This document shows positions 1 through 64,000 of a stretch of DNA of 64,000 nt, in pieces. The translations under genes and the position numbers were made by a program. The notes below the pieces were generated by a model, which worked only from the letters and a program-made list of their open reading frames with translations, was not told where the DNA came from and ran no database searches. Positions within the stretch are counted from its first letter, which is position 1; each line of letters opens with the position of its first letter. The stretch is from Actinomyces respiraculi (GTDB lineage Bacteria > Actinomycetota > Actinomycetes > Actinomycetales > Actinomycetaceae). The stretch covers positions 620,001-684,000 of the forward strand of contig NZ_CP063989.1 in the NCBI RefSeq assembly GCF_014595995.2. Direction: 5' to 3'.

Positions 1-171
1 ACGAACCATCGCGTGTCGGTTCCACGCGACAGCGCCCTGCCGCCGCAGCCCCGGCACCAAGGATCTGGTTGAGCAACCCGGCACTCGCTTCCCCGCCCGG
101 TCCGCCTCCAGACGCCGGCCCACGGCCACCAGACCGAGCTCGTCGAGACGGCAGAAGGCGGAGTGCCTCAT
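1..171 (-). pseudogene. ISL3-family transposase, N-terminal fragment
   Basis: Read on the minus strand from the ATG at 171, the start gives MRHSAFCRLDELGLVAVG. After a frame change the same strand continues as RVAQPDPWCRGCGGRALSRG. The first part resembles the N-terminus of actinobacterial ISL3 transposases, and WCRGCGG resembles their zinc-ribbon. The two parts lie in different frames, so at least one indel is present. The reading runs off the left edge of the window. The adjacent IS starts at 176, only 5 bp from the ATG, so the fragment was probably cut or displaced by that insertion. Family assignment is by recall of the motif only. Confidence 0.45.
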
Positions 172-175
172 GTCA

Positions 176-1564
176 AGGTGCCCGCGAAAGTGGTTCGGTG
201 CCTCATCTGGAAGTGCCCGCGAGGCTGTGGGGGTCTAGGAGGTGGCTTTCTTGATGCGGGTGCCCTTGTGGGCGTCGGGCGGGACGCTGGGGAGCTGGGC
301 GAGGTGGAGCTGGTCGGTCTTGTCCTTGGCCAGAGCGATGAGCAGGTCCTGGGGCTGGCCGGTGCGACGGGTGGTGGCGGCCGGGTTCAGCTGGTTGCGG
401 TAGGCGGTCAGCTCCTGCTTGTGCTTGTCGGTCAGTACGTCGGTGTCCAGCAGCCGGTCCAGCGGGACACGGGGGCGTCGTACAGGCGCTTGCGCTTGCC
501 GGCCTTGTCGGTGCCCCCATCCGATGGGCTTCTTGGTAGGGGTCAGGTAGCTGGCCTGCGCGTCCACCAGTACCCACAACCGGTTCAGAACCTCCCGCTC
601 GGCGTCGGTGTCGTAGCGGTGGTAATAGCATAGTGGCGTACCAGGTGGTTGTTCTTGGACTCGATGGTGGCCTGGTCGTTCTTCGTGTGTGGACGGCCTC
701 GGGTGAGATAGATGTCCAGGTCCGCTGCCCACTTGACCACCTCGTGGTTGATGAGCTCGCTGCCGTTGTCGACGTCCATTCCCGTGGTGAGGAAGGGGAT
801 ATCGTCCACGGCCTGGTCCAGGGCTGCCTTGATGTGCGTCTCGGCGTTGTTGCGGATGGATCGGGTGAAGGTCCAGCCGGTGAGATGCCGGTCATGCTCA
901 GGGTGCGGCGAGCTCGCCCTTGAGCAGCGGGCCGCAGTGGGCGACGGTATCGACCTCGAAGAACCCCGGGGACCGCTCGACCTCGTCGTCGGCCTTGCGG
1001 GTCCTGATGGGGCTGCGCAGCAGCGGTCCGGTCTTCGTGGTGCTCTTGGCGCGCAGCCGGTCCTTGGCCCTGGCAGGGGCGGGACAACGGTCGATGGTCG
1101 CCGCGCTCATCTGCTCCAGCTCACGGCGCACGGCCTGGCTGTGCCGGCCCTGACCGTCTACGAGCTCGCCCGCGGCCTCCGGCAGGTCCAGGAGCAGCGG
1201 CATTGATACCTTCAAGTACTTGCCGCACTGTCCGCCGCTGGCCGCCCACACGCGCTGTAAGACCTTTAAGGCGTCGTAGGAGTACTTGCGCACCCTGGTC
1301 CTCTAACCTGCCAGTTCCTGGAAGGGCGCCTGGCCACCGCCCTCAGGCGCCTCCTGGCGTTATCCCGGCTCCAACCGGTCACCGCGCACACCTCATCCAG
1401 CATCCTCCCCTTGTCCTTCTTCGACGCCTTGGCACACGCCCCTGCGTACTTCCTAGTGATCTCCGCCCTGACCTGCATTGACAACCCACTCCCCATGCCC
1501 ACCACGATCCGCGACACTCGCGGGCAGTTCCAGATGAGGCACCGAACCACTTTCGCGGGCACCT
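176..1564. mobile_element. Decayed IS with 48-bp terminal inverted repeats
   Basis: Positions 176-223 and 1517-1564 are inverted copies of each other, 48 bp long with a single mismatch (aagtg against aactg). Both begin AGGTGCCCGCGAAAGTGG when read inwards. They bracket a 1.39-kb element filled by a broken DDE transposase. No clear target-site duplication is visible in the immediate flanks. Near-identical ends around a decayed gene suggest either fairly recent inactivation or mobilisation in trans. Confidence 0.8.
235..1562 (-). pseudogene. Integrase-core (DDE) transposase, frameshifted
   Basis: The reading frame is broken into at least four pieces on the minus strand: roughly 1562-1266 (N-terminal part, with TGWSRDNARRRL), 1293-898, 809-585 and 732-235. 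Catalytic-core landmarks remain in order: FFEVDTVAHCG carries the first Asp, MDVDNGSELIN the second, and DQATIESKNN the Glu. The order matches rve-type transposases common in actinobacteria. The frame changes between pieces mean no full-length protein can be made. It lies wholly within the terminal inverted repeats. Confidence 0.75.
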
Positions 1565-1806
1565 GAGATGAACCTCGTCGAAGGCTGTCAGGTCAGGGGT
1601 CGCGAAGGTAGCATCAAGCACGTCGAGGTCTTCCCGGTGGGTGTGTCAGAGCTCCCATCATCGGAAGACCTCGCCCCCTACCCCGCCACCGACACGCTCA
1701 GCCACCCACCCCCTCAACCGCGAAGAGCCGGAAGTCTGTCATGCTCTGCGTGGTGGACGACGGTGTACGAAGGGCTGGCAGTCCTCCTTCTTCCCGACCG
1801 CCAACG

Positions 1807-4275
1807 TCACTCTTGCGCGAGGGCAATGACCGGAGGAACGGCAGCCGCGCGGCCGGCAGGTCGCAGGGATGCACCAATTCCGATGAGTGCCGTGATCGCC
1901 AGTAGGCCGAGCAGTGGGAACCAAGGCAGGCTCACGCGGAGGCCGAAGTTGCCCATGGCGGCAAGCGATCCGACCGCTCCGAGCAGCGCTCCGGCGATGA
2001 TGCCCAGGACGCCGCCGATTAGTGCCAGCAGTACCGCCTCGGTGACGACGAGCCTGCGGATTCCAGAGCGGTCAGAACCGATGGCACGTAGAAGCCCGAT
2101 CTCTCGGGTTCGCTCCACCACAGAAACGTCGGTCGTGTTCGCCATGCCGGACAGACAGATCACGAGGGCGGCGACCATGACCAGGCCGATGGTGAGCTCG
2201 GTGCGCTGGAGAAGTGCCGTGAACTCGTCGCGGTCCTCGGAGCTGCCCTGAGCCATGAGGTTCTGGCCGCGGATGGCCTGGCTGACCGCGTCCTCGACGG
2301 TCTTGGAGGAGCCGTCGCCGGTGGTGCGCACCCACATGACCGCTTCGGTGGACGCGCCTCCGTTCAGGCGTTGCGCCGTAGCGGGAGTGATGGCCGGAGT
2401 CCACCATGCATTGTTGTGGCGAGCGGTTAGCTCGACACTGCCAGCCGGACCGGTCAGCGTCACCCGAGCACCGTCGGCGATACCCTGGTGGTCGTTGACG
2501 ACCAGCACATCATCGTCAAGGTCCTCCATGCCGGAGGTGGAGCGAGAGACAGTAGAGACATCTGCAGGGCTGAAGAAACTGACTCCGATCGGCTGGGTGC
2601 GGCCGTCCACGGTCATGTCTACGTACATGCCGGGAACAAAGGTGGTCCCCTCTACCCCATCAACTGCCTCGACCGTTGCAGTAAGCGCTTCCTTATCCGT
2701 ATCTGGTTCCACCCCGAAGATCGTGATGTCAATCGGTGAGTTCTCCGCCCGGATTCGCTGGTAGGAGTCGTTGACGGAGAAGAAGGCCACGAGCACCGCG
2801 GAGCCGACCAGCATGCACAGGAACAAAGTGGCGGTGGTTGCAGTGGAGCGCCCCCTGTTGCGGCTCAAGTTGCGTGCCGCCAGATGGAGGGTCGGGTACC
2901 TACTGTCGGAGCCGATTCGTTCCACGAGGCTCACCAACACCCCGACCAGGAACGGCAGGGCGAGCAGAATGCCCAGCGCTATCAGCACGGCGCCACCGAC
3001 CATGACGTAGAAGCTCTGTGTGCTCGCTCCGAAGATGAGGACCGCGGCGCCGCCTACTACCAGCAGGCCGCCGCCCGCTGCCGCCCATGCCCGTCCGCGG
3101 CCACGCCGCTGCGGCGCCGCTGTCAGTCCGGTGACCGCAATTAGTGGGGAGACGCGGGAGGCTCGGCGGGCGGGCCGGAGCACCGCAATGAGGGTGACGA
3201 GCGTGCCCAGCAGGATCGTGGCTACGAGGCCCCGTGGCGTGATCGTGAGCTGGTCCGTACTCAGACCGCTGATGATCCCCGAGCGGATCACGGCTGCTGC
3301 CACGCCGACTCCGACTGCCGCCCCCAGGCAGGAGCCGATCAACCCGGTAAGAGCGGCGGTGCGCAGGACGGAGCGCATTACCTGAGGGCGGGAGGCACCA
3401 ATGCATCGCAGCAGTCCGATCGTGCGGGTCTGGCGGGCGATCAAGGTGGTGAATGTGGTGGCGATGACGATCGCCGCCACCACCGCGCACACGGGTGCCA
3501 GCAGATTCAGAGTCGTGGTGATGACGGTGGCGCCGACGGTGGATGAGGCGGCCCGCTGCGCTATGGCTTCATCAGCGCTCAAGACGACTGCCCCGGGCAG
3601 GGTGGCTTGTACCGTCTTCGTGACTTCGTCCAGCACCGTGCCGGTATTGGCACCGGCACGCGCAGTCACATAAATGTTGTAGTAAGACGTGTCCGCTCCC
3701 ATGGCGGCCAGCTGTTCGGGCACTGCGTACACGGTTCCCTGCGTACCTTCGTCGCGCGCCCCCGCGTCAGGCCCGGGCGAGACAATGCCGACGATGATGG
3801 GGCTCGTGTGCACGTCGCCGTAGTAGTCGTTCTTGAGGCGGACCGTGTCGCCCACGCTTAGGCCCTGCATCTGTGCCAAGAGGGTGCTGATCGCTACCTC
3901 ATTGACGGCGTCGGGCAGCCGACCGGCGATCAGTGACGTACGCTCGCCGAGCGTGGGGACGTCACGCGTCACCACCGCGGTATCTCCCACTGACAGATCA
4001 AGCTGAATCACGTCCCAGTGCTCGCCACGGGCAGACTCGACGCCGTCGAGGCCCGCGAGCCGGGAGACCAAGGTGTCGTTAAGGCCTTCCCCGCTGTCAG
4101 CACGGCGTCCGGCATTCACCACCACGTCGGCGCTGCCGACGGACAGCTCGGCGTTGCTGCGCATCTGGGCAGTGAAAGAGTCGGACACGACGAAGGCAAA
4201 GGCTATGAGTGCCGCGCTCATGGCGATCGCCACCAGGGCGGCCGCGGTGCGGCGCAGGTCGAGCATGGCGGGCAT
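1807..4275 (-). CDS. MacB/FtsX-type ABC transporter permease
   Basis: An 822-residue membrane permease. An N-terminal membrane segment (about residues 8-30) is followed by an extracytoplasmic domain to about residue 240. A first FtsX block with several membrane spans follows (about 250-370), then a second half with the same layout and a C-terminal FtsX block (about 690-815). The motif TIGLLRCIGASRPQVMRSVL and its partner EIGLLRAIGSDRSG are the conserved FtsX signatures. The length fits two-fold FtsX exporters. It follows the ATPase gene with a 1-nt overlap, so the two were a translationally coupled exporter for a lipid, peptide or antibiotic; the substrate is not predictable. Its partner ATPase is disrupted by an IS, so the exporter is probably non-functional unless another ATPase substitutes. 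Confidence 0.85.
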   Translation of the reverse strand: MPAMLDLRRTAAALVAIAMSAALIAFAFVVSDSFTAQMRSNAELSVGSADVVVNAGRRADSGEGLNDTLVSRLAGLDGVESARGEHWDVIQLDLSVGDTAVVTRDVPTLGERTSLIAGRLPDAVNEVAISTLLAQMQGLSVGDTVRLKNDYYGDVHTSPIIVGIVSPGPDAGARDEGTQGTVYAVPEQLAAMGADTSYYNIYVTARAGANTGTVLDEVTKTVQATLPGAVVLSADEAIAQRAASSTVGATVITTTLNLLAPVCAVVAAIVIATTFTTLIARQTRTIGLLRCIGASRPQVMRSVLRTAALTGLIGSCLGAAVGVGVAAAVIRSGIISGLSTDQLTITPRGLVATILLGTLVTLIAVLRPARRASRVSPLIAVTGLTAAPQRRGRGRAWAAAGGGLLVVGGAAVLIFGASTQSFYVMVGGAVLIALGILLALPFLVGVLVSLVERIGSDSRYPTLHLAARNLSRNRGRSTATTATLFLCMLVGSAVLVAFFSVNDSYQRIRAENSPIDITIFGVEPDTDKEALTATVEAVDGVEGTTFVPGMYVDMTVDGRTQPIGVSFFSPADVSTVSRSTSGMEDLDDDVLVVNDHQGIADGARVTLTGPAGSVELTARHNNAWWTPAITPATAQRLNGGASTEAVMWVRTTGDGSSKTVEDAVSQAIRGQNLMAQGSSEDRDEFTALLQRTELTIGLVMVAALVICLSGMANTTDVSVVERTREIGLLRAIGSDRSGIRRLVVTEAVLLALIGGVLGIIAGALLGAVGSLAAMGNFGLRVSLPWFPLLGLLAITALIGIGASLRPAGRAAAVPPVIALAQE

Positions 4276-4773
4276 CAGCGCACCCCCTGCACGGCGGCTG
4301 CCGGGGCGGCGTGCTGGCCGGTGGGGCGGGCGAGCACGTCGTCGCCGACGATCCGCCCGTCCCGCAGCCGGACGATCCGGTTGGTTGCCTCGGCCGCGTT
4401 CTCATCGTGGGTGACCATGACCACCGTCTGCCCCAGCACCTCGCACATGCGGGCCAGCGTCTCCAGCAGGGAGGCGGCCGAGGCGCTGTCCAGGGCTCCG
4501 GTGGGCTCGTCGGCGAAGACGACCTCCGGACGTCCCACCAGGGCGCGTGCCACCGCCACCCGCTGCTGCTGCCCGCCGGACAGCTCACTGGGCCGGTGCC
4601 CGAGCCGGTCCCCGATCCCCAGGGAGTCGATGACGGCGTCGTACCAGTCCTGCTCGGGCTTGCGGTGCGCCAGCCGCAGCGGCAGCAGGATGTTCTCCTC
4701 CGCCGTCAGCTGGGGCAGCAGGTTGAAGGCCTGGAACACGAAGCCGAGCCGGTCACGGCGCACCGCCGTCAGT

Positions 4774-6506
4774 CCTGACTTTTGACACTTGGTGTGGGGC
4801 TGGGTGGTTTTGGTTGGGTTTTCGTTGATTTTGTGCGGCTGCAGGGGGCGGGTTGGGTCACTAAGGAGGCTGGTTATGATGGGGTTTGTGAGCCCGTTCA
4901 TCCGTCAAGTGCGTACCGCCTCGGGGGCCACGGCCGTGCAGATCGCGGTCAAGGAAGGCCGACGTAACAAGGTTGTTGAGCACATCGGTTCTGCTCATAC
5001 CCCTGGCGAGCTTGCTGCCTTGGTCCAGGTCGCGCAAGAAAAGCTCCATCCCGGCCAGCTCCAGCTGGACCTGGACCTCCCGTCGGGGTCGGCAGGCTCC
5101 AGGCCGGGTGTGCATGGGGACTACCAGCAGACGGCCATTGGCGCAGCGCACCTGGTTTCCCACCGCAGCGGCTTGTTGTGGCAAGTCCTTTGCGATGCTT
5201 GGCAGGATCTTGGCTTTGACCAAGCGGTGGACGATGAGGCCTTCAAGCAGATTGTCCTGGCCCGGCTGATCGAACCCACTAGCAAGAGCGCTATAGCAGC
5301 GATGTTGACCAGCTTGGGGCTGGAGTCCTTTGACTCACGCACCCACTTTCGTGCCCTGACCCGTTGCGTGGAGCGTGATTACCGCTCTGCTCTGGCTCGT
5401 GCGGCCTTGGAGCATTGCCTGGCCTGTGGGGATGTGTCCTTGGTGTTGTACGACGTGACTACCTTGTACTTCGAAGCAGAGAAAGAAGACGCGCTGCGCA
5501 AGGTCGGCTACTCCAAAGAACGCCGCGTGGATCCCCAGATCCTGGTCGGCCTGCTAGCAGACCGTAACGGTTTCCCGTTGGAGGTCTCCTGCTGGGAAGG
5601 CAACAAAGCCGAGACCCACACCCTCATCCCTACCATCGAGGCCTTCAAGCAACGCGCCGGGGCGGAGCACCTAGTAGTCGTAGCTGATGCCGGGATGCTC
5701 TCCAGCGCTAACTTGCAGGCGCTTGACCAAGCCGGCTACGGCTTCATTGTCGGGGCCAGACAGACCAAGGCACCCCTGGACCTCCAAGCGCACTTCTTCT
5801 GGCACGGGGACTGCTTCACCGACGGGCAGACCATTGACACAATCACCCCACGCCACGGTGGTAAACAAGAACGCAATCAGCACCTCAAGGACGAACCGGT
5901 CTGGCACCCACAGACACACCCGGGCTCGTGGCGGGCGATCTGGGTCTACTCGCGTAAACGCGCCGCCAGGGACAGCAAGACCCTTACCCTCCAGGAAAAC
6001 CGGGCCAGAGCCATCGTTGCCGGGGAAAAAGCCATGCGCTCAGCCAGGTTTGTCACCACCAGCTCCTCAGGAAGAGGCCTGGATGAAAAGGCCCTGGCCA
6101 GAGCGCGGCGTCTAGAAGGGCTAAAGGGCTATGTCACCAACATCCCCGCCCGCACTATGAGCGCCAGCGAGATCGTGGCCGACTACCACAATCTGTGGAA
6201 GGTGGAACAGTCCTTCCGCATGTCCAAACACGACCTACGCGCCCGCCCGGTCTTCCACCACACCCGCCAAGCCATCGAGGCCCACCTGACCGTGGTCACC
6301 GCCGCCCTAGCCGTAGCCCGCCACCTCCAGGCCGCGACCGGTGTCTCCATCAAGAAGATCGTGCAAGCCCTACGACCCGTCATCGACGTCACCATCAACA
6401 TCAACGGACACGAGCTCACAGCCACCAGCCAACCCCAAGGCCAAGCCGCCAACATCCTGGCCAGCCTCACCAACAAAACGGGTCACTAACAGTGTCAAAA
6501 GTCAGG
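4774..6506 (+). mobile_element. IS1634-family insertion sequence, intact
   Basis: The ends are inverted repeats CCTGACTTTTGACACT (4774-4789) and its complement (6491-6506). The flanks carry the direct repeat TCAGT at 4769-4773 and 6507-6511, a 5-bp target-site duplication. The element is 1733 bp and carries a single full-length transposase gene. Intact ends, duplication and open reading frame indicate a recent insertion into the ATPase gene. Confidence 0.92.
4876..6489 (+). CDS. IS1634-family transposase
   Basis: A 537-residue DDE transposase. The start at 4876 is supported by AAGGAGG at 4863-4869. The DDE residues lie in LYDVTTLYFE (first Asp), VVADAGMLS (second Asp) and the C-terminal block YHNLWKVEQSFRMSKHDLR (Glu), as in the IS4 superfamily. 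Length is normal for IS1634. GC content is lower than in neighbouring core genes. A second, decayed copy of the family lies at 60969-61860 in this window. Confidence 0.93.
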   Translation: MMGFVSPFIRQVRTASGATAVQIAVKEGRRNKVVEHIGSAHTPGELAALVQVAQEKLHPGQLQLDLDLPSGSAGSRPGVHGDYQQTAIGAAHLVSHRSGLLWQVLCDAWQDLGFDQAVDDEAFKQIVLARLIEPTSKSAIAAMLTSLGLESFDSRTHFRALTRCVERDYRSALARAALEHCLACGDVSLVLYDVTTLYFEAEKEDALRKVGYSKERRVDPQILVGLLADRNGFPLEVSCWEGNKAETHTLIPTIEAFKQRAGAEHLVVVADAGMLSSANLQALDQAGYGFIVGARQTKAPLDLQAHFFWHGDCFTDGQTIDTITPRHGGKQERNQHLKDEPVWHPQTHPGSWRAIWVYSRKRAARDSKTLTLQENRARAIVAGEKAMRSARFVTTSSSGRGLDEKALARARRLEGLKGYVTNIPARTMSASEIVADYHNLWKVEQSFRMSKHDLRARPVFHHTRQAIEAHLTVVTAALAVARHLQAATGVSIKKIVQALRPVIDVTININGHELTATSQPQGQAANILASLTNKTGH

Positions 6507-6801
6507 TCAGTTGGCGGTCACTCATCCCGGCCAGGTCCTCCCCAGCGATGAACACGCTGCCTGCGTCCGGGGTGTCCAGGCCCGCCAGGCAGTGCAGCAG
6601 GGTGGACTTGCCCGAGCCGGACGGACCCATCACCGCCACGAACTGGCCGCGACTGACGGCCAGGGAGACATGGTCCAGGGCCGTGACCTGCGCGCCGCCG
6701 GTGCCGTAGACCTTGCACAGCATGCGGGCCTCGACCACGGTCGGCGAAGCCGCATCGGCCCCGGACAGTCCCGGATAGGCGGATTCGGTGGAAGTCGGCA
6801 T

Positions 6802-7306
6802 CAAGGGTTCCTCCATCACAGCTCGTACCAGCAAACGTGTTCCACAGTAGAAGCCTGGGAAATCACCGGGAATACGCCTGAGGACGGAACTCTTCAGCCG
6901 CTGGGCACATATATGGCAGACCCTCTACTACCTCCGTACCATCCCGCCTCGTTCCCCCGGGCGAGACCGCGGTCACAACCGCACGGCCCCTGAGCCTTCG
7001 CACCACCACCACTCACTGAGCAGGGCACCGGCTGCGCGACCGGACGCACGACGGCCCCGGTCAGGGGTCCTCGCACCAGAACCGTCCGCACGCGTCACCG
7101 GCCGGAATCCCCGATCCGCGCTCCTGCGCACGATACGGTCGAGCCATGGCTGACACCCCGCCCCCGGAGCGCCGCTGGCGGGGAGGTGGTGGGGCTCATA
7201 TCGTGAGCGTAACGGCGGGGTGGGTGCGCTCGCGGTTGCCGCGCGTGAGCCCCGACGTCAGTGGGTCGGCACGAAGCCGTCTCGTCGGTGACGCGCGAGC
7301 TGGTGC
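6802..7306. other. Spacer between exporter and restriction-modification genes
   Basis: About 500 bp with no convincing gene. Open frames here are short and of low complexity. One minus-strand frame begins with GTG at 7310, overlapping the stop of the corrected nuclease frame, and runs 71 codons. It has no recognisable feature and is not called. The region probably holds the exporter promoter near 6810-6850. Confidence 0.5.
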
Positions 7307-7340
7307 TCACTGGCCGGCGCGGCCTCGAGGACTGTGTCGA

Positions 7341-8147
7341 TCATGGATGGTCTCCATGAAGGGGTTGACACCGAGATCTGCCGGAATCAGATCCGGCACG
7401 ACGGTCGTTCCCTCTGCGCGTGGCTCGTAGGCGAGGAGCGTTGTGGCGGTGTAGCCGTTGCCGTCGCCGCGGTCTCGCAGCTTGCTTGCGCATCATGTCG
7501 ATGGCCTTGGCGAGCTGGGCGGGCGTATCGGCGATGGAGGTCGAGACGACGAAGGCGAAGCCGACTGCGGCTAAGGGATAGCGCGCCCTGAGGTTGCCGG
7601 CATCCCCGTACGTCTCCTCAAACCTGTTGGACAGGTTATTGCCGTAGGACGAGCTTTGGGACTTGGGTGACAGCAGGATCTCCGGCCCGGTGCGCCAGGA
7701 GGACATGACCACATCAACCTGCTTGACGTATGCCCGTCCGAGAATCGTCGCGTCCTGAGGGGCGACGCGAGGCATCCTGGTCAGACGGGCTCGCAGATCG
7801 ACCGCGATCGTCTTCGGGAGGGCTGCCAGCAGGGCGGCGACGTCGCTTGGCAGCACACGGGGCTCTTGCGCTCTGGGCCAGATCCTGTCTGGATCGAAGC
7901 CGGCGCGGCGGAACTCGTGTGCGAACCAGGCGTCGAGCCCCTTGCCGAGGAGCCCTGACTGGGTGGAGGCCCCCTCTGAGACTGGGATCGTGAGGATGGA
8001 GCCCAGCAGGTCCAGGTCCGCCTCATAGTGCCGGTCGTGGCCGGTGCCCCGCCATGCGGGCAGGGCTGTGCGCTCGGAGATGATGCGGTCGTAGCGGGCG
8101 AATCCTGTCGCCGTGGAGGTGGCAGGCGCGCAACGGGGTTGTGTCAT
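7341..8147 (-). CDS. Type II restriction endonuclease, C-terminus frameshifted
   Basis: A 268-residue product encoded directly after an adenine methyltransferase; the stop and start codons overlap (TGATG), so the genes are translationally coupled. Residues 145-162 (Asp145, then Glu156, Ser160 and Lys162 in PEILLSPKSQ) look like a variant PD-(D/E)XK nuclease core. After about residue 221 the sequence turns into arginine-rich nonsense. A neighbouring frame instead continues sensibly (LRDRGDGNGYTATTLLAYEP, then DLIPADLGVNPFMETIHD) to a stop at 7307. The break coincides with a tandem CTTG duplication at 7481-7488. The nuclease is therefore probably truncated or inactive. The family and target site are not identified. 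Confidence 0.7.
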   Translation of the reverse strand: MTQPRCAPATSTATGFARYDRIISERTALPAWRGTGHDRHYEADLDLLGSILTIPVSEGASTQSGLLGKGLDAWFAHEFRRAGFDPDRIWPRAQEPRVLPSDVAALLAALPKTIAVDLRARLTRMPRVAPQDATILGRAYVKQVDVVMSSWRTGPEILLSPKSQSSSYGNNLSNRFEETYGDAGNLRARYPLAAVGFAFVVSTSIADTPAQLAKAIDMMRKQAARPRRRQRLHRHNAPRLRATRRGNDRRAGSDSGRSRCQPLHGDHP

Positions 8148-9790
8148 CAGACCGTCTTCTTTCGGCAGTGGCGACGTTGGGTCAGGGTCTCGCGCATGTC
8201 GCGCATCTCCTCAAGCGCGAAGGCACCGACGACCCTCGGCAGATCCAAAGCATCATCGACGGCGTGCCGGAGGGCGGTGGCGCCCTCCTCAACCAGCATC
8301 TCGCGCGCGTGGGACCACAGTGCCTGAAGGGGATCGAGCCGGGCGCGAATGAGACCGGGCGCCGGAACAGGCAGACGCCGCGCCTCCGCGGGCTCGAGCT
8401 TGAGCAGGCCGCCGCCATATGCGCGGCCGACGACCTCCGCACCGAGTGCCGTCACCGAGTTGTGCGAGGCGAGCGCGAGCAGCGACAGGGGCAGGTCGCG
8501 CAGCCCCTCATCCAGGATGAGACCGTGGACGGAGTTCAGGTGGAAGACGTTGGCCTCATTGGCGCACACGCTCACACAGTCGTCGTTCATGTAGGTGATG
8601 AACAGATCGGCCCGTGGAGCCAGAGGAACCCGCCACCACGGCGAGCGGACACGGCACTTGTAGGCGTCCGAGACGCCCGCCGCCTCTCCGGCCCGGATGA
8701 GGGCGTAGCCCGCGGCGGAAGGCTCATCCTCAGGGTAGAAGAGGAAGGTTGGCTTGCCTGTGGCGTCGAGGTGGGACATGTCCTCGGAGGTGAGGGTAAG
8801 GCGACGCAGGTGGGTCGAGCCGGGTGGGCTCAGACGCACCAGGTCCGCCGGTGCGAGTCCCAGCTCCGTGACTCGCGCTGACGTCAGCGCGAAAAAGGTG
8901 TTGGCGCCGGTCACGGTCCCCAGGGACACACGCCCCCATTGACTCAGCGTGGTGAAGACTGCCGACGCCTGGGTGGTCAGCTGGGTGTACGCAGGCGAGC
9001 TTGCTAAGGCAGTTGTCCACTTCTCGCCCGGGAAGGTGGGAGTCCACCGGCGAGAAGGTGTCTGGTGACTGAGGTCCTCCATGTTGTGGAGCTGGACGAC
9101 CTCGAAGTGGTCAGTCCCACCTGGCTCGGCGTCGTATCCCTGCGCAAGGAGAAGAACGACCTCTTCCTGGACGTCCGGAAAGACGCGCTCGGCGAATAGC
9201 ACCAGGCGTACCGAGGTGAAGCGCCGCAACAAGTACTCCCGTACGGCTGCCGCATAGTTCGCTGACAGCAGCTCAGCGGGAAGGACGAGGCCCATCCGGC
9301 CCCCACGGGTGAGGAATGAGGCCGCGTGAACAGTGAAGGCGGCCCAGGAGGAGGCGAGCGCAGTCAAGGCCACCCCTTGGGCCAGGGCGGCGGCGCGAGC
9401 CTTGCTGCGCGACCTGCCGTGAAAATCCTGGTAGCGAATGTACGGCGGGTTGCCGATGACGGCATCGACCGGCGCTCCGACCGTGTGGTCGAAGAAGTCG
9501 GAGACGGACACAGTCGCTTGGACGCCGCGGGCGGCAAGAGCGTCGCGTGCCCGGAGTACAGACTGCTCATGCAGGTCCACGCCGTGCAGCTGATGGGGTG
9601 TCGGCCTGCCGCCCAGTGACTCGATACGTCGAGCAGCGGCCTGCAAGAAGACGGCCTCACCGCAGGAGGGCTCCAGAATGGCGTCAGTGGGCGAGCGCAG
9701 CGCCCACTGCGCGATGAAGGTGGCGATGGGCTCGGGGGTGAAGAAGGCGCCGCGGCCCTTGCGGACCTGCCGGGAGTCGACGTACTGCAT
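8147..9790 (-). CDS. N6-adenine DNA methyltransferase
   Basis: A 547-residue methyltransferase of the TaqI/Eco57I type that would protect the target of the adjacent nuclease. Motif I is ILEPSCGEAVF (residues 38-48), the SAM-binding loop. The catalytic motif IV is NPPYIRYQDF (114-123). The N-terminal KGRGAFFTPEPIA segment is the usual motif X region. The C-terminal half, about residues 260-530, is likely the target-recognition domain. The gene is intact while its partner nuclease is frameshifted, so DNA modification probably persists without restriction. GC content is somewhat lower than in the core genes to the right, consistent with acquisition. Confidence 0.88.
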   Translation of the reverse strand: MQYVDSRQVRKGRGAFFTPEPIATFIAQWALRSPTDAILEPSCGEAVFLQAAARRIESLGGRPTPHQLHGVDLHEQSVLRARDALAARGVQATVSVSDFFDHTVGAPVDAVIGNPPYIRYQDFHGRSRSKARAAALAQGVALTALASSWAAFTVHAASFLTRGGRMGLVLPAELLSANYAAAVREYLLRRFTSVRLVLFAERVFPDVQEEVVLLLAQGYDAEPGGTDHFEVVQLHNMEDLSHQTPSRRWTPTFPGEKWTTALASSPAYTQLTTQASAVFTTLSQWGRVSLGTVTGANTFFALTSARVTELGLAPADLVRLSPPGSTHLRRLTLTSEDMSHLDATGKPTFLFYPEDEPSAAGYALIRAGEAAGVSDAYKCRVRSPWWRVPLAPRADLFITYMNDDCVSVCANEANVFHLNSVHGLILDEGLRDLPLSLLALASHNSVTALGAEVVGRAYGGGLLKLEPAEARRLPVPAPGLIRARLDPLQALWSHAREMLVEEGATALRHAVDDALDLPRVVGAFALEEMRDMRETLTQRRHCRKKTV

Positions 9791-9882
9791 AGGACAACGA
9801 TCCCCCGACCTCTGACACGAATGTGCGGCTGATGCTACCGCGGCGTCCCCGGGCGGCTGGCGCGGGGACGCCGCCAGCCGTG

Positions 9883-10926
9883 TCAGACCTCCAGCAGCAC
9901 CTTGATCTCACGGCGCTCATCCATGGCCTTGTAGCCCTCGGCGGCGTCGGCGAGCGGGATGCGCGAGGTGAAGACCTTGCCGGGGTGGATCTCGTCGGCC
10001 TGGATGCGGCGGATGAGGTCGGGCAGGTAGGCGCGCACCGGCGCCGGCCCGCCGTGCAGGTGCACCTCGGCCATGAACAGCCCCAGGCCGTCGATCGTCT
10101 GGTCGTGGGAGACGCCCACGAAGCCGACGTAGCCGCCGGGCCGGCAGGAGGCGATCGCCTGGTCCATGGACTCCTGGGTGCCGACGGCCTCGCACACGCC
10201 GTGCGCCCCGTAGCCGCCGGTGAGCTCCCTGACCTTCGCCGCACCCTCAGCGCCGCGCTCGGCGATGACGACGTCGGCACCGAACTCACGGGCCAGCGCC
10301 GCCCGGTCCTCGTGACGCGAGAAGGCGATGACCCGCTCGGCGCCCAGGGCCTTGGCGGCCAGCACTGCGCTGAGACCCACGGCACCGTCGCCGACGACGG
10401 CGATGGTCTTGCCCGGGCCGGCCTGGGCGGCCACGGCGGCGAACCAGCCGGTGCCCAGCACGTCGGAGGCCGCGAGGTAGTCGGCGATCTTCTGCGGGTC
10501 CTCGGGCTTTCCTCCGGGGACGACGACGAGGGAGCCGTCGGCCTGCTCCACGCGCATGTACTCGGCCTGCGAGCCGGTGTAGCTGCCGGCGTTGACGCAG
10601 CGCGAGGTGTAGCCCGCCTGGCAGATCTCACAGGTGCCGTCCGAGAGCATGAAGGAGCCGATGACGAAGTCGCCCACCGTGAGCGTGCTCACCTCGTCCC
10701 CGAGCTCGACGACCGTGCCGACGTACTCGTGGCCCATGTACTGGTTCTCCACCGGCTGCAGACCCCGGTAGGGCCACAGGTCCGAGCCGCAGATGCAGGC
10801 GGCCTCCAGCTTGAGGACCGCGTCGGTGGGCTTGACGACGCGAGGCACGTCGATCTCGTCGACGACGACGTCGCGGGGAGCGCGCATGAGGACGGCGCGC
10901 ATCTTCTGGGGGATTTCAGCAGTCAT
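9883..10926 (-). CDS. Zinc-dependent alcohol dehydrogenase family protein
   Basis: A 347-residue medium-chain dehydrogenase. Catalytic zinc ligands are visible as Cys46 in ACICGSD and His66-Glu67 in MGHEYVG. Further cysteines (CEICQAGYTSRC) match part of the structural-zinc lobe. The Rossmann NAD(P) loop is VVGDGAVGLSAVLAAKALGA. Length is standard for the family. The substrate cannot be assigned; the sequence resembles the threonine dehydrogenase-like or glutathione-independent branch used on small alcohols or aldehydes. It stands alone between the methyltransferase and moeB and is preceded by about 110 bp of non-coding sequence. Confidence 0.88.
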   Translation of the reverse strand: MTAEIPQKMRAVLMRAPRDVVVDEIDVPRVVKPTDAVLKLEAACICGSDLWPYRGLQPVENQYMGHEYVGTVVELGDEVSTLTVGDFVIGSFMLSDGTCEICQAGYTSRCVNAGSYTGSQAEYMRVEQADGSLVVVPGGKPEDPQKIADYLAASDVLGTGWFAAVAAQAGPGKTIAVVGDGAVGLSAVLAAKALGAERVIAFSRHEDRAALAREFGADVVIAERGAEGAAKVRELTGGYGAHGVCEAVGTQESMDQAIASCRPGGYVGFVGVSHDQTIDGLGLFMAEVHLHGGPAPVRAYLPDLIRRIQADEIHPGKVFTSRIPLADAAEGYKAMDERREIKVLLEV

Positions 10927-11035
10927 CGTGGTAGCTCCTCACTCGCAGCGGCTCCCGTATCGGCGCCCGAGAGCCGTAACTACTTCATGGTAGGAAGTTT
11001 CGTGTCGGCGCGTAAGCCCCCGCCGGGTCCTCCCG

Positions 11036-11860
11036 TCAGTCCCCACGGCCGGGCGTGGCGTGCGGTCCGCACACGGGGCAGTCCGGGTGGCGCGTCACCC
11101 GGACCTCGTCCACGCGTGCCCCCCAGGCGTCGAACACGAGCAGGCGCCCGATGAGAGGCCGCGCACCCCCGACGACGAGCTTGAGGACCTCCGCGGCCTG
11201 CACCGAGCCGATAACCCCGGGCAGGACCCCAAGGACACCGGCCTCTGCGCCGGTCGGTACCGATCCGGCAGGCGGTGGAACCGGCCGCAGACACCGGTAG
11301 CAGGGCCCATGCTCGACGTCGAAGACACCCACCTGGCCGTAGGTGCCAAGGACCGCCCCGTGCACGAGCGGCACGCCGAGCCGTGCGGTGGTGTCGCCGA
11401 GCAGGTAGCGGACGGGGAAGCTGTCGGTGGCGTCGACGACGACGTCCCACCCGTCAAGGACCTCCAGGGCGTTGCCCTCCGTCACCCGCTCGGGCACCGC
11501 AACCACCGCCACGTCCGGGTTGAGGGCGGTCAGCGCCGCGTGCGCCGAGGCGGTCTTGAGAGTGCCGGCGGCCTCAGTGCTGTGCAGGACCTGGCGCTGG
11601 AGGTTCGAGGTCTCCACGACGTCGGGGTCCACGAGGCCGAGCGTGCCGACACCGGCGGCCGCCAGGTACAGGGCGACGGGGGAGCCCAGCCCGCCGACGC
11701 CCACGATGAGGACGCGTGCCGCACGGATCCGCTCCTGGCCGGCCGTGCCGACCTCGGGCACGAGGATGTTGCGCGCGTAGCGCTCACGCTCGGCCGCCGA
11801 CAGCGCCTTCCGGCGCGAGTCGTCGACGACCGGCTCCCAGATGCCGACGCGGCGCGTCAT
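11036..11860 (-). CDS. moeB: Molybdopterin-synthase adenylyltransferase MoeB (ThiF family)
   Basis: A 274-residue E1-like enzyme that adenylates the C-terminal Gly-Gly of MoaD to prepare it for sulfur transfer in molybdopterin synthesis. The ATP-binding loop is VLIVGVGGLGSPVALYLA. The adenylation region NLQRQVLH follows, and two zinc-binding CxxC pairs are present (CYRC and CPVC). There is no C-terminal rhodanese domain, so sulfur must come from another protein. The start at 11860 overlaps the modBC stop by 4 nt (ATGA); longer in-frame upstream sequence is a shadow of modC. It is the last gene of the nar-mod unit. Its substrate, MoaD, is encoded at 27242-27511. Confidence 0.9.
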   Translation of the reverse strand: MTRRVGIWEPVVDDSRRKALSAAERERYARNILVPEVGTAGQERIRAARVLIVGVGGLGSPVALYLAAAGVGTLGLVDPDVVETSNLQRQVLHSTEAAGTLKTASAHAALTALNPDVAVVAVPERVTEGNALEVLDGWDVVVDATDSFPVRYLLGDTTARLGVPLVHGAVLGTYGQVGVFDVEHGPCYRCLRPVPPPAGSVPTGAEAGVLGVLPGVIGSVQAAEVLKLVVGGARPLIGRLLVFDAWGARVDEVRVTRHPDCPVCGPHATPGRGD

Positions 11861-13908
11861 GACTTCTCCTTGCGGGGGACGGCGGCCTCGCTGGACAGCG
11901 CGCCGCGCGAGGCGAGCAGACGCACCTGGACAGCCTTGACGACGCAGGTGGCCGCACCGCCCGGCTCCAGGCCCAGGTCCGCGATCGCGCCCGCGGTGAC
12001 GACGGCGGTCAGCCCCTGCCCGTCGCCCAGGGCCAGACGCACCTGCACCAGGGCGCCCGCCCGCTCCAGAGCGGTGACGGTGACGGGCAGGGCGTTGCGC
12101 GGTGAGCCGTGAGCGGCACCGTCCACCGGGTAGAGCGCCACGGCGTCGGGCGGCACGAGGGCCAGACCCTGCCCGCCGGGCGTCTCCCACGGCTCCCCGG
12201 GACGCCCCGCGACCCGGGTGCCGTCCGCCAGGACCAGGACCGGGGCCTCGGCGTCGCCCGCGAGACGCCCGGCGAGCACCGACGTGCCCGTCAGGTGCGC
12301 CGTGAAGGAGGAGGACGGGGCGGCCAGAACCCGGGCCGTGGGCCCAGACTCCACGACGCGGCCGGACTCGAGGACGACGACCTCGTCGGCCAGTGCCGTG
12401 AGGTCGAGGACGTCGTGCGTCACCAGCAGGAGGGTCAGACCCTCCTCAGCCACGCGGCGGGCGACGAGCAGACGCATGTCCTGGCGGGCGGTGACGTCCA
12501 GGGCCGCCATCGGCTCATCGAGGACGAGGACCGCCGGGTCCGTGGCCAGGGCCCGCGCCAGCGCGACACGGGCGGCCTGCCCACCGGAGAGCTGCGAGCC
12601 GGGCCGGTGCGCCAGGTGCGCCGCACCGACGGCGACCAGCTCGTCCAGGGCGCGCTCGCGGGCCGCCGCGCGTGCGAGCCCCCGGCAGCGCGGCCCGAAG
12701 GCAACGTTGTCAAGGACGCTCATGTGGCCGAAGACCCCCGGCGCCTGGGACAGCAGGGCGACCCCGCGCCGCCCGGCCGGGACGAAGACACTGCCGGGGG
12801 CACCGCCGTCGAGCAGCCGTCCCCCCACGCTCACGCTCCCTCCCTCGGCGTCGAGCAGCCCGGCGAGCACGGCGCAGGCCGTCGACTTGCCCGAGCCGTT
12901 GGGGCCGACGAGGGCAACGGCGCGACCCGCCTCGACGTCGAGGCGCAGGCCGACGCCGCGCTCGGCGCAGGTGAAGGACAGGTGGATGCTGCGACCGGCC
13001 GCGTCCTGACCTCGTGGGGGATAACACCAGTTCTCGTGGGGAATAACACCAGTTCTCGTGGGGGATAACACCAGTTCTCGCGGGGGATAACACCAGTTCT
13101 CGCGGGGGAGGGGGAGGGAGTGCCAGGGGATGCTTGTGGCGGCGACGACGACGAGGGACAGGGCGATGAGCACCACCGCCAGCGCCAGCGAAGTTGCCGT
13201 GTCGTTCTCCCGCTCCAGGTAGATCGCCAGCGGCATCGTGCGCGTCACCCCCTCCTTCGAGCCCGCGAAGGCGATGGTCGCCCCGAACTCGCCCAGGCTA
13301 CGGCCCAGCGCCAGGGCCGTGCCCCGGGCCAGAGCCGGGGCCACGAGGGGCAGCGTGACCCGTCCCAGGACCGTCCACGGGCCCGCCCCGAGCGTGCGCG
13401 CCACCGTCTCCGCCTGCCCGTCCCGGCTGCGCAGTGCCGCCTCGAGCGTCACCACGAGGTAGGGCATCGACACGAAGACCTGGGCGATGACGACCGCCGT
13501 CGTCGTGAAGGAGACCTGCACCCCGGCCGCCTCCAGTGCCGGGCCGAGCAGGCCGCGCTTGCCGAGGGTCGACAGCAGGGCGATGCCCGCGACGACCGGA
13601 GGCATCGTCATCGGCAACACTGCCAGGACGCGCGCCACCCTGACCCCCGGCCACTGTCGGGCCAGCAGCAGGGCCAGGGGGACCCCGAGCAGCACGGACA
13701 CGGCCGTCGCGATGACGCAGGTGCGCAGGGACAGGCCCAGGGCCGCCCTCGCCGGGCCGGAGGCGAGCAGCATTGGCACGTCCGCCCACGCCACCCGCGT
13801 GCCTAGGCCGACGAAGGGCAGCGTCAGTGCCGCCGCACCCAGGATCCCCAGCAGGAGGACCGGGGCGGGCAGCGGGCTGCGGGCGGCCCGGGGATGGCGG
13901 GCGCTCAC
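11857..13908 (-). CDS. modBC: Molybdate ABC transporter permease-ATPase fusion ModBC
   Basis: A single 683-residue protein joins the molybdate permease and its ATPase. Residues 1-265 are ModB, with multiple membrane spans and the permease loop motif AETVARTLGAGPWTVLGRVTLP. Residues about 267-299 are a linker made by a 22-bp tandem repeat read in three frames (ENWCYPP, ELVLSP, TGVIPH). ModC follows: Walker A LVGPNGSGKST (near 339), signature LSGGQAARVALARAL, Walker B VLVLDEPMAALD, then a C-terminal molybdate-binding TOBE domain. The start is GTG at 13908, overlapping the modA stop (GTGA). The fusion would fix ModB:ModC stoichiometry. Its reading frame depends on repeat number. Confidence 0.92.
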   Translation of the reverse strand: MSARHPRAARSPLPAPVLLLGILGAAALTLPFVGLGTRVAWADVPMLLASGPARAALGLSLRTCVIATAVSVLLGVPLALLLARQWPGVRVARVLAVLPMTMPPVVAGIALLSTLGKRGLLGPALEAAGVQVSFTTTAVVIAQVFVSMPYLVVTLEAALRSRDGQAETVARTLGAGPWTVLGRVTLPLVAPALARGTALALGRSLGEFGATIAFAGSKEGVTRTMPLAIYLERENDTATSLALAVVLIALSLVVVAATSIPWHSLPLPRENWCYPPRELVLSPTRTGVIPHENWCYPPRGQDAAGRSIHLSFTCAERGVGLRLDVEAGRAVALVGPNGSGKSTACAVLAGLLDAEGGSVSVGGRLLDGGAPGSVFVPAGRRGVALLSQAPGVFGHMSVLDNVAFGPRCRGLARAAARERALDELVAVGAAHLAHRPGSQLSGGQAARVALARALATDPAVLVLDEPMAALDVTARQDMRLLVARRVAEEGLTLLLVTHDVLDLTALADEVVVLESGRVVESGPTARVLAAPSSSFTAHLTGTSVLAGRLAGDAEAPVLVLADGTRVAGRPGEPWETPGGQGLALVPPDAVALYPVDGAAHGSPRNALPVTVTALERAGALVQVRLALGDGQGLTAVVTAGAIADLGLEPGGAATCVVKAVQVRLLASRGALSSEAAVPRKEKS
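13011..13109 (-). repeat. 22-bp tandem repeat, 4.5 copies, inside modBC
   Basis: Four full copies (13011-13032, 13033-13054, 13055-13076, 13077-13098) and an 11-bp partial copy. On the plus strand each unit starts CTCGTGGGGGATAACACC, with one or two substitutions between copies. The unit length is not a multiple of three, so successive copies are read in different frames. All three frames are open, which keeps ModB and ModC fused at the present copy number. Confidence 0.97.
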
Positions 13909-14714
13909 GGGGCCGCCGGGGCCCCGAAGCCGTAGGAGGCGAGGATCTCCTGGCCGGCCTCAGACAGGACGAAGTCGACGAAGGCTTGGGCGGCCGTCGC
14001 GTTCGCCGCCTGGGAGGTGACCGCAACGGGGTAGTGGTTGATGACGGAGTTGGCGGGCAGTGCGATCGACTCGACGGCCGCGCCCGCGGCGGCCGCGTCG
14101 GTGGTGTAGACGATGCCCGCGTCGGCCTGACCGGACTCGACCTTGCCGCGCACGTCACTCACCTTCTGCTCCTCCGAGACCGGGTTGAGGGTGATCCCCA
14201 GCTCGGCGGTGAGCCTCGCCGTCGCCTCGCCGCAGGGGACGGCGAGGGCGCAGGTGACGAGGTCCGCACCCTCCAGGGAGGCGTCCAGGCCCGTGATGCC
14301 GGCCGGATTACCTGCGGGCACGATGAGGGTCAGGACGTTGGTGGCGAACTCCGTATGCTCCCCGACCAGGTCCTGGTCGACGGCGTCCTGCATGGTGGAG
14401 GTGCTCGCGGTGGCCAGGACGTCGGCTGATGCGCCCTCGGCGAGCGCCGCGACAAGGTCCTGCGAGCCCTGGAAGTCGAAGGACACGGAGGTGCCGGGGT
14501 GGGCGCGGGTGAAGGCCTGCACCAGCTCCTCGTAGGCCTTCTGGAGGGAGGCGGCGGCGAAGACGGTGATCTCACCGGAGACGGTGCCCACAGTGCCGGA
14601 GGACCCGGCGGCTGTGGTGGCCGGGGTGGCCGGGGTGTCGGACGCCCTGGAGCCGCAGGCGGCGAGCACGAGGCAGGAGACGAGGGCGAGTGTGATGACA
14701 GCGGCGCGGCGCAT
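13905..14714 (-). CDS. modA: Molybdate ABC transporter substrate-binding lipoprotein ModA
   Basis: A periplasmic-type binding protein anchored by lipid that captures molybdate for ModBC. A signal peptide (MRRAAVITLALVSCLVL) ends in the lipobox LAAC, followed by a short low-complexity spacer. The mature part begins ITVFAAASLQKAYEELVQAF, the usual ModA start, and includes FDFQGSQDLVAALAEGASADVLATA. The ATG at 14714 is preferred over the GTG at 14723 because AGGAG lies 8 nt upstream of it. The stop overlaps the modB start. It lies directly downstream of narI, so molybdate uptake is probably co-expressed with nitrate reductase. Confidence 0.92.
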   Translation of the reverse strand: MRRAAVITLALVSCLVLAACGSRASDTPATPATTAAGSSGTVGTVSGEITVFAAASLQKAYEELVQAFTRAHPGTSVSFDFQGSQDLVAALAEGASADVLATASTSTMQDAVDQDLVGEHTEFATNVLTLIVPAGNPAGITGLDASLEGADLVTCALAVPCGEATARLTAELGITLNPVSEEQKVSDVRGKVESGQADAGIVYTTDAAAAGAAVESIALPANSVINHYPVAVTSQAANATAAQAFVDFVLSEAGQEILASYGFGAPAAP

Positions 14715-14742
14715 GGCGGTCACTCCTGGCGCGGGCCCCGGC

Positions 14743-15534
14743 TCAGGCCCCGTGCGAGGGGGTGAGGTCGTCCGCGCCGGAGTTGCCCGTGCCCTGCGTG
14801 CTCACCGGCTGCCAGCCGCGACGCGGTGCCACGGTCGAGGTCGCGCCCGTGCGTGAGCGGTAGACGACGTAGGGGCGTGTCGTGTAGCCCACCGGGGCAC
14901 TGACGGCGTGCACGAGACGGGTGAAGGGCCAGATGGCGAAGAGCAGCAGCCCCGCCACGATGTGCAGCTTGAAGACCACCGGTACCTCAGCCATGAGGTG
15001 CGCCTGCGGGTTGAGCAGGAAGATCGAGCGGAACCACGGGCTGATCGTCTCGCGGTAGTCATAGCCCTCCGCACCACCCAGGAGCTGGGTCGTCACCGTT
15101 GCGGCGAAGCCCAGCAGGACCGGCACGAGCAGCAGCACGTACATGACCTTGTCGTTCCTCGTCGTGGCCAGACGGACCGACTTGATCACGATCCGGCGGT
15201 AGAGCAGCCCCGCCAGGCCCACCACCGTCATGACGCCCGCGATGGTCCCCGGGATGACGGCCACGAGATGGTACACGTGCTCGGACACGCCCAGCGCCTG
15301 CGTCCACGACTTGGGCAGGACCAGCCCCATGAAGTGGCCCATGGCGACGAAGAGGATCCCGAAGTGGAACAGGGGCGAGGCCCACCTCAGGATCGCCCTC
15401 TCGTTCCACTGCGAGGACCGGCTCGTCCACCCGAACTGGTCCGTGCGGTAGCGCCACACGAGCCCGATGACGAGCAGCAGGAAGCAGGCGTAGGGCAGAG
15501 CGGTCCACACGACCGCGGACTCGAAGGTGCTCAT
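14743..15534 (-). CDS. narI: Respiratory nitrate reductase gamma subunit (cytochrome b)
   Basis: A 263-residue integral membrane diheme cytochrome b that oxidises quinol and passes electrons to NarH. Five hydrophobic spans are seen, beginning with ALPYACFLLLVIGLVWRYR. Histidines in WASPLFHFGILFVAMGHFMG and in FKLHIVAGLLLFAIWPFTRLVHA are at the positions used for heme ligation in NarI. The last 40 or so residues are hydrophilic. The start overlaps the narJ stop by 4 nt. It is the fourth structural gene of narGHJI. Confidence 0.95.
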   Translation of the reverse strand: MSTFESAVVWTALPYACFLLLVIGLVWRYRTDQFGWTSRSSQWNERAILRWASPLFHFGILFVAMGHFMGLVLPKSWTQALGVSEHVYHLVAVIPGTIAGVMTVVGLAGLLYRRIVIKSVRLATTRNDKVMYVLLLVPVLLGFAATVTTQLLGGAEGYDYRETISPWFRSIFLLNPQAHLMAEVPVVFKLHIVAGLLLFAIWPFTRLVHAVSAPVGYTTRPYVVYRSRTGATSTVAPRRGWQPVSTQGTGNSGADDLTPSHGA

Positions 15535-16286
15535 GGGCGGCTCTCCTGACTCGGGCCCCAGGCGGGCATGCCCGGGACTCGCGTGACGGGGGTGGAGGGG
15601 AAGGGAAGGGTCTGGGTGACACCGACGGTCTCCGTGGGCGGGCCGGCGGACACCAGCGCTCGGATGCGCCCCGCCGTCGCCTCGTCGATCTGCGGCAAGG
15701 TCATCGACACCGCCTCGACGAGGCGCCTGTAGGGGCTGGAGGCGTCCGCGAGCGCCGCTCGCAGGACCTCGATGCCCTCACGGTGCGAGGACAGCAGGGC
15801 CTCGGCCACCTCGTCGCCGCTGCGGGCGCTGAGCTCGAGGACCACCGGCAGGTAGTCGGGCAGCTCGTCCCCGACCATCTCGTAGCCGGCGGCGGCCAGC
15901 GCCTGCTTGAAGGCCAGGATGGCGGCGCCCCGGTGGCGCGTGTCCCCGACCGCGTAGTACGTCAGGTACAGGCAGCAGCGTCGACGCTGGTCGAAGGTCG
16001 CCACGTAGTGCTCGGCCATGGCCCGCTGCCCGCGCGCGCGGGCGGTGGCGATGAAGTCGCCGAGGGCCGCCGCCACAGGCTCGGGTGGAAGCGAGGCATC
16101 CTCGGTGGCCAGCGCCTGGGCGCATGCCTCCAGGCGGGAGGCGAAGGTGTCCTCGGCGGGGTAGTCCAGCAGGAGGGAGGCGACCATGTGGGTGGTCGCC
16201 CGCTGCCGGGCGGTGACCGCCACGGGGGTGACGGGCTCCAGCGCCGCCACCTGGGGGGCTCTGACGAAGGTGGTCATCTCGGGCAC
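15531..16286 (-). CDS. narJ: Nitrate reductase assembly chaperone NarJ
   Basis: A 251-residue cytoplasmic chaperone needed for insertion of the molybdenum cofactor into NarG before membrane docking; it is not part of the final enzyme. The NarJ/DmsD fold region contains LLLDYPAEDTF near the N-terminus and the conserved DQRRRCCLYLTYYAVGDTRHRG block. It sits between narH and narI, as in most nar operons. GTG at 16286 or ATG at 16277 could serve as start; neither has a strong ribosome-binding site, so the start is uncertain by three codons. Confidence 0.92.
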   Translation of the reverse strand: MPEMTTFVRAPQVAALEPVTPVAVTARQRATTHMVASLLLDYPAEDTFASRLEACAQALATEDASLPPEPVAAALGDFIATARARGQRAMAEHYVATFDQRRRCCLYLTYYAVGDTRHRGAAILAFKQALAAAGYEMVGDELPDYLPVVLELSARSGDEVAEALLSSHREGIEVLRAALADASSPYRRLVEAVSMTLPQIDEATAGRIRALVSAGPPTETVGVTQTLPFPSTPVTRVPGMPAWGPSQESRP

Positions 16287-16304
16287 CCGTGTCTCGCCGT
16301 CGGC

Positions 16305-17870
16305 TCAGCGTCCGGCGGGACCGACCGCTGGGACGCTCTCACGCCGCACCCGCGGCAGTGGCAGGCTCACCCGCCCGCCCTGCTCGACGGCGCCGCCGCA
16401 GGCCTCGGGTGCGCCCGCCCCCAGGAGCGTGCGCACGTCCTCACCCATCGCGGTCATGCCGCGCGGCACCTCCGGGGCGGCCGTCGGCACGACGTAGCGG
16501 TCGTCGTACTTGGCGATGGCCAGCAGACGGTACATGGCCTCCACCTGCGCGCCGTTCATGCCGACGGCACCGGCGATCCGCTCATCGGGCGTGCGCCCCA
16601 GGCGCACCTCGCGCATGTGCGAGCGCATCGCGGCCAGGCGGCGCAGGACCCTCTCGACCGGATTCGTGTCACCCGCGGTCAGCAGGGCGGCCAAGTACTC
16701 CAAGGGGATGCGCATCTCGGACACGGCCGTGAGCAGGACCCGATGGTCCTCCCCGTCCAGGCCGGCGGCCGCGACCTCGTCGACCACGGGCGACAGCGGC
16801 GGGATGTACCAGACCATCGGCATCGTGCGGTACTCGGGGTGCAGGGGCAGGGCCACCTCGTAGGTGGAGATGAGGTCCCACACGGGCGAGTCCTGGGCGG
16901 CCGTGATCCAGGACTCGGGCACGCCCTCAGCGCGGGCGGCGGCAATGACCTGCGGGTCGCGCGGGTCGAGGAGGATCTCGCGCTGGGCCGCATACAGGTC
17001 CTGCGGGTCCGGTACGGCGGCGGCCTGGGAGACGCGGTCGGCGTCGTAGAGCAGGACACCCAGGTAGCGCAGGCGCCCGACGCAGGTCTCGGAGCACACG
17101 GTCGGCAGGCCCGCCTCCAGGCGCGGGTAGCACAGGGTGCACTTCTCCGCCTTGCCGGTGGCGTGGTTGAAGTAGACCTTCTTGTAGGGGCAGGCGCTCA
17201 CGCACATGCGCCAGCCGCGGCAGGCGTCCTGGTCGACGAGCACGATGCCGTCCTCGGTGCGCTTGTACATCGCGCCCGAGGGGCAGGCGGACACGCAGGT
17301 GGGGTTGAGGCAGTGCTCGCAGATGCGCGGCAGGTAGAACATGAAGGTCTGGTCGATGCTCGTCTCGACCCTGCGTCCCATGGTCCTCAGGACCGGGTCG
17401 TCCTGCAGGGTCTCGGTGGAACCGCCCAGGTCATCGTCCCAGTTCGGGCCCCACTGGATGGTGGGCATGTACTCGCCCGTCAACTGGCTGCGGGCGCGGG
17501 CCACGGGCAGGGCGGGAGAGTCCTTCGGGGCGGACAGGAGCTTGTCGTACTCGTAGGTCCAGGGCTCGTAGTAGTCCTCAACCGTGGGCATGTCCGGGTT
17601 GGAGAAGATCTGGGCCAGACGGCGCAGGCGCCCGCCCGAGCGGGGCACGAGGCGTCCGCTGGCGCTGCGCGTCCAGCCGCCCCGCCAGCGCTCCTGGTCC
17701 TCCCAGCCCCTGGGGTAACCGACGCCGGGACGGGTCTCGACGTTGTTGAACCACATGTACTCGGTGCCCTCGCGGTTCGTCCACGCCTGCTTGCACGTGA
17801 CGGAGCACGTGTGGCAGCCGATGCACTTGTCGAGGTTCATCACCATCGCAATCTGGGCCATCACCTTCAT
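16305..17870 (-). CDS. narH: Respiratory nitrate reductase beta subunit (Fe-S)
   Basis: A 521-residue electron-transfer subunit with four Fe-S clusters. The cysteine groups are visible in order: CIGCHTCSVTCKQAW (residues 18-32), CEHCLNPTCVSACPSG, CRGWRMCVSACPYKK, where Trp replaces one Cys as in the 3Fe-4S site of NarH, and CTLCYPRLEAGLPTVCSETC. The start at 17870 shares one nucleotide with the narG stop (TGATG); upstream in-frame sequence is a narG shadow. It links NarI heme to the NarG active site. Confidence 0.95.
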   Translation of the reverse strand: MKVMAQIAMVMNLDKCIGCHTCSVTCKQAWTNREGTEYMWFNNVETRPGVGYPRGWEDQERWRGGWTRSASGRLVPRSGGRLRRLAQIFSNPDMPTVEDYYEPWTYEYDKLLSAPKDSPALPVARARSQLTGEYMPTIQWGPNWDDDLGGSTETLQDDPVLRTMGRRVETSIDQTFMFYLPRICEHCLNPTCVSACPSGAMYKRTEDGIVLVDQDACRGWRMCVSACPYKKVYFNHATGKAEKCTLCYPRLEAGLPTVCSETCVGRLRYLGVLLYDADRVSQAAAVPDPQDLYAAQREILLDPRDPQVIAAARAEGVPESWITAAQDSPVWDLISTYEVALPLHPEYRTMPMVWYIPPLSPVVDEVAAAGLDGEDHRVLLTAVSEMRIPLEYLAALLTAGDTNPVERVLRRLAAMRSHMREVRLGRTPDERIAGAVGMNGAQVEAMYRLLAIAKYDDRYVVPTAAPEVPRGMTAMGEDVRTLLGAGAPEACGGAVEQGGRVSLPLPRVRRESVPAVGPAGR

Positions 17871-20800
17871 CAGAAGGTCACCTCCTGGTTGGTACGACGA
17901 CGGATGACAGTGACCTCGTCGCGGTTGTTGCCGGTGGGGCCGATGTAGTTGAAGGCGTAGGCCAGCTGGGCGTAGCCGCCGGCGAAGTGGCTCGGCTTGA
18001 GCACGATGCGGGTCATGGAGTTGTGGGTGCCTCCGCGGCGTCCCGAGCCCTCGGTCAGGGGGGTGTTCATCGTGCGCTCCTGGGCGTGGTGCATGAAGAC
18101 CGTGCCCTCGGGGATGCGGTGGGAGACGATGGCGCGCGCCGCCACGATGCCGTTGCGGTTGGTGGCCTCGATCCACTCGTTGTCCCGCACGCCGATCTTG
18201 ACGGCGTCGGCCGGGCTCATCCACACGGTCTGGCCGCCGCGCCCCAGGGTGAGCATGTGCAGGTTGTCGTAGTACTGGGAGTGGATCGCCCACTTGTTGT
18301 GGACGGTGAGGTAGCGCACCGCGACCTGCAGCTCGCCCGCCTGCGTCGTGGAGACGGCGCCGGGGGCGGCCTCCCCGTACAGGCTGGCGAAGTCCAGCGG
18401 TGGGCGGAACTGCGGCAGGCTCTCGCCCATGTCCCGCAGCCAGTCGTGGTCGAGGTAGTAGTGCATGCGGCCGGTCAGGGTGTGCCAGGGCTTGGCGTGC
18501 TCGACGTTAACGACGAAGGCGCTGTAGCGGCGCCCGCCGTGCTCCGAGCCGGACCACTCCGGCGTCGTGATGACCGGCTGCGGCTTGACCTGCGTGTCGG
18601 CGAAGGTCACGAGCCTGCCGGCCTCCTCCTCGCTCAGCTCGACCATCTCGGTGCCGGTGCGCTTGGACAGCGTCCGCCAACCCTCGGTGGCCACGCGCCC
18701 GTTGGTCGCGCCGGACATGTGCATGACGCCGTCGCCGGCGCGGATGGGCGTGTCCACCAGCGGGCGGCCCTCGGCGGCGCCGCAGCCGGTGCCGTGGGCG
18801 GACGCCAGGCGGCCCATCTCCTTGTCCGGTGTCAGGGCGATGCCCTTGGTGGGCAGGCCGAGCTTCTCCACCAGCGGGCCCAGCGCGTTGAACTTGTTGA
18901 GGACCTGCGTGTAGTCGCGCTCGATGGGGATGAGCTTGGGCATCGTCACGCCCGGGACCCAGTCATTGGGCATGGCGGACACATCGCCGTGCGCCATCGT
19001 CAGGGCGTCGGGGGTGTCGTGGTTGAGAGGGGCGGCCACGACATCTGTCTGGGTGCCCAGGTACGTCGGGGCCCACTCGGAGACCATCCGGGCCAGCTGT
19101 TGGTAGATGTCGAAGTCGCTGCGCGCCTCCCACGGCGGGTTGATCGCCATGTTGAAGGAGTGGATGAAGGGGTGCATGTCCGTGGTCGACAGGTCGTACT
19201 TCTCGTACCAGGTCGCCGCGGGCAGCACGACGTCGGAGTGCAGGGTGGTGGAGGTGTTGCGGAAGTCCGCGGTCCACATGAGGTCGAGCTTGCCCTGAGG
19301 GGCCTCGTCGCGCCACGTCATCGAGACTGGGCGGCGGCCCTCGGGCGTCTCGGTGGCGTTGACGTCGTTGTCGGCCCCCACCATGTGGCGCAGGAAGAAC
19401 TCGGTGCCCTTGGCGGAGGAGCCGAGCAGGTTCGTGCGCCAGGAGGCGAGGATGCGCGGGAAGTTCTCCTCGGCGTCCGGGTCCTCACAGGCGAAGCGCA
19501 GCTCGCCTGCGCGCAGCTGGTCGACGACGTACTCCTTGGGGTCCATGCCGGCCTCGCGGGCCTGCTGGCCCAGCAGCAGGGGGTTGCGGTTGAAGGTGGG
19601 GTACGACGGCGTCCAGCCGCGCTTCATCGCCTCGACCATCGTGTCCGAGACGGTCTTGCCGGCCAGGGTGCCCGCGCCGAGCGGGGAGGCGAGCCGATCC
19701 GCCGGGGTGTCGTCATAGCGCCACTGGTCGGTGGTGAGGTACCAGAAGCCGGTGGAGATCATCTGTCGGGCGGGCCGGTGCCAGTCGAGGGCGAAGGCCC
19801 ACTGCTGCCAGCCGGAGACGGGGCGGACCTTCTCCTGGCCGACGTAGTGCGCCCAGCCGCCGCCGTTGACGCCCTGGGTGGCGCACATGGAGGTCAGTGC
19901 CAGGATCGTCCGGTAGATCTCGTCGGCGTGGTAGTAGTGGTTGATGCCCGCGCCCATGAGCACCTGGGAGCGGCCGCCGGACTCGATGGCGTTCTGGGCG
20001 AACTCGCGGGCCACGCGGATGGCCGCGGGCCCAGCCACGCCGGTGAGCTCGCTGGCCCAGGCCGGGGTGCCCGGCACGGTCGCGTCGTGGTAGCCCTCGG
20101 GCCACTCGCCGGGCAGGCCGGGGCGCTTGACGGCGTAGTTGGCGAGCAACAGGTCGTAGACGGTGGTCACGAGGCGGCCGTCGCTCAGGCGGGTGGCGGG
20201 CACGCCCCGGCGCATGACGCCGCCGCCCACGGTGCCGGTGGGCGTCTGGGATCCGGGCACATCGAAGCGGGGCAGCAGGATCTCGACGTTCTCGACCGTG
20301 TGGCCGGTGCCGCGCAGCTCCTCGATGCTCATGACCGGGTCCAGGCCCTCCATGAGCAGGTTCCACCGGCCCATGCCCTCGGGGGTGAAGCGGTCGGCGA
20401 GGGTGCCCCCGGGGTCCTGGGGGCCGCGCTCGCGGTCCCACACGAGGGGACGGAAGCTGTTGCGGGGCATGTCCTGGGCGACGCCGTCGACCTCGTCGGC
20501 GGTGATGAAGCGGCCGGGGACGGTGCCGGTGGCGTCGGGGGAGTCGACGAGCTCGATGAGGAAGGGTGAGTCGGTGTGGCGGCGCATGTAGTCCAGGAAG
20601 AAGGGCTCGCGCCGCCCGACGTGGAACTCGCTGAGGATGACGTGGCCCATGGCCATGGCCAGTGCGCCGTCGGTGCCGGGGGCCACGCGCAGCCACTGGT
20701 CGACGAACTTCGTGTTCTCGGCGTAGTCGGGGGACACGCCGACGACCTTCTGCCCGTGGTAGCGGGCCTCGGTCATGAAGTGGGCGTCGGGGGTGCGGGT

Positions 20801-21631
20801 CAGGGGCAGGTTCGAGCCCCACATGATGAGGTACTGGGCGTTGTACCAGTCGCCGGCCTCGGGCACGTCCGTCTGGTCGCCGAAGACCTGCGGCGAGGCG
20901 GGCGGAAGGTCCGCGTACCAGTCGTAGAAGGAGAGCATGGTACCGCCGATGAGCTCGTGGAAGCGGGCACCCGCCCCGTAGGAGACCATCGACATGGCGG
21001 GGATGACGGAGAAGCCGGCGCAGCGGTCCGGGCCCCAGGTGCGGATCGTGTGGACGTAGGCGGCGGCGATGATGTCCATGGCCTCGTCCCAGCCGACCCG
21101 GACCATGCCGCCCTTGCCGCGGGCGGACTTGTAGGTGCGGGAGGTCTCGGGGTCCCCGGTGACCTCGGCCCAGGCGGCGACGGCGTCGCCGTCGTGCCGC
21201 TTCCTGGCGGTGCGGAAGGCGTCGAGCAGGACGGAGCGCACGTAGGGGTAGCGGATGCGTGTGGGGGAGTAGGTGTACCAGGAGAAGGCGGCGCCGCGGG
21301 GGCAGCCGCGGGGCTCGTACTCGGGCATGTCCGGCCCGGTGGTCGGGTAGTCGGTGATCTGCTTCTCCCAGGTGATGACGCCGTCGGTGACGTAGACCTC
21401 CCAGGCGCACGAGCCCGTGCAGTTCACCCCGTGGGTGGAGTGGACCATCTTGTCGTGGCTCCAACGGTGGCGGTAGAAGGTGTCCGCCTCGCGCCCGCCC
21501 TCGAGGAACAGGCGGCGGGCGTCGGCGGAGGGCGTGCCGCGGCGCAGGTAGGAGCCCATCGTGAGCAGGCCGGGCACGGACTCGACGGGGGCTCCGGAGC
21601 TGGGGACGACGTTGTCGGTGGGAGCGGTCAT
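17870..21631 (-). CDS. narG: Respiratory nitrate reductase alpha subunit (molybdenum catalytic)
   Basis: A 1253-residue bis-MGD molybdoenzyme that reduces nitrate to nitrite on the cytoplasmic face of the membrane. The FS0 cluster ligands are His67, Cys71, Cys75 (HGVNCTGSC) and Cys110 (EPRGCPRG). The molybdenum-ligating Asp lies in QTDVPEAGDWYNAQ. Length agrees with NarG of other bacteria. The start at 21631 (MTAPTDN) is chosen because the much longer open frame upstream is the shadow of narK. It follows narK by 44 nt. The cofactor comes from the moa/moe/mob genes at 23.3-28.7 kb. Confidence 0.96.
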   Translation of the reverse strand: MTAPTDNVVPSSGAPVESVPGLLTMGSYLRRGTPSADARRLFLEGGREADTFYRHRWSHDKMVHSTHGVNCTGSCAWEVYVTDGVITWEKQITDYPTTGPDMPEYEPRGCPRGAAFSWYTYSPTRIRYPYVRSVLLDAFRTARKRHDGDAVAAWAEVTGDPETSRTYKSARGKGGMVRVGWDEAMDIIAAAYVHTIRTWGPDRCAGFSVIPAMSMVSYGAGARFHELIGGTMLSFYDWYADLPPASPQVFGDQTDVPEAGDWYNAQYLIMWGSNLPLTRTPDAHFMTEARYHGQKVVGVSPDYAENTKFVDQWLRVAPGTDGALAMAMGHVILSEFHVGRREPFFLDYMRRHTDSPFLIELVDSPDATGTVPGRFITADEVDGVAQDMPRNSFRPLVWDRERGPQDPGGTLADRFTPEGMGRWNLLMEGLDPVMSIEELRGTGHTVENVEILLPRFDVPGSQTPTGTVGGGVMRRGVPATRLSDGRLVTTVYDLLLANYAVKRPGLPGEWPEGYHDATVPGTPAWASELTGVAGPAAIRVAREFAQNAIESGGRSQVLMGAGINHYYHADEIYRTILALTSMCATQGVNGGGWAHYVGQEKVRPVSGWQQWAFALDWHRPARQMISTGFWYLTTDQWRYDDTPADRLASPLGAGTLAGKTVSDTMVEAMKRGWTPSYPTFNRNPLLLGQQAREAGMDPKEYVVDQLRAGELRFACEDPDAEENFPRILASWRTNLLGSSAKGTEFFLRHMVGADNDVNATETPEGRRPVSMTWRDEAPQGKLDLMWTADFRNTSTTLHSDVVLPAATWYEKYDLSTTDMHPFIHSFNMAINPPWEARSDFDIYQQLARMVSEWAPTYLGTQTDVVAAPLNHDTPDALTMAHGDVSAMPNDWVPGVTMPKLIPIERDYTQVLNKFNALGPLVEKLGLPTKGIALTPDKEMGRLASAHGTGCGAAEGRPLVDTPIRAGDGVMHMSGATNGRVATEGWRTLSKRTGTEMVELSEEEAGRLVTFADTQVKPQPVITTPEWSGSEHGGRRYSAFVVNVEHAKPWHTLTGRMHYYLDHDWLRDMGESLPQFRPPLDFASLYGEAAPGAVSTTQAGELQVAVRYLTVHNKWAIHSQYYDNLHMLTLGRGGQTVWMSPADAVKIGVRDNEWIEATNRNGIVAARAIVSHRIPEGTVFMHHAQERTMNTPLTEGSGRRGGTHNSMTRIVLKPSHFAGGYAQLAYAFNYIGPTGNNRDEVTVIRRRTNQEVTF

Positions 21632-21675
21632 CTTGGTTCCTTGGCGTGCGTGCGGGGGTGGTGGGCCGGCTGGGC

Positions 21676-23028
21676 TCAGCCCGGTCGCTTGGCGTTGGGC
21701 TGGGCGTAGCGGACCCAGCAGATGACGGCGCACAGGAGGCAGAAGGCCGCGCAGCCGTAGAAGAAGACGGGGGTCTCGATGACGGTCAGCGCGATGCCAA
21801 CGAGGAAGGGTCCCAGCGAGGCGACGGCGGCGGTGAAGCCGATTGCCCCGCCCGCCTGCCGCTTGGGCATGATCATCGGCATCTGTTTGAAGGTGGCGGC
21901 GTTGCCGACCCCGGCGAAGAAGAACATGGTGAGCAGGCCGACCATGAAGACGGGGAAGTCGCTGGGCGAGTCCGCGATGGCGGCCTGGAAGCCGCAGAAG
22001 GCCATGGAGACGGCCATGCCGATGGCGGAGACGAAGGTCCAGATGGCGCCGCCGAAGCGGTCGCACAGGGGGCCCCAGGCGAAGCGGAGGAAGGAGCCGA
22101 TGAGGGTGCCGATGAAGGCGTAGGAGGCGCCCTTGGGCAGCGCGTCGACGGCGAAGGTCTCGGCGAGGGTGGAGGAGGTGCCGTAGGTGTTGTTGATGAT
22201 GTTGGCGGTCTGTGCGGCGAATCCGGAGAAGATGCCGAAGGTCATGATGTAGAGGACGGTCATGAGCCAGGTGTCGACGTTGCCGAAGATGTCGAGCTGT
22301 TGCTTGACGTTGGCCTTGACCGGCACGTCCTTGATGTAACGGAAGGCCAGGAAGGCCGCGATGAGGGACCAGGGCAGGAAGAAGACGGTGGCGTTGACGA
22401 CCATCGGAGCGCCCTCCTCGAAGGGGGTGACCCAGGTCAGGCCCAGCAGGGAGGTGCTCAGCAGGACGGGGGCGGCGAGCTGGATGACGCTCATGCCCAT
22501 GTTGCCCAGGCCGCCCTGCAGGCCCAGGGCCGTGCCCTGCAGGCGCTTGGGGAAGTAGAAGCCGGTGGACGGCATGTATCCCGAGAAGGTGGCGGCGCCG
22601 ATGCCGCAGGTGAAGGCGAGGGCCAGGAGAGTGCCAAAGGGGGTGCCGGGGTTCTGCACGGCGAAGAACCAGCCGAGCATCGGCAGGACGAAGAGGAGGG
22701 AGGACCAGCCGATCATCTTGCGCGAGCCGATGGTGGCGGGCAGGAACATGTAGATGAGCCTGAGGGCAGCGCAGGACAGTCCCGGCATCGAGGTGATCCA
22801 GTAGATCTCGTTCTTGCTCAGGTCGAAGCCCACCTCGTTCAGGCGCGGCGCGATGGCGCTGGGCAGGAACCAGACGGTGAAGCCGAGCATGAGCGAGAAG
22901 GTCGTGATGGCCAGCGTCATCCACGCGATCCGCGAGCTCCAGCGCTCGGGGTCCTCGGGGCTCCAGCCGCGAAGGACTGCGCCTGAGGTGTCGAGGGCGG
23001 GGAGGGTCTGCTCGTCGGTGCTGCTCAT
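21676..23028 (-). CDS. narK: Nitrate/nitrite MFS transporter NarK
   Basis: A 450-residue major-facilitator protein with about 12 membrane spans, importing nitrate and/or exporting nitrite. Nitrate-porter features include the glycine-rich segments CGIGAATFSGYMPSTG, FYFPKRLQGTALGLQGGLGN and GVGNAATFKQMPM. The start at 23028 has AGGAG 7 nt upstream; an in-frame ATG at 23052 carries a near-copy of the same context (TCCCATGAGCAG) and is an alternative. It is the first gene of the nar-mod-moeB unit, and its 5' region holds a perfect 12-bp stem. Confidence 0.94.
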   Translation of the reverse strand: MSSTDEQTLPALDTSGAVLRGWSPEDPERWSSRIAWMTLAITTFSLMLGFTVWFLPSAIAPRLNEVGFDLSKNEIYWITSMPGLSCAALRLIYMFLPATIGSRKMIGWSSLLFVLPMLGWFFAVQNPGTPFGTLLALAFTCGIGAATFSGYMPSTGFYFPKRLQGTALGLQGGLGNMGMSVIQLAAPVLLSTSLLGLTWVTPFEEGAPMVVNATVFFLPWSLIAAFLAFRYIKDVPVKANVKQQLDIFGNVDTWLMTVLYIMTFGIFSGFAAQTANIINNTYGTSSTLAETFAVDALPKGASYAFIGTLIGSFLRFAWGPLCDRFGGAIWTFVSAIGMAVSMAFCGFQAAIADSPSDFPVFMVGLLTMFFFAGVGNAATFKQMPMIMPKRQAGGAIGFTAAVASLGPFLVGIALTVIETPVFFYGCAAFCLLCAVICWVRYAQPNAKRPG

Positions 23029-23321
23029 GGGAACTCCTGTCTGACTGCTCATGGGGACGTGTGTCTGACGTGGCTCTGACGCTGCGCACGGTGCCGGGCG
23101 CCGGGGGCAGGAGGGGAGATGGCTTCCTGTCATGATGAGCGAGGTGCTGCTGGGGTGGAATGGGTGGACTTCTGTCCCGGAACCGTGCGGGTTCCGGGAC
23201 ACTGATTTGTCACGGACGGCACCGCATTAAGTCATAGGCTCATGCTCTAATAAGTGACGTCGCACACACGGTGGGACGGCTGACGGCGGGGTGCGCGAGC
23301 CTGGCCGTCTACGGTGCGACC
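23029..23321. promoter_or_regulatory. narK / moaB divergent intergenic region with perfect inverted repeat
   Basis: The region separates the minus-strand nar unit from plus-strand moaB. At 23173-23201 a 12-bp perfect stem, TGTCCCGGAACC and its complement, encloses the 5-nt loop GTGCG. No U-tract follows on either strand, so an operator or mRNA-leader element is as likely as a terminator. An AT-richer patch at 23224-23258 (attaagtcat, ctaataagtg) is the likely promoter zone for both directions. No clear FNR-type half sites are seen. Confidence 0.55.
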
Positions 23322-23897
23322 ATGCGCACGTCCTCACAGCCCGCCTCCCGGTCGGCCGCCCAGCCCGACGCCGACGCCGTCGTCCACAAGGCCCTCATGC
23401 CCCTCGAAGAGCCCGTCCGCGGCGCCGTCATCACCGTCTCCGACCGCTGCGCCAGCGGCGAGCGGGAGGACTCCTCCGGCCCGCTCGCCCAGCGCCTGCT
23501 CGGCGAGCACGGCGTCGTCGTCGACACGGTCGTCATCGTCCCCGACGATGTCGAGGCCGTCCGCTCCGCCATCCGCGCCGCCGTGTCCGACGGCGCCCGT
23601 GTCGTCCTGACCGCAGGCGGCACCGGCGTCACCCCCTACGACCTGACCCCCGAGGCCACCGCCCCGTTGCTCGTCACCCGCCTTGAGGGCCTGGAGGCCC
23701 AGATCCGTGCCCACGGCCTGACCAAGACCCCGCTGGCCGGGCTCTCACGCGGCCTCGTCGGCGTCACCAGCCGCCAGGCCGACGGCGCCCTCGTCGTCAA
23801 CGCCCCCGGCTCGCGCGGCGGGGTCACGGACACCGTCGCCGTCATCGGCCCGCTCGTGCCCCACGTCCTCGAGCAGCTCGGCGGCGGTGACCACTGA
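23322..23897 (+). CDS. Molybdenum cofactor biosynthesis protein MoaB/MogA
   Basis: About 191 residues from the ATG at 23322. The MoCF-binding fold is clear: AVITVSDRCASGEREDSSGP near the N-terminus, VVLTAGGTGVTPYDLTPEAT in the middle (the GGTG molybdopterin-binding loop) and VVNAPGSRGGVTD near the C-terminus. Such proteins adenylate molybdopterin before metal insertion by MoeA. MoaB and MogA are not separated by these motifs. The start is uncertain: no good ribosome-binding site precedes 23322, and a GTG at 23271 is in frame. It is convergent with mobA, 8 nt away. Confidence 0.88.
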   Translation: MRTSSQPASRSAAQPDADAVVHKALMPLEEPVRGAVITVSDRCASGEREDSSGPLAQRLLGEHGVVVDTVVIVPDDVEAVRSAIRAAVSDGARVVLTAGGTGVTPYDLTPEATAPLLVTRLEGLEAQIRAHGLTKTPLAGLSRGLVGVTSRQADGALVVNAPGSRGGVTDTVAVIGPLVPHVLEQLGGGDH

Positions 23898-23905
23898 GCG
23901 CGCCC

Positions 23906-24610
23906 TCAGCCGTCCCGCTCCCAGGCGGCGATCTCCTCCCACGTGTCCAGGTCCCGCCCCGCGCCCCGCAGCGCCCCCAGGTCCACCTCGAGGGGCGCGA
24001 GCACCCCGAGTACACGCCTGAGAGCCACGTCGCGCAGCGGCGCCCCGCCGGGTGCAACGGCCTCACGGAGAGGACCCGTGCGGTAGACGCCCACGAGGTA
24101 CTGGCGGTGAGCGCCGTCCGTGCTCACCGCCCCTGACGCCCCCGGTGAGGCGGTCAGACGGGCGACGAGCCCCGGCAGGGCGCGCCACGCCTCGGGCGCG
24201 TCACAGGCGAGCAGGGCCGTCGTCGGGACCGACGTGCGCCCCCCGGCACCCAGGGCGAGCAGGCCCGCCCCCGCCCCCGCCACCGGCCCGCCGAGCGGCG
24301 GGTCCTCCAGCGCCCGGCGCACACCGGCGGGCAGGGCCACGTCCTCAGGCGCCACGACGACGACCTCGCCCAGCGCGAGCGAGCCGCGCAGGCTGTCCAA
24401 GCCCCTGAGCACGTGGTCGATGAGACGGGCCCCGCGCGCCACGACGTCGGGCTTGGAGGCCCCACCCAGACGCGCGCCCGTCCCACCCGCGAGCACAACG
24501 ACGTCGAGACCCCCCGCCCCAGCGGCCGATGGGACCGCCGCGGCCGGGTCGGGGCAACCTGCCCGGTGCACGGACTCAGCCCTCGCCGTCGGCCGGACGG
24601 ACCCAGTCAC
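23906..24610 (-). CDS. mobA: Molybdenum cofactor guanylyltransferase MobA
   Basis: Up to 234 residues. It transfers GMP to the molybdenum cofactor, making the guanine-dinucleotide form required by NarG. The nucleotide-binding signature VVLAGGTGARLGGASKPDV sits near residue 40, and ALLACDAPEAW holds the metal-binding Asp. The C-terminus (DLDTWEEIAAWE) matches the NTP-transferase family end. The annotated start overlaps moaC by 35 nt; the first 30 or so residues are poorly conserved in type, and translation may begin further in. It is the last gene of moeA-moaC-mobA. Confidence 0.82.
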   Translation of the reverse strand: MTGSVRPTARAESVHRAGCPDPAAAVPSAAGAGGLDVVVLAGGTGARLGGASKPDVVARGARLIDHVLRGLDSLRGSLALGEVVVVAPEDVALPAGVRRALEDPPLGGPVAGAGAGLLALGAGGRTSVPTTALLACDAPEAWRALPGLVARLTASPGASGAVSTDGAHRQYLVGVYRTGPLREAVAPGGAPLRDVALRRVLGVLAPLEVDLGALRGAGRDLDTWEEIAAWERDG

Positions 24611-25076
24611 CCGAGCGGCCCCCCGACTTCGCCGTCACCCGCGCCTCGCGCAGGCACACCGAGCGATCCACGCCCTTGATCATGTCCACCACCGCCAGGC
24701 CCGCCACCGTCGCGGCCGTCAGCGCCTCCATCTCCACCCCCGTGCGCTCCGCCGTGCGCACCGTCGTCTCGATGCGCACGCCCCCGTCCTCGATGGCGAG
24801 GTCGACGCTGCACCCGTGCACGCCGATGACGTGCGCCAGTGGCAGCAGGTCCGGTACCCTCTTCGCCGCTGCGATGCCCGCCACCCGCGCCACGGCCAGC
24901 ACATCGCCCTTGGGGACGCTGCCCTCGCGCAGGGCGGCAACCACCAGTGGAGAGCACTGGACGAAGGCGCTCGCGCTCGCGGTGCGCACGGTCGGCTGCT
25001 TGGCGGTGACGTCCACCATGTAGGCGGCGCCGGCCTCATTCAGGTGGGTCAGGCGGATCTGAGAGGGGTCAGTCAC
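24576..25076 (-). CDS. moaC: Cyclic pyranopterin monophosphate synthase MoaC
   Basis: A 166-residue enzyme acting with MoaA to turn GTP into cyclic pyranopterin monophosphate. Conserved MoaC sequence is present throughout: MVDVTAKQPTVRTASASAFV, KGDVLAVARVAGIAAAKRVP, DLLPLAHVIG and ALTAATVAGLAVVDMIKGVD, including the catalytic Lys and Asp of the last block. The start is GTG at 25076, whose GTGA overlaps the moeA stop. In-frame sequence upstream of that is not MoaC-like. Confidence 0.94.
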   Translation of the reverse strand: MTDPSQIRLTHLNEAGAAYMVDVTAKQPTVRTASASAFVQCSPLVVAALREGSVPKGDVLAVARVAGIAAAKRVPDLLPLAHVIGVHGCSVDLAIEDGGVRIETTVRTAERTGVEMEALTAATVAGLAVVDMIKGVDRSVCLREARVTAKSGGRSGDWVRPADGEG

Positions 25077-26434
25077 GGGTCTCTCCGTTCGCGGGTCGGG
25101 TACGTGGGCAGGGGTGAGGCGGGGTGCGTCAGGAGGATGAGGCCGACCTCCTGGCCCGGCTCGACGGCGGGCGTGTGGGCCTCGACGACGGCGAGGGCCT
25201 GCGCGGCCCCGAGCGAGGCGACCAGGTGGGAGCCGGAGCCCAGGCGGTGCACCGGCGCCACCCACGGGGGCGCGTCCGGCAGGTCCCGGCCCTCACCGTC
25301 CGGTGGGGCCACCAGGCGCACCGGCAGGTACTGACGGCGCTCGCCCGCCGCCCTCCAGCCCACCGCCGCGCGCGCAGCAACCGGCACCATCGAGGCGGTC
25401 ACCTCCCGGCGGCCGTGGCCGGACAGGACCGCCAGCGCGGGGGCGACGAAGACCGTGAAGGACACCAGCACGCTCACCGGGTTGCCCGGAAGCATGATGA
25501 CGGGCACCTGCCGGCCGTCCTGCGCGAGCACCGTGCCGTGCCCCTGCGGCTTGCCCGGCTGCATCGCGACCCTCGCGAAGGACACGTGCGTGCCACTCGA
25601 GTGCTCGTGGGAGGCGGCCAGCATGGTGAACGGGTCGAAGGCGCCCGCGGACACACCGCCGGAGGTGACCACGAGGTCCGCGGCCTTCGCCGCCTCGCCC
25701 AGCACCTGGGCGAGGTCCGCGGCGGTGTCGCCGACGCGCGGGACCGCCACCGTCAGGGCCCCGTGCTCGGCGAGCAGGCCCTGGAGCAGCAGCCCGTTGG
25801 AGTCGGGGACCGAGCCCGGCGCCAGGGGGGTGCCGGCATCGACCAGCTCCGTACCGGTGGAGACGACGGCGACGCGTGGGCGCGGGTGGGCCCGCACGTC
25901 GGACAGGCCCACCGAGGCCAGGGAGGACAGGACCGCCGCCGACAGCACCGTGCCCGCCCGCGCCACCGGGTCTCCGACGGCGACGTCCTCGCCCGCGCGG
26001 CGCACGTTGAGGCCGGCGCGGGCCCGGGCGCGGACCTCGACCTCCCGCGGCAGCGGCGCCTGGCCGGGCTCCTGGTCCGTGTCCTCCACCCGGACGACGG
26101 CGTCGGCTCCCTCGGGCAGCATGGCGCCGGTCATGATGCGCATCGCGGTGCCCGGTGCGAGCGGGCCGGGCGCTGCGCCCGCGGGCACGTCGCCCGAGAC
26201 CGGCAGGCGCACAGGGGCGCGGTCAGCGCCGACGGTCTGCGCGGCGCGTACGGCGTAGCCGTCCATCGCGGAGTTCGTCCACGCAGGCACCGGCAGGCGG
26301 GCACGGAGGTCCTGGGCGAGGACGAGCCCGTGGGCGTCGGCCAGCGGGACCTGCCCGGCCGGCAGCGGCGCGAGCGTGCTCAGCAGTGCGTCGAGGTACT
26401 CCTCGGGGGAGAGCATCTGCGGGGCGTGAGCCAT
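25073..26434 (-). CDS. moeA: Molybdopterin molybdenumtransferase MoeA
   Basis: A 453-residue enzyme that inserts molybdate into adenylated molybdopterin. Landmarks are the N-terminal PAWTNSAMDGYAVRA, the catalytic IMTGAMLPEGADAVVRVEDT, the central MoCF-like domain with VVSTGTELVDAG, SVPDSNG and VVTSGGVSAG, and MLPGNPVSVLVSF. A C-terminal beta domain follows. The start at 26434 (MAHAPQ) is chosen because the longer open frame upstream is the shadow of moaE. It is the first gene of moeA-moaC-mobA and is divergent from moaE. Confidence 0.94.
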   Translation of the reverse strand: MAHAPQMLSPEEYLDALLSTLAPLPAGQVPLADAHGLVLAQDLRARLPVPAWTNSAMDGYAVRAAQTVGADRAPVRLPVSGDVPAGAAPGPLAPGTAMRIMTGAMLPEGADAVVRVEDTDQEPGQAPLPREVEVRARARAGLNVRRAGEDVAVGDPVARAGTVLSAAVLSSLASVGLSDVRAHPRPRVAVVSTGTELVDAGTPLAPGSVPDSNGLLLQGLLAEHGALTVAVPRVGDTAADLAQVLGEAAKAADLVVTSGGVSAGAFDPFTMLAASHEHSSGTHVSFARVAMQPGKPQGHGTVLAQDGRQVPVIMLPGNPVSVLVSFTVFVAPALAVLSGHGRREVTASMVPVAARAAVGWRAAGERRQYLPVRLVAPPDGEGRDLPDAPPWVAPVHRLGSGSHLVASLGAAQALAVVEAHTPAVEPGQEVGLILLTHPASPLPTYPTRERRDP

Positions 26435-26593
26435 CTCGGGTCCTTCCGTCGCGGTGGGGCGCCTTGAGGACATCATGCCCCGGGGTGCCGGCTGACAGCG
26501 GGGCACTGTGGGAGGTGAGCGACCCTCCGTGTACGGTCGGGGGCGTGGGCCCGGTCCCGCGCCCGGGACCGCCGCCCCTTGACGAGGAGAAGC

Positions 26594-27034
26594 ATGACGC
26601 AGCCCCGCACCAGCGCCGTCGTCGTCCGCGCTGAGGTCACCACCGACGCGATCAGCGCGGCCGAGCTCGCCAAGGCCGTCGAGCACCGCGCTGCCGGCGC
26701 CGTCGTCACCTTCGACGGCGTGGTCCGCGACCACGACGGCGGGCGGGCCGTGACCGCTCTGACGTACGAGGCGCACCCGAGCGCCGACGCCGTCATCGCC
26801 CAGATCGCCGCCGAGATCGCCGCACGACCGGGCCTGCGCGCCGTCGCCCTCGTCCACCGCGTCGGCAACCTGACGATCGGGCAGACGGCTCTCGCCGTCG
26901 CCGTCAGCGCCGATCACCGCGCCCCCGCCTTCGAGGCTGTGCGCGACCTCGTCGAGGAGGTCAAGACGCGCCTGCCCGTGTGGAAGCACCAGGCCTTCAC
27001 CGACGGCACCCGGACGTGGTCCAACCTCGCCTGA
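26594..27034 (+). CDS. moaE: Molybdopterin synthase catalytic subunit MoaE
   Basis: A 146-residue subunit that, with thiocarboxylated MoaD, converts cyclic pyranopterin monophosphate to molybdopterin. Conserved elements are GAVVTFDGVVRDHDGG, LTYEAHPSAD, ALVHRVGNLTIGQTALAVAV and the C-terminal catalytic region VKTRLPVWKHQAF with its two essential lysines. The ATG at 26594 has GAGGAG 4-9 nt upstream. It is convergent with moaD across a tandem hairpin repeat. Confidence 0.94.
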   Translation: MTQPRTSAVVVRAEVTTDAISAAELAKAVEHRAAGAVVTFDGVVRDHDGGRAVTALTYEAHPSADAVIAQIAAEIAARPGLRAVALVHRVGNLTIGQTALAVAVSADHRAPAFEAVRDLVEEVKTRLPVWKHQAFTDGTRTWSNLA

Positions 27035-27045
27035 GCTCGCTGACC

Positions 27046-27253
27046 CGCGGGCTCAGCCGCCCGCTGTGTTGCCGCGGGCTCAGCCGCCCGCTGTGTTGCC
27101 GCGGGCTCAGCCGCCCGCTGTGTTGCCGCGGGCTCAGCCGCCCGCTGTGTTGCTGCGGGCTCAGCCGCCCGCTGTGTTGCTGCGGGCTCAGCCGCCCGCT
27201 GTGTTGCCGCGGGCTCAGCCGCCCGCTGTGTTGCCGCGGGCTCAGCCGCCCGC
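27046..27253. repeat. 27-bp tandem hairpin repeat between convergent moaE and moaD
   Basis: Seven full 27-bp copies start at 27046, 27073, 27100, 27127, 27154, 27181 and 27208, with a partial eighth from 27235. Each contains GCGGGC-TCAGCC-GCCCGC, a perfect 6-bp stem with a 6-nt loop, followed by TGTGTTGC. Two copies carry one T for C change. The last copy overlaps the moaD stop codon, so the repeat appears seeded by the moaD 3' end (Gly-Gly-stop). It sits where a bidirectional terminator would be expected. Confidence 0.96.
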
Positions 27254-27511
27254 AAAGGGCGGCAGGACATCAACCCGGTCGCCCTCCTCAAGAGGTGTGA
27301 GCGAGTCCGACGGCGTGGACAGGGAGTTGACGAGGAAGGTCGACACGCCCACCACCGTCGCCATCTCCAGGCCACGTCCGGCCAGCGCCTCGCGCAGCCC
27401 CGCAAGCGTCGTCCCCGACGCCACCTCAAGGCGCTCCTGGGGGCGGCCGGCGGCCTCGGCCGCCGCGGCGAAGTAGTGCACCTCGATCGAGATCGGTGGG
27501 GTCGGGCTCAT
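27242..27511 (-). CDS. moaD: Molybdopterin synthase sulfur-carrier subunit MoaD
   Basis: An 89-residue ubiquitin-like sulfur carrier. It ends in Phe-Ala-Gly-Gly, the C-terminal glycine pair that MoeB adenylates and that becomes a thiocarboxylate. The hydrophobic pattern (VHYFAAAAEAAG, DRVDVLPPFAGG) matches MoaD/ThiS proteins. The ATG at 27511 begins MSPTPPISIEVHYF. The stop lies inside the last unit of the 27-bp repeat. It follows moaA on the same strand by 48 nt. Confidence 0.93.
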   Translation of the reverse strand: MSPTPPISIEVHYFAAAAEAAGRPQERLEVASGTTLAGLREALAGRGLEMATVVGVSTFLVNSLSTPSDSLTPLEEGDRVDVLPPFAGG

Positions 27512-27559
27512 GTGTGCTCCTCTGGTTGCGGCGGGTTCACGGTAGCAATCGCGCGCGTC

Positions 27560-28711
27560 TCAGCCGCCGATAGCGGACATCGTGCGCGCGGGGCGCTCGA
27601 AGCCGTCCGGGGCGTCCCACGGCTCATCCGAGCCGTGCGCCAGGGGCTTGCCCCACGTCGCCGCGGCCCACAGCTCGATGATCTCCTCATCTGAGGCCCC
27701 CGAGCGCATCGGCCCCCTGAGGTCTGTCTCCCGGGAGGAGAACAAGCAGGTCATGAGACGGCCGTCCGCCGTCACCCGCGTGCGGTCGCAGTCCGAGCAG
27801 AAGGGGACGGTCACCGAGGAGATCACCCCGACGACACCCTCCGGGTGGCTCCCGTGCGCGCCCCGGCCGGCGGACACCCTCCACAAGGTCGCCGGACGAC
27901 GGTTGGCACGCCCGATCTCTGTCAGCCGGAAGCCCGCCTCGGCCAGGACCCGCAGCACCTCGTCGCGCCCGACGACCTCCTGCGGTCGCCACGTCTCGTG
28001 CGGCCCCAGCGGCATGTGCTCGATGAAGCGCAGCTGCCAGCCCCGGCGCAGGGACTCCGCCAGTAGCCGCGGCGCCCGCTCCTCCAGTGCCCCCGCGACT
28101 GCGACGGCGTTGATCTTGACCGGGCTCAGCCCCGCCTCCTGGGCGGCGACGATCCCCCGTAGCACGTCCTCGAGGCGGTCGCGGCGCGTGATCGCCGTGT
28201 ACTCGGCCGGCTCGAGGCTGTCGAGCGAGACGTTGACCCGGCCCAGGCCCGCCGCCCGCAGGCTCGCCGCCCGCTTGTCCAGGCCCAGCCCGTTGGTCGT
28301 CAGCCCCACGTCCACCGCGCCGCCCGAGCGGGTGCGCAGGCCTGCGACGGCCGCCACGACCTCCTCGAGGTCGCGGCGCAGCAGCGGCTCACCGCCGGTG
28401 ATCCGGATCCTCTCGATGCCCAGGCGCTCCACCGCCAGGCGGGCCAGGCGGGCGATCTCGGCCACCGTGAGCAGCTCCGGCGTCGCCAGCCAGTCCATGC
28501 CCTGGGCCGGCATGCAGTAGGTGCAGCGCAGGTTGCAGCGGTCCGTGACGGACAGGCGCAGGTCGCGCGCCGTGCGCCCGTAGCGGTCCACGAGCCGGGT
28601 GACGGGACCGGAGGCCGGGGCCACGGGGGACTCGACCACCGGCCCGCACCGCGCACCGCGAGGCGCGGGCGTGGGCAGGTCCACGACCGGGAGGCGGCTC
28701 AGGGTGGGCAT
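27560..28711 (-). CDS. moaA: GTP 3',8-cyclase MoaA (radical SAM)
   Basis: A 383-residue radical SAM enzyme catalysing the first step of molybdenum cofactor synthesis. The SAM cluster motif CNLRCTYC covers residues 59-66. The GTP-binding C-terminal cluster includes FCSDCDRTRVTADGRLMTC, and the protein ends in the required Gly-Gly. ITGGEPLLRRDLEEVV and RVNVSLDSL are standard MoaA blocks. The start at 28711 gives about 50 residues before the motif, slightly longer than usual; a start further in cannot be excluded. It acts with MoaC. Confidence 0.93.
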   Translation of the reverse strand: MPTLSRLPVVDLPTPAPRGARCGPVVESPVAPASGPVTRLVDRYGRTARDLRLSVTDRCNLRCTYCMPAQGMDWLATPELLTVAEIARLARLAVERLGIERIRITGGEPLLRRDLEEVVAAVAGLRTRSGGAVDVGLTTNGLGLDKRAASLRAAGLGRVNVSLDSLEPAEYTAITRRDRLEDVLRGIVAAQEAGLSPVKINAVAVAGALEERAPRLLAESLRRGWQLRFIEHMPLGPHETWRPQEVVGRDEVLRVLAEAGFRLTEIGRANRRPATLWRVSAGRGAHGSHPEGVVGVISSVTVPFCSDCDRTRVTADGRLMTCLFSSRETDLRGPMRSGASDEEIIELWAAATWGKPLAHGSDEPWDAPDGFERPARTMSAIGG

Positions 28712-28823
28712 GTCTTGAGGATAACCAGGGGCCCGGCCGGCCGGTGCGGGAGGGAACGACGACGGCGGCCGGTCGGTCACGACGGCGGCCGGACCGGTCC
28801 CGGGTCCCGCTGGTCTGGGGCGC

Positions 28824-29147
28824 TCAGGCGGTGCGCCGGATGTGGACACGGGCGAAGCCCTCACCGACCTCGAGCACGCTGTGCTCGAAGGTGAGGGGCA
28901 GGTGGTCGATCTGGGCGAGCAGCGGCCTCGGCACGTGCGGGGCGAGCAGGTCGAAGCCCTCGCCGATGGACAGGCTGGAGGCGGCGCCGATGATAGCCGC
29001 GTGACGCAGGCGGTGGGGGATGGGGCGGGCGTCGAGGGTGAGGGGCGCGTCCGCGTGGCCGCAACCGCAGCCCGCATGGGAGTGGGTCTCCTGGACGGGG
29101 ATGAGCCTGGGCTCAGTGGACTCAGTGGGGTCGGTGGACTCTGTCAC
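28824..29147 (-). CDS. DUF2249 domain protein
   Basis: A 107-residue soluble protein. The N-terminus contains a Cys/His-rich HAGCGCGHAD stretch that could bind metal. Residues about 35-107 form the DUF2249 domain: LTLDARPIPHRLRHAAIIGA, then SIGEGFDLLAPHVPRPLLAQ and a final beta-rich segment. The GTG at 29147 has AAGGAG upstream. DUF2249 proteins often accompany nitrite and NO metabolism genes; their biochemical role is not established. It lies upstream of moaA on the same strand and is divergent from the nirK pair. Confidence 0.78.
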   Translation of the reverse strand: MTESTDPTESTEPRLIPVQETHSHAGCGCGHADAPLTLDARPIPHRLRHAAIIGAASSLSIGEGFDLLAPHVPRPLLAQIDHLPLTFEHSVLEVGEGFARVHIRRTA

Positions 29148-29243
29148 GGTGAGCTCCTTCTCATGGGCTTGTGCTCGTCCTCCCGCTCCGGGGCGGACGG
29201 CAGCGCCTTGGCGGCCACCTCCTACTTTATTACGGTGTGAACT

Positions 29244-30662
29244 GTGAAAAACAAGGTGGCTCTGCGCCCCGCCCTCCCACCCCCACCCGACACCCGCAGG
29301 CACCCGCGTCGCACCACCCAGGTGCGACGCAACCTCGTCGTCCTCGCCTGGGTCCTGGCCGCCGCCCTCCTCGCCCTCCTGGTCCTGACCGGCCCCCTCG
29401 CCGCCTGGGGCCAATGGCTGCCCTTGCACACCCTCCTCCTGGGTGGCATCGGCTCGGCCATCACCGTGTGGTCGGCGCACTTCGCCGACACGCTCCTGCG
29501 CCGCCCCGCCCTCGGCGGTGCCACCCTGCTCGACGTGCGTTTGTATGCCCACAGCCTCGGCGCCGTCCTCGTCCTGGCCGGCATCACGGCGGGCCGCGAC
29601 GACCTCACTCTGGCCGGGGTCGGCGTCGTCGTTGCCAGCGCCCTGGCCGGTGCCCTGTCCATCGCGCTCCAGTACCGGCGCGCCCTCGCCCCGCGCCTGG
29701 CGGGCCTCGCCCTGCACTACGCCGTCGCCCTCGTGCTGCTCGCCGTCGGCGCCGCCCTGGGCTATCTCACCAACTGGGCCAACGATCATGGCCGCGCCCC
29801 CCTCTCCGACGCCCTCTACGTCGCCCACACCACGACGATGCTTCTCGGCTTCGTCGGCACCACCGTCCTGGGCACCCTCACCGTCCTGTGGCCCACGATG
29901 CTGCGCACGAAGATGGAGCCCGAGGCACCCCGGTGGGCCCGAGCGGGGCTGCCGCTCCTCGTGGCCGGAACCGCCCTTCTGGCCGCCGCGGGCATCTGGG
30001 CACCCCTGGCGGCGCTGGGCACGCTCGCCTACCTCGCCGGCGCCGCCGGTGTGCTCGTGCCCGCCTGGAGGACCGCCCAGCGTGTGCCCCCGACCTCCTT
30101 CGCCACCGCCTCCGCGGCCGCTGCCGTCGCATGGTTCCTCGCCTGCCTGCTGTGGGTCGGGGTCGGCGTGAGCGTGGCCGGCAGCGGTGACGCGGACCCG
30201 GGCGCCGCCCGCGACGTCATCCACGCCGTGCGCGTGCCGCTCGCCGCCGGTTTCGCCCTCCAGGTCCTGGCCGCCGCCCTGTCCTACCTCACGCCCGTCA
30301 TGCTCGGCGGGGGACCGACCGTCACCCGCGCAACCAACGCCATCATGGACCGGGCCGCCACTTACCGGCTCGTGACCGCCAACGCCTGCCTCCTGCTCGC
30401 CGTGCTCGCGCCCCTGCCGTGGCCCGTGCGGGCGGTCACTGGCCTGGTCGCCGGGGTCTGCGCCGCTTACGTCCCGGTGGGCATGGTGCTCGCCTGGGCC
30501 GAGCTCCGCCGCAGGAAGGCCGACGGCGTCGCCACCTCCCAGCCGGCAGCCCACGCCGTCGTCCCCTCCCACTCAGATGCCGACGTCGTCGTCCCCGCCC
30601 GCCCGGCAGCCGACAGCCCCGCCCCGACCGACCCCGAGCAGAAGGACGCCCGAGATGAGTGA
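29244..30662 (+). CDS. Polytopic membrane protein co-transcribed with nirK
   Basis: A 472-residue protein with about 12 predicted membrane spans and a hydrophilic Ala/Pro-rich tail of about 50 residues. Several spans carry histidines in contexts like those of heme or copper membrane proteins: LPLHTLLLGGIGSAI, VWSAHFADTL, RLYAHSLGAV, LALHYAVAL and VAHTTTMLLGFVGTTVLG. This recalls NnrS or heme-copper oxidase subunit I folds, but the family is not firmly recognised. The start is GTG at 29244. Its last 8 nt overlap the nirK start, so the two are translationally coupled. It could deliver electrons or copper to NirK, or handle NO. Confidence 0.75.
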   Translation: MKNKVALRPALPPPPDTRRHPRRTTQVRRNLVVLAWVLAAALLALLVLTGPLAAWGQWLPLHTLLLGGIGSAITVWSAHFADTLLRRPALGGATLLDVRLYAHSLGAVLVLAGITAGRDDLTLAGVGVVVASALAGALSIALQYRRALAPRLAGLALHYAVALVLLAVGAALGYLTNWANDHGRAPLSDALYVAHTTTMLLGFVGTTVLGTLTVLWPTMLRTKMEPEAPRWARAGLPLLVAGTALLAAAGIWAPLAALGTLAYLAGAAGVLVPAWRTAQRVPPTSFATASAAAAVAWFLACLLWVGVGVSVAGSGDADPGAARDVIHAVRVPLAAGFALQVLAAALSYLTPVMLGGGPTVTRATNAIMDRAATYRLVTANACLLLAVLAPLPWPVRAVTGLVAGVCAAYVPVGMVLAWAELRRRKADGVATSQPAAHAVVPSHSDADVVVPARPAADSPAPTDPEQKDARDE

Positions 30663-32181
30663 GACCACCGAGCCCGCCCGGGGCGACAACTCCGCCGAAG
30701 CCTCCCCGACCCAGCCCGCCGCGCGCCCGGCACCCCCGAGGGCCGACGTCACCGCGGGCACCGCTCCCGCGCCGACCGCCATCAGTGGCCGTCGCACGGA
30801 CGGCAGCCAGGCGCAGGGCCTGCGCCCCACCGACCGGCGTGGTGCCCTGCTGGGACTGCTCACCACCGGAGCGGCCGTCGTCGTCGGCTCTATCGCCGCC
30901 AACCGCCGCCCGGCCACCAGCACCGCCGGTACCGGCCGTACCGACGGCACCGTCGCGGCCACCGGCACCACCATCGAGGTCACGGTCCGCGTCGACGGCA
31001 TGCGCTTCGTGCCCGACACCATCGACGTCGCCCCCGGGGACCGCCTCCTCATCACTCTGGACAACACCTCCGACCAGGTCCACGACCTCGTCCTGGACAC
31101 CGGCGCCGCCACCGGGCGCGTGGCAGCCGGGGCCTCGGCCACGCTCGACGCCGGCGTCATCACCGGCCCCACCGAGGGCTGGTGCTCCATCGCCGGCCAC
31201 CGCGCCCAGGGCATGGTCCTGAGCATCACCACCGACGGTGCCGCCGGGCACGCCGACCACCACCACTCCGCGGCACGCTCAGCCTCCGCGGTGCCCGACC
31301 TCCAGGCACCCCTGCCCGGGGGCTTCGAGCCCGTCGAGGCCACCCTCGCCCCCGCGCCCACCGGGACGACCCACCGCCACACCTTCACCGTCACCGAGGT
31401 CGAGGGCGCCTACGTGGGGGCAGGCGTCACCCAGACCCGGTGGACCTTCAACGGCACCTGCCCGGGACCCGTCCTGCGCGGCAGGGTCGGCGACGTCTTC
31501 GAGATCACCCTCGTCAACGAGGGCACGATGAGCCACTCCATCGACTTCCACGCCGGGAGCGTCGCGCCCGACGACGTCATGCGCTCGATCAACCCCGGCC
31601 AGAGCCTCGTCTACACCTTCACCGCCGCGCACGCCGGCATCTGGCTCTACCACTGCTCCACCGCCCCCATGAGCGTGCACCTGGCCTCCGGAATGCACGG
31701 CGCCGTCATCATCGACCCCGTCGGCCTGGCCCCGGTGGACCGCGAGTACGTCCTCATCCAGTCCGAAATCTACCTCGGGCCCGAGGGCGGGCAGACCGAC
31801 GCCGACAAGGTCGCGGCCAAGACACCGGACCTCATGTGCTTCAACGGTGTCGCCTTCCAGTACGCCCTGGCACCGCTGGAGGCTCGGGCGGGCGAGCGGG
31901 TGCGCCTGTGGGTGCTCGACGCCGGGCCCTCGCTGGCCTGCTCCTTCCACGTGGTCGGGTTGCAGTTCGACACGGTCTTCCTCGAGGGTGCCTACATGCT
32001 CGGCGGGCCCGAGGGCCTGGGGCAGGCCTGGGGCGGGGGCTCGCAGGCTCTGGGCCTGCAGCCGGCGCAGGGCGGGTTCGTTGAGGCGGTCGTGCCCGCG
32101 GCCGGCCGCTATCCGATGGTCACCCACGCCTTCGCCGACATGGAGAAAGGGGCCATGGCGATCCTCATGGCCACCGACTGA
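30655..32181 (+). CDS. nirK: Copper-containing nitrite reductase with extra N-terminal cupredoxin domain
   Basis: A 508-residue exported or membrane-anchored enzyme that reduces nitrite to NO. After a disordered N-terminus, a hydrophobic segment (residues 63-82) is a Tat-less anchor or signal. Residues 105-192 are a cupredoxin with type 1 copper ligands His143, Cys177, His182 and Met187. Residues 225-508 are the two-domain NirK core: His294, Cys334, His342 and Met347 for type 1 copper; His299, His333 and His491 for type 2 copper; Asp297 and His432 for catalysis. The extra domain probably acts as a tethered electron donor. The start overlaps the upstream membrane gene. Confidence 0.94.
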   Translation: MSETTEPARGDNSAEASPTQPAARPAPPRADVTAGTAPAPTAISGRRTDGSQAQGLRPTDRRGALLGLLTTGAAVVVGSIAANRRPATSTAGTGRTDGTVAATGTTIEVTVRVDGMRFVPDTIDVAPGDRLLITLDNTSDQVHDLVLDTGAATGRVAAGASATLDAGVITGPTEGWCSIAGHRAQGMVLSITTDGAAGHADHHHSAARSASAVPDLQAPLPGGFEPVEATLAPAPTGTTHRHTFTVTEVEGAYVGAGVTQTRWTFNGTCPGPVLRGRVGDVFEITLVNEGTMSHSIDFHAGSVAPDDVMRSINPGQSLVYTFTAAHAGIWLYHCSTAPMSVHLASGMHGAVIIDPVGLAPVDREYVLIQSEIYLGPEGGQTDADKVAAKTPDLMCFNGVAFQYALAPLEARAGERVRLWVLDAGPSLACSFHVVGLQFDTVFLEGAYMLGGPEGLGQAWGGGSQALGLQPAQGGFVEAVVPAAGRYPMVTHAFADMEKGAMAILMATD

Positions 32182-32182
32182 C

Positions 32183-32199
32183 CCCGGGGCCCGCCCGGG
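32183..32199 (+). terminator. Possible hairpin terminator after nirK
   Basis: CCCGGG-gcccg-CCCGGG follows the nirK stop by 1 nt. The stem is 6 bp and purely GC, but no U-tract follows, so this is only a terminator-like structure. The converging regulator gene ends about 105 bp further on. Confidence 0.35.
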
Positions 32200-32304
32200 A
32201 GGGGGCTGTCGGTCATGTCCGCCGCGTGGACACCTGCTCGCTGCAGGAGTCGCCCTTCGTGTCACTCATCCCTGGTCAGCACCCGTCCCGGCCCGCAGGG
32301 CGCC

Positions 32305-33054
32305 TCAGTCAACCAGGCGCAGGTGGCAGCCGTCGGGCTGCAGGGGCGTGAGCTCAACCCGCCCCGGCCTCTGCCCACCCGGTCCCCCAGCGGCGTCGTT
32401 ACGGCGCAGCTCCTCGTTGAGGAAGGCCTCGTGCATGGCGCACACCAGGGGGTGAGGCACCCTCGAGCGCGTCACCAGGGGGCAGGCACGCAGCAGGACA
32501 CCCCCGTCGCCGTCTGTCTCGGGGGCGAAGCCCATGCTCGACAGGTGCGGCTCAAGGGCGGCCACGCGCTCGGCGACGCTCAGCTCCCTGCTGTCAGCCC
32601 TGCCGTCCGTTCTGTCGCCCGCGCGCCCCTTGACCGGCGCGACTGGAGGGGCGCCCGTGACCACCGCCCAGCGTCGGCCGATCTCCTGGGCGCAGCGCAT
32701 CCCCGCCTCGTCGGTCCCGATCGTCTCGCACACGACGTCGAGGAGCGTGAGGTAGGAGTCCAGGACGTCCTCGGGGTCCGGCGCTGTCGAGGAGTACAGG
32801 ATCGAGGGGCGCCCGCGCCGGCCCGTCGCACGGCTGCGCGAGGTGACGAATCCCGCCGAGATGAGGGCGTCCAGGTGCTCGCGCACCGTGTTGTGGTGCA
32901 GGCCCAGAGCCGTGGCGATCTCCAGGGCCGTGACCGCCTCGGCGCAGGACTCGACGTGCTCAAGGACCCGGCGGCGCGTGGACGGCAGCGCCGAGCGGGT
33001 CGACAGGTCTGCCCACGAGGGGCGGGGTGCACGATGAGACGAGGACAGGGGCAC
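32305..33054 (-). CDS. Winged-helix transcriptional regulator with C-terminal Cys cluster
   Basis: About 249 residues. The N-terminal winged helix (about residues 25-85) includes EIATALGLHHNTVREHLDAL and GRRGRPSILYS, the ArsR/MarR-like arrangement. The C-terminal region has cysteines and histidines in LRACPLVTRSRVPHPLVCAM and a last Cys in DGCHLRLVD. This layout resembles SufR-like regulators that bind an Fe-S cluster. If so it could sense NO or oxygen. It converges on nirK, so regulation of the nitrate/nitrite genes is plausible but inferred. The start is GTG at 33054. Confidence 0.7.
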   Translation of the reverse strand: MPLSSSHRAPRPSWADLSTRSALPSTRRRVLEHVESCAEAVTALEIATALGLHHNTVREHLDALISAGFVTSRSRATGRRGRPSILYSSTAPDPEDVLDSYLTLLDVVCETIGTDEAGMRCAQEIGRRWAVVTGAPPVAPVKGRAGDRTDGRADSRELSVAERVAALEPHLSSMGFAPETDGDGGVLLRACPLVTRSRVPHPLVCAMHEAFLNEELRRNDAAGGPGGQRPGRVELTPLQPDGCHLRLVD

Positions 33055-33063
33055 GCCTTCACC

Positions 33064-33762
33064 CTAGCCCCGGCCGGACGGGCGCGCCGGGTGAGCCGGA
33101 TGTGCTGGACGCGTCATCGCCCAGTAGACCGGAAGCGGCTCGTGGTCCAGCACCGCCACCCGGCGAAAACCCAGGCGCTCATACAGGCGGCGCGAGCCCG
33201 GAGACGTGGACTCCAGGTGAGCGACGTCGCCCCCGGCGTCGACCCTCTCCAAGCCGTGGCGCAGCAGGGCCGTGCCGGTACCGGAGCCGCGCGCCTGTGG
33301 CGCGACCGCGACCATGTACAGGTACCAGTGCGGCTGCTCGGGCCGAGCGGCCTCGCACTGGGCGCCGTCGAGCAGGACCAGTCCCCAGGCGTCCCCCAGC
33401 AGGGCTCGGTCGATCCCCGCAGGAGGCGCGTCGCCCGGGCCGAGTGGCCCGGCCGGGTCGCCCTGGGCCCCAGGCGGCACGGGGGCGTCCCACAGGGCGA
33501 CGCCGAGAACCCGCTCCTCGCCGTCGGACCCGATGGCCACGGCGAGGTCCACCACCGAGCCCGCACGCCGGGCGGCGTCGGCGCTGAGGTAGCGGTCGGC
33601 GAGCTCGACCCGGTGCAGGTGCTCCAGGGCGGTGCGCGGCGACGGCGCTGCCGCGGCGATGGCGCTCATGAGCGGGTCGATGAGGAACACGTCGGTGAGC
33701 AGGCCGACGACGACGTCCAGGTCCGCGGGCCCGCCCGGGCGGATGGCCACGGGCTCGCTCAC
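33064..33762 (-). CDS. GNAT family N-acetyltransferase
   Basis: A 232-residue acetyltransferase. The acetyl-CoA-binding motif is VAVAPQARGSGTGTALLRHG, with LESTSPGSRRLYERLGFRRV as the C-terminal GNAT half. The N-terminal part begins VSEPVAIRPGGPADLDVVV. The GTG at 33762 overlaps the rsgA stop by 4 nt, supporting this start. The substrate is unknown. It is the last gene of aroA-rsgA-GNAT. Confidence 0.82.
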   Translation of the reverse strand: MSEPVAIRPGGPADLDVVVGLLTDVFLIDPLMSAIAAAAPSPRTALEHLHRVELADRYLSADAARRAGSVVDLAVAIGSDGEERVLGVALWDAPVPPGAQGDPAGPLGPGDAPPAGIDRALLGDAWGLVLLDGAQCEAARPEQPHWYLYMVAVAPQARGSGTGTALLRHGLERVDAGGDVAHLESTSPGSRRLYERLGFRRVAVLDHEPLPVYWAMTRPAHPAHPARPSGRG

Positions 33763-34871
33763 CGCTCCCCCTGCCGACGGTGCGCCGCGGGCACCGGGTC
33801 CTCGGCCTCCAGGGAGGGGGCCAGCAGACGACGGAAGGAGTCGACCCGGGCCCGGCGCAGGCCGCGCCCATCGTCGTCCGGGCCCGCGGCGCCGCACCAG
33901 GCGTCCAGGGCGCAGTCGATGACCCCGGCCTCGTGCGTGCAGCCGCGCGGGCAGTCCTCGGCCACCTCCGCGAGGTCCGGGAACCCGCGCAGGACGTCGG
34001 CGCTGGAGACGTGGGCGACCCCGAAGGAACGCACGCCCGGGGTGTCGATGACCCAGCCGCCGCCCGGCAGCTCAAGCGTCTGCAGGTTTGTCGAGGTGTG
34101 GCGCCCGCGCCCCGTGACCTCGTTGACATGCCCGGTCACCCGGTCCGCCCCCGGCACCAGGGCGTTGATGAGGGTCGACTTGCCGACGCCGGAGTGGCCG
34201 ACGAACACGCTCGTGCGCCCGCCAATGACCTCGCGCACCGCCTCCACGCCGTCGCCGCCCGCACGCGAGGCCTCGGCCCGGCTCGACTCATCCAGGCGGG
34301 TGACCACCGAGCGGACCCCGAGCGGCTCGTACAGGGACAGCAGTGGGGCGGCGTCGGCCAGGTCCGACTTGGTGAGCACGAGCAGGGGCTCCATGCCCGC
34401 GTCGTAGGCGGCCACGAGGTAGCGGTCGATCATGCGCGGACGCGGCTCGGGGTTGGTGACGGAGGTGACGATGACGAGCAGGTCCGCGTTGGCCACCACC
34501 GGCTTCTCCGTGCCTGCGGCGTCGCCGTCCTCCGCGCTGCGGCGCAGCAACGTGCGGCGCTCTTCGACACGCACCATCCGGGCGAGCGTGTCCTTGCGGC
34601 CGCTGACATCGCCGACGACGGCGACCCGGTCCCCGACGACGACCTTGCCGCGGCCGAGCTCGCGGGCCTTCATCGCCGTGATGTCGCCCGAGCCGTCCTC
34701 GGTCAGGGCGGCGTTCTCCAGGCGGATGCGGTAGTGGCCGCGGTCGATGCGGGTGACGGTGCCGTGGTGGGCGTCGGAATGGGCGGGGCGCTGCTTGGTG
34801 CGCGGGCGCGAGCCCTTACCGGGGCGCACGCGCACGCGCGGGTCGTCAGTGCCCGTGTCGCGGCGGGCCAT
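33759..34871 (-). CDS. rsgA: Ribosome small subunit-dependent GTPase RsgA
   Basis: A 370-residue circularly permuted GTPase that helps mature the 30S subunit. An N-terminal OB-fold (about residues 37-100) precedes the G domain, whose motifs appear in permuted order: LTKSDLAD (G4), then GHSGVGKSTLINAL (G1) and DTPGVRSFG (G3). The zinc-binding C-terminus has CPRGCTHEAGVIDC. The ATG at 34871 shares a nucleotide with the aroA stop. It lies downstream of aroA, a pairing common in actinobacteria. Confidence 0.94.
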   Translation of the reverse strand: MARRDTGTDDPRVRVRPGKGSRPRTKQRPAHSDAHHGTVTRIDRGHYRIRLENAALTEDGSGDITAMKARELGRGKVVVGDRVAVVGDVSGRKDTLARMVRVEERRTLLRRSAEDGDAAGTEKPVVANADLLVIVTSVTNPEPRPRMIDRYLVAAYDAGMEPLLVLTKSDLADAAPLLSLYEPLGVRSVVTRLDESSRAEASRAGGDGVEAVREVIGGRTSVFVGHSGVGKSTLINALVPGADRVTGHVNEVTGRGRHTSTNLQTLELPGGGWVIDTPGVRSFGVAHVSSADVLRGFPDLAEVAEDCPRGCTHEAGVIDCALDAWCGAAGPDDDGRGLRRARVDSFRRLLAPSLEAEDPVPAAHRRQGER

Positions 34872-36343
34872 CAACGCCCCCTCCCGTGCTCGCCGCCCTG
34901 GCCCTGGGCGAGCACCGCCTCCCACCGGGCGGGGAAGTCCGGCAGGGTCTTGGCGGTGCAGGCGACGTCGTCGAGGGTGGTGCCGGGCAGGGCGAGGCCG
35001 ATGAGCGCGGCGAAGGTCGCCATCCGGTGGTCGGCGTAGGCGTGCAGGAGGGCCGGGGCCAGGCGCTCGCCGTCGGGCAGGGCGTCGATCTCGATGCCGT
35101 CGGCGCGCTCGCGGGCGCTGGCCCCCAGGCGGCGGGCCTCGGCGACGAGGGCGGCCAGGCGGTTGGTCTCGTGCCCGCGCAGGTGCGCGATGCCGGTGAG
35201 GCGGGAGGCGTGCCCCTGGGCTGAGGCGAGGACGGCCAGGGCGGCGACGGTGGGGGCGAGCTCCCCGACGGCGGACAGGTCCGCGTCGATCCCGTTGAGT
35301 CGGCCGGTGCCGCGGCAGGTCAGGCGCAGGGTGCCGACGCCGTCGGGCTCGGTGGTCACGATGCCACCCAGGCGGGGCAGGAGCTCGCGCCAGGCGTCTC
35401 CCGCCTGGGTTGTCGCCATCGGCCAGGCCGGGACGGTGACGCGCCCGCCCGCGACGAGGGCGGCTGCCAGGAAGGGCCCGGCGTTGGACAGGTCCGGCTC
35501 GATCGTCACCCGTCCGCCGCGGGGGCGGCCGGGGTGGACCCGCCAGGTGCGTTGGCCGTCGCCGTCCTCGGGGGAGGGCTCGTCGACGGCGATGCCCCGC
35601 TCGCGCAGGCAGGCCACGCTCATACCGACGTGCGGCAGGGAGGGGACCGGGCCGCTGGGGGTGACGGCGAGGCCGCCGGGCAGCAGGGGGCCGGTGAGCA
35701 GCAGCGCGGAGAGGAACTGCGAGGAGGACGAGGCGTCGAGGCTTGCCGTGGTGGGTTGTGAGCCGCCCGCGCGTCCGTCTGTTGAGTTGTTCGCGCGGCC
35801 GTCCGTGGGACCGGCCGGTGGGGTCAGGTGCACGGGCAGGAAGCCGGGCCTGCCCAGCCAGCTCACGCCGACGCCGAGGGCTGCCAGCGCTGCCATGAGG
35901 GGGCCCAGCAGGCGCAGGCGGGCGCCCTCGTCGCCGTCGAGGACGACCGGGGCGTCGGCCAGCAGCACGAGCGGCGGGATGAAGCGCATGACGGTCCCGG
36001 CCAGCCCACAGTCAATGTGTCCGGCGCCGTCAGGGCCGGTGTCCACGGGTAGCGGCAGGGGAGCGGGCGTCACGTGCAGACGGGAGGCGTCGCCGTCGGC
36101 CTCGGTGAAGCGGGCACCAAGGACGGTCAGAGCCGCGCGCATGAGCGCGGTGTCGCGTGAGCGCAGGACGCCCGCCAGGGTGGTGGGGGCGTCTCCAAGG
36201 GCGGCGAGCAGCAGGGCGCGGGCGGTCAGCGACTTCGAGCCGGGCAGGGTGACGACGGCGTCGAGGGGGCCGGTGGCCGCGGGTGCGGCCCAGGGGGCGG
36301 CGGTAGCGAGGGCGCTGTGGTCGTCCTTGCTGGTCACGGGCAC
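34871..36343 (-). CDS. aroA: 3-phosphoshikimate 1-carboxyvinyltransferase (EPSP synthase)
   Basis: A 490-residue shikimate-pathway enzyme joining PEP to shikimate-3-phosphate. Key motifs are VTLPGSKSLTARALLLAALG, CGLAGTVMRF, the SSQF site and HLRGHETNRLAAL, with YADHRMATFAALIGLA near the C-terminus. It is longer than typical 430-450-residue enzymes, partly because residues 176-205 hold a low-complexity insert with a doubled TDGRA just before SSQF. It heads the aroA-rsgA-GNAT cluster. Confidence 0.95.
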   Translation of the reverse strand: MPVTSKDDHSALATAAPWAAPAATGPLDAVVTLPGSKSLTARALLLAALGDAPTTLAGVLRSRDTALMRAALTVLGARFTEADGDASRLHVTPAPLPLPVDTGPDGAGHIDCGLAGTVMRFIPPLVLLADAPVVLDGDEGARLRLLGPLMAALAALGVGVSWLGRPGFLPVHLTPPAGPTDGRANNSTDGRAGGSQPTTASLDASSSSQFLSALLLTGPLLPGGLAVTPSGPVPSLPHVGMSVACLRERGIAVDEPSPEDGDGQRTWRVHPGRPRGGRVTIEPDLSNAGPFLAAALVAGGRVTVPAWPMATTQAGDAWRELLPRLGGIVTTEPDGVGTLRLTCRGTGRLNGIDADLSAVGELAPTVAALAVLASAQGHASRLTGIAHLRGHETNRLAALVAEARRLGASARERADGIEIDALPDGERLAPALLHAYADHRMATFAALIGLALPGTTLDDVACTAKTLPDFPARWEAVLAQGQGGEHGRGR

Positions 36344-36348
36344 CCCAC

Positions 36349-38574
<2,226 letters not shown>

Positions 38575-38672
38575 GGGCGGCTCCTCAGAAGGGGTGCGGG
38601 CGCTACCCGGTCAGCCTATCGGTTGGGGCCGACGCCTTCCCGGTATCCGGATGCCCTTCGTCCGGCTTCCTG

Positions 38673-39080
38673 TCACCTGGTTCGCAGGTGCCCGCCGACC
38701 GCGAGCGCCAGCCCCGCCCCCAGCGCCGCGCCGCGCGCCAGGGCGCTGACGTGCCGGGCTCGCTCCTCGGCGTCCGCGGCCAGCCACACGGGTGCGTTGG
38801 CGAGGGTGACCGGCATGTTGAGCCCGGCCAGCACGAGGGCGCAGGCCCGCGGGGCGATGCCGACCGCCAGGCCCAGGCCCGCCACCGCACTGACAGTGCC
38901 CATGGCCCGGCTGCCCGGGCGCAGGAGGTCGTCGGGCGGGCCCGGCAGGCCGACGCCGGCGAGCGGCTCGTAGGCCCGCTGGACACGCGCGACGTGGTCG
39001 TCGGGCCGCAGGAGGGCGTCGACCCCGTCCACGACGAAGGGGACGGCGAGCAGGAGGCGGGCGGCGGGCAGCAGGTTCAT
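38673..39080 (-). CDS. DoxX family membrane protein
   Basis: A 135-residue membrane protein with about four spans. The N-terminus (MNLLPAARLLLAVPFVVDGV) and the following GLAVGIAPRACALVLAGLN region match the DoxX-like pattern. DoxX proteins are linked to thiol and redox stress in actinobacteria; their biochemical role is unclear. The ATG at 39080 is chosen; longer upstream frames are GC-rich shadows. It is divergent from sigH, a mycothiol-type redox sigma factor, which fits a redox context. Confidence 0.72.
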   Translation of the reverse strand: MNLLPAARLLLAVPFVVDGVDALLRPDDHVARVQRAYEPLAGVGLPGPPDDLLRPGSRAMGTVSAVAGLGLAVGIAPRACALVLAGLNMPVTLANAPVWLAADAEERARHVSALARGAALGAGLALAVGGHLRTR

Positions 39081-39325
39081 GACGTCATCCTCCCGCACGC
39101 CGCCGACGGCGACGGCACTGCCCGACGGCGGCGCCCGTGCCGCCCGCCCCGCTGCCCGCCTCGCCGTCGGGAACAAGGCCGCACGCGTACGTGTTGGCCC
39201 GGGTGATGACTGCACACACCCTGGCCCCGGCCCGCGAGGAGACCGCGACGCGCCCCTTCGCCCCCGTGGCCCTCGTCCCGGCGGAGGAGCCTGCCCGCCC
39301 CCTGGGTGGACTAGGCTCGTGGGCG

Positions 39326-40014
<689 letters not shown>

Positions 40015-40015
<1 letters not shown>

Positions 40016-40371
40016 TGGGAACCGACGTCGGCGCGGCCTGCTCCTGCGCGGAGGCTCGCGCCCACCTCGAGGCCTTCCTCGACCACGAGTGCGACGGGGA
40101 CCTGTCCTCGCGCCTGGCCCGGCACGTGGCCGACTGCGAGCACTGCTCGCGCCTGGCTGACGCCGAGAACCACCTGCGTGAGATCCTGCGCTCGTGCTGC
40201 GCCGAGCAGGCCCCGCCTGAGCTGCGTGAGCGGGTCATCGGGCGTCTGTCTGTCCTGCGGGCGAGGACGGCGACCTCCTCGACAACCGTCGTCACTGACT
40301 CCACGACTGTTCTCAGCAACGGGACGACGGTGCGCAGCCGAACCGTGCGTGTCGCCCGCTCGCAGTTGTGA
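40015..40371 (+). CDS. rsrA: Mycothiol-system anti-sigma factor RsrA
   Basis: A 118-residue zinc-binding anti-sigma factor. The ZAS signature His37-x3-Cys41-x2-Cys44 lies in HVADCEHCSR, with further cysteines at positions 9 and 11 and a Cys pair near residue 60. Under oxidation such proteins form disulfides, lose zinc and release SigH. The C-terminal 40 residues are Ser/Thr-rich and look disordered. It is coupled to sigH by an overlapping TGATG. Confidence 0.9.
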
Positions 40372-40396
40372 TGTCTCAGGACGTCGGTGTGGTGTC

Positions 40397-40470
40397 TCAG
40401 GGCATTGGTGATAGTTCTGTGTCAGGGCATTGGTGACACTTCGGGTGTTTGTGGGGGTGACACTTCGGGT
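40397..40470. repeat. Two pairs of short direct repeats downstream of rsrA
   Basis: TCAGGGCATTGGTGA occurs at 40397-40411 and 40422-40436 (25-bp step), and GGTGACACTTCGGGT at 40432-40446 and 40456-40470 (24-bp step). They start about 25 bp after the rsrA stop. No function is evident. Confidence 0.8.
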
Positions 40471-40737
40471 TGGTGTCGGGGGGTCTCCTCCGGCCGGCCG
40501 GCCGGCCACCGGGCCCGTGGCAGTTGCCGGCCTTCAGGCCCTGGTGCTGCCGCCAGCTCGTTGTCCCACGGGTGTGGATGGGCCCGGGCCGCCGGTGGCA
40601 CGCCGCTGGTGACCACACTGCGAACACGGGCGTCAGCTCCCCGGCGGCACCCCGGCTCATGGCCTGATGTCATGGTCTTCGGGGCAGGGGCCTGGACGGC
40701 GCGCGCCGAGCCCGTCCGCCTCGTTCCTCAGCCTTCC

Positions 40738-41017
40738 ATCTCGTCCCTCGGCCCTCGGTCTCGTCCCTCTACCTTCCATCTCGTTCGTTCACGGAACGAG
40801 ATGGACGTGTGCGGAACGAGATCGACGTACGAGAAGCGAGATCAAGACCTGGACAACGAGATCGACGTGCCAGGAACGAGCCTCAGCCCTCCATCTCGTC
40901 CCTCTACCTTCCATCTCGTTCGTCGGTCTTCCATCTCGTTCGTTCACGCAACGAGATCAACGTGTGAGGAACGAGATCGACGTGCGAGGGACGAGATCAA
41001 GACCTGGGCAACGAGAT
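40738..41017. repeat. Iteron-like array of ATCTCGT/ACGAGAT boxes on a 20-bp period
   Basis: Boxes ATCTCGT (one GTCTCGT) start at 40738, 40758 and 40778. Inverted boxes ACGAGAT (one GCGAGAT, one truncated to ACGAG) start at 40796, 40816, 40836, 40856 and 40876. The pattern repeats: ATCTCGT at 40893, 40913 and 40933, then ACGAGAT at 40951, 40971, 40991 and 41011. Every same-orientation step is exactly 20 bp. The first turning point is an 11-bp perfect stem, CCATCTCGTTC and its complement (40776-40786 and 40794-40804). The array is two copies of a block of about 150 bp. It is not a CRISPR, because the spacers are only about 13 bp and partly conserved. Confidence 0.95.
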
Positions 41018-41121
41018 CGACGCCGGTCCTCGTCGGGTCCTCCGGGCGCCGCGACCAGACACGCCCATCCTGGCGCGTGCTCGTGGCCCCTCGGCGGGCG
41101 CACGGCGCGCCTCCACCCTCC

Positions 41122-41188
41122 AACTCCTCGGTCTGCTCTCGAAAGTACGGCACAACACCGTATGTTCGAGAGAGCAAACCGAGGAGTT
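41122..41188. repeat. Long imperfect inverted repeat
   Basis: The left arm 41122-41150 begins AACTCCTCGGTCTGCTCTCG. The right arm 41158-41188 is its near-complement, with one substitution, a 2-nt bulge and a short internal mismatch. The loop is CACAACA. A stem of about 29 bp is far longer than a normal terminator and no U-tract follows. It lies 140 bp upstream of bL37 and could be a small palindromic element or a processing site. Confidence 0.85.
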
Positions 41189-41327
41189 CGAGACCGGGCG
41201 GGGCTGAGGCCGCTGGTGGTCGTGACCCGTGCAACCCGGTGCCAGGTGGATTCGCCGTCGCCGGGTGTGCGAGGATGGCGCGTGTTCAGTGCCCCGTCTG
41301 GGGCAGTCCAGACATGAGGAGGCCATG

Positions 41328-41402
41328 ATGAGCAAGCGCGGTCGTAAGCGTCGCAGCCGTGCCAAGTCCGGCGCGAACCACGGCAAGCGCCCCAACGCCT
41401 GA
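41328..41402 (+). CDS. 50S ribosomal protein bL37
   Basis: A 24-residue, extremely basic peptide starting MSKRGRKRRSRAK and ending ANHGKRPNA. This matches the actinobacteria-specific ribosomal protein bL37, whose mycobacterial form ends in the same ANHGKRPNA. The ATG at 41328 is preferred over the ATG at 41325 because GAGGAGG at 41316-41322 gives 5-nt spacing. The gene is monocistronic, with a large repeat-filled region upstream and a strong hairpin downstream. Confidence 0.9.
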   Translation: MSKRGRKRRSRAKSGANHGKRPNA

Positions 41403-41472
41403 GCCGGGTCCGCCACACCGGTGGGTCCGAGCCGACTGAGTGTCGGCGTCAATCAGCCGGAGCGCACCAGCA

Positions 41473-41511
41473 CGGGCGGCCGACTACCCTTCACGGGTGG
41501 TCGGCCGCCCG
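41473..41511. terminator. Strong hairpin between bL37 and the converging SGNH gene
   Basis: CGGGCGGCCGACTACCC (41473-41489) pairs with 41495-41511 over 17 bp, with one G-U wobble on one strand and a TTCAC loop. The stem is long and GC-rich and sits midway between convergent genes, as expected of a bidirectional actinobacterial terminator. No U-tract is present. Confidence 0.7.
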
Positions 41512-41559
41512 ACGTTCCGGGGCTGAGCTGCGCCTGTCACCCGGCTGAGAGGTGCCGAG

Positions 41560-42150
41560 TCAGTCGGTGGGCTGGTCGACGCCGAGCCACTCGTACCAGC
41601 CGCGGTGCAGCACCAGCCACGCCAACAGGCCGTAACCCGCCTGCCCCGGGTGACGCCCGTCGTGACGCTGGACGTCCGCCGCCCACTGATCGTGGTGGCG
41701 CAGCGACTCGAAGGTCTCGACGAAAGGGATGCCGCGCCGCGAACACACCTCGCCCAGCGCGTGCGACAGGGCCGCCGTCGCGTCCGGCGCGGCGTGCCAC
41801 AGCGGGGGAGGCCCCACCACCAGGCAGCTGCGGTGCTCGCTGGCCGCCTTGTCGAGAATGTTGGCCAGTGCCAGGCGGCTGCGCGCTGCCGACACCCCGG
41901 CGACGACGTCGGCCACCCCCACCCCGATGACCAGGCGGTTGATGCCCGGGTGGACGGAGCGGCGCGCCGCCTCCGGCCCCCAGCGCTCGGCGAGCTGGGC
42001 GGTCGTCTCGCCCGGGACGGCGAGCGTCGTCGCGAGCGCGTCGAGACCCCGGGTACGGGCCATGACGCGACCCGTCCAGCCCAAGGCCCGGGCGTCTCCG
42101 TAGCCCGCGACGAGCTCGTCACCGACGAAGTGGATACGTGTCTGCTCCAC
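41560..42150 (-). CDS. SGNH/GDSL-fold protein with Glu in place of the catalytic Ser
   Basis: A 196-residue protein starting at GTG 42150. The N-terminal block FVGDELVAGYGDARALGW aligns with block I of GDSL hydrolases (GDSLTAGYGD), but the nucleophile Ser is Glu12. GVGVADVV corresponds to block III, although the usual Gly-x-Asn-Asp is altered. The C-terminal DGRHPGQAGYG retains the Asp-x-x-His pair. The fold is therefore clear while classical ester hydrolysis is doubtful. Function is unknown. It converges on bL37 and follows kgd by about 155 nt on the same strand. Confidence 0.75.
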   Translation of the reverse strand: MEQTRIHFVGDELVAGYGDARALGWTGRVMARTRGLDALATTLAVPGETTAQLAERWGPEAARRSVHPGINRLVIGVGVADVVAGVSAARSRLALANILDKAASEHRSCLVVGPPPLWHAAPDATAALSHALGEVCSRRGIPFVETFESLRHHDQWAADVQRHDGRHPGQAGYGLLAWLVLHRGWYEWLGVDQPTD

Positions 42151-42305
42151 GTGCGCCTCCCTGTGCCCTGGCCTGCTCACACCTGCCCGTAAGACGCTAC
42201 CGTCTCACGGCCGCTTCGTGCGCCCGCCGGGCCGGAGGGCGCGATGCCCGCCGGGCCGAGGGGCGCGACGGGCATCTGGCTGAGGCGCCCGGCGTTCACC
42301 GTGGC

Positions 42306-45300
42306 TCAGCGGCCGAAGGCTTCGGCGAACAGCACCTCCTGCTGGTGGCGGTAGGCCCCCAGGGAGCCCATCGCCGGAGAGGCCGAGGCCGGCGGCGAGA
42401 CCAGGCGCAGGCGGCGCCCACCGAAGGCGTCATCGGGCAGGTTGAGGCGCAGGTGCGGCCACACCCCCTGGTTGCCCGGCTCGTCCTGCACCCACACGAG
42501 CTCGGCGCCGTCGAAGGTCGACAGCACCCGCTCCAGCTCCTCGACCGGCAGCGGGTAGAGCTGCTCGAGGCGGATGATCGCCGTACGGGTGTCTCCCAGG
42601 CGCTTGCGCTCAGCGGCGAGCGCGTAGTACGCCCGCCCCGAGCACAGCAGCACCCGGTCCACGCCGGCGCCCGAGGCCAGCGCCGGGTCCGTCTCGCCGA
42701 TGACCGGGATGAAGGCGCCCCTGGTGAAGTCCTCCACCTTGCTCGTCGCGGCCGGCAGGCGCAGCAGCTGCTTGGGTGTGAACACGATCAGCGGGCGGCG
42801 CGGGCGCTGGAAGGCCTGCCCGCGCAGCAGGTGGAAATGGTTCGCCGGCGTCGAGGGCATGGCCACGCGCATGTTGTCCTGCGCGCACATCTGCAGGTAG
42901 CGCTCCACCCGGGCCGAGGAGTGGTCCGGTCCCTGCCCCTCCTGGCCGTGCGGCAGGAGCATCACCAATCCGGAGCGCTGCCCCCACTTCTGGGCCGCCG
43001 AGGTCACGTACTCGTCGATGACCGACTGCGCGCCGTTGGCGAAGTCACCGAACTGCGCCTCCCAGAGCGTCAGCCCCTCCGGACGCTCCACCGCGTAACC
43101 GTACTCGAAGGCCAGGGCCGCGTACTCGCTCAGCAGCGAGTCGTAGATCTCCAGCTTGGCCTGGTCCGGGGTGAGGAAGGACAGGGGCGTCCACTCCGCG
43201 CCCGAGGACTGGTCGTGCAGGACCGCGTGGCGCTGAGCGAAGGTCGCCCGGCGGGCGTCCTCACCCACGAAGCGCACCGGCACGCCCTCCATGAGCAGCG
43301 AGCCGAGGGCGATGAGCTCGCCCAGCCCCCAGTCGATCCCGCCCTCGCGCGAGGCCTTGCGACGCTTGTCCAGCATCGCGCGCAGTTTGGGGTGCACCTC
43401 GAAGCCCGGCGGGAAGGCCGTCTGGGAGTCGCCCACACGTTCGACCACCTCGCGCGTGACCGCGCTCGTCCAGCCGAGCATCATGCCGGCGCCCGGCTGC
43501 TGGGCGGCCGGCATCTCCAGCTGGTTGCGCTCGCGGCCCACCACCGTCGGGTCCGACAGGGAGGTCGCGGCCGCCTCCTCCTCCGCCCGGATGGCCGCCT
43601 CGGCGCCGTGCGCCGCCCGCGTCTCGGCGAAGATCCGCTCGAGCTCCTGGTGGAAGCCGTGCTCGAGGGCCTGCGCGTCCTCGGAGGAGATGTCCCCGCG
43701 GCCCACAAGGGCCGAGACGTAGACCGCCCGGGTGGAGGGCAGGGAGTCGATGAGTCGGTACATCACCGGCTGGGTCATCGAGGGGTCGTCGCCCTCGTTG
43801 TGGCCCCGACGCCGGTAGCAGATGAGGTCGATGATGACGTCCTTGTGGAAGGTCGCCCGGTACTCATAGGCCCGCAGGGCGGCCCGCGCCACCGTCTCGG
43901 GGTCGTCGGCGTTGACGTGGAAGATCGGCACTTGCAGGCCCTTGGCCAGGTCCGTGGCGTAGGTGGTCGAGCGGGCCGAGGCGGCGCCGGTGGTGAAGCC
44001 GATCTGGTTGTTGACGATGACGTGGACCGTGCCTCCCGTGCGGTAGGCGGGCAGCTGGCTCATGTTGAGCGTCTCGTAGACCACGCCCTGGCCCGCGAAG
44101 GCGGCGTCGCCGTGCACGAGCACCGGCATGACCGTGTAGCCACGCTCGCCCAGGGCGATGCGGTCCTGCTTGGCGCGCACGATGCCTTCGACGACGCCGT
44201 CGACCGTCTCCAGGTGGGAGGGGTTGGCGGCCAGGGAGACCCGGGTGGTCACGCCGTCGGTGCCGGTGAAGACGCCCGCGGTGCCCAGGTGGTACTTCAC
44301 GTCGCCCGTCGAGGCGCCCTCAATGAGGCTGTTGCCGTCGAACTCGTCGAAGACCTGCCCGTAGGACTTGCCCGCGATGTTCGTCAGGACGTTGAGGCGG
44401 CCCCGGTGGGCCATGCCGATGACCACCTCGTCCAGGCCGTCGTGGGCCGCGTGGTCCAGCAGGCGGTCGAGCAGCACGATGAGGGACTCCCCGCCCTCGA
44501 GGCTGAAGCGCTTCTGGCCCACGTACTTGGTCTGCAGGAAGGTCTCGAAGGCCTCGGCCTGCTGGAGCTTGGTGAGGATCCGACGGCGCTCACCGCCACT
44601 GATCACCGTCCAACTGCTCTCGAGGCGCTCCTGCCACCAGTGGCGCTGCGCCGGGTCCTGAATGTGCATGTACTCCAGGCCCACCGTGCGGCAGTAGGCC
44701 TCGCGCAGCCGGTTGAGGATCTCGCGCAGGGTCGCCCGTTCGGTGCCGCCCAGTCCGTCGGTGGGGAAGGTGCGGTCCAGGTCCCACAGGGTCAGGCCGT
44801 AGGTCGCCGGGTCGAGGTCCGGGTGACGACGTGAGCGGTAGGCCAGCGGGTCGGTGTCCGCGGCGAGGTGTCCGCGCTGACGGAAGGCGTGGATGAGCTG
44901 GGCCACGCGCGCCGGCTTGCCGGTCTCGACCTCGGGGTCGTAGTCGGCGTCCTGCTCCCAGCGGATGGGGGCGTGCGGCACGCGCAGGGACTCGAAGGCG
45001 CGCTCCCAGAAGCCGTCCAGGCCCAGAAGCTTGGTCTCCAGCAGCCGCAGGAACTCGCCCGACATCGCGCCCTGGATGACCCGGTGGTCGTAGGTGGAGG
45101 TCAGGGTCAGGACCTTGCCGATCCCGTGGCGCGCGAGCGTCTCATGGCTGGCTCCGGCGAAGGCTGCGGGCAGGGCCAGGGAGCCGACGCCGATGATCGC
45201 CCCCTGGCCCGGCATGAGCCGGGGCACCGAGTGCAGGGTGCCGAGGGTTCCCGGGTTGGTCAGGGTCAGGGTCGTGCCGGTCATGTCCTCGACGGTGAGG

Positions 45301-46109
45301 GCACCCTCGCGCGCACGGCGCACGACGTCGTCGGTGGCGGCCACGAAGCCCGCCAGGTCCATGAGGTCCGCATGATTCACGCAGGGCACGAGCAGGCGGC
45401 GTGTGCCACCCGGAGCGGCCACGTCCACCGCCATGCCCAGCCCCACGTGGGCGGGCTGGATGAGCAGGGGGCGGCCGGCGTCGTCGGTGCCGTAGGCCGC
45501 GTTCATGGCGGGCATCTCCACCAGGGCTTCGACGACGGCCCAACCGACCAGGTGCGTGAAGGAGACGCGTCCGCCGCGCGTGCGCGCCAGGTGCGTGTTG
45601 ATGATCGCCCGGTTCTCGATGAGCACCTTGGCGGGTACCGCGCGCGCTGAGGTTGCTGTCGGGACCGACAGGGACTCCTCCATGTTCTTGGCGGTGCGCA
45701 CCGCCGCGCCCTTGAGGCGTGTGCCCGAGGCCTCGGCGGGCTCGGCGGGGGAGTGGGTGTGCTCCTGGCCGGACCGGTGGGCGTAGGGGGAGGTCGGAGG
45801 GGCGACGTCGGAGGGCGGGGCCGGGGGCAGGTCGGAGCGGGTGACGTCCTGGACGGTGCTCACCGGAGCGGTGCCGCTCGCGGTACTGCTGGCGGTGCTG
45901 CCCGTCTGGGTCCGACCGGCGCTGGGGGCGCCACCTGAGCGGGCCTCGGTTTCGAAGAGCGAGCGCCACTGCTCGGAGACTGAGGACGGGTCTTGCCGCC
46001 AGGCGTCGCGCTTCTCCTCAACCATCCACTCGTTGGGGCCGAAGTCCTGGGCGGCACCGGTGCCGCTCCGGCCGCTCGCGTCTGCAAGACGGCCGTCGTG
46101 GGTCGTCAC
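42306..46109 (-). CDS. kgd: Multifunctional 2-oxoglutarate metabolism enzyme Kgd (SucA)
   Basis: A 1267-residue fusion of an E2-like acyltransferase and an E1 decarboxylase, typical of actinobacteria. A short N-terminal segment (FGPNEWMVEEKRDAW) and a disordered Ser/Thr/Pro linker lead to the acyltransferase core with TYDHRVIQGAMSGEFLRLLE. The thiamine-diphosphate E1 part follows: GMAHRGRLNVL, HGDAAFAGQGVVYETLNMSQ and CYRRRGHNEGDDPSMTQP. It converts 2-oxoglutarate to succinic semialdehyde or, with E2/E3 partners, to succinyl-CoA. The start is GTG at 46109, preceded by GAGGAAGGA. It uses the product of Icd, encoded nearby. Confidence 0.95.
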   Translation of the reverse strand: MTTHDGRLADASGRSGTGAAQDFGPNEWMVEEKRDAWRQDPSSVSEQWRSLFETEARSGGAPSAGRTQTGSTASSTASGTAPVSTVQDVTRSDLPPAPPSDVAPPTSPYAHRSGQEHTHSPAEPAEASGTRLKGAAVRTAKNMEESLSVPTATSARAVPAKVLIENRAIINTHLARTRGGRVSFTHLVGWAVVEALVEMPAMNAAYGTDDAGRPLLIQPAHVGLGMAVDVAAPGGTRRLLVPCVNHADLMDLAGFVAATDDVVRRAREGALTVEDMTGTTLTLTNPGTLGTLHSVPRLMPGQGAIIGVGSLALPAAFAGASHETLARHGIGKVLTLTSTYDHRVIQGAMSGEFLRLLETKLLGLDGFWERAFESLRVPHAPIRWEQDADYDPEVETGKPARVAQLIHAFRQRGHLAADTDPLAYRSRRHPDLDPATYGLTLWDLDRTFPTDGLGGTERATLREILNRLREAYCRTVGLEYMHIQDPAQRHWWQERLESSWTVISGGERRRILTKLQQAEAFETFLQTKYVGQKRFSLEGGESLIVLLDRLLDHAAHDGLDEVVIGMAHRGRLNVLTNIAGKSYGQVFDEFDGNSLIEGASTGDVKYHLGTAGVFTGTDGVTTRVSLAANPSHLETVDGVVEGIVRAKQDRIALGERGYTVMPVLVHGDAAFAGQGVVYETLNMSQLPAYRTGGTVHVIVNNQIGFTTGAASARSTTYATDLAKGLQVPIFHVNADDPETVARAALRAYEYRATFHKDVIIDLICYRRRGHNEGDDPSMTQPVMYRLIDSLPSTRAVYVSALVGRGDISSEDAQALEHGFHQELERIFAETRAAHGAEAAIRAEEEAAATSLSDPTVVGRERNQLEMPAAQQPGAGMMLGWTSAVTREVVERVGDSQTAFPPGFEVHPKLRAMLDKRRKASREGGIDWGLGELIALGSLLMEGVPVRFVGEDARRATFAQRHAVLHDQSSGAEWTPLSFLTPDQAKLEIYDSLLSEYAALAFEYGYAVERPEGLTLWEAQFGDFANGAQSVIDEYVTSAAQKWGQRSGLVMLLPHGQEGQGPDHSSARVERYLQMCAQDNMRVAMPSTPANHFHLLRGQAFQRPRRPLIVFTPKQLLRLPAATSKVEDFTRGAFIPVIGETDPALASGAGVDRVLLCSGRAYYALAAERKRLGDTRTAIIRLEQLYPLPVEELERVLSTFDGAELVWVQDEPGNQGVWPHLRLNLPDDAFGGRRLRLVSPPASASPAMGSLGAYRHQQEVLFAEAFGR

Positions 46110-46437
46110 ACTGGGTCCTTCCTCATCGCGGTGACACTGCTCGGGTCGGGCGGGGCGAAGGCCCCGTTGGCCCTGGGGCAACATGCTAGTGGGACGTTGG
46201 GCCCGTGTCTGGCCGACGCGCGACCTATCTCCGCCCGGGGCGAGTAGCCCCGGGACGACCAGCCCCGGGTGATAGCGTGCACGCCACTATGCGACGACAC
46301 TCCCGCCGGGCCCGCAGGCGCACCGCATTAGCGAGCGCCCCGCCCGCAGAGCCTGATAGTCCTCACCCCGCGGCCGCCCGCCGCATCGCTCCTAGCGCCG
46401 CCAGCGCGCTCGCCCGCCCGCACCGGGAGGTGCTGGC
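46110..46437. promoter_or_regulatory. kgd / CNNM divergent region with GC hairpin
   Basis: About 330 bp between divergent genes. CCCGGGGC-gagta-GCCCCGGG at 46234-46254 is a perfect 8-bp stem, and a further CCCCGGG lies at 46264. An open frame from 46289 (MRRHSRRARRR) runs 50 codons and its stop overlaps the CNNM start as ATGA; it is Arg/Ala-rich and is not called as a gene. Promoters for both genes must lie here, but no clear -10/-35 pair is identified. Confidence 0.45.
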
Positions 46438-47766
46438 ATGAGCGAGTGGCTCATGATCCTCGTCGGCGTCCTGCTGACCGTCGGCACCGCCGTCTTCGTC
46501 GCCGGCGAGTTCAGTCTCGTGGCCCTCGACCCCTCCACCGTCGAGACCCGCGCCGCCGCCGGCGAGCGCCGCGCCGGGACGGTCCGCAAGGCCCTGTCGC
46601 GCCTGTCCACCCTGCTCAGCGGCGCCCAGGTGGGCATCACCCTGACGACGATCCTGCTGGGCTACACGATGCAGGACGCGCTGGCGAAGATTCTGGCGCG
46701 CCTCATGGGCGGCTGGATGGCGGAGTCCGTGGCCACCGGCATTGCCGTCGTCATGGCCCTCGTCGTCGTCAACGCCTTCTCCATGGTCTTCGGAGAACTC
46801 ATCCCCAAGAACGCGACCCTGGCCGACCCGATGCGGGCGGCCCGGCTCGTGGCCCCCCTCCTCATGGCCTTCTCCACGGTGTTGGGGCCGCTCATCACCG
46901 TCCTGAACAACACGGCCAACACCGTGCTGCACCGGATGGGCATCGAGCCCGCCGAGGAGATCAGCGGCGCCCGCTCCGCCAGTGAGCTCGCCGCCCTCGT
47001 GCGCCACAGCGCCGAGGAGGGCACGCTCGACGTCTCCACCGCCACGCTGCTCACCCGCTCGATCGGCGTCGGCGAGCTCACCGCCGTCGACGTCATGACG
47101 GACCGTGGTCGCCTGCACACCCTCGACGCCGAGGACACCGCCGACGCCGTCGTCGCCCTGGCCCGCACGACCGGGCACTCGCGCTTCCCCGTCACCGGTG
47201 AGGATGTTGACGACGTCCTCGGCGTCGTCCACCTGCGGCGCGTCATCGCCGTGCCCTACGAGCGGCGCGGTGCCGTCAGGGTCTCGTCGAGCTCCCTCAT
47301 GACCCCCGTGCCCCGCGTGCCCGAGACCATGCCGCTGGCCAGCCTGCTGGTCGAGCTGCGGGCCGCGGGCTCCCAGATGGCCCTCGTCGTCGACGAGTAC
47401 GGCGGCACCGCGGGATTCGTCACCCTGGAGGACGCGGTGGAGGAGATCGTCGGGGACGTCGCCGACGAGCACGACCGCCGTCGCAACGGCGCCCACCGCG
47501 ACGCCGGCGGCGACTGGCTCGTGCCCGGGTGGATGCGCCCGGACGAGCTGGCCAGCACCTGCGGCCTGCACGTGCCCGACGACGGCCCCTACGAGACGCT
47601 CGGCGGCCTGGTGATGTCCGAGCTCGGTCGCGTGCCCGCCCTCGGGGACCAGGTGAGCACCCCGCGCGCCGTCATGACCGTCGTCGCCATGGAGGGCAGG
47701 CGCGTGACCCGGCTGCGCGTGACGCCTGTTGCTGAGTCCGACGACGAGCGGCAGGAGGCCCGATGA
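46438..47766 (+). CDS. CNNM/CorC-family membrane protein, first of pair
   Basis: A 442-residue protein. Residues 1-190 are the DUF21 (CNNM) membrane domain, with about four spans and the conserved VNAFSMVFGELIPKNATLADP. Residues about 200-340 hold two CBS domains, including DVMTDRGRLHTL, TTGHSRFPVTG and MALVVDEYGGTAGFVTLEDA. A C-terminal CorC_HlyC transporter-associated domain follows (VPGWMRPDELAS). Family members affect Mg2+/Co2+ transport; the old name hemolysin is misleading. The stop overlaps the next CNNM gene by 4 nt. GGGAGGTG precedes the ATG. Confidence 0.9.
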   Translation: MSEWLMILVGVLLTVGTAVFVAGEFSLVALDPSTVETRAAAGERRAGTVRKALSRLSTLLSGAQVGITLTTILLGYTMQDALAKILARLMGGWMAESVATGIAVVMALVVVNAFSMVFGELIPKNATLADPMRAARLVAPLLMAFSTVLGPLITVLNNTANTVLHRMGIEPAEEISGARSASELAALVRHSAEEGTLDVSTATLLTRSIGVGELTAVDVMTDRGRLHTLDAEDTADAVVALARTTGHSRFPVTGEDVDDVLGVVHLRRVIAVPYERRGAVRVSSSSLMTPVPRVPETMPLASLLVELRAAGSQMALVVDEYGGTAGFVTLEDAVEEIVGDVADEHDRRRNGAHRDAGGDWLVPGWMRPDELASTCGLHVPDDGPYETLGGLVMSELGRVPALGDQVSTPRAVMTVVAMEGRRVTRLRVTPVAESDDERQEAR

Positions 47767-48830
47767 GCGCCCCCGTCGCCCTGTTCATCACCGTCGGGCT
47801 GCTGGTGGGCAACGCCTTCTTCGTCGGCGCCGAGTTCGCCGTGACCTCCGCGCGCCGCGCCCAGCTCGAGCCCCTGGCTGAGGCCGGGGACTCGCGTGCC
47901 CGCACCGCCCTGTGGGCGCTGGAGCACGTCTCACGGATGCTGGCAACCGCACAGCTGGGCGTGACCCTGTGCTCCACCGGCCTGGGCGTTGTCGCCGAGC
48001 CGGCCATCGCCCACCTCATCCAGCCGCTGCTTGAGCGCGTGGGCGTCGGGACGGCGGGGGCGCACGCCGTCGCCGTGATCACCGCGCTGGTGCTGGTCGT
48101 CTACGTCCACGTCGTCGTCGGCGAGATGGTGCCCAAGAACATGTCGATCTCCGCGCCCGAGAGCGCGGCGCGTCTGCTCGCCCCGCCGCTGGTGTGGATC
48201 TCGACGCTCTTCGGCCCCGTCATCACCGCGCTCAACGGCTTCGCCAACTGGGCGCTGGGCCTGGCTGGCATCGAGACGAAGGAGGAGGTCTCCGCGACCT
48301 TCAACGCCGCGGAGGTCGCCTCCATCGTCGAGCGGTCCACGGCCGAGGGCGTTCTCGACGACGACACGGGCCTGCTGACGGGCGCCCTGGAGTTCTCCGA
48401 GGAGACCGCCGGCACTGTCATGGTCCCGCTGGAGAGCCTGGTCACACTTGCCCAGGGCTGCACCCCGGCCGACGTCGAGCACGCCGTCACCGTCACCGGC
48501 TACTCGCGCTTCCCGGTGGCGGGCGCCGACGACGACCTCCGCGGCTACCTGCACCTCAAGGACGTCCTGTACGCCGAGGGAGAGGAGCGCGACCAGCCGG
48601 TCCACTCCTGGCTGGAGCGGGCAATGGTCCCCGTCAAGCTCGAGGATGAGGTCGAGGAGGTGCTTGTCGCCATGCAGCGCAGCGGCGCGCACCTGGGGCG
48701 TGTGGAGGACCCCGACGGAGGCCTGATGGGCGTGGTCTTCCTTGAGGACATTCTCGAAGAGCTCGTTGGGGAGGTCAACGACGCGATGCAGCGCGAGGAG
48801 TACCTGCGCCGCCAGCTCGAGGAGTCCTAA
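47763..48830 (+). CDS. CNNM/CorC-family membrane protein, second of pair
   Basis: A 355-residue paralogue of the preceding gene. The DUF21 domain (residues 1-185) has VTSARRAQLEPLAEAGDSRA and VVVGEMVPKNMSISAPESAA. CBS domains follow with MVPLESLVTLAQG, VTGYSRFPVAG and LMGVVFLEDILEELVG. It ends shortly after the CBS pair and lacks the C-terminal CorC_HlyC domain of its partner. The asymmetric pair is translationally coupled and may form a heteromer. Confidence 0.9.
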   Translation: MSAPVALFITVGLLVGNAFFVGAEFAVTSARRAQLEPLAEAGDSRARTALWALEHVSRMLATAQLGVTLCSTGLGVVAEPAIAHLIQPLLERVGVGTAGAHAVAVITALVLVVYVHVVVGEMVPKNMSISAPESAARLLAPPLVWISTLFGPVITALNGFANWALGLAGIETKEEVSATFNAAEVASIVERSTAEGVLDDDTGLLTGALEFSEETAGTVMVPLESLVTLAQGCTPADVEHAVTVTGYSRFPVAGADDDLRGYLHLKDVLYAEGEERDQPVHSWLERAMVPVKLEDEVEEVLVAMQRSGAHLGRVEDPDGGLMGVVFLEDILEELVGEVNDAMQREEYLRRQLEES

Positions 48831-48975
48831 AGGACGGTCGCCCGGGCCGCTCGGGCTCGCCCGCCGTGCGAGAGTATGAGGACCACCGCGCAGGACTGTG
48901 AGCCAGCCGTGTGAGCGCCGTCCTGGCGCGCGCCCCCGTGTGGGGGCTATCGTCCCTCAGGTGACAGTGCAGCCC

Positions 48976-49965
48976 ATGACCCGCCGTGAGAGGCGAGAGG
49001 CGGAACGAGCCGCCGCCCGGGCTGCTGCACGCTCCGAGAAGGACGAGGCTCCGCGGGTCCCCGAACCTCCCCAGGCTCCCGCGGCCACCAGCGCCGGTAC
49101 CGTCCCCGTCGCCGCTGAGATTCACCGCCGTCACCGCCCCCGCTCCGTGCGGCCCGGGGCCGGACCGTTGGGGACTGTCGGGCGCGGCGCCGTCCTCGCG
49201 GTGCTCGCCGCCGTCACCGTGCTGGTACCCCTGTCCGACTACCTTGGCGCGCCTACCGCTGTCGGGGTCACGAGCGTCGTCACCATGGCGGATGAGGCCA
49301 CTGCCGACCCCGTCCCCGTCGCCACCTCGGTGGCCGCCGCGGTCCTGGGTTCCGACGCCGACGTCGACTCCACCACGGACGCTCCGCTGGCCAACGTGCC
49401 CGACGCCGCCACCCTGGCGCGCATCCGCGAGGCCCGCCAGAACGCCGTCGTCACCTGCGCACCCCCGCCCGTGGGCGCCTCAGGGGACACCACGGCCTTC
49501 AACACCGCCCCCGAGCTGTTCAACCCCATTGTGGCGGGCACCTACACGGTCTCCTCCGAGTACGGCTACCGCATCCACCCGACCCTGGGCTCCCTCAAGC
49601 TTCACGCCGGTCAGGACTACGCCGCCAGCGTCGGCACCCCCATCTACGCCGTCGCCGCGGGCACTGTCACCACCGCGGGCATGGTCGGCTCCACCGGCAC
49701 CGTCACTATCCGCCACGAGATCGACGGCGAGGTCTGGTACACCTCGTACCTGCACATGTATGCCGACGGCATCTACGTCAAGAAGGGCGATACCGTCACG
49801 GCGGGACAGCTCATCGCCGGCGTCGGCTCCACCGGCTACTCCACAGGACCGCACCTGCACTTCGAGGTGCGCACCGCGGACGACTCCATGGACGAGAGCA
49901 CCGTCAACCCGGCGGCCTGGCTTGTCGAGCACAACGCCGTCGACCTGACCACCGACTGCTCCTGA
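48976..49965 (+). CDS. M23 family metallopeptidase, membrane-anchored
   Basis: About 329 residues. An Arg/Glu/Ala-rich cytoplasmic segment precedes one membrane span (VGRGAVLAVLAAVTVLVPLS). A Thr/Ala-rich spacer and then the LytM domain follow: SEYGYRIHPTLGSLKLHAGQ starts it, LHAGQDYAA holds the first zinc His and Asp, and GPHLHFEVR the second HxH. The family cleaves peptidoglycan cross-bridges. The ATG at 48976 is chosen; GTG at 48961 or 48898 is possible. Confidence 0.86.
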   Translation: MTRRERREAERAAARAAARSEKDEAPRVPEPPQAPAATSAGTVPVAAEIHRRHRPRSVRPGAGPLGTVGRGAVLAVLAAVTVLVPLSDYLGAPTAVGVTSVVTMADEATADPVPVATSVAAAVLGSDADVDSTTDAPLANVPDAATLARIREARQNAVVTCAPPPVGASGDTTAFNTAPELFNPIVAGTYTVSSEYGYRIHPTLGSLKLHAGQDYAASVGTPIYAVAAGTVTTAGMVGSTGTVTIRHEIDGEVWYTSYLHMYADGIYVKKGDTVTAGQLIAGVGSTGYSTGPHLHFEVRTADDSMDESTVNPAAWLVEHNAVDLTTDCS

Positions 49966-49989
49966 GGCAGCCGGATACCGGAGGGAACC

Positions 49990-50826
49990 ATGATCTCAGC
50001 GCATTCCGGGCGCGCTGGCGCCTCCCTCGACGGGTGGGATGACGCCCCCCGCCCTGCGCGCCGTTGCCGGGTCATCGCCCACCGCGGTGGTGCCGCTGAG
50101 GTCCCCGAGAACACGTGGAGCGCCGTCGAGCATGTCTCGCAGCTGGGGCTTGAGTGGATGGAGACGGACGTGCGGGCCACTCGCGACGGCGTCGTCGTCC
50201 TCGCTCACGACCCGGACCTGGCGCGTACGGCCGGGGATCCGCGTGCGATCGCGGACCTGACGTGGGAGGAGCTGGCCGGGCTCGACGCCGGGGACGGGCG
50301 TGCGCCTGTGCGCCTGGACGAGGTGCTCGATGCCCACCCGGACCTGTGCCTCAACGTGGACCTCAAGGAGTCGGCCGTTGTGCAGGGCGCGATCCAGGTG
50401 GTGCGCGCCGCCGACGCCTTCGAGCGGGTGCGCTTCGCCTCCTTCTCCGGGCGCCGCCTGGCGGTTCTGCGCCGCCAGGAGCCCCGGGCCCGTACCTCCC
50501 TGGGGGTGAGCGACGTTGCCGGGCTGATGGTTAGCGCGGAGACGGGTTTCGGCCTGCCGCGCACCCGCTGGAGCTGGTCGCGGGACCGTTCGCGCACCGA
50601 TGCGGTGCAGGTGCCCGTCGCCTACCACGGGGTGCCGGTGGTCACTGAGCGCTTCGTTGCCGCCAGCCACCGGGCCGGGCTTGAGGTCCACGTGTGGACG
50701 GTTGACGACCCCGCCGAGATGCGTCGCCTGGTCGCCATGCGCGTGGACGCCGTCGTCACCGATGTGCCGTCTTTGGCCATGGAGGTTCTGGGGCGTCGCC
50801 GGCAGGCGGGACCGGAGGTCGTCTGA
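49990..50826 (+). CDS. Glycerophosphodiester phosphodiesterase (GDPD family)
   Basis: A 278-residue soluble enzyme. The GDPD signature is complete: VIAHRGGAAEVPENTWSAV with the catalytic His-Arg and Glu-Asn, METDVRATRDGVVVLAHDP with the metal-binding Glu-x-Asp and second His, and NVDLKES. The C-terminus has VHVWTVDDPAEMRRLVAM and GVDAVVTD-like VDAVVTDVPSLA. It would release glycerol-3-phosphate from phospholipid head groups. GGAGGG precedes the ATG. Confidence 0.9.
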   Translation: MISAHSGRAGASLDGWDDAPRPARRCRVIAHRGGAAEVPENTWSAVEHVSQLGLEWMETDVRATRDGVVVLAHDPDLARTAGDPRAIADLTWEELAGLDAGDGRAPVRLDEVLDAHPDLCLNVDLKESAVVQGAIQVVRAADAFERVRFASFSGRRLAVLRRQEPRARTSLGVSDVAGLMVSAETGFGLPRTRWSWSRDRSRTDAVQVPVAYHGVPVVTERFVAASHRAGLEVHVWTVDDPAEMRRLVAMRVDAVVTDVPSLAMEVLGRRRQAGPEVV

Positions 50827-50893
50827 GGGCGGGGGACTGCCGGAGGACGGGGTCGGGACCTTATCCTGTGAGCCCGGCCTTATTGGAGTCTTC

Positions 50894-52684
50894 ATGATCC
50901 TGCATAACGTCAGCGCCACCGAGCACGTGGCTTCCACGCCCATCGCCGTCCCCACCGAGGACACCGTCCGCGTCGAGACGAGCGCCGGGTCGGTGCGGGG
51001 CCTGTGGCGAGAGATCATCTCCCACCCCGAGCGCAGCGGGCCTGCGCCCCGCTTCGCGCGTTCCGCAGCCTTCTACGCCATCCCCTACGCCGAGGAGCCC
51101 ACGGGGCAGCGGCGCTTCATGGCGCCCGTGCGCCGCGCCCCCTGGCAGGCCGAGCGCGAGGCCTTCCTGCCGGGGGCGACACCGCAGCGCGGCTCGATCT
51201 TCGCCGACCCCGACATCCCGGAGCCCTCAGTGCCCGGCGAGGACGTCCTCACCCTCAACGTCTTCACCCCCGCGCCTGGGGATGAGGAGGCGCGCCTGCC
51301 CGTCTTCGTGTGGATTCACGGTGGTGGCTGGACCTCCGGCTCACACAACTCGCCCTGGTACGACGGGGCCGCTTTCAACCGCGACGGCGTCGTGACCGTC
51401 AGTGTCGCCTACCGCCTTGGCTTCGACGGCTACGGCTACGTCGAGGGCTCCGATGCGCCCTTCAACCGTGGCGTGCTCGATCAGGTGATGGCGCTGGAGT
51501 GGGTGCGTGACAACATCGCCCGCTTCGGCGGCGACCCGCAGCGGGTGACGATTGGTGGGCAGAGCGCCGGTGGCGGCAACTCGATGATCCTCATGACGGT
51601 GCCTCGGGCCAGGGGCCTGTTTCGCGCCGTCATTTCCCAGTCGGGTGCGGTGACCGATATGCCTGCCGAGCTCAACCGCGACCGGGCGCGGGCGATGGCG
51701 GCCGCCCTCGGCGTCGAGCCGACTCTTGAGGGCCTGCGCGCCGTTTCCTACGACGAGGTCTTCGCCGCGCAGAACGCGCTGACCGCCCAGGGCGAGCAGG
51801 CCGACGACGGCGGGGCCGCCCAGGGCGAGCGGGCCGACGACGGTGGGGCCAGCCAGGGTGAGCAGGCCGACGACGGTGGGGCCACCCAGGGTGAGCAGTC
51901 CGACGACGGCGGGGCCACCCAGGCCGGCCCGGACCCGGTGGCGGCCGTGGCGGCGCGCTTGGCCGCCGTCGGGAAGCCGGACACGGGAATCTCCTTCAGC
52001 CCCACCGTTGACGGCGAGATCATCCCCGCGCCGCTCGTGCAGGCGCTGCGGGAGGGGCGCGGGGCCGGTGTTGCGGTCCTGGCCGGCTCCACCACCCACG
52101 ACTTCGCCTTCGCGGGCTTCGCCTTCGCCGAGGCGATGGCCGGGCGGGACGTGCGCGCGGTCCTTGTTGAGGGCGGGCTGGATGAGGGCCTGGCGGACCG
52201 TCTGCTTGCCGCGCACCCGGAGCACGCGGGGGCCGGTCATCTTATCCTCGGCGACCTCATCTCCGACACGATCTTCCACTGCCAGCTCGCCTCCTGGTTC
52301 CTGGCGCGCGGGGAGCAGGCCGCCTCGGGCGGTCGGGCGGGTGAGCCGGCCGACCGCGTGGGGGCGGCCGGGTCCTGGGCCTACGAGTTCTCCTACACCG
52401 GCGGGCGGATGGGGATGGCGGGGCACTGCATGGACGTGCCCTTCAGCTTCGACTGCCTCCTGGAGCCCTACTGCGAGGGGCACACGCTGCCGGGTCGTGC
52501 CCCGCAGGCCTTGGCCGACGCGATGCACAGTGTATGGGTCCGTTTCATCGAGACGGGGGAGTGCTCCTGGGAGCAGTGGCCGGCGCGGTCGGTGGGACGG
52601 CGATTCGGGGACAACCGCAGCGGGGCGCTCGTTGTTGTTGAGGATCGGGTGATCTTCGACACTGATCGGGACCTCGTGCTGTAG
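50894..52684 (+). CDS. Type B carboxylesterase with internal 11-residue repeats
   Basis: A 596-residue alpha/beta hydrolase. The oxyanion hole is WIHGGGWTSGS, and the nucleophile elbow is TIGGQSAGGGNS, where the usual Glu before Ser is Gln. The acid is expected near the middle and the His near GHCMDVPF. Residues 297-340 are an Asp/Gly/Gln-rich insert made of four 11-residue repeats (xQGEQADDGGA), probably a flexible surface loop. The sequence upstream of the ATG at 50894 is a shadow of the GDPD gene. No signal peptide is seen, so the protein is probably cytoplasmic. Confidence 0.88.
   Translation: MILHNVSATEHVASTPIAVPTEDTVRVETSAGSVRGLWREIISHPERSGPAPRFARSAAFYAIPYAEEPTGQRRFMAPVRRAPWQAEREAFLPGATPQRGSIFADPDIPEPSVPGEDVLTLNVFTPAPGDEEARLPVFVWIHGGGWTSGSHNSPWYDGAAFNRDGVVTVSVAYRLGFDGYGYVEGSDAPFNRGVLDQVMALEWVRDNIARFGGDPQRVTIGGQSAGGGNSMILMTVPRARGLFRAVISQSGAVTDMPAELNRDRARAMAAALGVEPTLEGLRAVSYDEVFAAQNALTAQGEQADDGGAAQGERADDGGASQGEQADDGGATQGEQSDDGGATQAGPDPVAAVAARLAAVGKPDTGISFSPTVDGEIIPAPLVQALREGRGAGVAVLAGSTTHDFAFAGFAFAEAMAGRDVRAVLVEGGLDEGLADRLLAAHPEHAGAGHLILGDLISDTIFHCQLASWFLARGEQAASGGRAGEPADRVGAAGSWAYEFSYTGGRMGMAGHCMDVPFSFDCLLEPYCEGHTLPGRAPQALADAMHSVWVRFIETGECSWEQWPARSVGRRFGDNRSGALVVVEDRVIFDTDRDLVL
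51782..51913 (+). repeat. 33-bp in-frame tandem repeat, 4 copies
   Basis: Units start at 51782, 51815, 51848 and 51881. Each encodes (T/A/S)(A/S/T)QGE(Q/R)(A/S)DDGG. A unit length divisible by three means copy-number change would lengthen or shorten the esterase loop without a frameshift. Confidence 0.96.
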
Positions 52685-53605
52685 GGGCATGAGTGTGCTC
52701 ACCTGATGGGACGCGCCTCTTGGGCTACAGGGGCATGGGATTGCCTATCCCGTTGGGGCGGCGGTCCAGTAGGTGCGTTTCTTGGATCTGTGGAATGCCC
52801 TACTCGGGCTGATGCGTGCCAACGGGTGCCAGCGCGCACTCATGGGGCGTGGAATGGGGGAGTCGCTGCTGGGCGGACAACTGTTCGTCAAACGGACGAC
52901 CCGGATACGGTGTTTGTGGTTGTCTGGCTTACGAAAGAGTTGTCCACCCAAGGAGTGGCTCGTCAACATGCACCTTCGTGGTCACCCTCATTGCGCACCG
53001 CGGCCAGGGGCCAGTAGTCCCAGAAGGGCTGGAGCCTGCGCAGCAAAGTGTCCGTCCCCGGGGCAGTCACCCAGTACGCACCTGTCCGGGTGGGACGGGA
53101 CCGGCGTTAAGTCCGTCCCCGGGGCAGTCAGCCAGAACTTTGACGACAGATAATAAAACGTGGGCCATTGGGTCCGTTCCCGAACGGGGTGGACAGTCGG
53201 CGCTGTCGATGGCAGATAACAAAATATGGATCGTTGATTTCGTCTTTGGGGTGGTCAACCAGCGTCCGATTCGGTCGTGTCGTCGATCGGTGCCACTGGT
53301 GCCTTGGCGATCGTGTCCACGTGCGCTGCTAGTGGTGTGCACAGCGAGTCATACACCACGTGATACCCAGGTGCGCTGCTGGTGGCCTGGCGGGCCGGGC
53401 AGCGCCAACATTGCCATCTGCCTCTGGAGGTCGTGTCGGCTCCGCGGGGTCATCAGGCCCTGACACACTCACTACCGCCGCCACCCGCGCTCAGCAGTGG
53501 ATCACGGTCCCGGATCTACGACCTCGTGAGAGTGCCCTCCAGGGTTCTTCGCCAACGCGCGAAGCGATATTCTTCCCGTCACCTGCTGGCCAGTTGCCCG
53601 GTGAA
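52685..53605. other. Repeat-bearing spacer before the catabolic island
   Basis: About 920 bp with no recognisable gene. It contains several pairs of short repeats. An imperfect inverted repeat has arms of about 32 bp (52871-52902 and 52918-52949, starting GGGCGGACAACT). GTCCGTCCCCGGGGCAGTCA occurs directly at 53049-53068 and 53112-53131. CAGATAATAAAACGTGG and CAGATAACAAAATATGG form a diverged pair near 53146 and 53212. A small palindrome, CCGTTCCCGAACGG, lies at 53174-53187. GTGCGCTGCTAGTGG and GTGCGCTGCTGGTGG form a pair near 53321 and 53371. It looks like accumulated mobile-element debris. Confidence 0.6.
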
Positions 53606-54385
53606 TCAGTCCTGGTTGCCGATGATGTTGACTTCGATGGACGGCTTCTCTCCCGGGTAGATGAAGATCGAGCGCTCTAGCGGGATACCGGACCTGGTAT
53701 AGCCAATGCGCTCTACGTGCAGTGCTGGCATCCCTGTCTTGGCGTGCAGGGACTCCGCATACCGCCCGCGCAACGCTGTGGCTCGGACCTTCTGACGAAG
53801 GCGCTCGACCTGGAGTCCCCACTTCCTCTCGAGTAGTTCGTAGAGTGGTCCGTCGAGCTTCTCCTTCTCGATACCGGGAACTAGTCCGTATGGGAAGACG
53901 CTGCACTCGAAAGCGACGATTTCATCATCGATGTAACGCAGTCGGCGGATCGTGATGGTCAGGTCGGATGGGCGAAGGTTTAGCACCTCGGTGATCTCCG
54001 CGTTTCCACGGGCCTCGCCGGTGAGGACCTCGGTAACCTCGACGCGTGTGTCCTGGGCAAACCCACCCATGCTTTCAGAGATAGACGATATGGTCAGCGG
54101 CGACATGGAGGGCCCGGGCTCGCTGACATAGGTGCCGGACTTCGGAATTCTGTAGAGGAGTCCGCGCTGGACCAGCGTGTCGATGGCGTTGCGAACGGTT
54201 GCGCGGCTGACGCCGAAGCGCTCCACAAGCTCCCGCTCGGGCGGGATGCAGTCATGGGGGAGGAGCGTCTCGCGCACCTCTTTCTCAATGGCTTCCGCGA
54301 TGCGTAAATGAGCCTTCTGGGTGCTAGGTGACTTGCCACCAACGACGTGAAGTCGAGGCTCGACACCGCTCGGCAGAAGGCTCAT
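53606..54385 (-). CDS. GntR-family (HutC type) transcriptional regulator
   Basis: A 259-residue regulator. The winged-helix domain (about residues 25-90) contains IPPERELVERFGVSRATVRN, the GntR signature. Residues about 110-255 form a UTRA ligand-binding domain, including ITIRRLRYIDDEIVAFECSV and PLERSIFIYPGEKPSIEVN. UTRA domains bind phosphosugars or small metabolites. The ATG at 54385 is chosen, with an alternative at 54445. It is divergent from the lyase/ABC operon and a HutC-like operator lies between them, so it probably represses that operon until the substrate appears. Confidence 0.88.
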   Translation of the reverse strand: MSLLPSGVEPRLHVVGGKSPSTQKAHLRIAEAIEKEVRETLLPHDCIPPERELVERFGVSRATVRNAIDTLVQRGLLYRIPKSGTYVSEPGPSMSPLTISSISESMGGFAQDTRVEVTEVLTGEARGNAEITEVLNLRPSDLTITIRRLRYIDDEIVAFECSVFPYGLVPGIEKEKLDGPLYELLERKWGLQVERLRQKVRATALRGRYAESLHAKTGMPALHVERIGYTRSGIPLERSIFIYPGEKPSIEVNIIGNQD

Positions 54386-54589
54386 GGATTCCCACTCTCT
54401 CAACTGTTGGTTTGTGAGGGGAACGTCTTGGGGCAGCGTCCCCACACCGCTGTTCAGACGGCGCTGCCACGTTGGCGCAACCCATGGACGACTCCCTAAG
54501 CGCGCGGACAGAGGTCAGGCTTCCTGACCCGAGCTAGAGTGCGGCGCCGCCGAAGACTCTACCTCATCGTCAGACACATCTGGGTCCCC

Positions 54590-54637
54590 TTGCGGAGCAC
54601 ACAGGTCTGGGCTAGACTGGTACTCAGGTCTAGTCCA
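54590..54637 (+). promoter_or_regulatory. Promoter and HutC-type operator of the catabolic operon
   Basis: TTGCGG (54590-54595) and TAGACT (54613-54618) are spaced 17 bp apart, a plausible -35/-10 pair. AGGTCTAGTCCA at 54626-54637 matches the HutC/GntR operator type TGGTCTAGACCA at 10 of 12 positions. With CTAGAC in the -10 box it forms a larger inverted repeat (CTAGAC...GTCTAG). Binding there would block the promoter. The start codon is 54 nt downstream. Confidence 0.6.
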
Positions 54638-54690
54638 ACGGTGGATCTGGATCGAACCAGATGGATGCTCAAGCTAGCATAGGAGCAGCA

Positions 54691-55623
54691 ATGGCGGCAC
54701 ATCTTCAGCAGGGTCTTCACGGAATCTGCGCGATCAGCATCACCCCCTTCCTCGAAGACGGTACGTTCGATGCTAAGGGGTATCGGAAAAACCTCAGTTA
54801 CATGATCAAGAACGGGGTGGACTCCACGAACTCGGTGATTGTCGTGGGTGGCAGCACCGGTGAGTGTGGCGCAATGAGCCTCAATGAGCGCAATAGGGTC
54901 CTCGATGTGGCCCTCGAGTTTGGTGATCGGCTGAACGTGGTCGCCGGCTGCAACTCGACCAACGTTGACGACGCCATTGCGCTGGCCCGGTACGCCCAGG
55001 ACAACGGCGCGATAGGTGCGATGGTGCTCGCTCCCTACTACTACCCCGCGAAGGACCGACGCAGCATCCTCGAATTTGTCAAGAAGTTCGCTGCCTCCGT
55101 TGACATCGGAATCTTGATCTACAACAACGTGGAGGTCATGGGGCTAGACATGCCAGTGGACATCATTGACGAGCTCGCTGACATCGAGAACGTCGTGGGC
55201 CTCAAGGAATGCACTCCCTCATGTTACAAGATGGGCCGCAGCGCCGACATCGCAGGAGCCCGTCTCGCGGTCGTCAACGGCCACGGTGAGTTCCTCGAGC
55301 CCATGGCGGCACTGCTTGGCACCACGGGCTTCATCTCATCCATGGCGAACTTCGCGCCCAGGCAAAGCGCCGCTATCTGGGCTGCCCGCAGCCGCGGTGA
55401 CTTCGCAGCGGCCAAGGAGATCCGGGATCAGCTGCGTCCATACATGGATCTTGCGGTCCGCTTCTCCGGTGAAGGCGGCGAGTACAAGGTGATCAGTCTT
55501 TTGAAGCACGCAACTGATCTCGTAGGCTCGGTCGGTGGATTCCCACGGATCCCCTGCCCGACGCTGACGGACGAGGAGAAAGCAGAAATCCAAAGGGCCA
55601 TCGCCAACTGTGGCCTGATCTGA
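54691..55623 (+). CDS. Dihydrodipicolinate synthase/N-acetylneuraminate lyase family protein
   Basis: A 310-residue TIM-barrel aldolase. The Schiff-base lysine is in VVGLKECTPS, the catalytic tyrosine in ILIYNNVEV, and the carboxylate-binding loop is VGGSTGECGAM (GGSTGE against the usual GTTGE). The ATG at 54691 has AGGAG upstream; an earlier in-frame ATG at 54661 is less likely. The operon, with a sugar ABC transporter and dehydrogenase, argues for degradation of an imported sugar acid or related compound rather than lysine synthesis. The substrate is not determined. Confidence 0.85.
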   Translation: MAAHLQQGLHGICAISITPFLEDGTFDAKGYRKNLSYMIKNGVDSTNSVIVVGGSTGECGAMSLNERNRVLDVALEFGDRLNVVAGCNSTNVDDAIALARYAQDNGAIGAMVLAPYYYPAKDRRSILEFVKKFAASVDIGILIYNNVEVMGLDMPVDIIDELADIENVVGLKECTPSCYKMGRSADIAGARLAVVNGHGEFLEPMAALLGTTGFISSMANFAPRQSAAIWAARSRGDFAAAKEIRDQLRPYMDLAVRFSGEGGEYKVISLLKHATDLVGSVGGFPRIPCPTLTDEEKAEIQRAIANCGLI

Positions 55624-55649
55624 CGATCAGCAGACTGAGAGGAAATACA

Positions 55650-56930
55650 ATGAAGTATTGGCGTAGGCGTAGCTTTATCACGGCCCTAGGAGCCGCAGCG
55701 CTCACTCTCACCGCATGCGGCGGTAGAGCCGCCGACGATGAAAACGGTGGGGCTGGGGGGCAGGTCACGCTCACCCTGATGAGGACCGGAACCCCTGAGA
55801 TACTTCGACCGATATTCGAGCCGATGATTGCGGAGTTCGAAGAGGCGAACCCTGGCATTAAGGTCGATATGCAGGACCTGGGCTGGAACGACGCCACCGC
55901 AAGCATGGGCGTGATGGCCTCGTCTGGCACTCTTCCGGATCTGATGTATCACCTTCCCAGTGATGTCTTCGATCTCGCCTCGAAGGGGCTGGTGACTGAT
56001 CTGACCGACAAGTTGTCGCCCGAGTTGAAAGACGATATCTTCCCTGCGCTGCTGCAAGCTGGGCAGTACGAGGGCAGGCAGTATCTTGTGCCTTGTAGCG
56101 TGTCACCGCTCTTCCTCTGGTACAACACGGAACTCTTTGAGAAAGCCGGTTTGGATCCCGACAACCCCCCAAATACTTGGGATGAGCTGCTTGCGGCCGG
56201 TCGGCAGATCGCGGAGAAGACCGATGCTAGCGGCGTTGCCATGTACTCAAAGCCCGCCGCAGGTGAGACATCAGGCCTCTACGAATCGCTCTTCGCTGGC
56301 GCTATAGGCGGTTCTGCCTGGGATCCTAATTCGCAACGCTATCTCTACGATGACCCGAAGTACGACGCGGAGGCCCTCCAAACTCTGGAGTTCATGCGAG
56401 GACTCGTTGATATTTCGCAGCCGAACGTCGTCGAGTACGGCCGATTTGACACTCGCACCCTGTTCAGGGACGGCCATGCTGGGATGGCAATCGATCTGAT
56501 CTATATGCAGAATCAGATCGGCGACGGTCTCAAAGACGGGACATTCCGTGTAGCTGAACTACCGGCCCCAACAGGACGGACCTCGATCTCGACTATCAAT
56601 GTTGGTGGCTGGTTCATCCCAACGAATAGTGCCCACCCGGAAGAGGCGCTGAAGTTGCTGGAGTTCTTCATGGAGACCGAAAACCAGATCAAGCACACCA
56701 CCTATGGCTCGGCGCCCATCCTGAAGAGTGAGGCTGCGACCTACGAGGGTGAGCTGTGGGAGGTCGCTACTGCTGCACTGGAGCATGGTGTTGCGGAGGG
56801 CATCTCTCTCCAGACCGGTGCATTGTGGACGGTCAACGGGGAGGAGCTCCAGCGGCTACTCACCGCCCAGAGGTCACCGGAAGAGGTCCTACGGGCCATC
56901 CGTGAGAGGCACCAGGAAATCTACGAGTAG
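55650..56930 (+). CDS. ABC transporter substrate-binding lipoprotein (family 1, carbohydrate)
   Basis: A 426-residue extracytoplasmic solute-binding protein. MKYWRRRSFITALGAAALTL ends in the lipobox TAC followed by Gly-Gly; the twin-arginine start suggests possible Tat export. The mature protein has the family-1 pattern: FEPMIAEFEEANPGIKVDMQ, LPDLMYHLPSDVFDLASKG and GWFIPTNSAHPEEALKLLEF. It begins 26 nt after the lyase gene. It should deliver a sugar or derivative to the two permeases encoded next. No ATPase gene is present here, so a shared MsiK-type ATPase is probably used. Confidence 0.9.
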   Translation: MKYWRRRSFITALGAAALTLTACGGRAADDENGGAGGQVTLTLMRTGTPEILRPIFEPMIAEFEEANPGIKVDMQDLGWNDATASMGVMASSGTLPDLMYHLPSDVFDLASKGLVTDLTDKLSPELKDDIFPALLQAGQYEGRQYLVPCSVSPLFLWYNTELFEKAGLDPDNPPNTWDELLAAGRQIAEKTDASGVAMYSKPAAGETSGLYESLFAGAIGGSAWDPNSQRYLYDDPKYDAEALQTLEFMRGLVDISQPNVVEYGRFDTRTLFRDGHAGMAIDLIYMQNQIGDGLKDGTFRVAELPAPTGRTSISTINVGGWFIPTNSAHPEEALKLLEFFMETENQIKHTTYGSAPILKSEAATYEGELWEVATAALEHGVAEGISLQTGALWTVNGEELQRLLTAQRSPEEVLRAIRERHQEIYE

Positions 56931-56942
56931 GAGGAAGCGGTC

Positions 56943-56969
56943 GGCGGGTGGCCCACCGGGTCACCCGCC
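56943..56969 (+). promoter_or_regulatory. Intercistronic stem-loop between binding protein and permeases
   Basis: GGCGGGTG and CACCCGCC form a perfect 8-bp stem around an 11-nt loop, placed between the binding-protein stop and the permease ribosome-binding site. Such hairpins commonly stabilise the upstream message and reduce permease expression relative to the binding protein. There is no U-tract. Confidence 0.65.
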
Positions 56970-56991
56970 AACTTCTCACGGAAGGACCTCA

Positions 56992-57864
56992 ATGAAGAAG
57001 TCTCGCGCTCTTGGGCTGGAGCCCTACCTGTTCATCCTGCCCTTAGCGGCGCTCTTATTCGGAGTTCTAGGCACGCCGATCGTCAACCTCTTTAAGTTCT
57101 CGTTTGGCGACTCCAATGTCATTCAAGGGTATATGGGTTGGAACAACTTCGAGAACTATAAGTACCTACCCACGGATGAGTTCCGGAGCACGCTCATCAT
57201 CACCATCGTGTGGGTCGTCTTTGGCGTATTCGGGGTCGTCTTCGTCGGTATGTCCGTCAGCTTGGCGCTCAACAAGCCGTTCCGAGGACAGTCATTCGTG
57301 CGAGCCCTTGTCATCGTTCCCTGGGTCGTGCCGCATGCCTTCGCTGGCGTCATGTGGACATGGGTGCTCCATCCGCAGTTTGGCATTCTGAACGAGCTTC
57401 TACTGCGGTTGGGTCTTACCGATGCGCCCATCAGCTTTCTCGGGCCCGATACAGCATTGGCCATGGTGATCATTGTGAGAATCTGGCAGGGAACGCCCTT
57501 CATGATCATCACAATGACTGCGGCCCTGAGCACCGTGTCTGAGGAGCTGCTCGAAGCAGCAGAATTAGACGGTGCCGGTGCCATCCGCCGCTTCATCCAC
57601 GTGACGCTGCCGTCGATCCGTCCCGTCCTGGCAATCTCCATCCTCATGATCACCGCCTGGACGCTGCAGATCTTCGATTCGGTGTTTGTGATGACTAATG
57701 GTGGTCCCGGGCGTGCTACGCGGATTATCGCCCTTGACATTTACAACAAGGTGTTTATCGAGAACGACCTCGGCGGTGGAGCCGCCATCGCGGTAGTCAC
57801 ACTCCTGGTTGTCACACTAATCGGATGGGTTGCGTTGAAAAAGCAGGAGCAGAACGATGGGTAG
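56992..57864 (+). CDS. Carbohydrate ABC transporter permease (MalF/UgpA type)
   Basis: A 290-residue membrane protein with six spans. The cytoplasmic EAA loop, which contacts the ATPase, is LEAAELDGAGAIRRFIHVTL. The N-terminus EPYLFILPLAALLFGVLGTP is typical of the UgpA group. The ATG at 56992 has GGAAGGA upstream. Its last codons overlap the next permease gene by 8 nt. Confidence 0.92.
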   Translation: MKKSRALGLEPYLFILPLAALLFGVLGTPIVNLFKFSFGDSNVIQGYMGWNNFENYKYLPTDEFRSTLIITIVWVVFGVFGVVFVGMSVSLALNKPFRGQSFVRALVIVPWVVPHAFAGVMWTWVLHPQFGILNELLLRLGLTDAPISFLGPDTALAMVIIVRIWQGTPFMIITMTAALSTVSEELLEAAELDGAGAIRRFIHVTLPSIRPVLAISILMITAWTLQIFDSVFVMTNGGPGRATRIIALDIYNKVFIENDLGGGAAIAVVTLLVVTLIGWVALKKQEQNDG

Positions 57865-58714
57865 CGGAATGAATAGGAATCGGGCAAGGGGCGGTCCAGT
57901 GAGCCGCTTCTTCACTGCAGCGCTTCGGTGGGCCATCATCATCTTCTGGGTCGCCTTTACATTGCTGCCTCTTTATGCTGCCTTCTGTGCATCGCTCACC
58001 AAATACGAAAATCTGGGCAAAAGTTTCCTCTATCCTGCGGACTGGCAGTGGAGCAACTACATCGACGTATTCACTAGGATCCCGTTGCTGAGTTTCCTAC
58101 GCGCCACGTTGATCTACGCGATAGGGACGTCACTTCTGTGTGTTCTGCTCGGCACACTCGCGGCCTACGCCTTTTCAAGGTTCAGATTTGTCGGAAAACA
58201 AACGATGCTGACCATCATCTTTGTGTCTCAGCTGGTCCCGCAGGTGATCATAGTTATCCCCCTGTTCCTCATGCTTCGTGACATGGGCCTTTACGACTCG
58301 TACCTGGGGGTGGTGCTCGCGATCGTCTCGACCGGCATCGCCTTCACCGTGCTGCTGCTGAAGAGCTTTTTTGATGGGATCCCTTTATCGCTTGAAGAAG
58401 CGGCCGCGATCGATGGGGCGAGCAGAATCCGAATTCTCACCCGGGTTGTTCTGCCACTTTCAAAGTCCGGAATCGCCACCGCGTTTGCTCTCTCCTTCTT
58501 CACGGGCTGGGGCCAGTATCTGTATCCGCTGGTGCTGACACGGCAGGCGAAGAATACTCCCGTCACGGTTGGAGTCGCGCGTCTGCTCGACAACCAGACA
58601 CCCTGGGAGATCGTCATGGCGGCCACGCTCATCTCGGTGCTGCCGGCCGTAATCATCTACATGTTTGTTCAAAAGTTCCTCACCAGAGGGCTCCTCCTCG
58701 GTGCGGTAAAATGA
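57857..58714 (+). CDS. Carbohydrate ABC transporter permease (MalG/UgpE type)
   Basis: A 285-residue membrane protein with six spans and the EAA motif SLEEAAAIDGASRIRILTRV. The N-terminus has basic residues, then WAIIIFWVAFTLLPLYAAF; the C-terminus ends FLTRGLLLGAVK, as in MalG-like subunits. It pairs with the preceding permease. Codon use here shows more A/T in third positions than in the genes at 10-50 kb. Confidence 0.92.
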   Translation: MGSGMNRNRARGGPVSRFFTAALRWAIIIFWVAFTLLPLYAAFCASLTKYENLGKSFLYPADWQWSNYIDVFTRIPLLSFLRATLIYAIGTSLLCVLLGTLAAYAFSRFRFVGKQTMLTIIFVSQLVPQVIIVIPLFLMLRDMGLYDSYLGVVLAIVSTGIAFTVLLLKSFFDGIPLSLEEAAAIDGASRIRILTRVVLPLSKSGIATAFALSFFTGWGQYLYPLVLTRQAKNTPVTVGVARLLDNQTPWEIVMAATLISVLPAVIIYMFVQKFLTRGLLLGAVK

Positions 58715-58734
58715 ATGAGGAGATAGGAATTACA

Positions 58735-59706
58735 ATGTGGGCGATGCAACTAGTGGCACCACAGAAGTTTAAGCGCGTCATGATCGATGCGCCTGACCAA
58801 GAAACGTTGGGACCAGGAGAGGTCATCGCCGAGCTCGTTGCGGGCGGCCTCTGCGGCAGTGACCTTCCTACATTCTTCGGACGATCGGGCGGTCAATCAA
58901 TCCGGGAGACGGTGCCTGGGGCCCCGATGCATGAAGTCGTTGGGAAAGTTCTCGCCACCCGATCCGCCAGGCTCAAAGTCGGGGACTTCGTTGTCGGAGC
59001 GCTGCCGCAGTATATCGGAATTGCAGAGCAGTTCCGATGTCCGGACAGCAACCTTGTTCGAATGGATCCACGACTTCCTCGGATTGAGGCAGTAACCGCG
59101 CAGCCGGTCGCCACCGTGCTCAACTCCGTCGCCAGGATCCCCACCGAGCTGCCCAACCGGCGCGCCGCTGTGTTCGGGCTTGGACCTCTCGGCTTGGCCT
59201 TTTGCCATGTGCTCAAATCCAAGGGATTCGAGGTGACTGGCATCGACCGAGTCGACCGGTCCGAAGTCGTTGAGCACTTCGGCATCGATCATTTCGTACA
59301 CGACTCGGTGGAGCACTGGGCCCGGCAGGTAAACCAGATGGAGGGTCCTGCCGTGGTTGTCGACGCCATCGGGCACGACCAGGATCTGGTGATCGCTGCA
59401 ATCGGGGTGCTCGCCGCACACGGGCACTTCGTAGAGTTTGGGCTCGCCGAGGAGTGGGCGGTCCTCCCCCTCAGGAAGTTCCTCCAAAAGCACCTCTCCA
59501 TGCATGCGTGCACGACGACGGACTGGATCCGCTTCCTTGAAGAGGGCCAACGCTATGTCGCAGAACATCCAGAGCTCTACGAGATCGGGGTGACGCACCG
59601 GTTCCACCCTTGGGACGCTCAGAAGGCATTTGAGCTGCATTCTGTTCCCCAGCAAGGCCGTCTCAAGGTGCTGCTCGTACCAGGCCTGGAGGCGCCCACT
59701 GAATAG
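58735..59706 (+). CDS. Zinc-type medium-chain dehydrogenase
   Basis: About 323 residues. The catalytic Cys lies in GGLCGSDLPTFF, the His-Glu in PMHEVVG, and the nucleotide-binding loop is AVFGLGPLGLAFCHVLKSKG. The structural-zinc lobe cysteines are absent. The ATG at 58735 has TAGGA 6 nt upstream; the ATG at 58711 overlaps the previous stop and is an alternative. As the last gene of the operon it probably oxidises or reduces the imported substrate or its aldolase product, such as a polyol or sugar acid. The cofactor is not predictable. Confidence 0.84.
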   Translation: MWAMQLVAPQKFKRVMIDAPDQETLGPGEVIAELVAGGLCGSDLPTFFGRSGGQSIRETVPGAPMHEVVGKVLATRSARLKVGDFVVGALPQYIGIAEQFRCPDSNLVRMDPRLPRIEAVTAQPVATVLNSVARIPTELPNRRAAVFGLGPLGLAFCHVLKSKGFEVTGIDRVDRSEVVEHFGIDHFVHDSVEHWARQVNQMEGPAVVVDAIGHDQDLVIAAIGVLAAHGHFVEFGLAEEWAVLPLRKFLQKHLSMHACTTTDWIRFLEEGQRYVAEHPELYEIGVTHRFHPWDAQKAFELHSVPQQGRLKVLLVPGLEAPTE

Positions 59707-59815
59707 CTTCCCTTAGTGCACAGACTCGTTGGTAGGTGAGCAGCGTTGTGACGCCGCGACCGGGACTGTGTTGGCGCGATCTCATGCCATCGAGGCGCGC
59801 ATCACCTGGCCTGCC

Positions 59816-59923
59816 CCGAGCTGATGGGGCAAGTCCTCGGTTGTGGTGTCACCTGGGCGAGGGCCGACGCGGGATGATTGGATAGTCCGAGCTGATGGGG
59901 CAAGTCCTCGGTTGTGGTGTCAC
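59816..59923. repeat. 37-bp direct repeat pair downstream of the operon
   Basis: Identical 37-bp copies lie at 59816-59852 and 59887-59923, each starting CCGAGCTGATGGGGCAAGTC. They are separated by 34 bp and sit between the operon and the IS remnants. They may mark an excised element or a duplicated end. No gene is seen in the 300 bp around them. Confidence 0.9.
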
Positions 59924-60005
59924 GGTCCTTCGTTGAGGCGGTTAGGCGCTCAAGGCGGGTAGAGCTGTTGTGGTGGTGTCCTTGGTGGTGTCGGGTACGA
60001 GGTTT

Positions 60006-60969
60006 AGAGGTTGCGCTGTTAGGTCATGGTTGTCGGGTGGGGCGGGTATCCCAGCGGTGGGTGGTCCAGGCGTGGTGGATGAGCCGGCGGGTGATGGTGA
60101 TTGCGTTGGCCAGGGCGGTGAGGGCGTTGATGGCCCGTATGCGTCGTTCGGTGCAGATGGCAGGCTTGTGAAAGCCACGGTTGTGCCAGGAGCTCGTGCG
60201 CTCGATCACCCAACGTCCGCCGGCCTGCAGGGGCGCGCCCTTGGTGCTGATGACGTGGTCGCATCCCAGAGTCTTGAGCAGCTCGCGTGTCGCCCGGCTG
60301 TCGTAGCCGGCGTCGAGGTGAGCGGTAATGCGTTCGGGCAGGTCGAAGCCGGACCTGGACAAGCGCTCCAGGGCCGGGGCCGGCAGTGGGCAGTCATGGC
60401 GGTTGGCGCCGGCGACTACGCACCCGATGGGAGTGCCGTTGGCCTCGGCTATCAGTGAGCGCTTGGTGCCCTGCTTGGCGCGGTCCACCGGGCTGGGGCC
60501 CGCCGCCTGCCCGCCGCAGGGGGGCCTTGACCACGCACCCGTCCACGCGCAGGTCCTGCAGGTCCAGGCCGACGATCCTGTCGTAGGCCTCTAGGCACGC
60601 TTGCTCCAGGGCGGCGAAGATCCCGGCGGCGATCCACTCATCGCGCCGCCTTGCGGATCGTGGTCGCTGAGCAGGTGGCGTCGGCGACCTTGGCGTAGGC
60701 CGCGCCCAGCACCAGGACCTGTACGAGCTTGTCGAGCACGACCCTGTCAGGCACACGCCGCCGGTGGCAGCCCAGCGGGTGGTTATCGGCCACCGGTGGG
60801 ATCAGAGCGGCCAGCTGGCGCCAGATGGGCTCGATGACAGATGATGGGACGGCAGGCACGAGAACCACCTCCACGCAGACGGCGACGTAGAACACCCCCA
60901 TCTGCTACCGGTCCTCGTGCCTGCACCGCCTCAACGACACACCCCACACCACCTAACGGCACAACCTCT
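60006..60969 (-). mobile_element. IS5-family element, decayed
   Basis: Ends AGAGGTTGCGCTGTTAGGT (60006-60024) and the complement of AGAGGTTGTGCCGTTAGGT (60951-60969) match at 17 of 19 positions. They enclose a frameshifted transposase. Its right end abuts the stop codon of an IS1634-type transposase remnant, so it inserted at or recombined with that copy. Confidence 0.75.
60024..60901 (-). pseudogene. IS5-family transposase, frameshifted
   Basis: The N-terminal piece (60901 to about 60640) includes IEPIWRQLAALIPP and VADATCSATTIRKAA. The frame then changes for DEWIAAGIFAALEQACLEAY and DLQDLRVDGCVVKAP, and again near 60490 for DRAKQGTKRSLIAEANGTPI. The C-terminal piece retains LDAGYDSRATRELL and ERTSSWHNRGF, with the second Asp and the Glu region. 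At least two indels make it non-functional. Confidence 0.8.
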
Positions 60970-61860
60970 TAGTGCTCTGGGGGTCTGAGGGGCTTGAGGA
61001 TATTGGCTGTGGTTGGGGTGGTTCGGGGTTGGGCGGTGGTTTTATGGCCGTTGATGTTGATGGTGACCTCCTGGAGGGGCGTGAGGGTGCGGATGATGCG
61101 TCTGGTGCCGATCCCGGTGGTCTGCTGGAGGTGGCGGGCCAGGGCCAGCGCGGTCATGACGACGGTCAGGTGGGCCTCGATGGCGTCGCGCTGGTGGTGC
61201 AAGACCGGGCGGGCTGTCAGGTCGTGCGTGCTCATCGGCACGGAGGCCTCGACGTGCCACAGCTCGTGGTAGGAGGAGATGATGTCGCTGGCGTCCATCG
61301 GGCGTGCGGGGATGTTGGTGGCATAGCCCTTGAGCCCTGCCAGTGGCCTTGCCCGGGCGGTGGACGCCTCGTCCACGGTGGCGTCAGCGGCGTGGGTGGC
61401 GGCAAAACGGGTGCGTCTGGGTTGCTTGTGGCCGGCGACGACGGCCCGGGCCCGGTTCTCCTGGCCGGTCAGGGTCGGAGTGTCCCGGGCCGCGCGCTTG
61501 GTGGAGCAGGCCCACACCGCCTTCCATGAGCCCGGATGGGTGGCCGGGTCCCGCACCGGCTCACGACGCTTGTGCACGTCGCGCTCGCTCCTGGAGCCCC
61601 TTCTTGGGGGTGGTGGTGCCGATGGGCTGACCGTCGGTGAAGGCCTCGCCCTCCCAGCGCAGGTGGGCCCCAAGGTCGCCTGGGGCGCGGACCTGGCGGG
61701 CGCCGACGACGAAGCGCAGGTGCGCCTTGTCCAAGGCTGTCAGGCTGGCTGCCAAGAGCATGCCGGCGCAAGCGACGATGACGAGCCCCTCGACTGCCTG
61801 GGCGGCCTGCAAGGCCCCGACGACGGGGATAATCGTGGTGGTCTCGGCCCGGTCGGAGCC
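60969..61860 (-). pseudogene. IS1634-family transposase remnant (C-terminal half)
   Basis: Two frames together cover the C-terminal half of a protein like the intact one at 4876-6489. LRFVVGARQVRAPGDLGAHL aligns with GFIVGARQTKAPLDLQAHFF there, and YHELWHVEASVPMSTHDL aligns with its Glu block. The second catalytic Asp is lost: VVADAGM in the intact copy reads VACAGM here. A frameshift lies near 61570-61600. The N-terminal half has been replaced by IS256 sequence. Confidence 0.8.
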
Positions 61861-61861
61861 T

Positions 61862-62455
61862 GTCGATGTGTTTGTGTAAGTGGTTTGTGTCATAGGTGGG
61901 GGTTGATTCGTTCCGGGTAGGCCAGGGCCAGTTGCTGGAGGGGTTGTTTCCAGTTGGTGGCCACCGCTGCCTCCACGAGCCGGCCCTTGGCCTTGCGTGT
62001 GCTGGCGGGTAGGTTCCTGTCCCTTCTCGCGCTGTCTGGCGCGCTTGTCCTCAATGTTGCGGATGGCCAGCCACAGCAGCGTGATGGCGGTGGCGTCGGA
62101 GGGGAGCCGGCCCCGGTTCTTCGACACCTTGCGCAGCTGGTAGCTCAGCGACTCGATACTGTTGGTGGTGCAGATGACCCGGCGCAGCATCGGCGAACGC
62201 CAGGAACGGCGTGAAACGCTCCCAGGCGTCGGTGAGGGTCCTGGGAGCCGCCGGGTGGCGCTGTCCGAGCTCGCTGGCCTCGAAGGCAGCCAGGGCCTTT
62301 GTGGCGGCCTCCTCGTTGGCGGCCTGGTAGACCGGCCGCAGCGCGGCGCACACGGCTTTGCGGTCCTTGTGGGACACGAGCCTTGTGGCGGCCCGGATGG
62401 TGCACCACGCAGGTCTGGACGGTGGCCTGCGGCCAGGTCGCCTCCATCGAGCCCA
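61862..62455 (-). pseudogene. IS256 (Mutator)-family transposase remnant
   Basis: Minus-strand pieces read MEATWPQATVQTCVV, then IRAATRLVSHKDRKAVCAAL with ERFTPFLAFADA, and after a frameshift VICTTNSIESLSYQLRKVSK with ITLLWLAIRNIEDK. This order matches the C-terminal half of IS256-type transposases. The end at 61862-61893 (GATGTGTTTGTGTAAGTGG) resembles an IS256 terminus. The 5' half of the gene is missing. Confidence 0.78.
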
Positions 62456-62538
62456 GTGACAGCCGATACCACGCACGCCGTCACGCCCATGCACCGTTGC
62501 GGCTGTCGCCCGGACGCGATACGGTATGCCTCATTCCG

Positions 62539-62573
62539 CCCCGCCATCCTCCGGGATTGGCGGGGTTTTTTTT
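62539..62573 (+). terminator. Rho-independent terminator just upstream of the NYN gene
   Basis: CCCCGCCA and TGGCGGGG form a perfect 8-bp stem around an 11-nt loop, followed at once by eight T residues (62566-62573). This is the only classical intrinsic terminator seen in the window. It points towards the NYN gene, whose ATG is only 20 nt beyond the T-tract. It may shield that gene from IS transcription or act as an attenuator. Confidence 0.88.
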
Positions 62574-62593
62574 GGCCGAGTGAGGTACCCGTC

Positions 62594-63178
62594 ATGGAAT
62601 GCGTCGCCGTCTTCTTCGACTACCAGAACGTCGTCGGCTGGGCGAAGCGCTGCTTCAACACCGCCGAGGGCCACATCTGGCCAAAGGCCACCGCCGACCT
62701 CCTCGTCAGCCGCCGCCGCAGACCCAGCCAGCTCGTCGACACGCGCGTCTACCGCGGCCGCCCCAACCCCAACCGCCAGGCCCTCTCTGCCCGAGCCAAC
62801 GACCGCCAGACAGCCGACTGGGAAGCAACCGGCGTCACCGTCATCCGACGCAACCTTCAGTATCCGCCCCAGTGGCCCGACGTGCCCGCCTCCGAGAAGG
62901 GCATCGACGTCGCCCTCGCCGTCGACCTCGTCAAGCACGCCATGAAGGGCAGCATCGACGCTGCCATCGTCTTTACCAGCGACAAGGACATCCTCCCCGC
63001 GATCGAGCTCGTCTACAACGAGACCCCCTGCCACGTCGAGATCGCCTGCTGGAGCGGCGGCCGTCGCCTCCGCATCGACGGCACCCAGACCCCCTGGTGC
63101 CACTTCCTCACCGAGGCCGACTTCCTCCACGTCCAGGACCCCACCGATTACGCGGACCGGAACCTCCCCAGCATCTGA
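62594..63178 (+). CDS. NYN-domain (PIN-like) protein, putative ribonuclease
   Basis: A 194-residue protein. Acidic residues of the PIN-like metal site are visible: Asp9 in FFDYQNV, Asp105 and Asp111 in EKGIDVALAVD, and Asp130 and Asp132 in FTSDKDILPA. The layout is that of LabA/NYN nucleases. The start at 62594 is preceded by TGAGG; the longer upstream open frame overlaps IS256 debris. It lies between mobile-element remnants, so a role in a mobile element, toxin-like system or RNA turnover is possible. The target is unknown. Confidence 0.85.
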   Translation: MECVAVFFDYQNVVGWAKRCFNTAEGHIWPKATADLLVSRRRRPSQLVDTRVYRGRPNPNRQALSARANDRQTADWEATGVTVIRRNLQYPPQWPDVPASEKGIDVALAVDLVKHAMKGSIDAAIVFTSDKDILPAIELVYNETPCHVEIACWSGGRRLRIDGTQTPWCHFLTEADFLHVQDPTDYADRNLPSI

Positions 63179-63195
63179 CGCCTCACTCCCACGCC

Positions 63196-63399
63196 TCATC
63201 GGCCGAGTGCTCGGTGGAGGGTGGAGCGGTGCACGCCCAGGTCGCGGGCGACGGCGGCCTTGGGCACGCCTGCGGCCACGCGCTCCCTGGCCTGGGCGAC
63301 GTCGGTGTCGGTCAGGGCGCGGGCGCGGCCGCGGTAGACGTCGCGGGCCCTGACGGCGGCGATGCCCTCGGCCTGGCGCTCCCGCTCGCTCAGCCGCTG
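63196..63399 (-). pseudogene. Serine recombinase C-terminal fragment
   Basis: The last 67 residues (SERERQAEGIAAVRARDVYR, then GRARALTDTDVAQARERVAA and AVARDLGVHRSTLHRAL) match the end of resolvase/invertase proteins: the E-helix end followed by a helix-turn-helix. The catalytic N-terminal domain is absent. Upstream in the same frame the sequence changes character, so the fragment is fused to unrelated sequence. Confidence 0.65.
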
Positions 63400-64000
63400 C
63401 CGGTCTGCCCCGGCCAGCGGTGCCGTCGCTGGGTCCACGTTGAGCTCCAACCGCCTGGCCACCAGCGAGGACAGCCGCCCACCCTCGCCGACAGGGGCTG
63501 GTCCATCACCAACCGGATCTGGACCGGCGACCACCCCGCCGACACCCGCTCCTCCAGCAGGCCCACCACCCGCCGCGCACCAGCCGCGTCCAGCGCCCGC
63601 AGGTGAACCGACAGACACTCAGCCACCAGCAGCCGACCCGCCTGCGACACAGCCGGCACAGCCTGGGATCGTCGTCCCGACGTCTGCGGCCTCGCCGGCC
63701 CCGACCCGACCCGACCATCGACGACGTCGTCGTACGCGCCGGGCGCCTCACGCTCAGGTCCGGTCTGGTCTGGTGGTTCTAATAGTGGTTCCCATATTGG
63801 GAGCAACCGGACAACGGTGTCCTCTTGCCGAGATTCCAACGATCTGTCGACCTGGGCCCCGATGTGCAGCCGGTACCGGTTCGACCGCCGACCGCCCGTC
63901 GGCGACCTGTGCTCCACGGACAAAAGTCCCATCCGCTGGAGCTTGGCCAGGCGTCCGCCCCGAGGGCAGCACCACCGCAGGCAACTTCCCCTGCTCCGCC
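63400..64000 (-). pseudogene. Winged-helix protein, frameshifted and cut by the window edge
   Basis: From the right edge inwards one frame reads GGRLAKLQRMGLLSVEHRSP, then TGGRRSNRYRLHIG, a winged-helix end as in plasmid or ICE replication/helix-turn-helix proteins. It continues through a variable linker to LLEERVSAGWSPVQIRLVMD. Near 63480 the frame must change for the natural continuation GRLSSLVARRLELN. The start lies outside the window. Origin from a plasmid or integrative element is an inference. Confidence 0.5.

Follow-up and report, generated by a model that had tools for sequence, protein, structure and literature searches.

Between the anti-sigma factor gene rsrA and the gene for a bL37-like protein, the chromosome of Actinomyces respiraculi carries 280 bp of short boxes that face alternately one way and the other. 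What is this array, and how did it come to lie there? The window analyzed here is a stretch of 64,000 nucleotides, bases 620001 to 684000 of a closed 2,912,106-base (2.91-Mb) chromosome. This genome is referred to as G000; other labels of this type (G015, G024, etc.) denote genomes, while L013, L017, etc. denote loci or stretches.

Two head-to-head units of boxes

The array resolved into two head-to-head units, each with the layout '< < < centre > > >', within the following series of features.

40015..40371, + strand: anti-sigma factor gene with a zf-HC2 zinc finger (PF13490), upstream of the array; rsrA by position behind a sigma factor
40372..41210, + strand: insertion with the array, ~840 bp, between rsrA and bL37; ends uncertain by ~16 bp
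40372..40473, + strand: IS-type end remnant, TGTCTCAGGAC..., matching paired, oppositely oriented ends
40738..40784, - strand: array unit 1, left arm; boxes at 40738, 40758 (one mismatch) and 40778
40785..40795, no strand: unit 1 11-bp centre, TCGTTCACGGA
40796..40882, + strand: array unit 1, right arm; boxes at 40796, 40816, 40836 (one mismatch), 40856 and 40876 (truncated)
40893..40939, - strand: array unit 2, left arm; boxes at 40893, 40913 and 40933
40940..40950, no strand: unit 2 11-bp centre, TCGTTCACGCA
40951..41017, + strand: array unit 2, right arm; boxes at 40951, 40971, 40991 and 41011
41108..41200, no strand: module C, a second dispersed palindrome, unrelated to the array and belonging to the window insertion
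41328..41402, + strand: gene for a 24-aa protein downstream of the array, bL37-like by eye, no Pfam match

The downstream protein is presumably bL37, the name that an earlier note on this DNA also used. That note had counted 15 boxes of 7 bp in 280 bp, and the count was reproduced with variants and a truncated box included: 12 exact boxes, two with one mismatch (40758 and 40836) and a truncated ACGAGCC at 40876. An extra one-mismatch box at 40829 lay off the 20-bp grid. The runs of three (<), five (>, including the truncated box), three (<) and four (>) boxes were as described, and the same-orientation step was exactly 20 bp inside every run; the 20-bp box pair had 10 matches at up to one mismatch, with 0 expected from shuffled windows. 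Both head-to-head turns (40778 and 40933) had the form ATCTCGT-N11-ACGAGAT, for which 100 dinucleotide shuffles gave an expectation of 0. The first turn, previously described as an 11-bp stem, needed a small correction, as on folding it forms a 12-bp stem closed by a loop of 7 nt. Folding of the window arrays as DNA gave z scores of -1.56 and -2.54; a relative's hairpin (n = 1) gave -10.9.

A coding origin, already thought unlikely, was rejected. The array is noncoding, the 20-bp step rotates the frames, and when a partner gene was sought among 2,159 ORFs near the G000 arrays, the 60 that recurred most often looked like translations of the arrays themselves. The same note had doubted a CRISPR origin, and rightly: CRISPR repeats have one orientation and unrelated spacers, whereas these boxes are head-to-head and their spacers share a consensus. 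We also agree that the neighboring genes, rsrA and bL37, give no explanation for the array. Rfam gave no matches within the window at gathering thresholds, and no match to the array was found in plasmids, phages or viral contigs (one search used a single exact three-box pattern).

The window array is part of an insertion

Genome G024 represents a sister species, with 95% identity in one flanking protein and 85 to 94% in DNA. In G024 the equivalents of positions 40371 and 41210 are joined and the two flank matches overlap by 16 bases, indicating that the window copy is an insertion of ~840 bp. The rsrA-bL37 gap measured 956 bp in G000 versus 102 to 187 bp in the 15 other measurable genomes, with four more unresolved. 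Neither the four-box pattern nor the covariance model described below detected an array copy in G024; since this genome is a draft of ~50 contigs, some repeats may have been lost from the assembly. Of 14 further array loci sought in G024, 13 were placed. Two, L023 and L026, were nearly clean insertions relative to G024, and others showed a replaced stretch or an alignment too patchy to judge.

The insertion is composite: besides the array, it contains the IS-type end remnant and a palindromic module. As a query it gave 57 matches in G000. In several Actinomyces genomes the IS-type end (words TGTCTCAGGAC and CAGGGCATTGGTGACAC) was present as paired, oppositely oriented copies ~1.4 kb apart. Its inverted counterpart, TGTCCTGAGACA, was found on the far side of the arrays at L013, L021, L023, L024, L027 and L030, so that these six loci have end words on both sides; the window copy has one on one side alone, and many other arrays have none within 1.8 kb. 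As several G000 arrays lie between IS-type ends, the spread of these arrays need not be their own.

Several features of these neighborhoods were observed in passing. Module C (CTCCTCGGT...ACCGAGGAG) had 11 matches in G024 (e.g., L088, ~6550 to 6640) and more in G000. By eye, module C is interrupted at L013 of G000 by an insertion that carries an array, and it is whole in G024. A truncated IS110-type transposase (PF01548) was located at L018 (3589 to 3909), ~1.1 kb from an array. At L017 (4742 to 7019), an additional segment of 2.1 kb that encodes an HTH-IrrE peptidase is bounded by two similar hairpin-type arrays, and 150 bp of the end of the neighboring gene is present on both sides of this segment. 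At L022 (5016 to 5930), four arrays are present within 0.9 kb of gap, where G024, as judged by eye, has a single ordinary hairpin.

Copies across the chromosome

The four-box pattern, at up to three mismatches, was carried by 48 places in G000. The word pair ACGAGAT-N13-ACGAGAT occurred 80 times on one strand and 68 times on the other, with 0 for a reversed-pattern control. Among 27 turns of the form ATCTCGT-Nx-ACGAGAT with x from 0 to 30, x was exactly 11 in 26, and the single exception looks like a chance occurrence. A minus arm, an 18-bp turn and a plus arm were present in 39 of the 40 clusters laid out; in the 40th (L042, 6684 to 6787) the turn was present and the boxes were mutated. The opposite junction, with a distance of 37 bp, was seen in these clusters only between adjacent units, and the window shows the same arrangement. 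In total, 45 units contained 335 boxes at up to two mismatches, mostly three to four per arm (L104 to L106 are outside this count). Apart from some free bases, the longer consensus of the unit was GRGGA-ACGAGAT-SRA in G000 and GGT-ACGAGAT-SG in relatives.

All 111 occurrences of the extended motif GGWACGAGATSRA in 442 kb of G000 were near arrays; this sample consisted of stretches picked around arrays, except for the window, the chromosome ends and L110. Of the bare ACGAGAT, 275 occurrences were near arrays and 70 were not. The extended motifs of G015 and G021 occurred two to three times per motif outside arrays in 179 kb. This near confinement to arrays argues against both uptake sequences and regulons. 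DNA uptake sequences of the Neisseriaceae are short words with species dialects that form inverted pairs at gene ends, and the Actinomyces elements resemble them in these respects, but the abundant scattered single copies of an uptake sequence were absent from both samples. Of the earlier proposal of a multi-operator array, an ordinary regulon has thus become unlikely, while binding of a protein to the phased boxes is possible and forms part of the reading that we prefer.

The other proposal had been replication or partition iterons. Plasmid iterons and centromere arrays consist of phased direct repeats near 20 bp with inverted parts, but an iteron or partition site is one array by a rep or par gene, whereas dozens of dispersed chromosomal loci were found here and the genes beside the window array, which encode an anti-sigma factor and a bL37-like protein of 24 aa, are not rep or par genes. 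No origin bias was significant (mean relative distance, 0.43; P = 0.08; 36 loci among the matches listed, compiled by hand). These results, with the 48 places and the lack of a detected copy in G024, did not bear out the iteron proposal. The lack of significant origin bias and of a detected copy in G024 also weighs against another explanation, namely, that the boxes bind a host protein of the chromosome-organizing or partition type, which would assemble outward from each centre into a symmetric filament with its monomers on one face and would have changed together with the boxes in each species. The fixed phasing and centre, the conservation of boxes where spacers are not conserved and the near restriction of the extended motif to arrays would all suit such a protein. 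Nevertheless, 27 of 49 genus genomes have no match, as described below, and binding to duplex DNA leaves the stem compensation of the spacers unexplained; we therefore consider this explanation quite unlikely.

Inner spacers of the two arms paired at 6.89 of 13 positions in 44 G000 arrays versus 6.96 for shuffled partners (P = 0.63), indicating that the hairpin is not maintained in G000. RNA folding of 85-nt G000 stretches was strong (z < -2 in 42 of 49), which we attribute to the two arms carrying the same unit in opposite orientations. Seven close copies differed at 28 of 595 box positions, 82 of 1,066 spacer positions and 268 of 3,227 flank positions; boxes thus changed about half as often as flanks (P = 0.002), while spacers did not differ from flanks (P = 0.56). 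This sequence comparison points to a constraint on the boxes that is real but modest. Among more distant G000 copies, boxes differed by ~10 to 16% and spacers by up to 36 to 55%.

Identical 20-mers in tandem runs were also found in G000. Together with the modest box constraint among close copies and the IS-type ends around several arrays, they are consistent with a mostly neutral origin in which template switching keeps palindromes perfect, slippage makes tandem 20-bp copies and IS cassettes spread them; template switching could also imitate compensatory change. However, one geometry in 22 species with different cores, with boxes kept while spacers diverge, calls for a constraint on the boxes, and a mostly neutral origin is accordingly very unlikely.

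One geometry with species-specific boxes

Pattern searches detected 3 of 49 genus genomes (G000, G023 and G040), and the four-box pattern, at up to three mismatches, detected 3 of 213 genomes family-wide, all of them Actinomyces; this pattern misses other dialects of the boxes. In G023 and G040 the element is simple, with two boxes per arm in 65 nt, and its spacers are largely complementary (11.3 of 13 positions versus 8.6 shuffled; 7 elements). A covariance model, R1, was built from 13 of these 65-nt hairpins, 11 from G023 and G040 and 2 from L017 of G000. With a short calibration and stricter filters, and with rows counting both strands, R1 matched 22 of 49 Actinomyces genomes at an E value of ≤0.01. 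G015, once set aside as a mere tandem repeat of doubtful kinship, was placed in the family by this model.

The layout was retained in the R1 matches, with a 27-bp stem, an 11-nt centre and boxes 20 bp apart, while the core of the box varied by species. The dialects were ACG-AGA-T, ACG-TGC-T, ACG-AAC-T and ACG-CGY-T, with cores of TGC or ATC in G015 and G021, AAC in G004, AAG or AAC in G059, CGY in one G052 element and AAC or ACC in several other genomes. Some inner boxes were off-pattern (e.g., two of G052), and several R1 matches were 64 to 75 bases long. Core identity was 0.86 within and 0.44 between species (label permutation P = 0.0002; 37 elements, the copies from the same species being nonindependent). 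The two boxes of one arm agreed less (0.77) than did boxes of different elements of the same species. Unit arrays were found in three species (G000, G015 and G021), and further species, for each of which one or a few loci were examined, may have expanded arrays.

The earlier observation on the window array is therefore correct, and the real pattern is larger than had been claimed. Restriction to one isolate with random variation, or loss of the spacing in relatives, had been named as the outcome that would speak against it; the element is shared by relatives, and its spacing is kept there.

Compensatory change in the stems

A feature unforeseen by the earlier note was the strong compensation of the hairpins in relatives. 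In the 13 hairpins of R1 itself, 89.5% of pair cells were paired, with 34 two-sided changes versus 11.3 in shuffled controls, and slid controls were paired at no more than 46%. A set of 24 hairpins outside R1 gave 91.8% paired cells and 157 two-sided changes versus 46.6 shuffled, with slid controls at no more than 38%. Twelve species contributed to this set, in which every hairpin is exactly 65 bases long and two are further G040 elements; other lengths (L120 to L125, L131 and L132) and most of the near-identical G015 and G021 copies were excluded. Detection with a structure-aware model and selection by length favor paired matches, so the two-sided changes are the stronger point.

Simple hairpins lie mostly behind genes, arrays in long gaps

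Positions relative to genes, which were called with a simple caller trained on the window, were determined for 38 hairpins from species with the simple form, two at edges being excluded. Convergent gaps accounted for 18 of 36, tandem for 14 and divergent for 4, and a stop codon faced the hairpin within 110 bp in 28 of 36. The convergent proportion exceeded a baseline of 15 of 91 gaps from the window and the G024 stretches (Fisher P = 0.0002). For the stop measure the baseline, from the same stretches plus L082 to L086, was 0.56 per gap and 0.17 by length (28 of 36 versus 0.56, P = 0.006). Of four elements outside this list (L050, the second of L173, L178 and L179), one is at an edge; the other three are in convergent gaps and have a stop no more than 110 bp away. 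Some simple hairpins keep one locus across species; such loci are orthologous and hence not independent.

Arrays were mostly in long gaps far from stops, with a stop within 110 bp in 7 of 49 cases in G000 and 5 of 29 in G015 and G021. The latter two genomes have nearly identical arrays with largely unrelated flanks, and at many of their 30 loci the similarity between loci fades within tens of bases outside the array. Some of these loci do share flanks, and L148 and L168 are orthologous.

These positions bear on the explanation that the elements are two-way intrinsic terminators and nothing more, with selection on an RNA hairpin, boxes shared by copying and the arrays of G000, G015 and G021 arising as runaway duplications. 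The placement of the simple hairpins and of three of the four additional elements would be expected of terminators, as would the strong stem covariation. One simple hairpin immediately follows a MerR-family gene that closes what by eye resembles the dnaK operon, and at two G000 array sites the corresponding convergent gap of G024 contains, again by eye, an ordinary hairpin (L017/L099 and L022/L097). Yet a terminator needs neither a fixed box sequence nor a fixed 11-nt centre nor a 20-bp repeat; the per-gap baseline is already 0.56, the arrays are mostly far from stops, and no T-run was visible behind the seven simple hairpins examined. Likeness to intrinsic terminators is thus seen in the simple forms and not in the arrays, and the elements differ further in their dispersal into unrelated intergenic sites. 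As a complete account, termination alone seems unlikely.

Comparison with REP and REPIN sequences

REP, BIME and REPIN sequences are dispersed intergenic inverted repeats that form hairpins, have many copies per genome and are lineage specific in sequence, and the REPIN unit is an inverted pair (PMC3116915, PMC3733652). Neither of these two papers uses the word Actinobacteria in its main text. The Actinomyces elements are alike in being dispersed, hairpin forming and lineage specific, with an inverted pair as the unit; that the pair is the dispersed hairpin unit is indicated by 39 of 40 G000 clusters, by covariation in relatives and by the unrelated flanks in G015 and G021. They differ in stem length, since the simple forms have a 27-bp stem, far longer than the 5 to 13 or 8 to 9 bp tabulated for REP stems (table, PMC3733652), and in having an 11-nt centre and 7-bp boxes every 20 bp in both arms, extendable into arrays. 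REP and REPIN sequences go with a RAYT transposase, but the flanking genes of the 38 hairpins included no partner transposase and gave only two similar pairs, one of them orthologous. REP families of the GTAG or CGTC type carry that tag terminally, at the base of the stem; in G000 and in seven elements of relatives, positions outside the last box held little information, and CGTC is present inside the arms of G015 and G021. No prior description for Actinomyces was found in the literature searched, where subscription journals mostly fall outside coverage.

Proposed nature of the element

The array in the window is best read as an expanded copy, probably IS carried, of a dispersed palindrome that occurs across the genus Actinomyces. 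In its basic form this element is an inverted repeat of 65 nt, with two 7-bp boxes 20 bp apart per arm and an 11-nt asymmetric centre, its simple form being a near-perfect 27-bp hairpin. A reader of the boxes is needed to account for the fixed step, the fixed centre and the box dialects, a hairpin stage to account for the stem compensation, and mobility to account for the spread into unrelated gaps. All three are covered by a mobile palindromic element that is REPIN-like, has boxes read by an inferred sequence-specific protein and often serves as a terminator; the terminator function fits the simple forms. We give this reading a probability of about 0.48.

Under the REPIN-like reading, the putative protein would recognize the boxes either phased on one face of the DNA or in an extruded single-strand hairpin. 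Because it would copy or retain those elements whose boxes are intact, box and protein would change together in each lineage. Behind genes, the hairpin would also act as a two-way terminator. Units have multiplied in G000 and in G015 and G021, and in G000 the boxes were kept as the spacers drifted. The simple hairpins that keep one locus across species behave as a fixed terminator might, which counts against the REPIN-like reading.

A bolder version, in which the elements form a new mobile palindromic class, is tentative and on balance rather doubtful. Here a modular hairpin would offer 20-bp units as docking sites for a dedicated predicted protein, core and protein would change together to give every Actinomyces lineage a dialect of its own, and growth in the number of units per arm would turn hairpins into the phased arrays.

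The sharing of one design by relatives with different core words suggests an undescribed family of mobile hairpin elements. Such a family adds a genus-wide set of dispersed hairpins to a bacterial branch for which none is described in the literature searched, and it explains part of the long repeat-filled gaps of the A. respiraculi genome. The arrays are ready markers for comparing strains, and the modular design, with its 20-bp step, 11-nt centre and interchangeable core, makes coevolution of repeat and reader testable.
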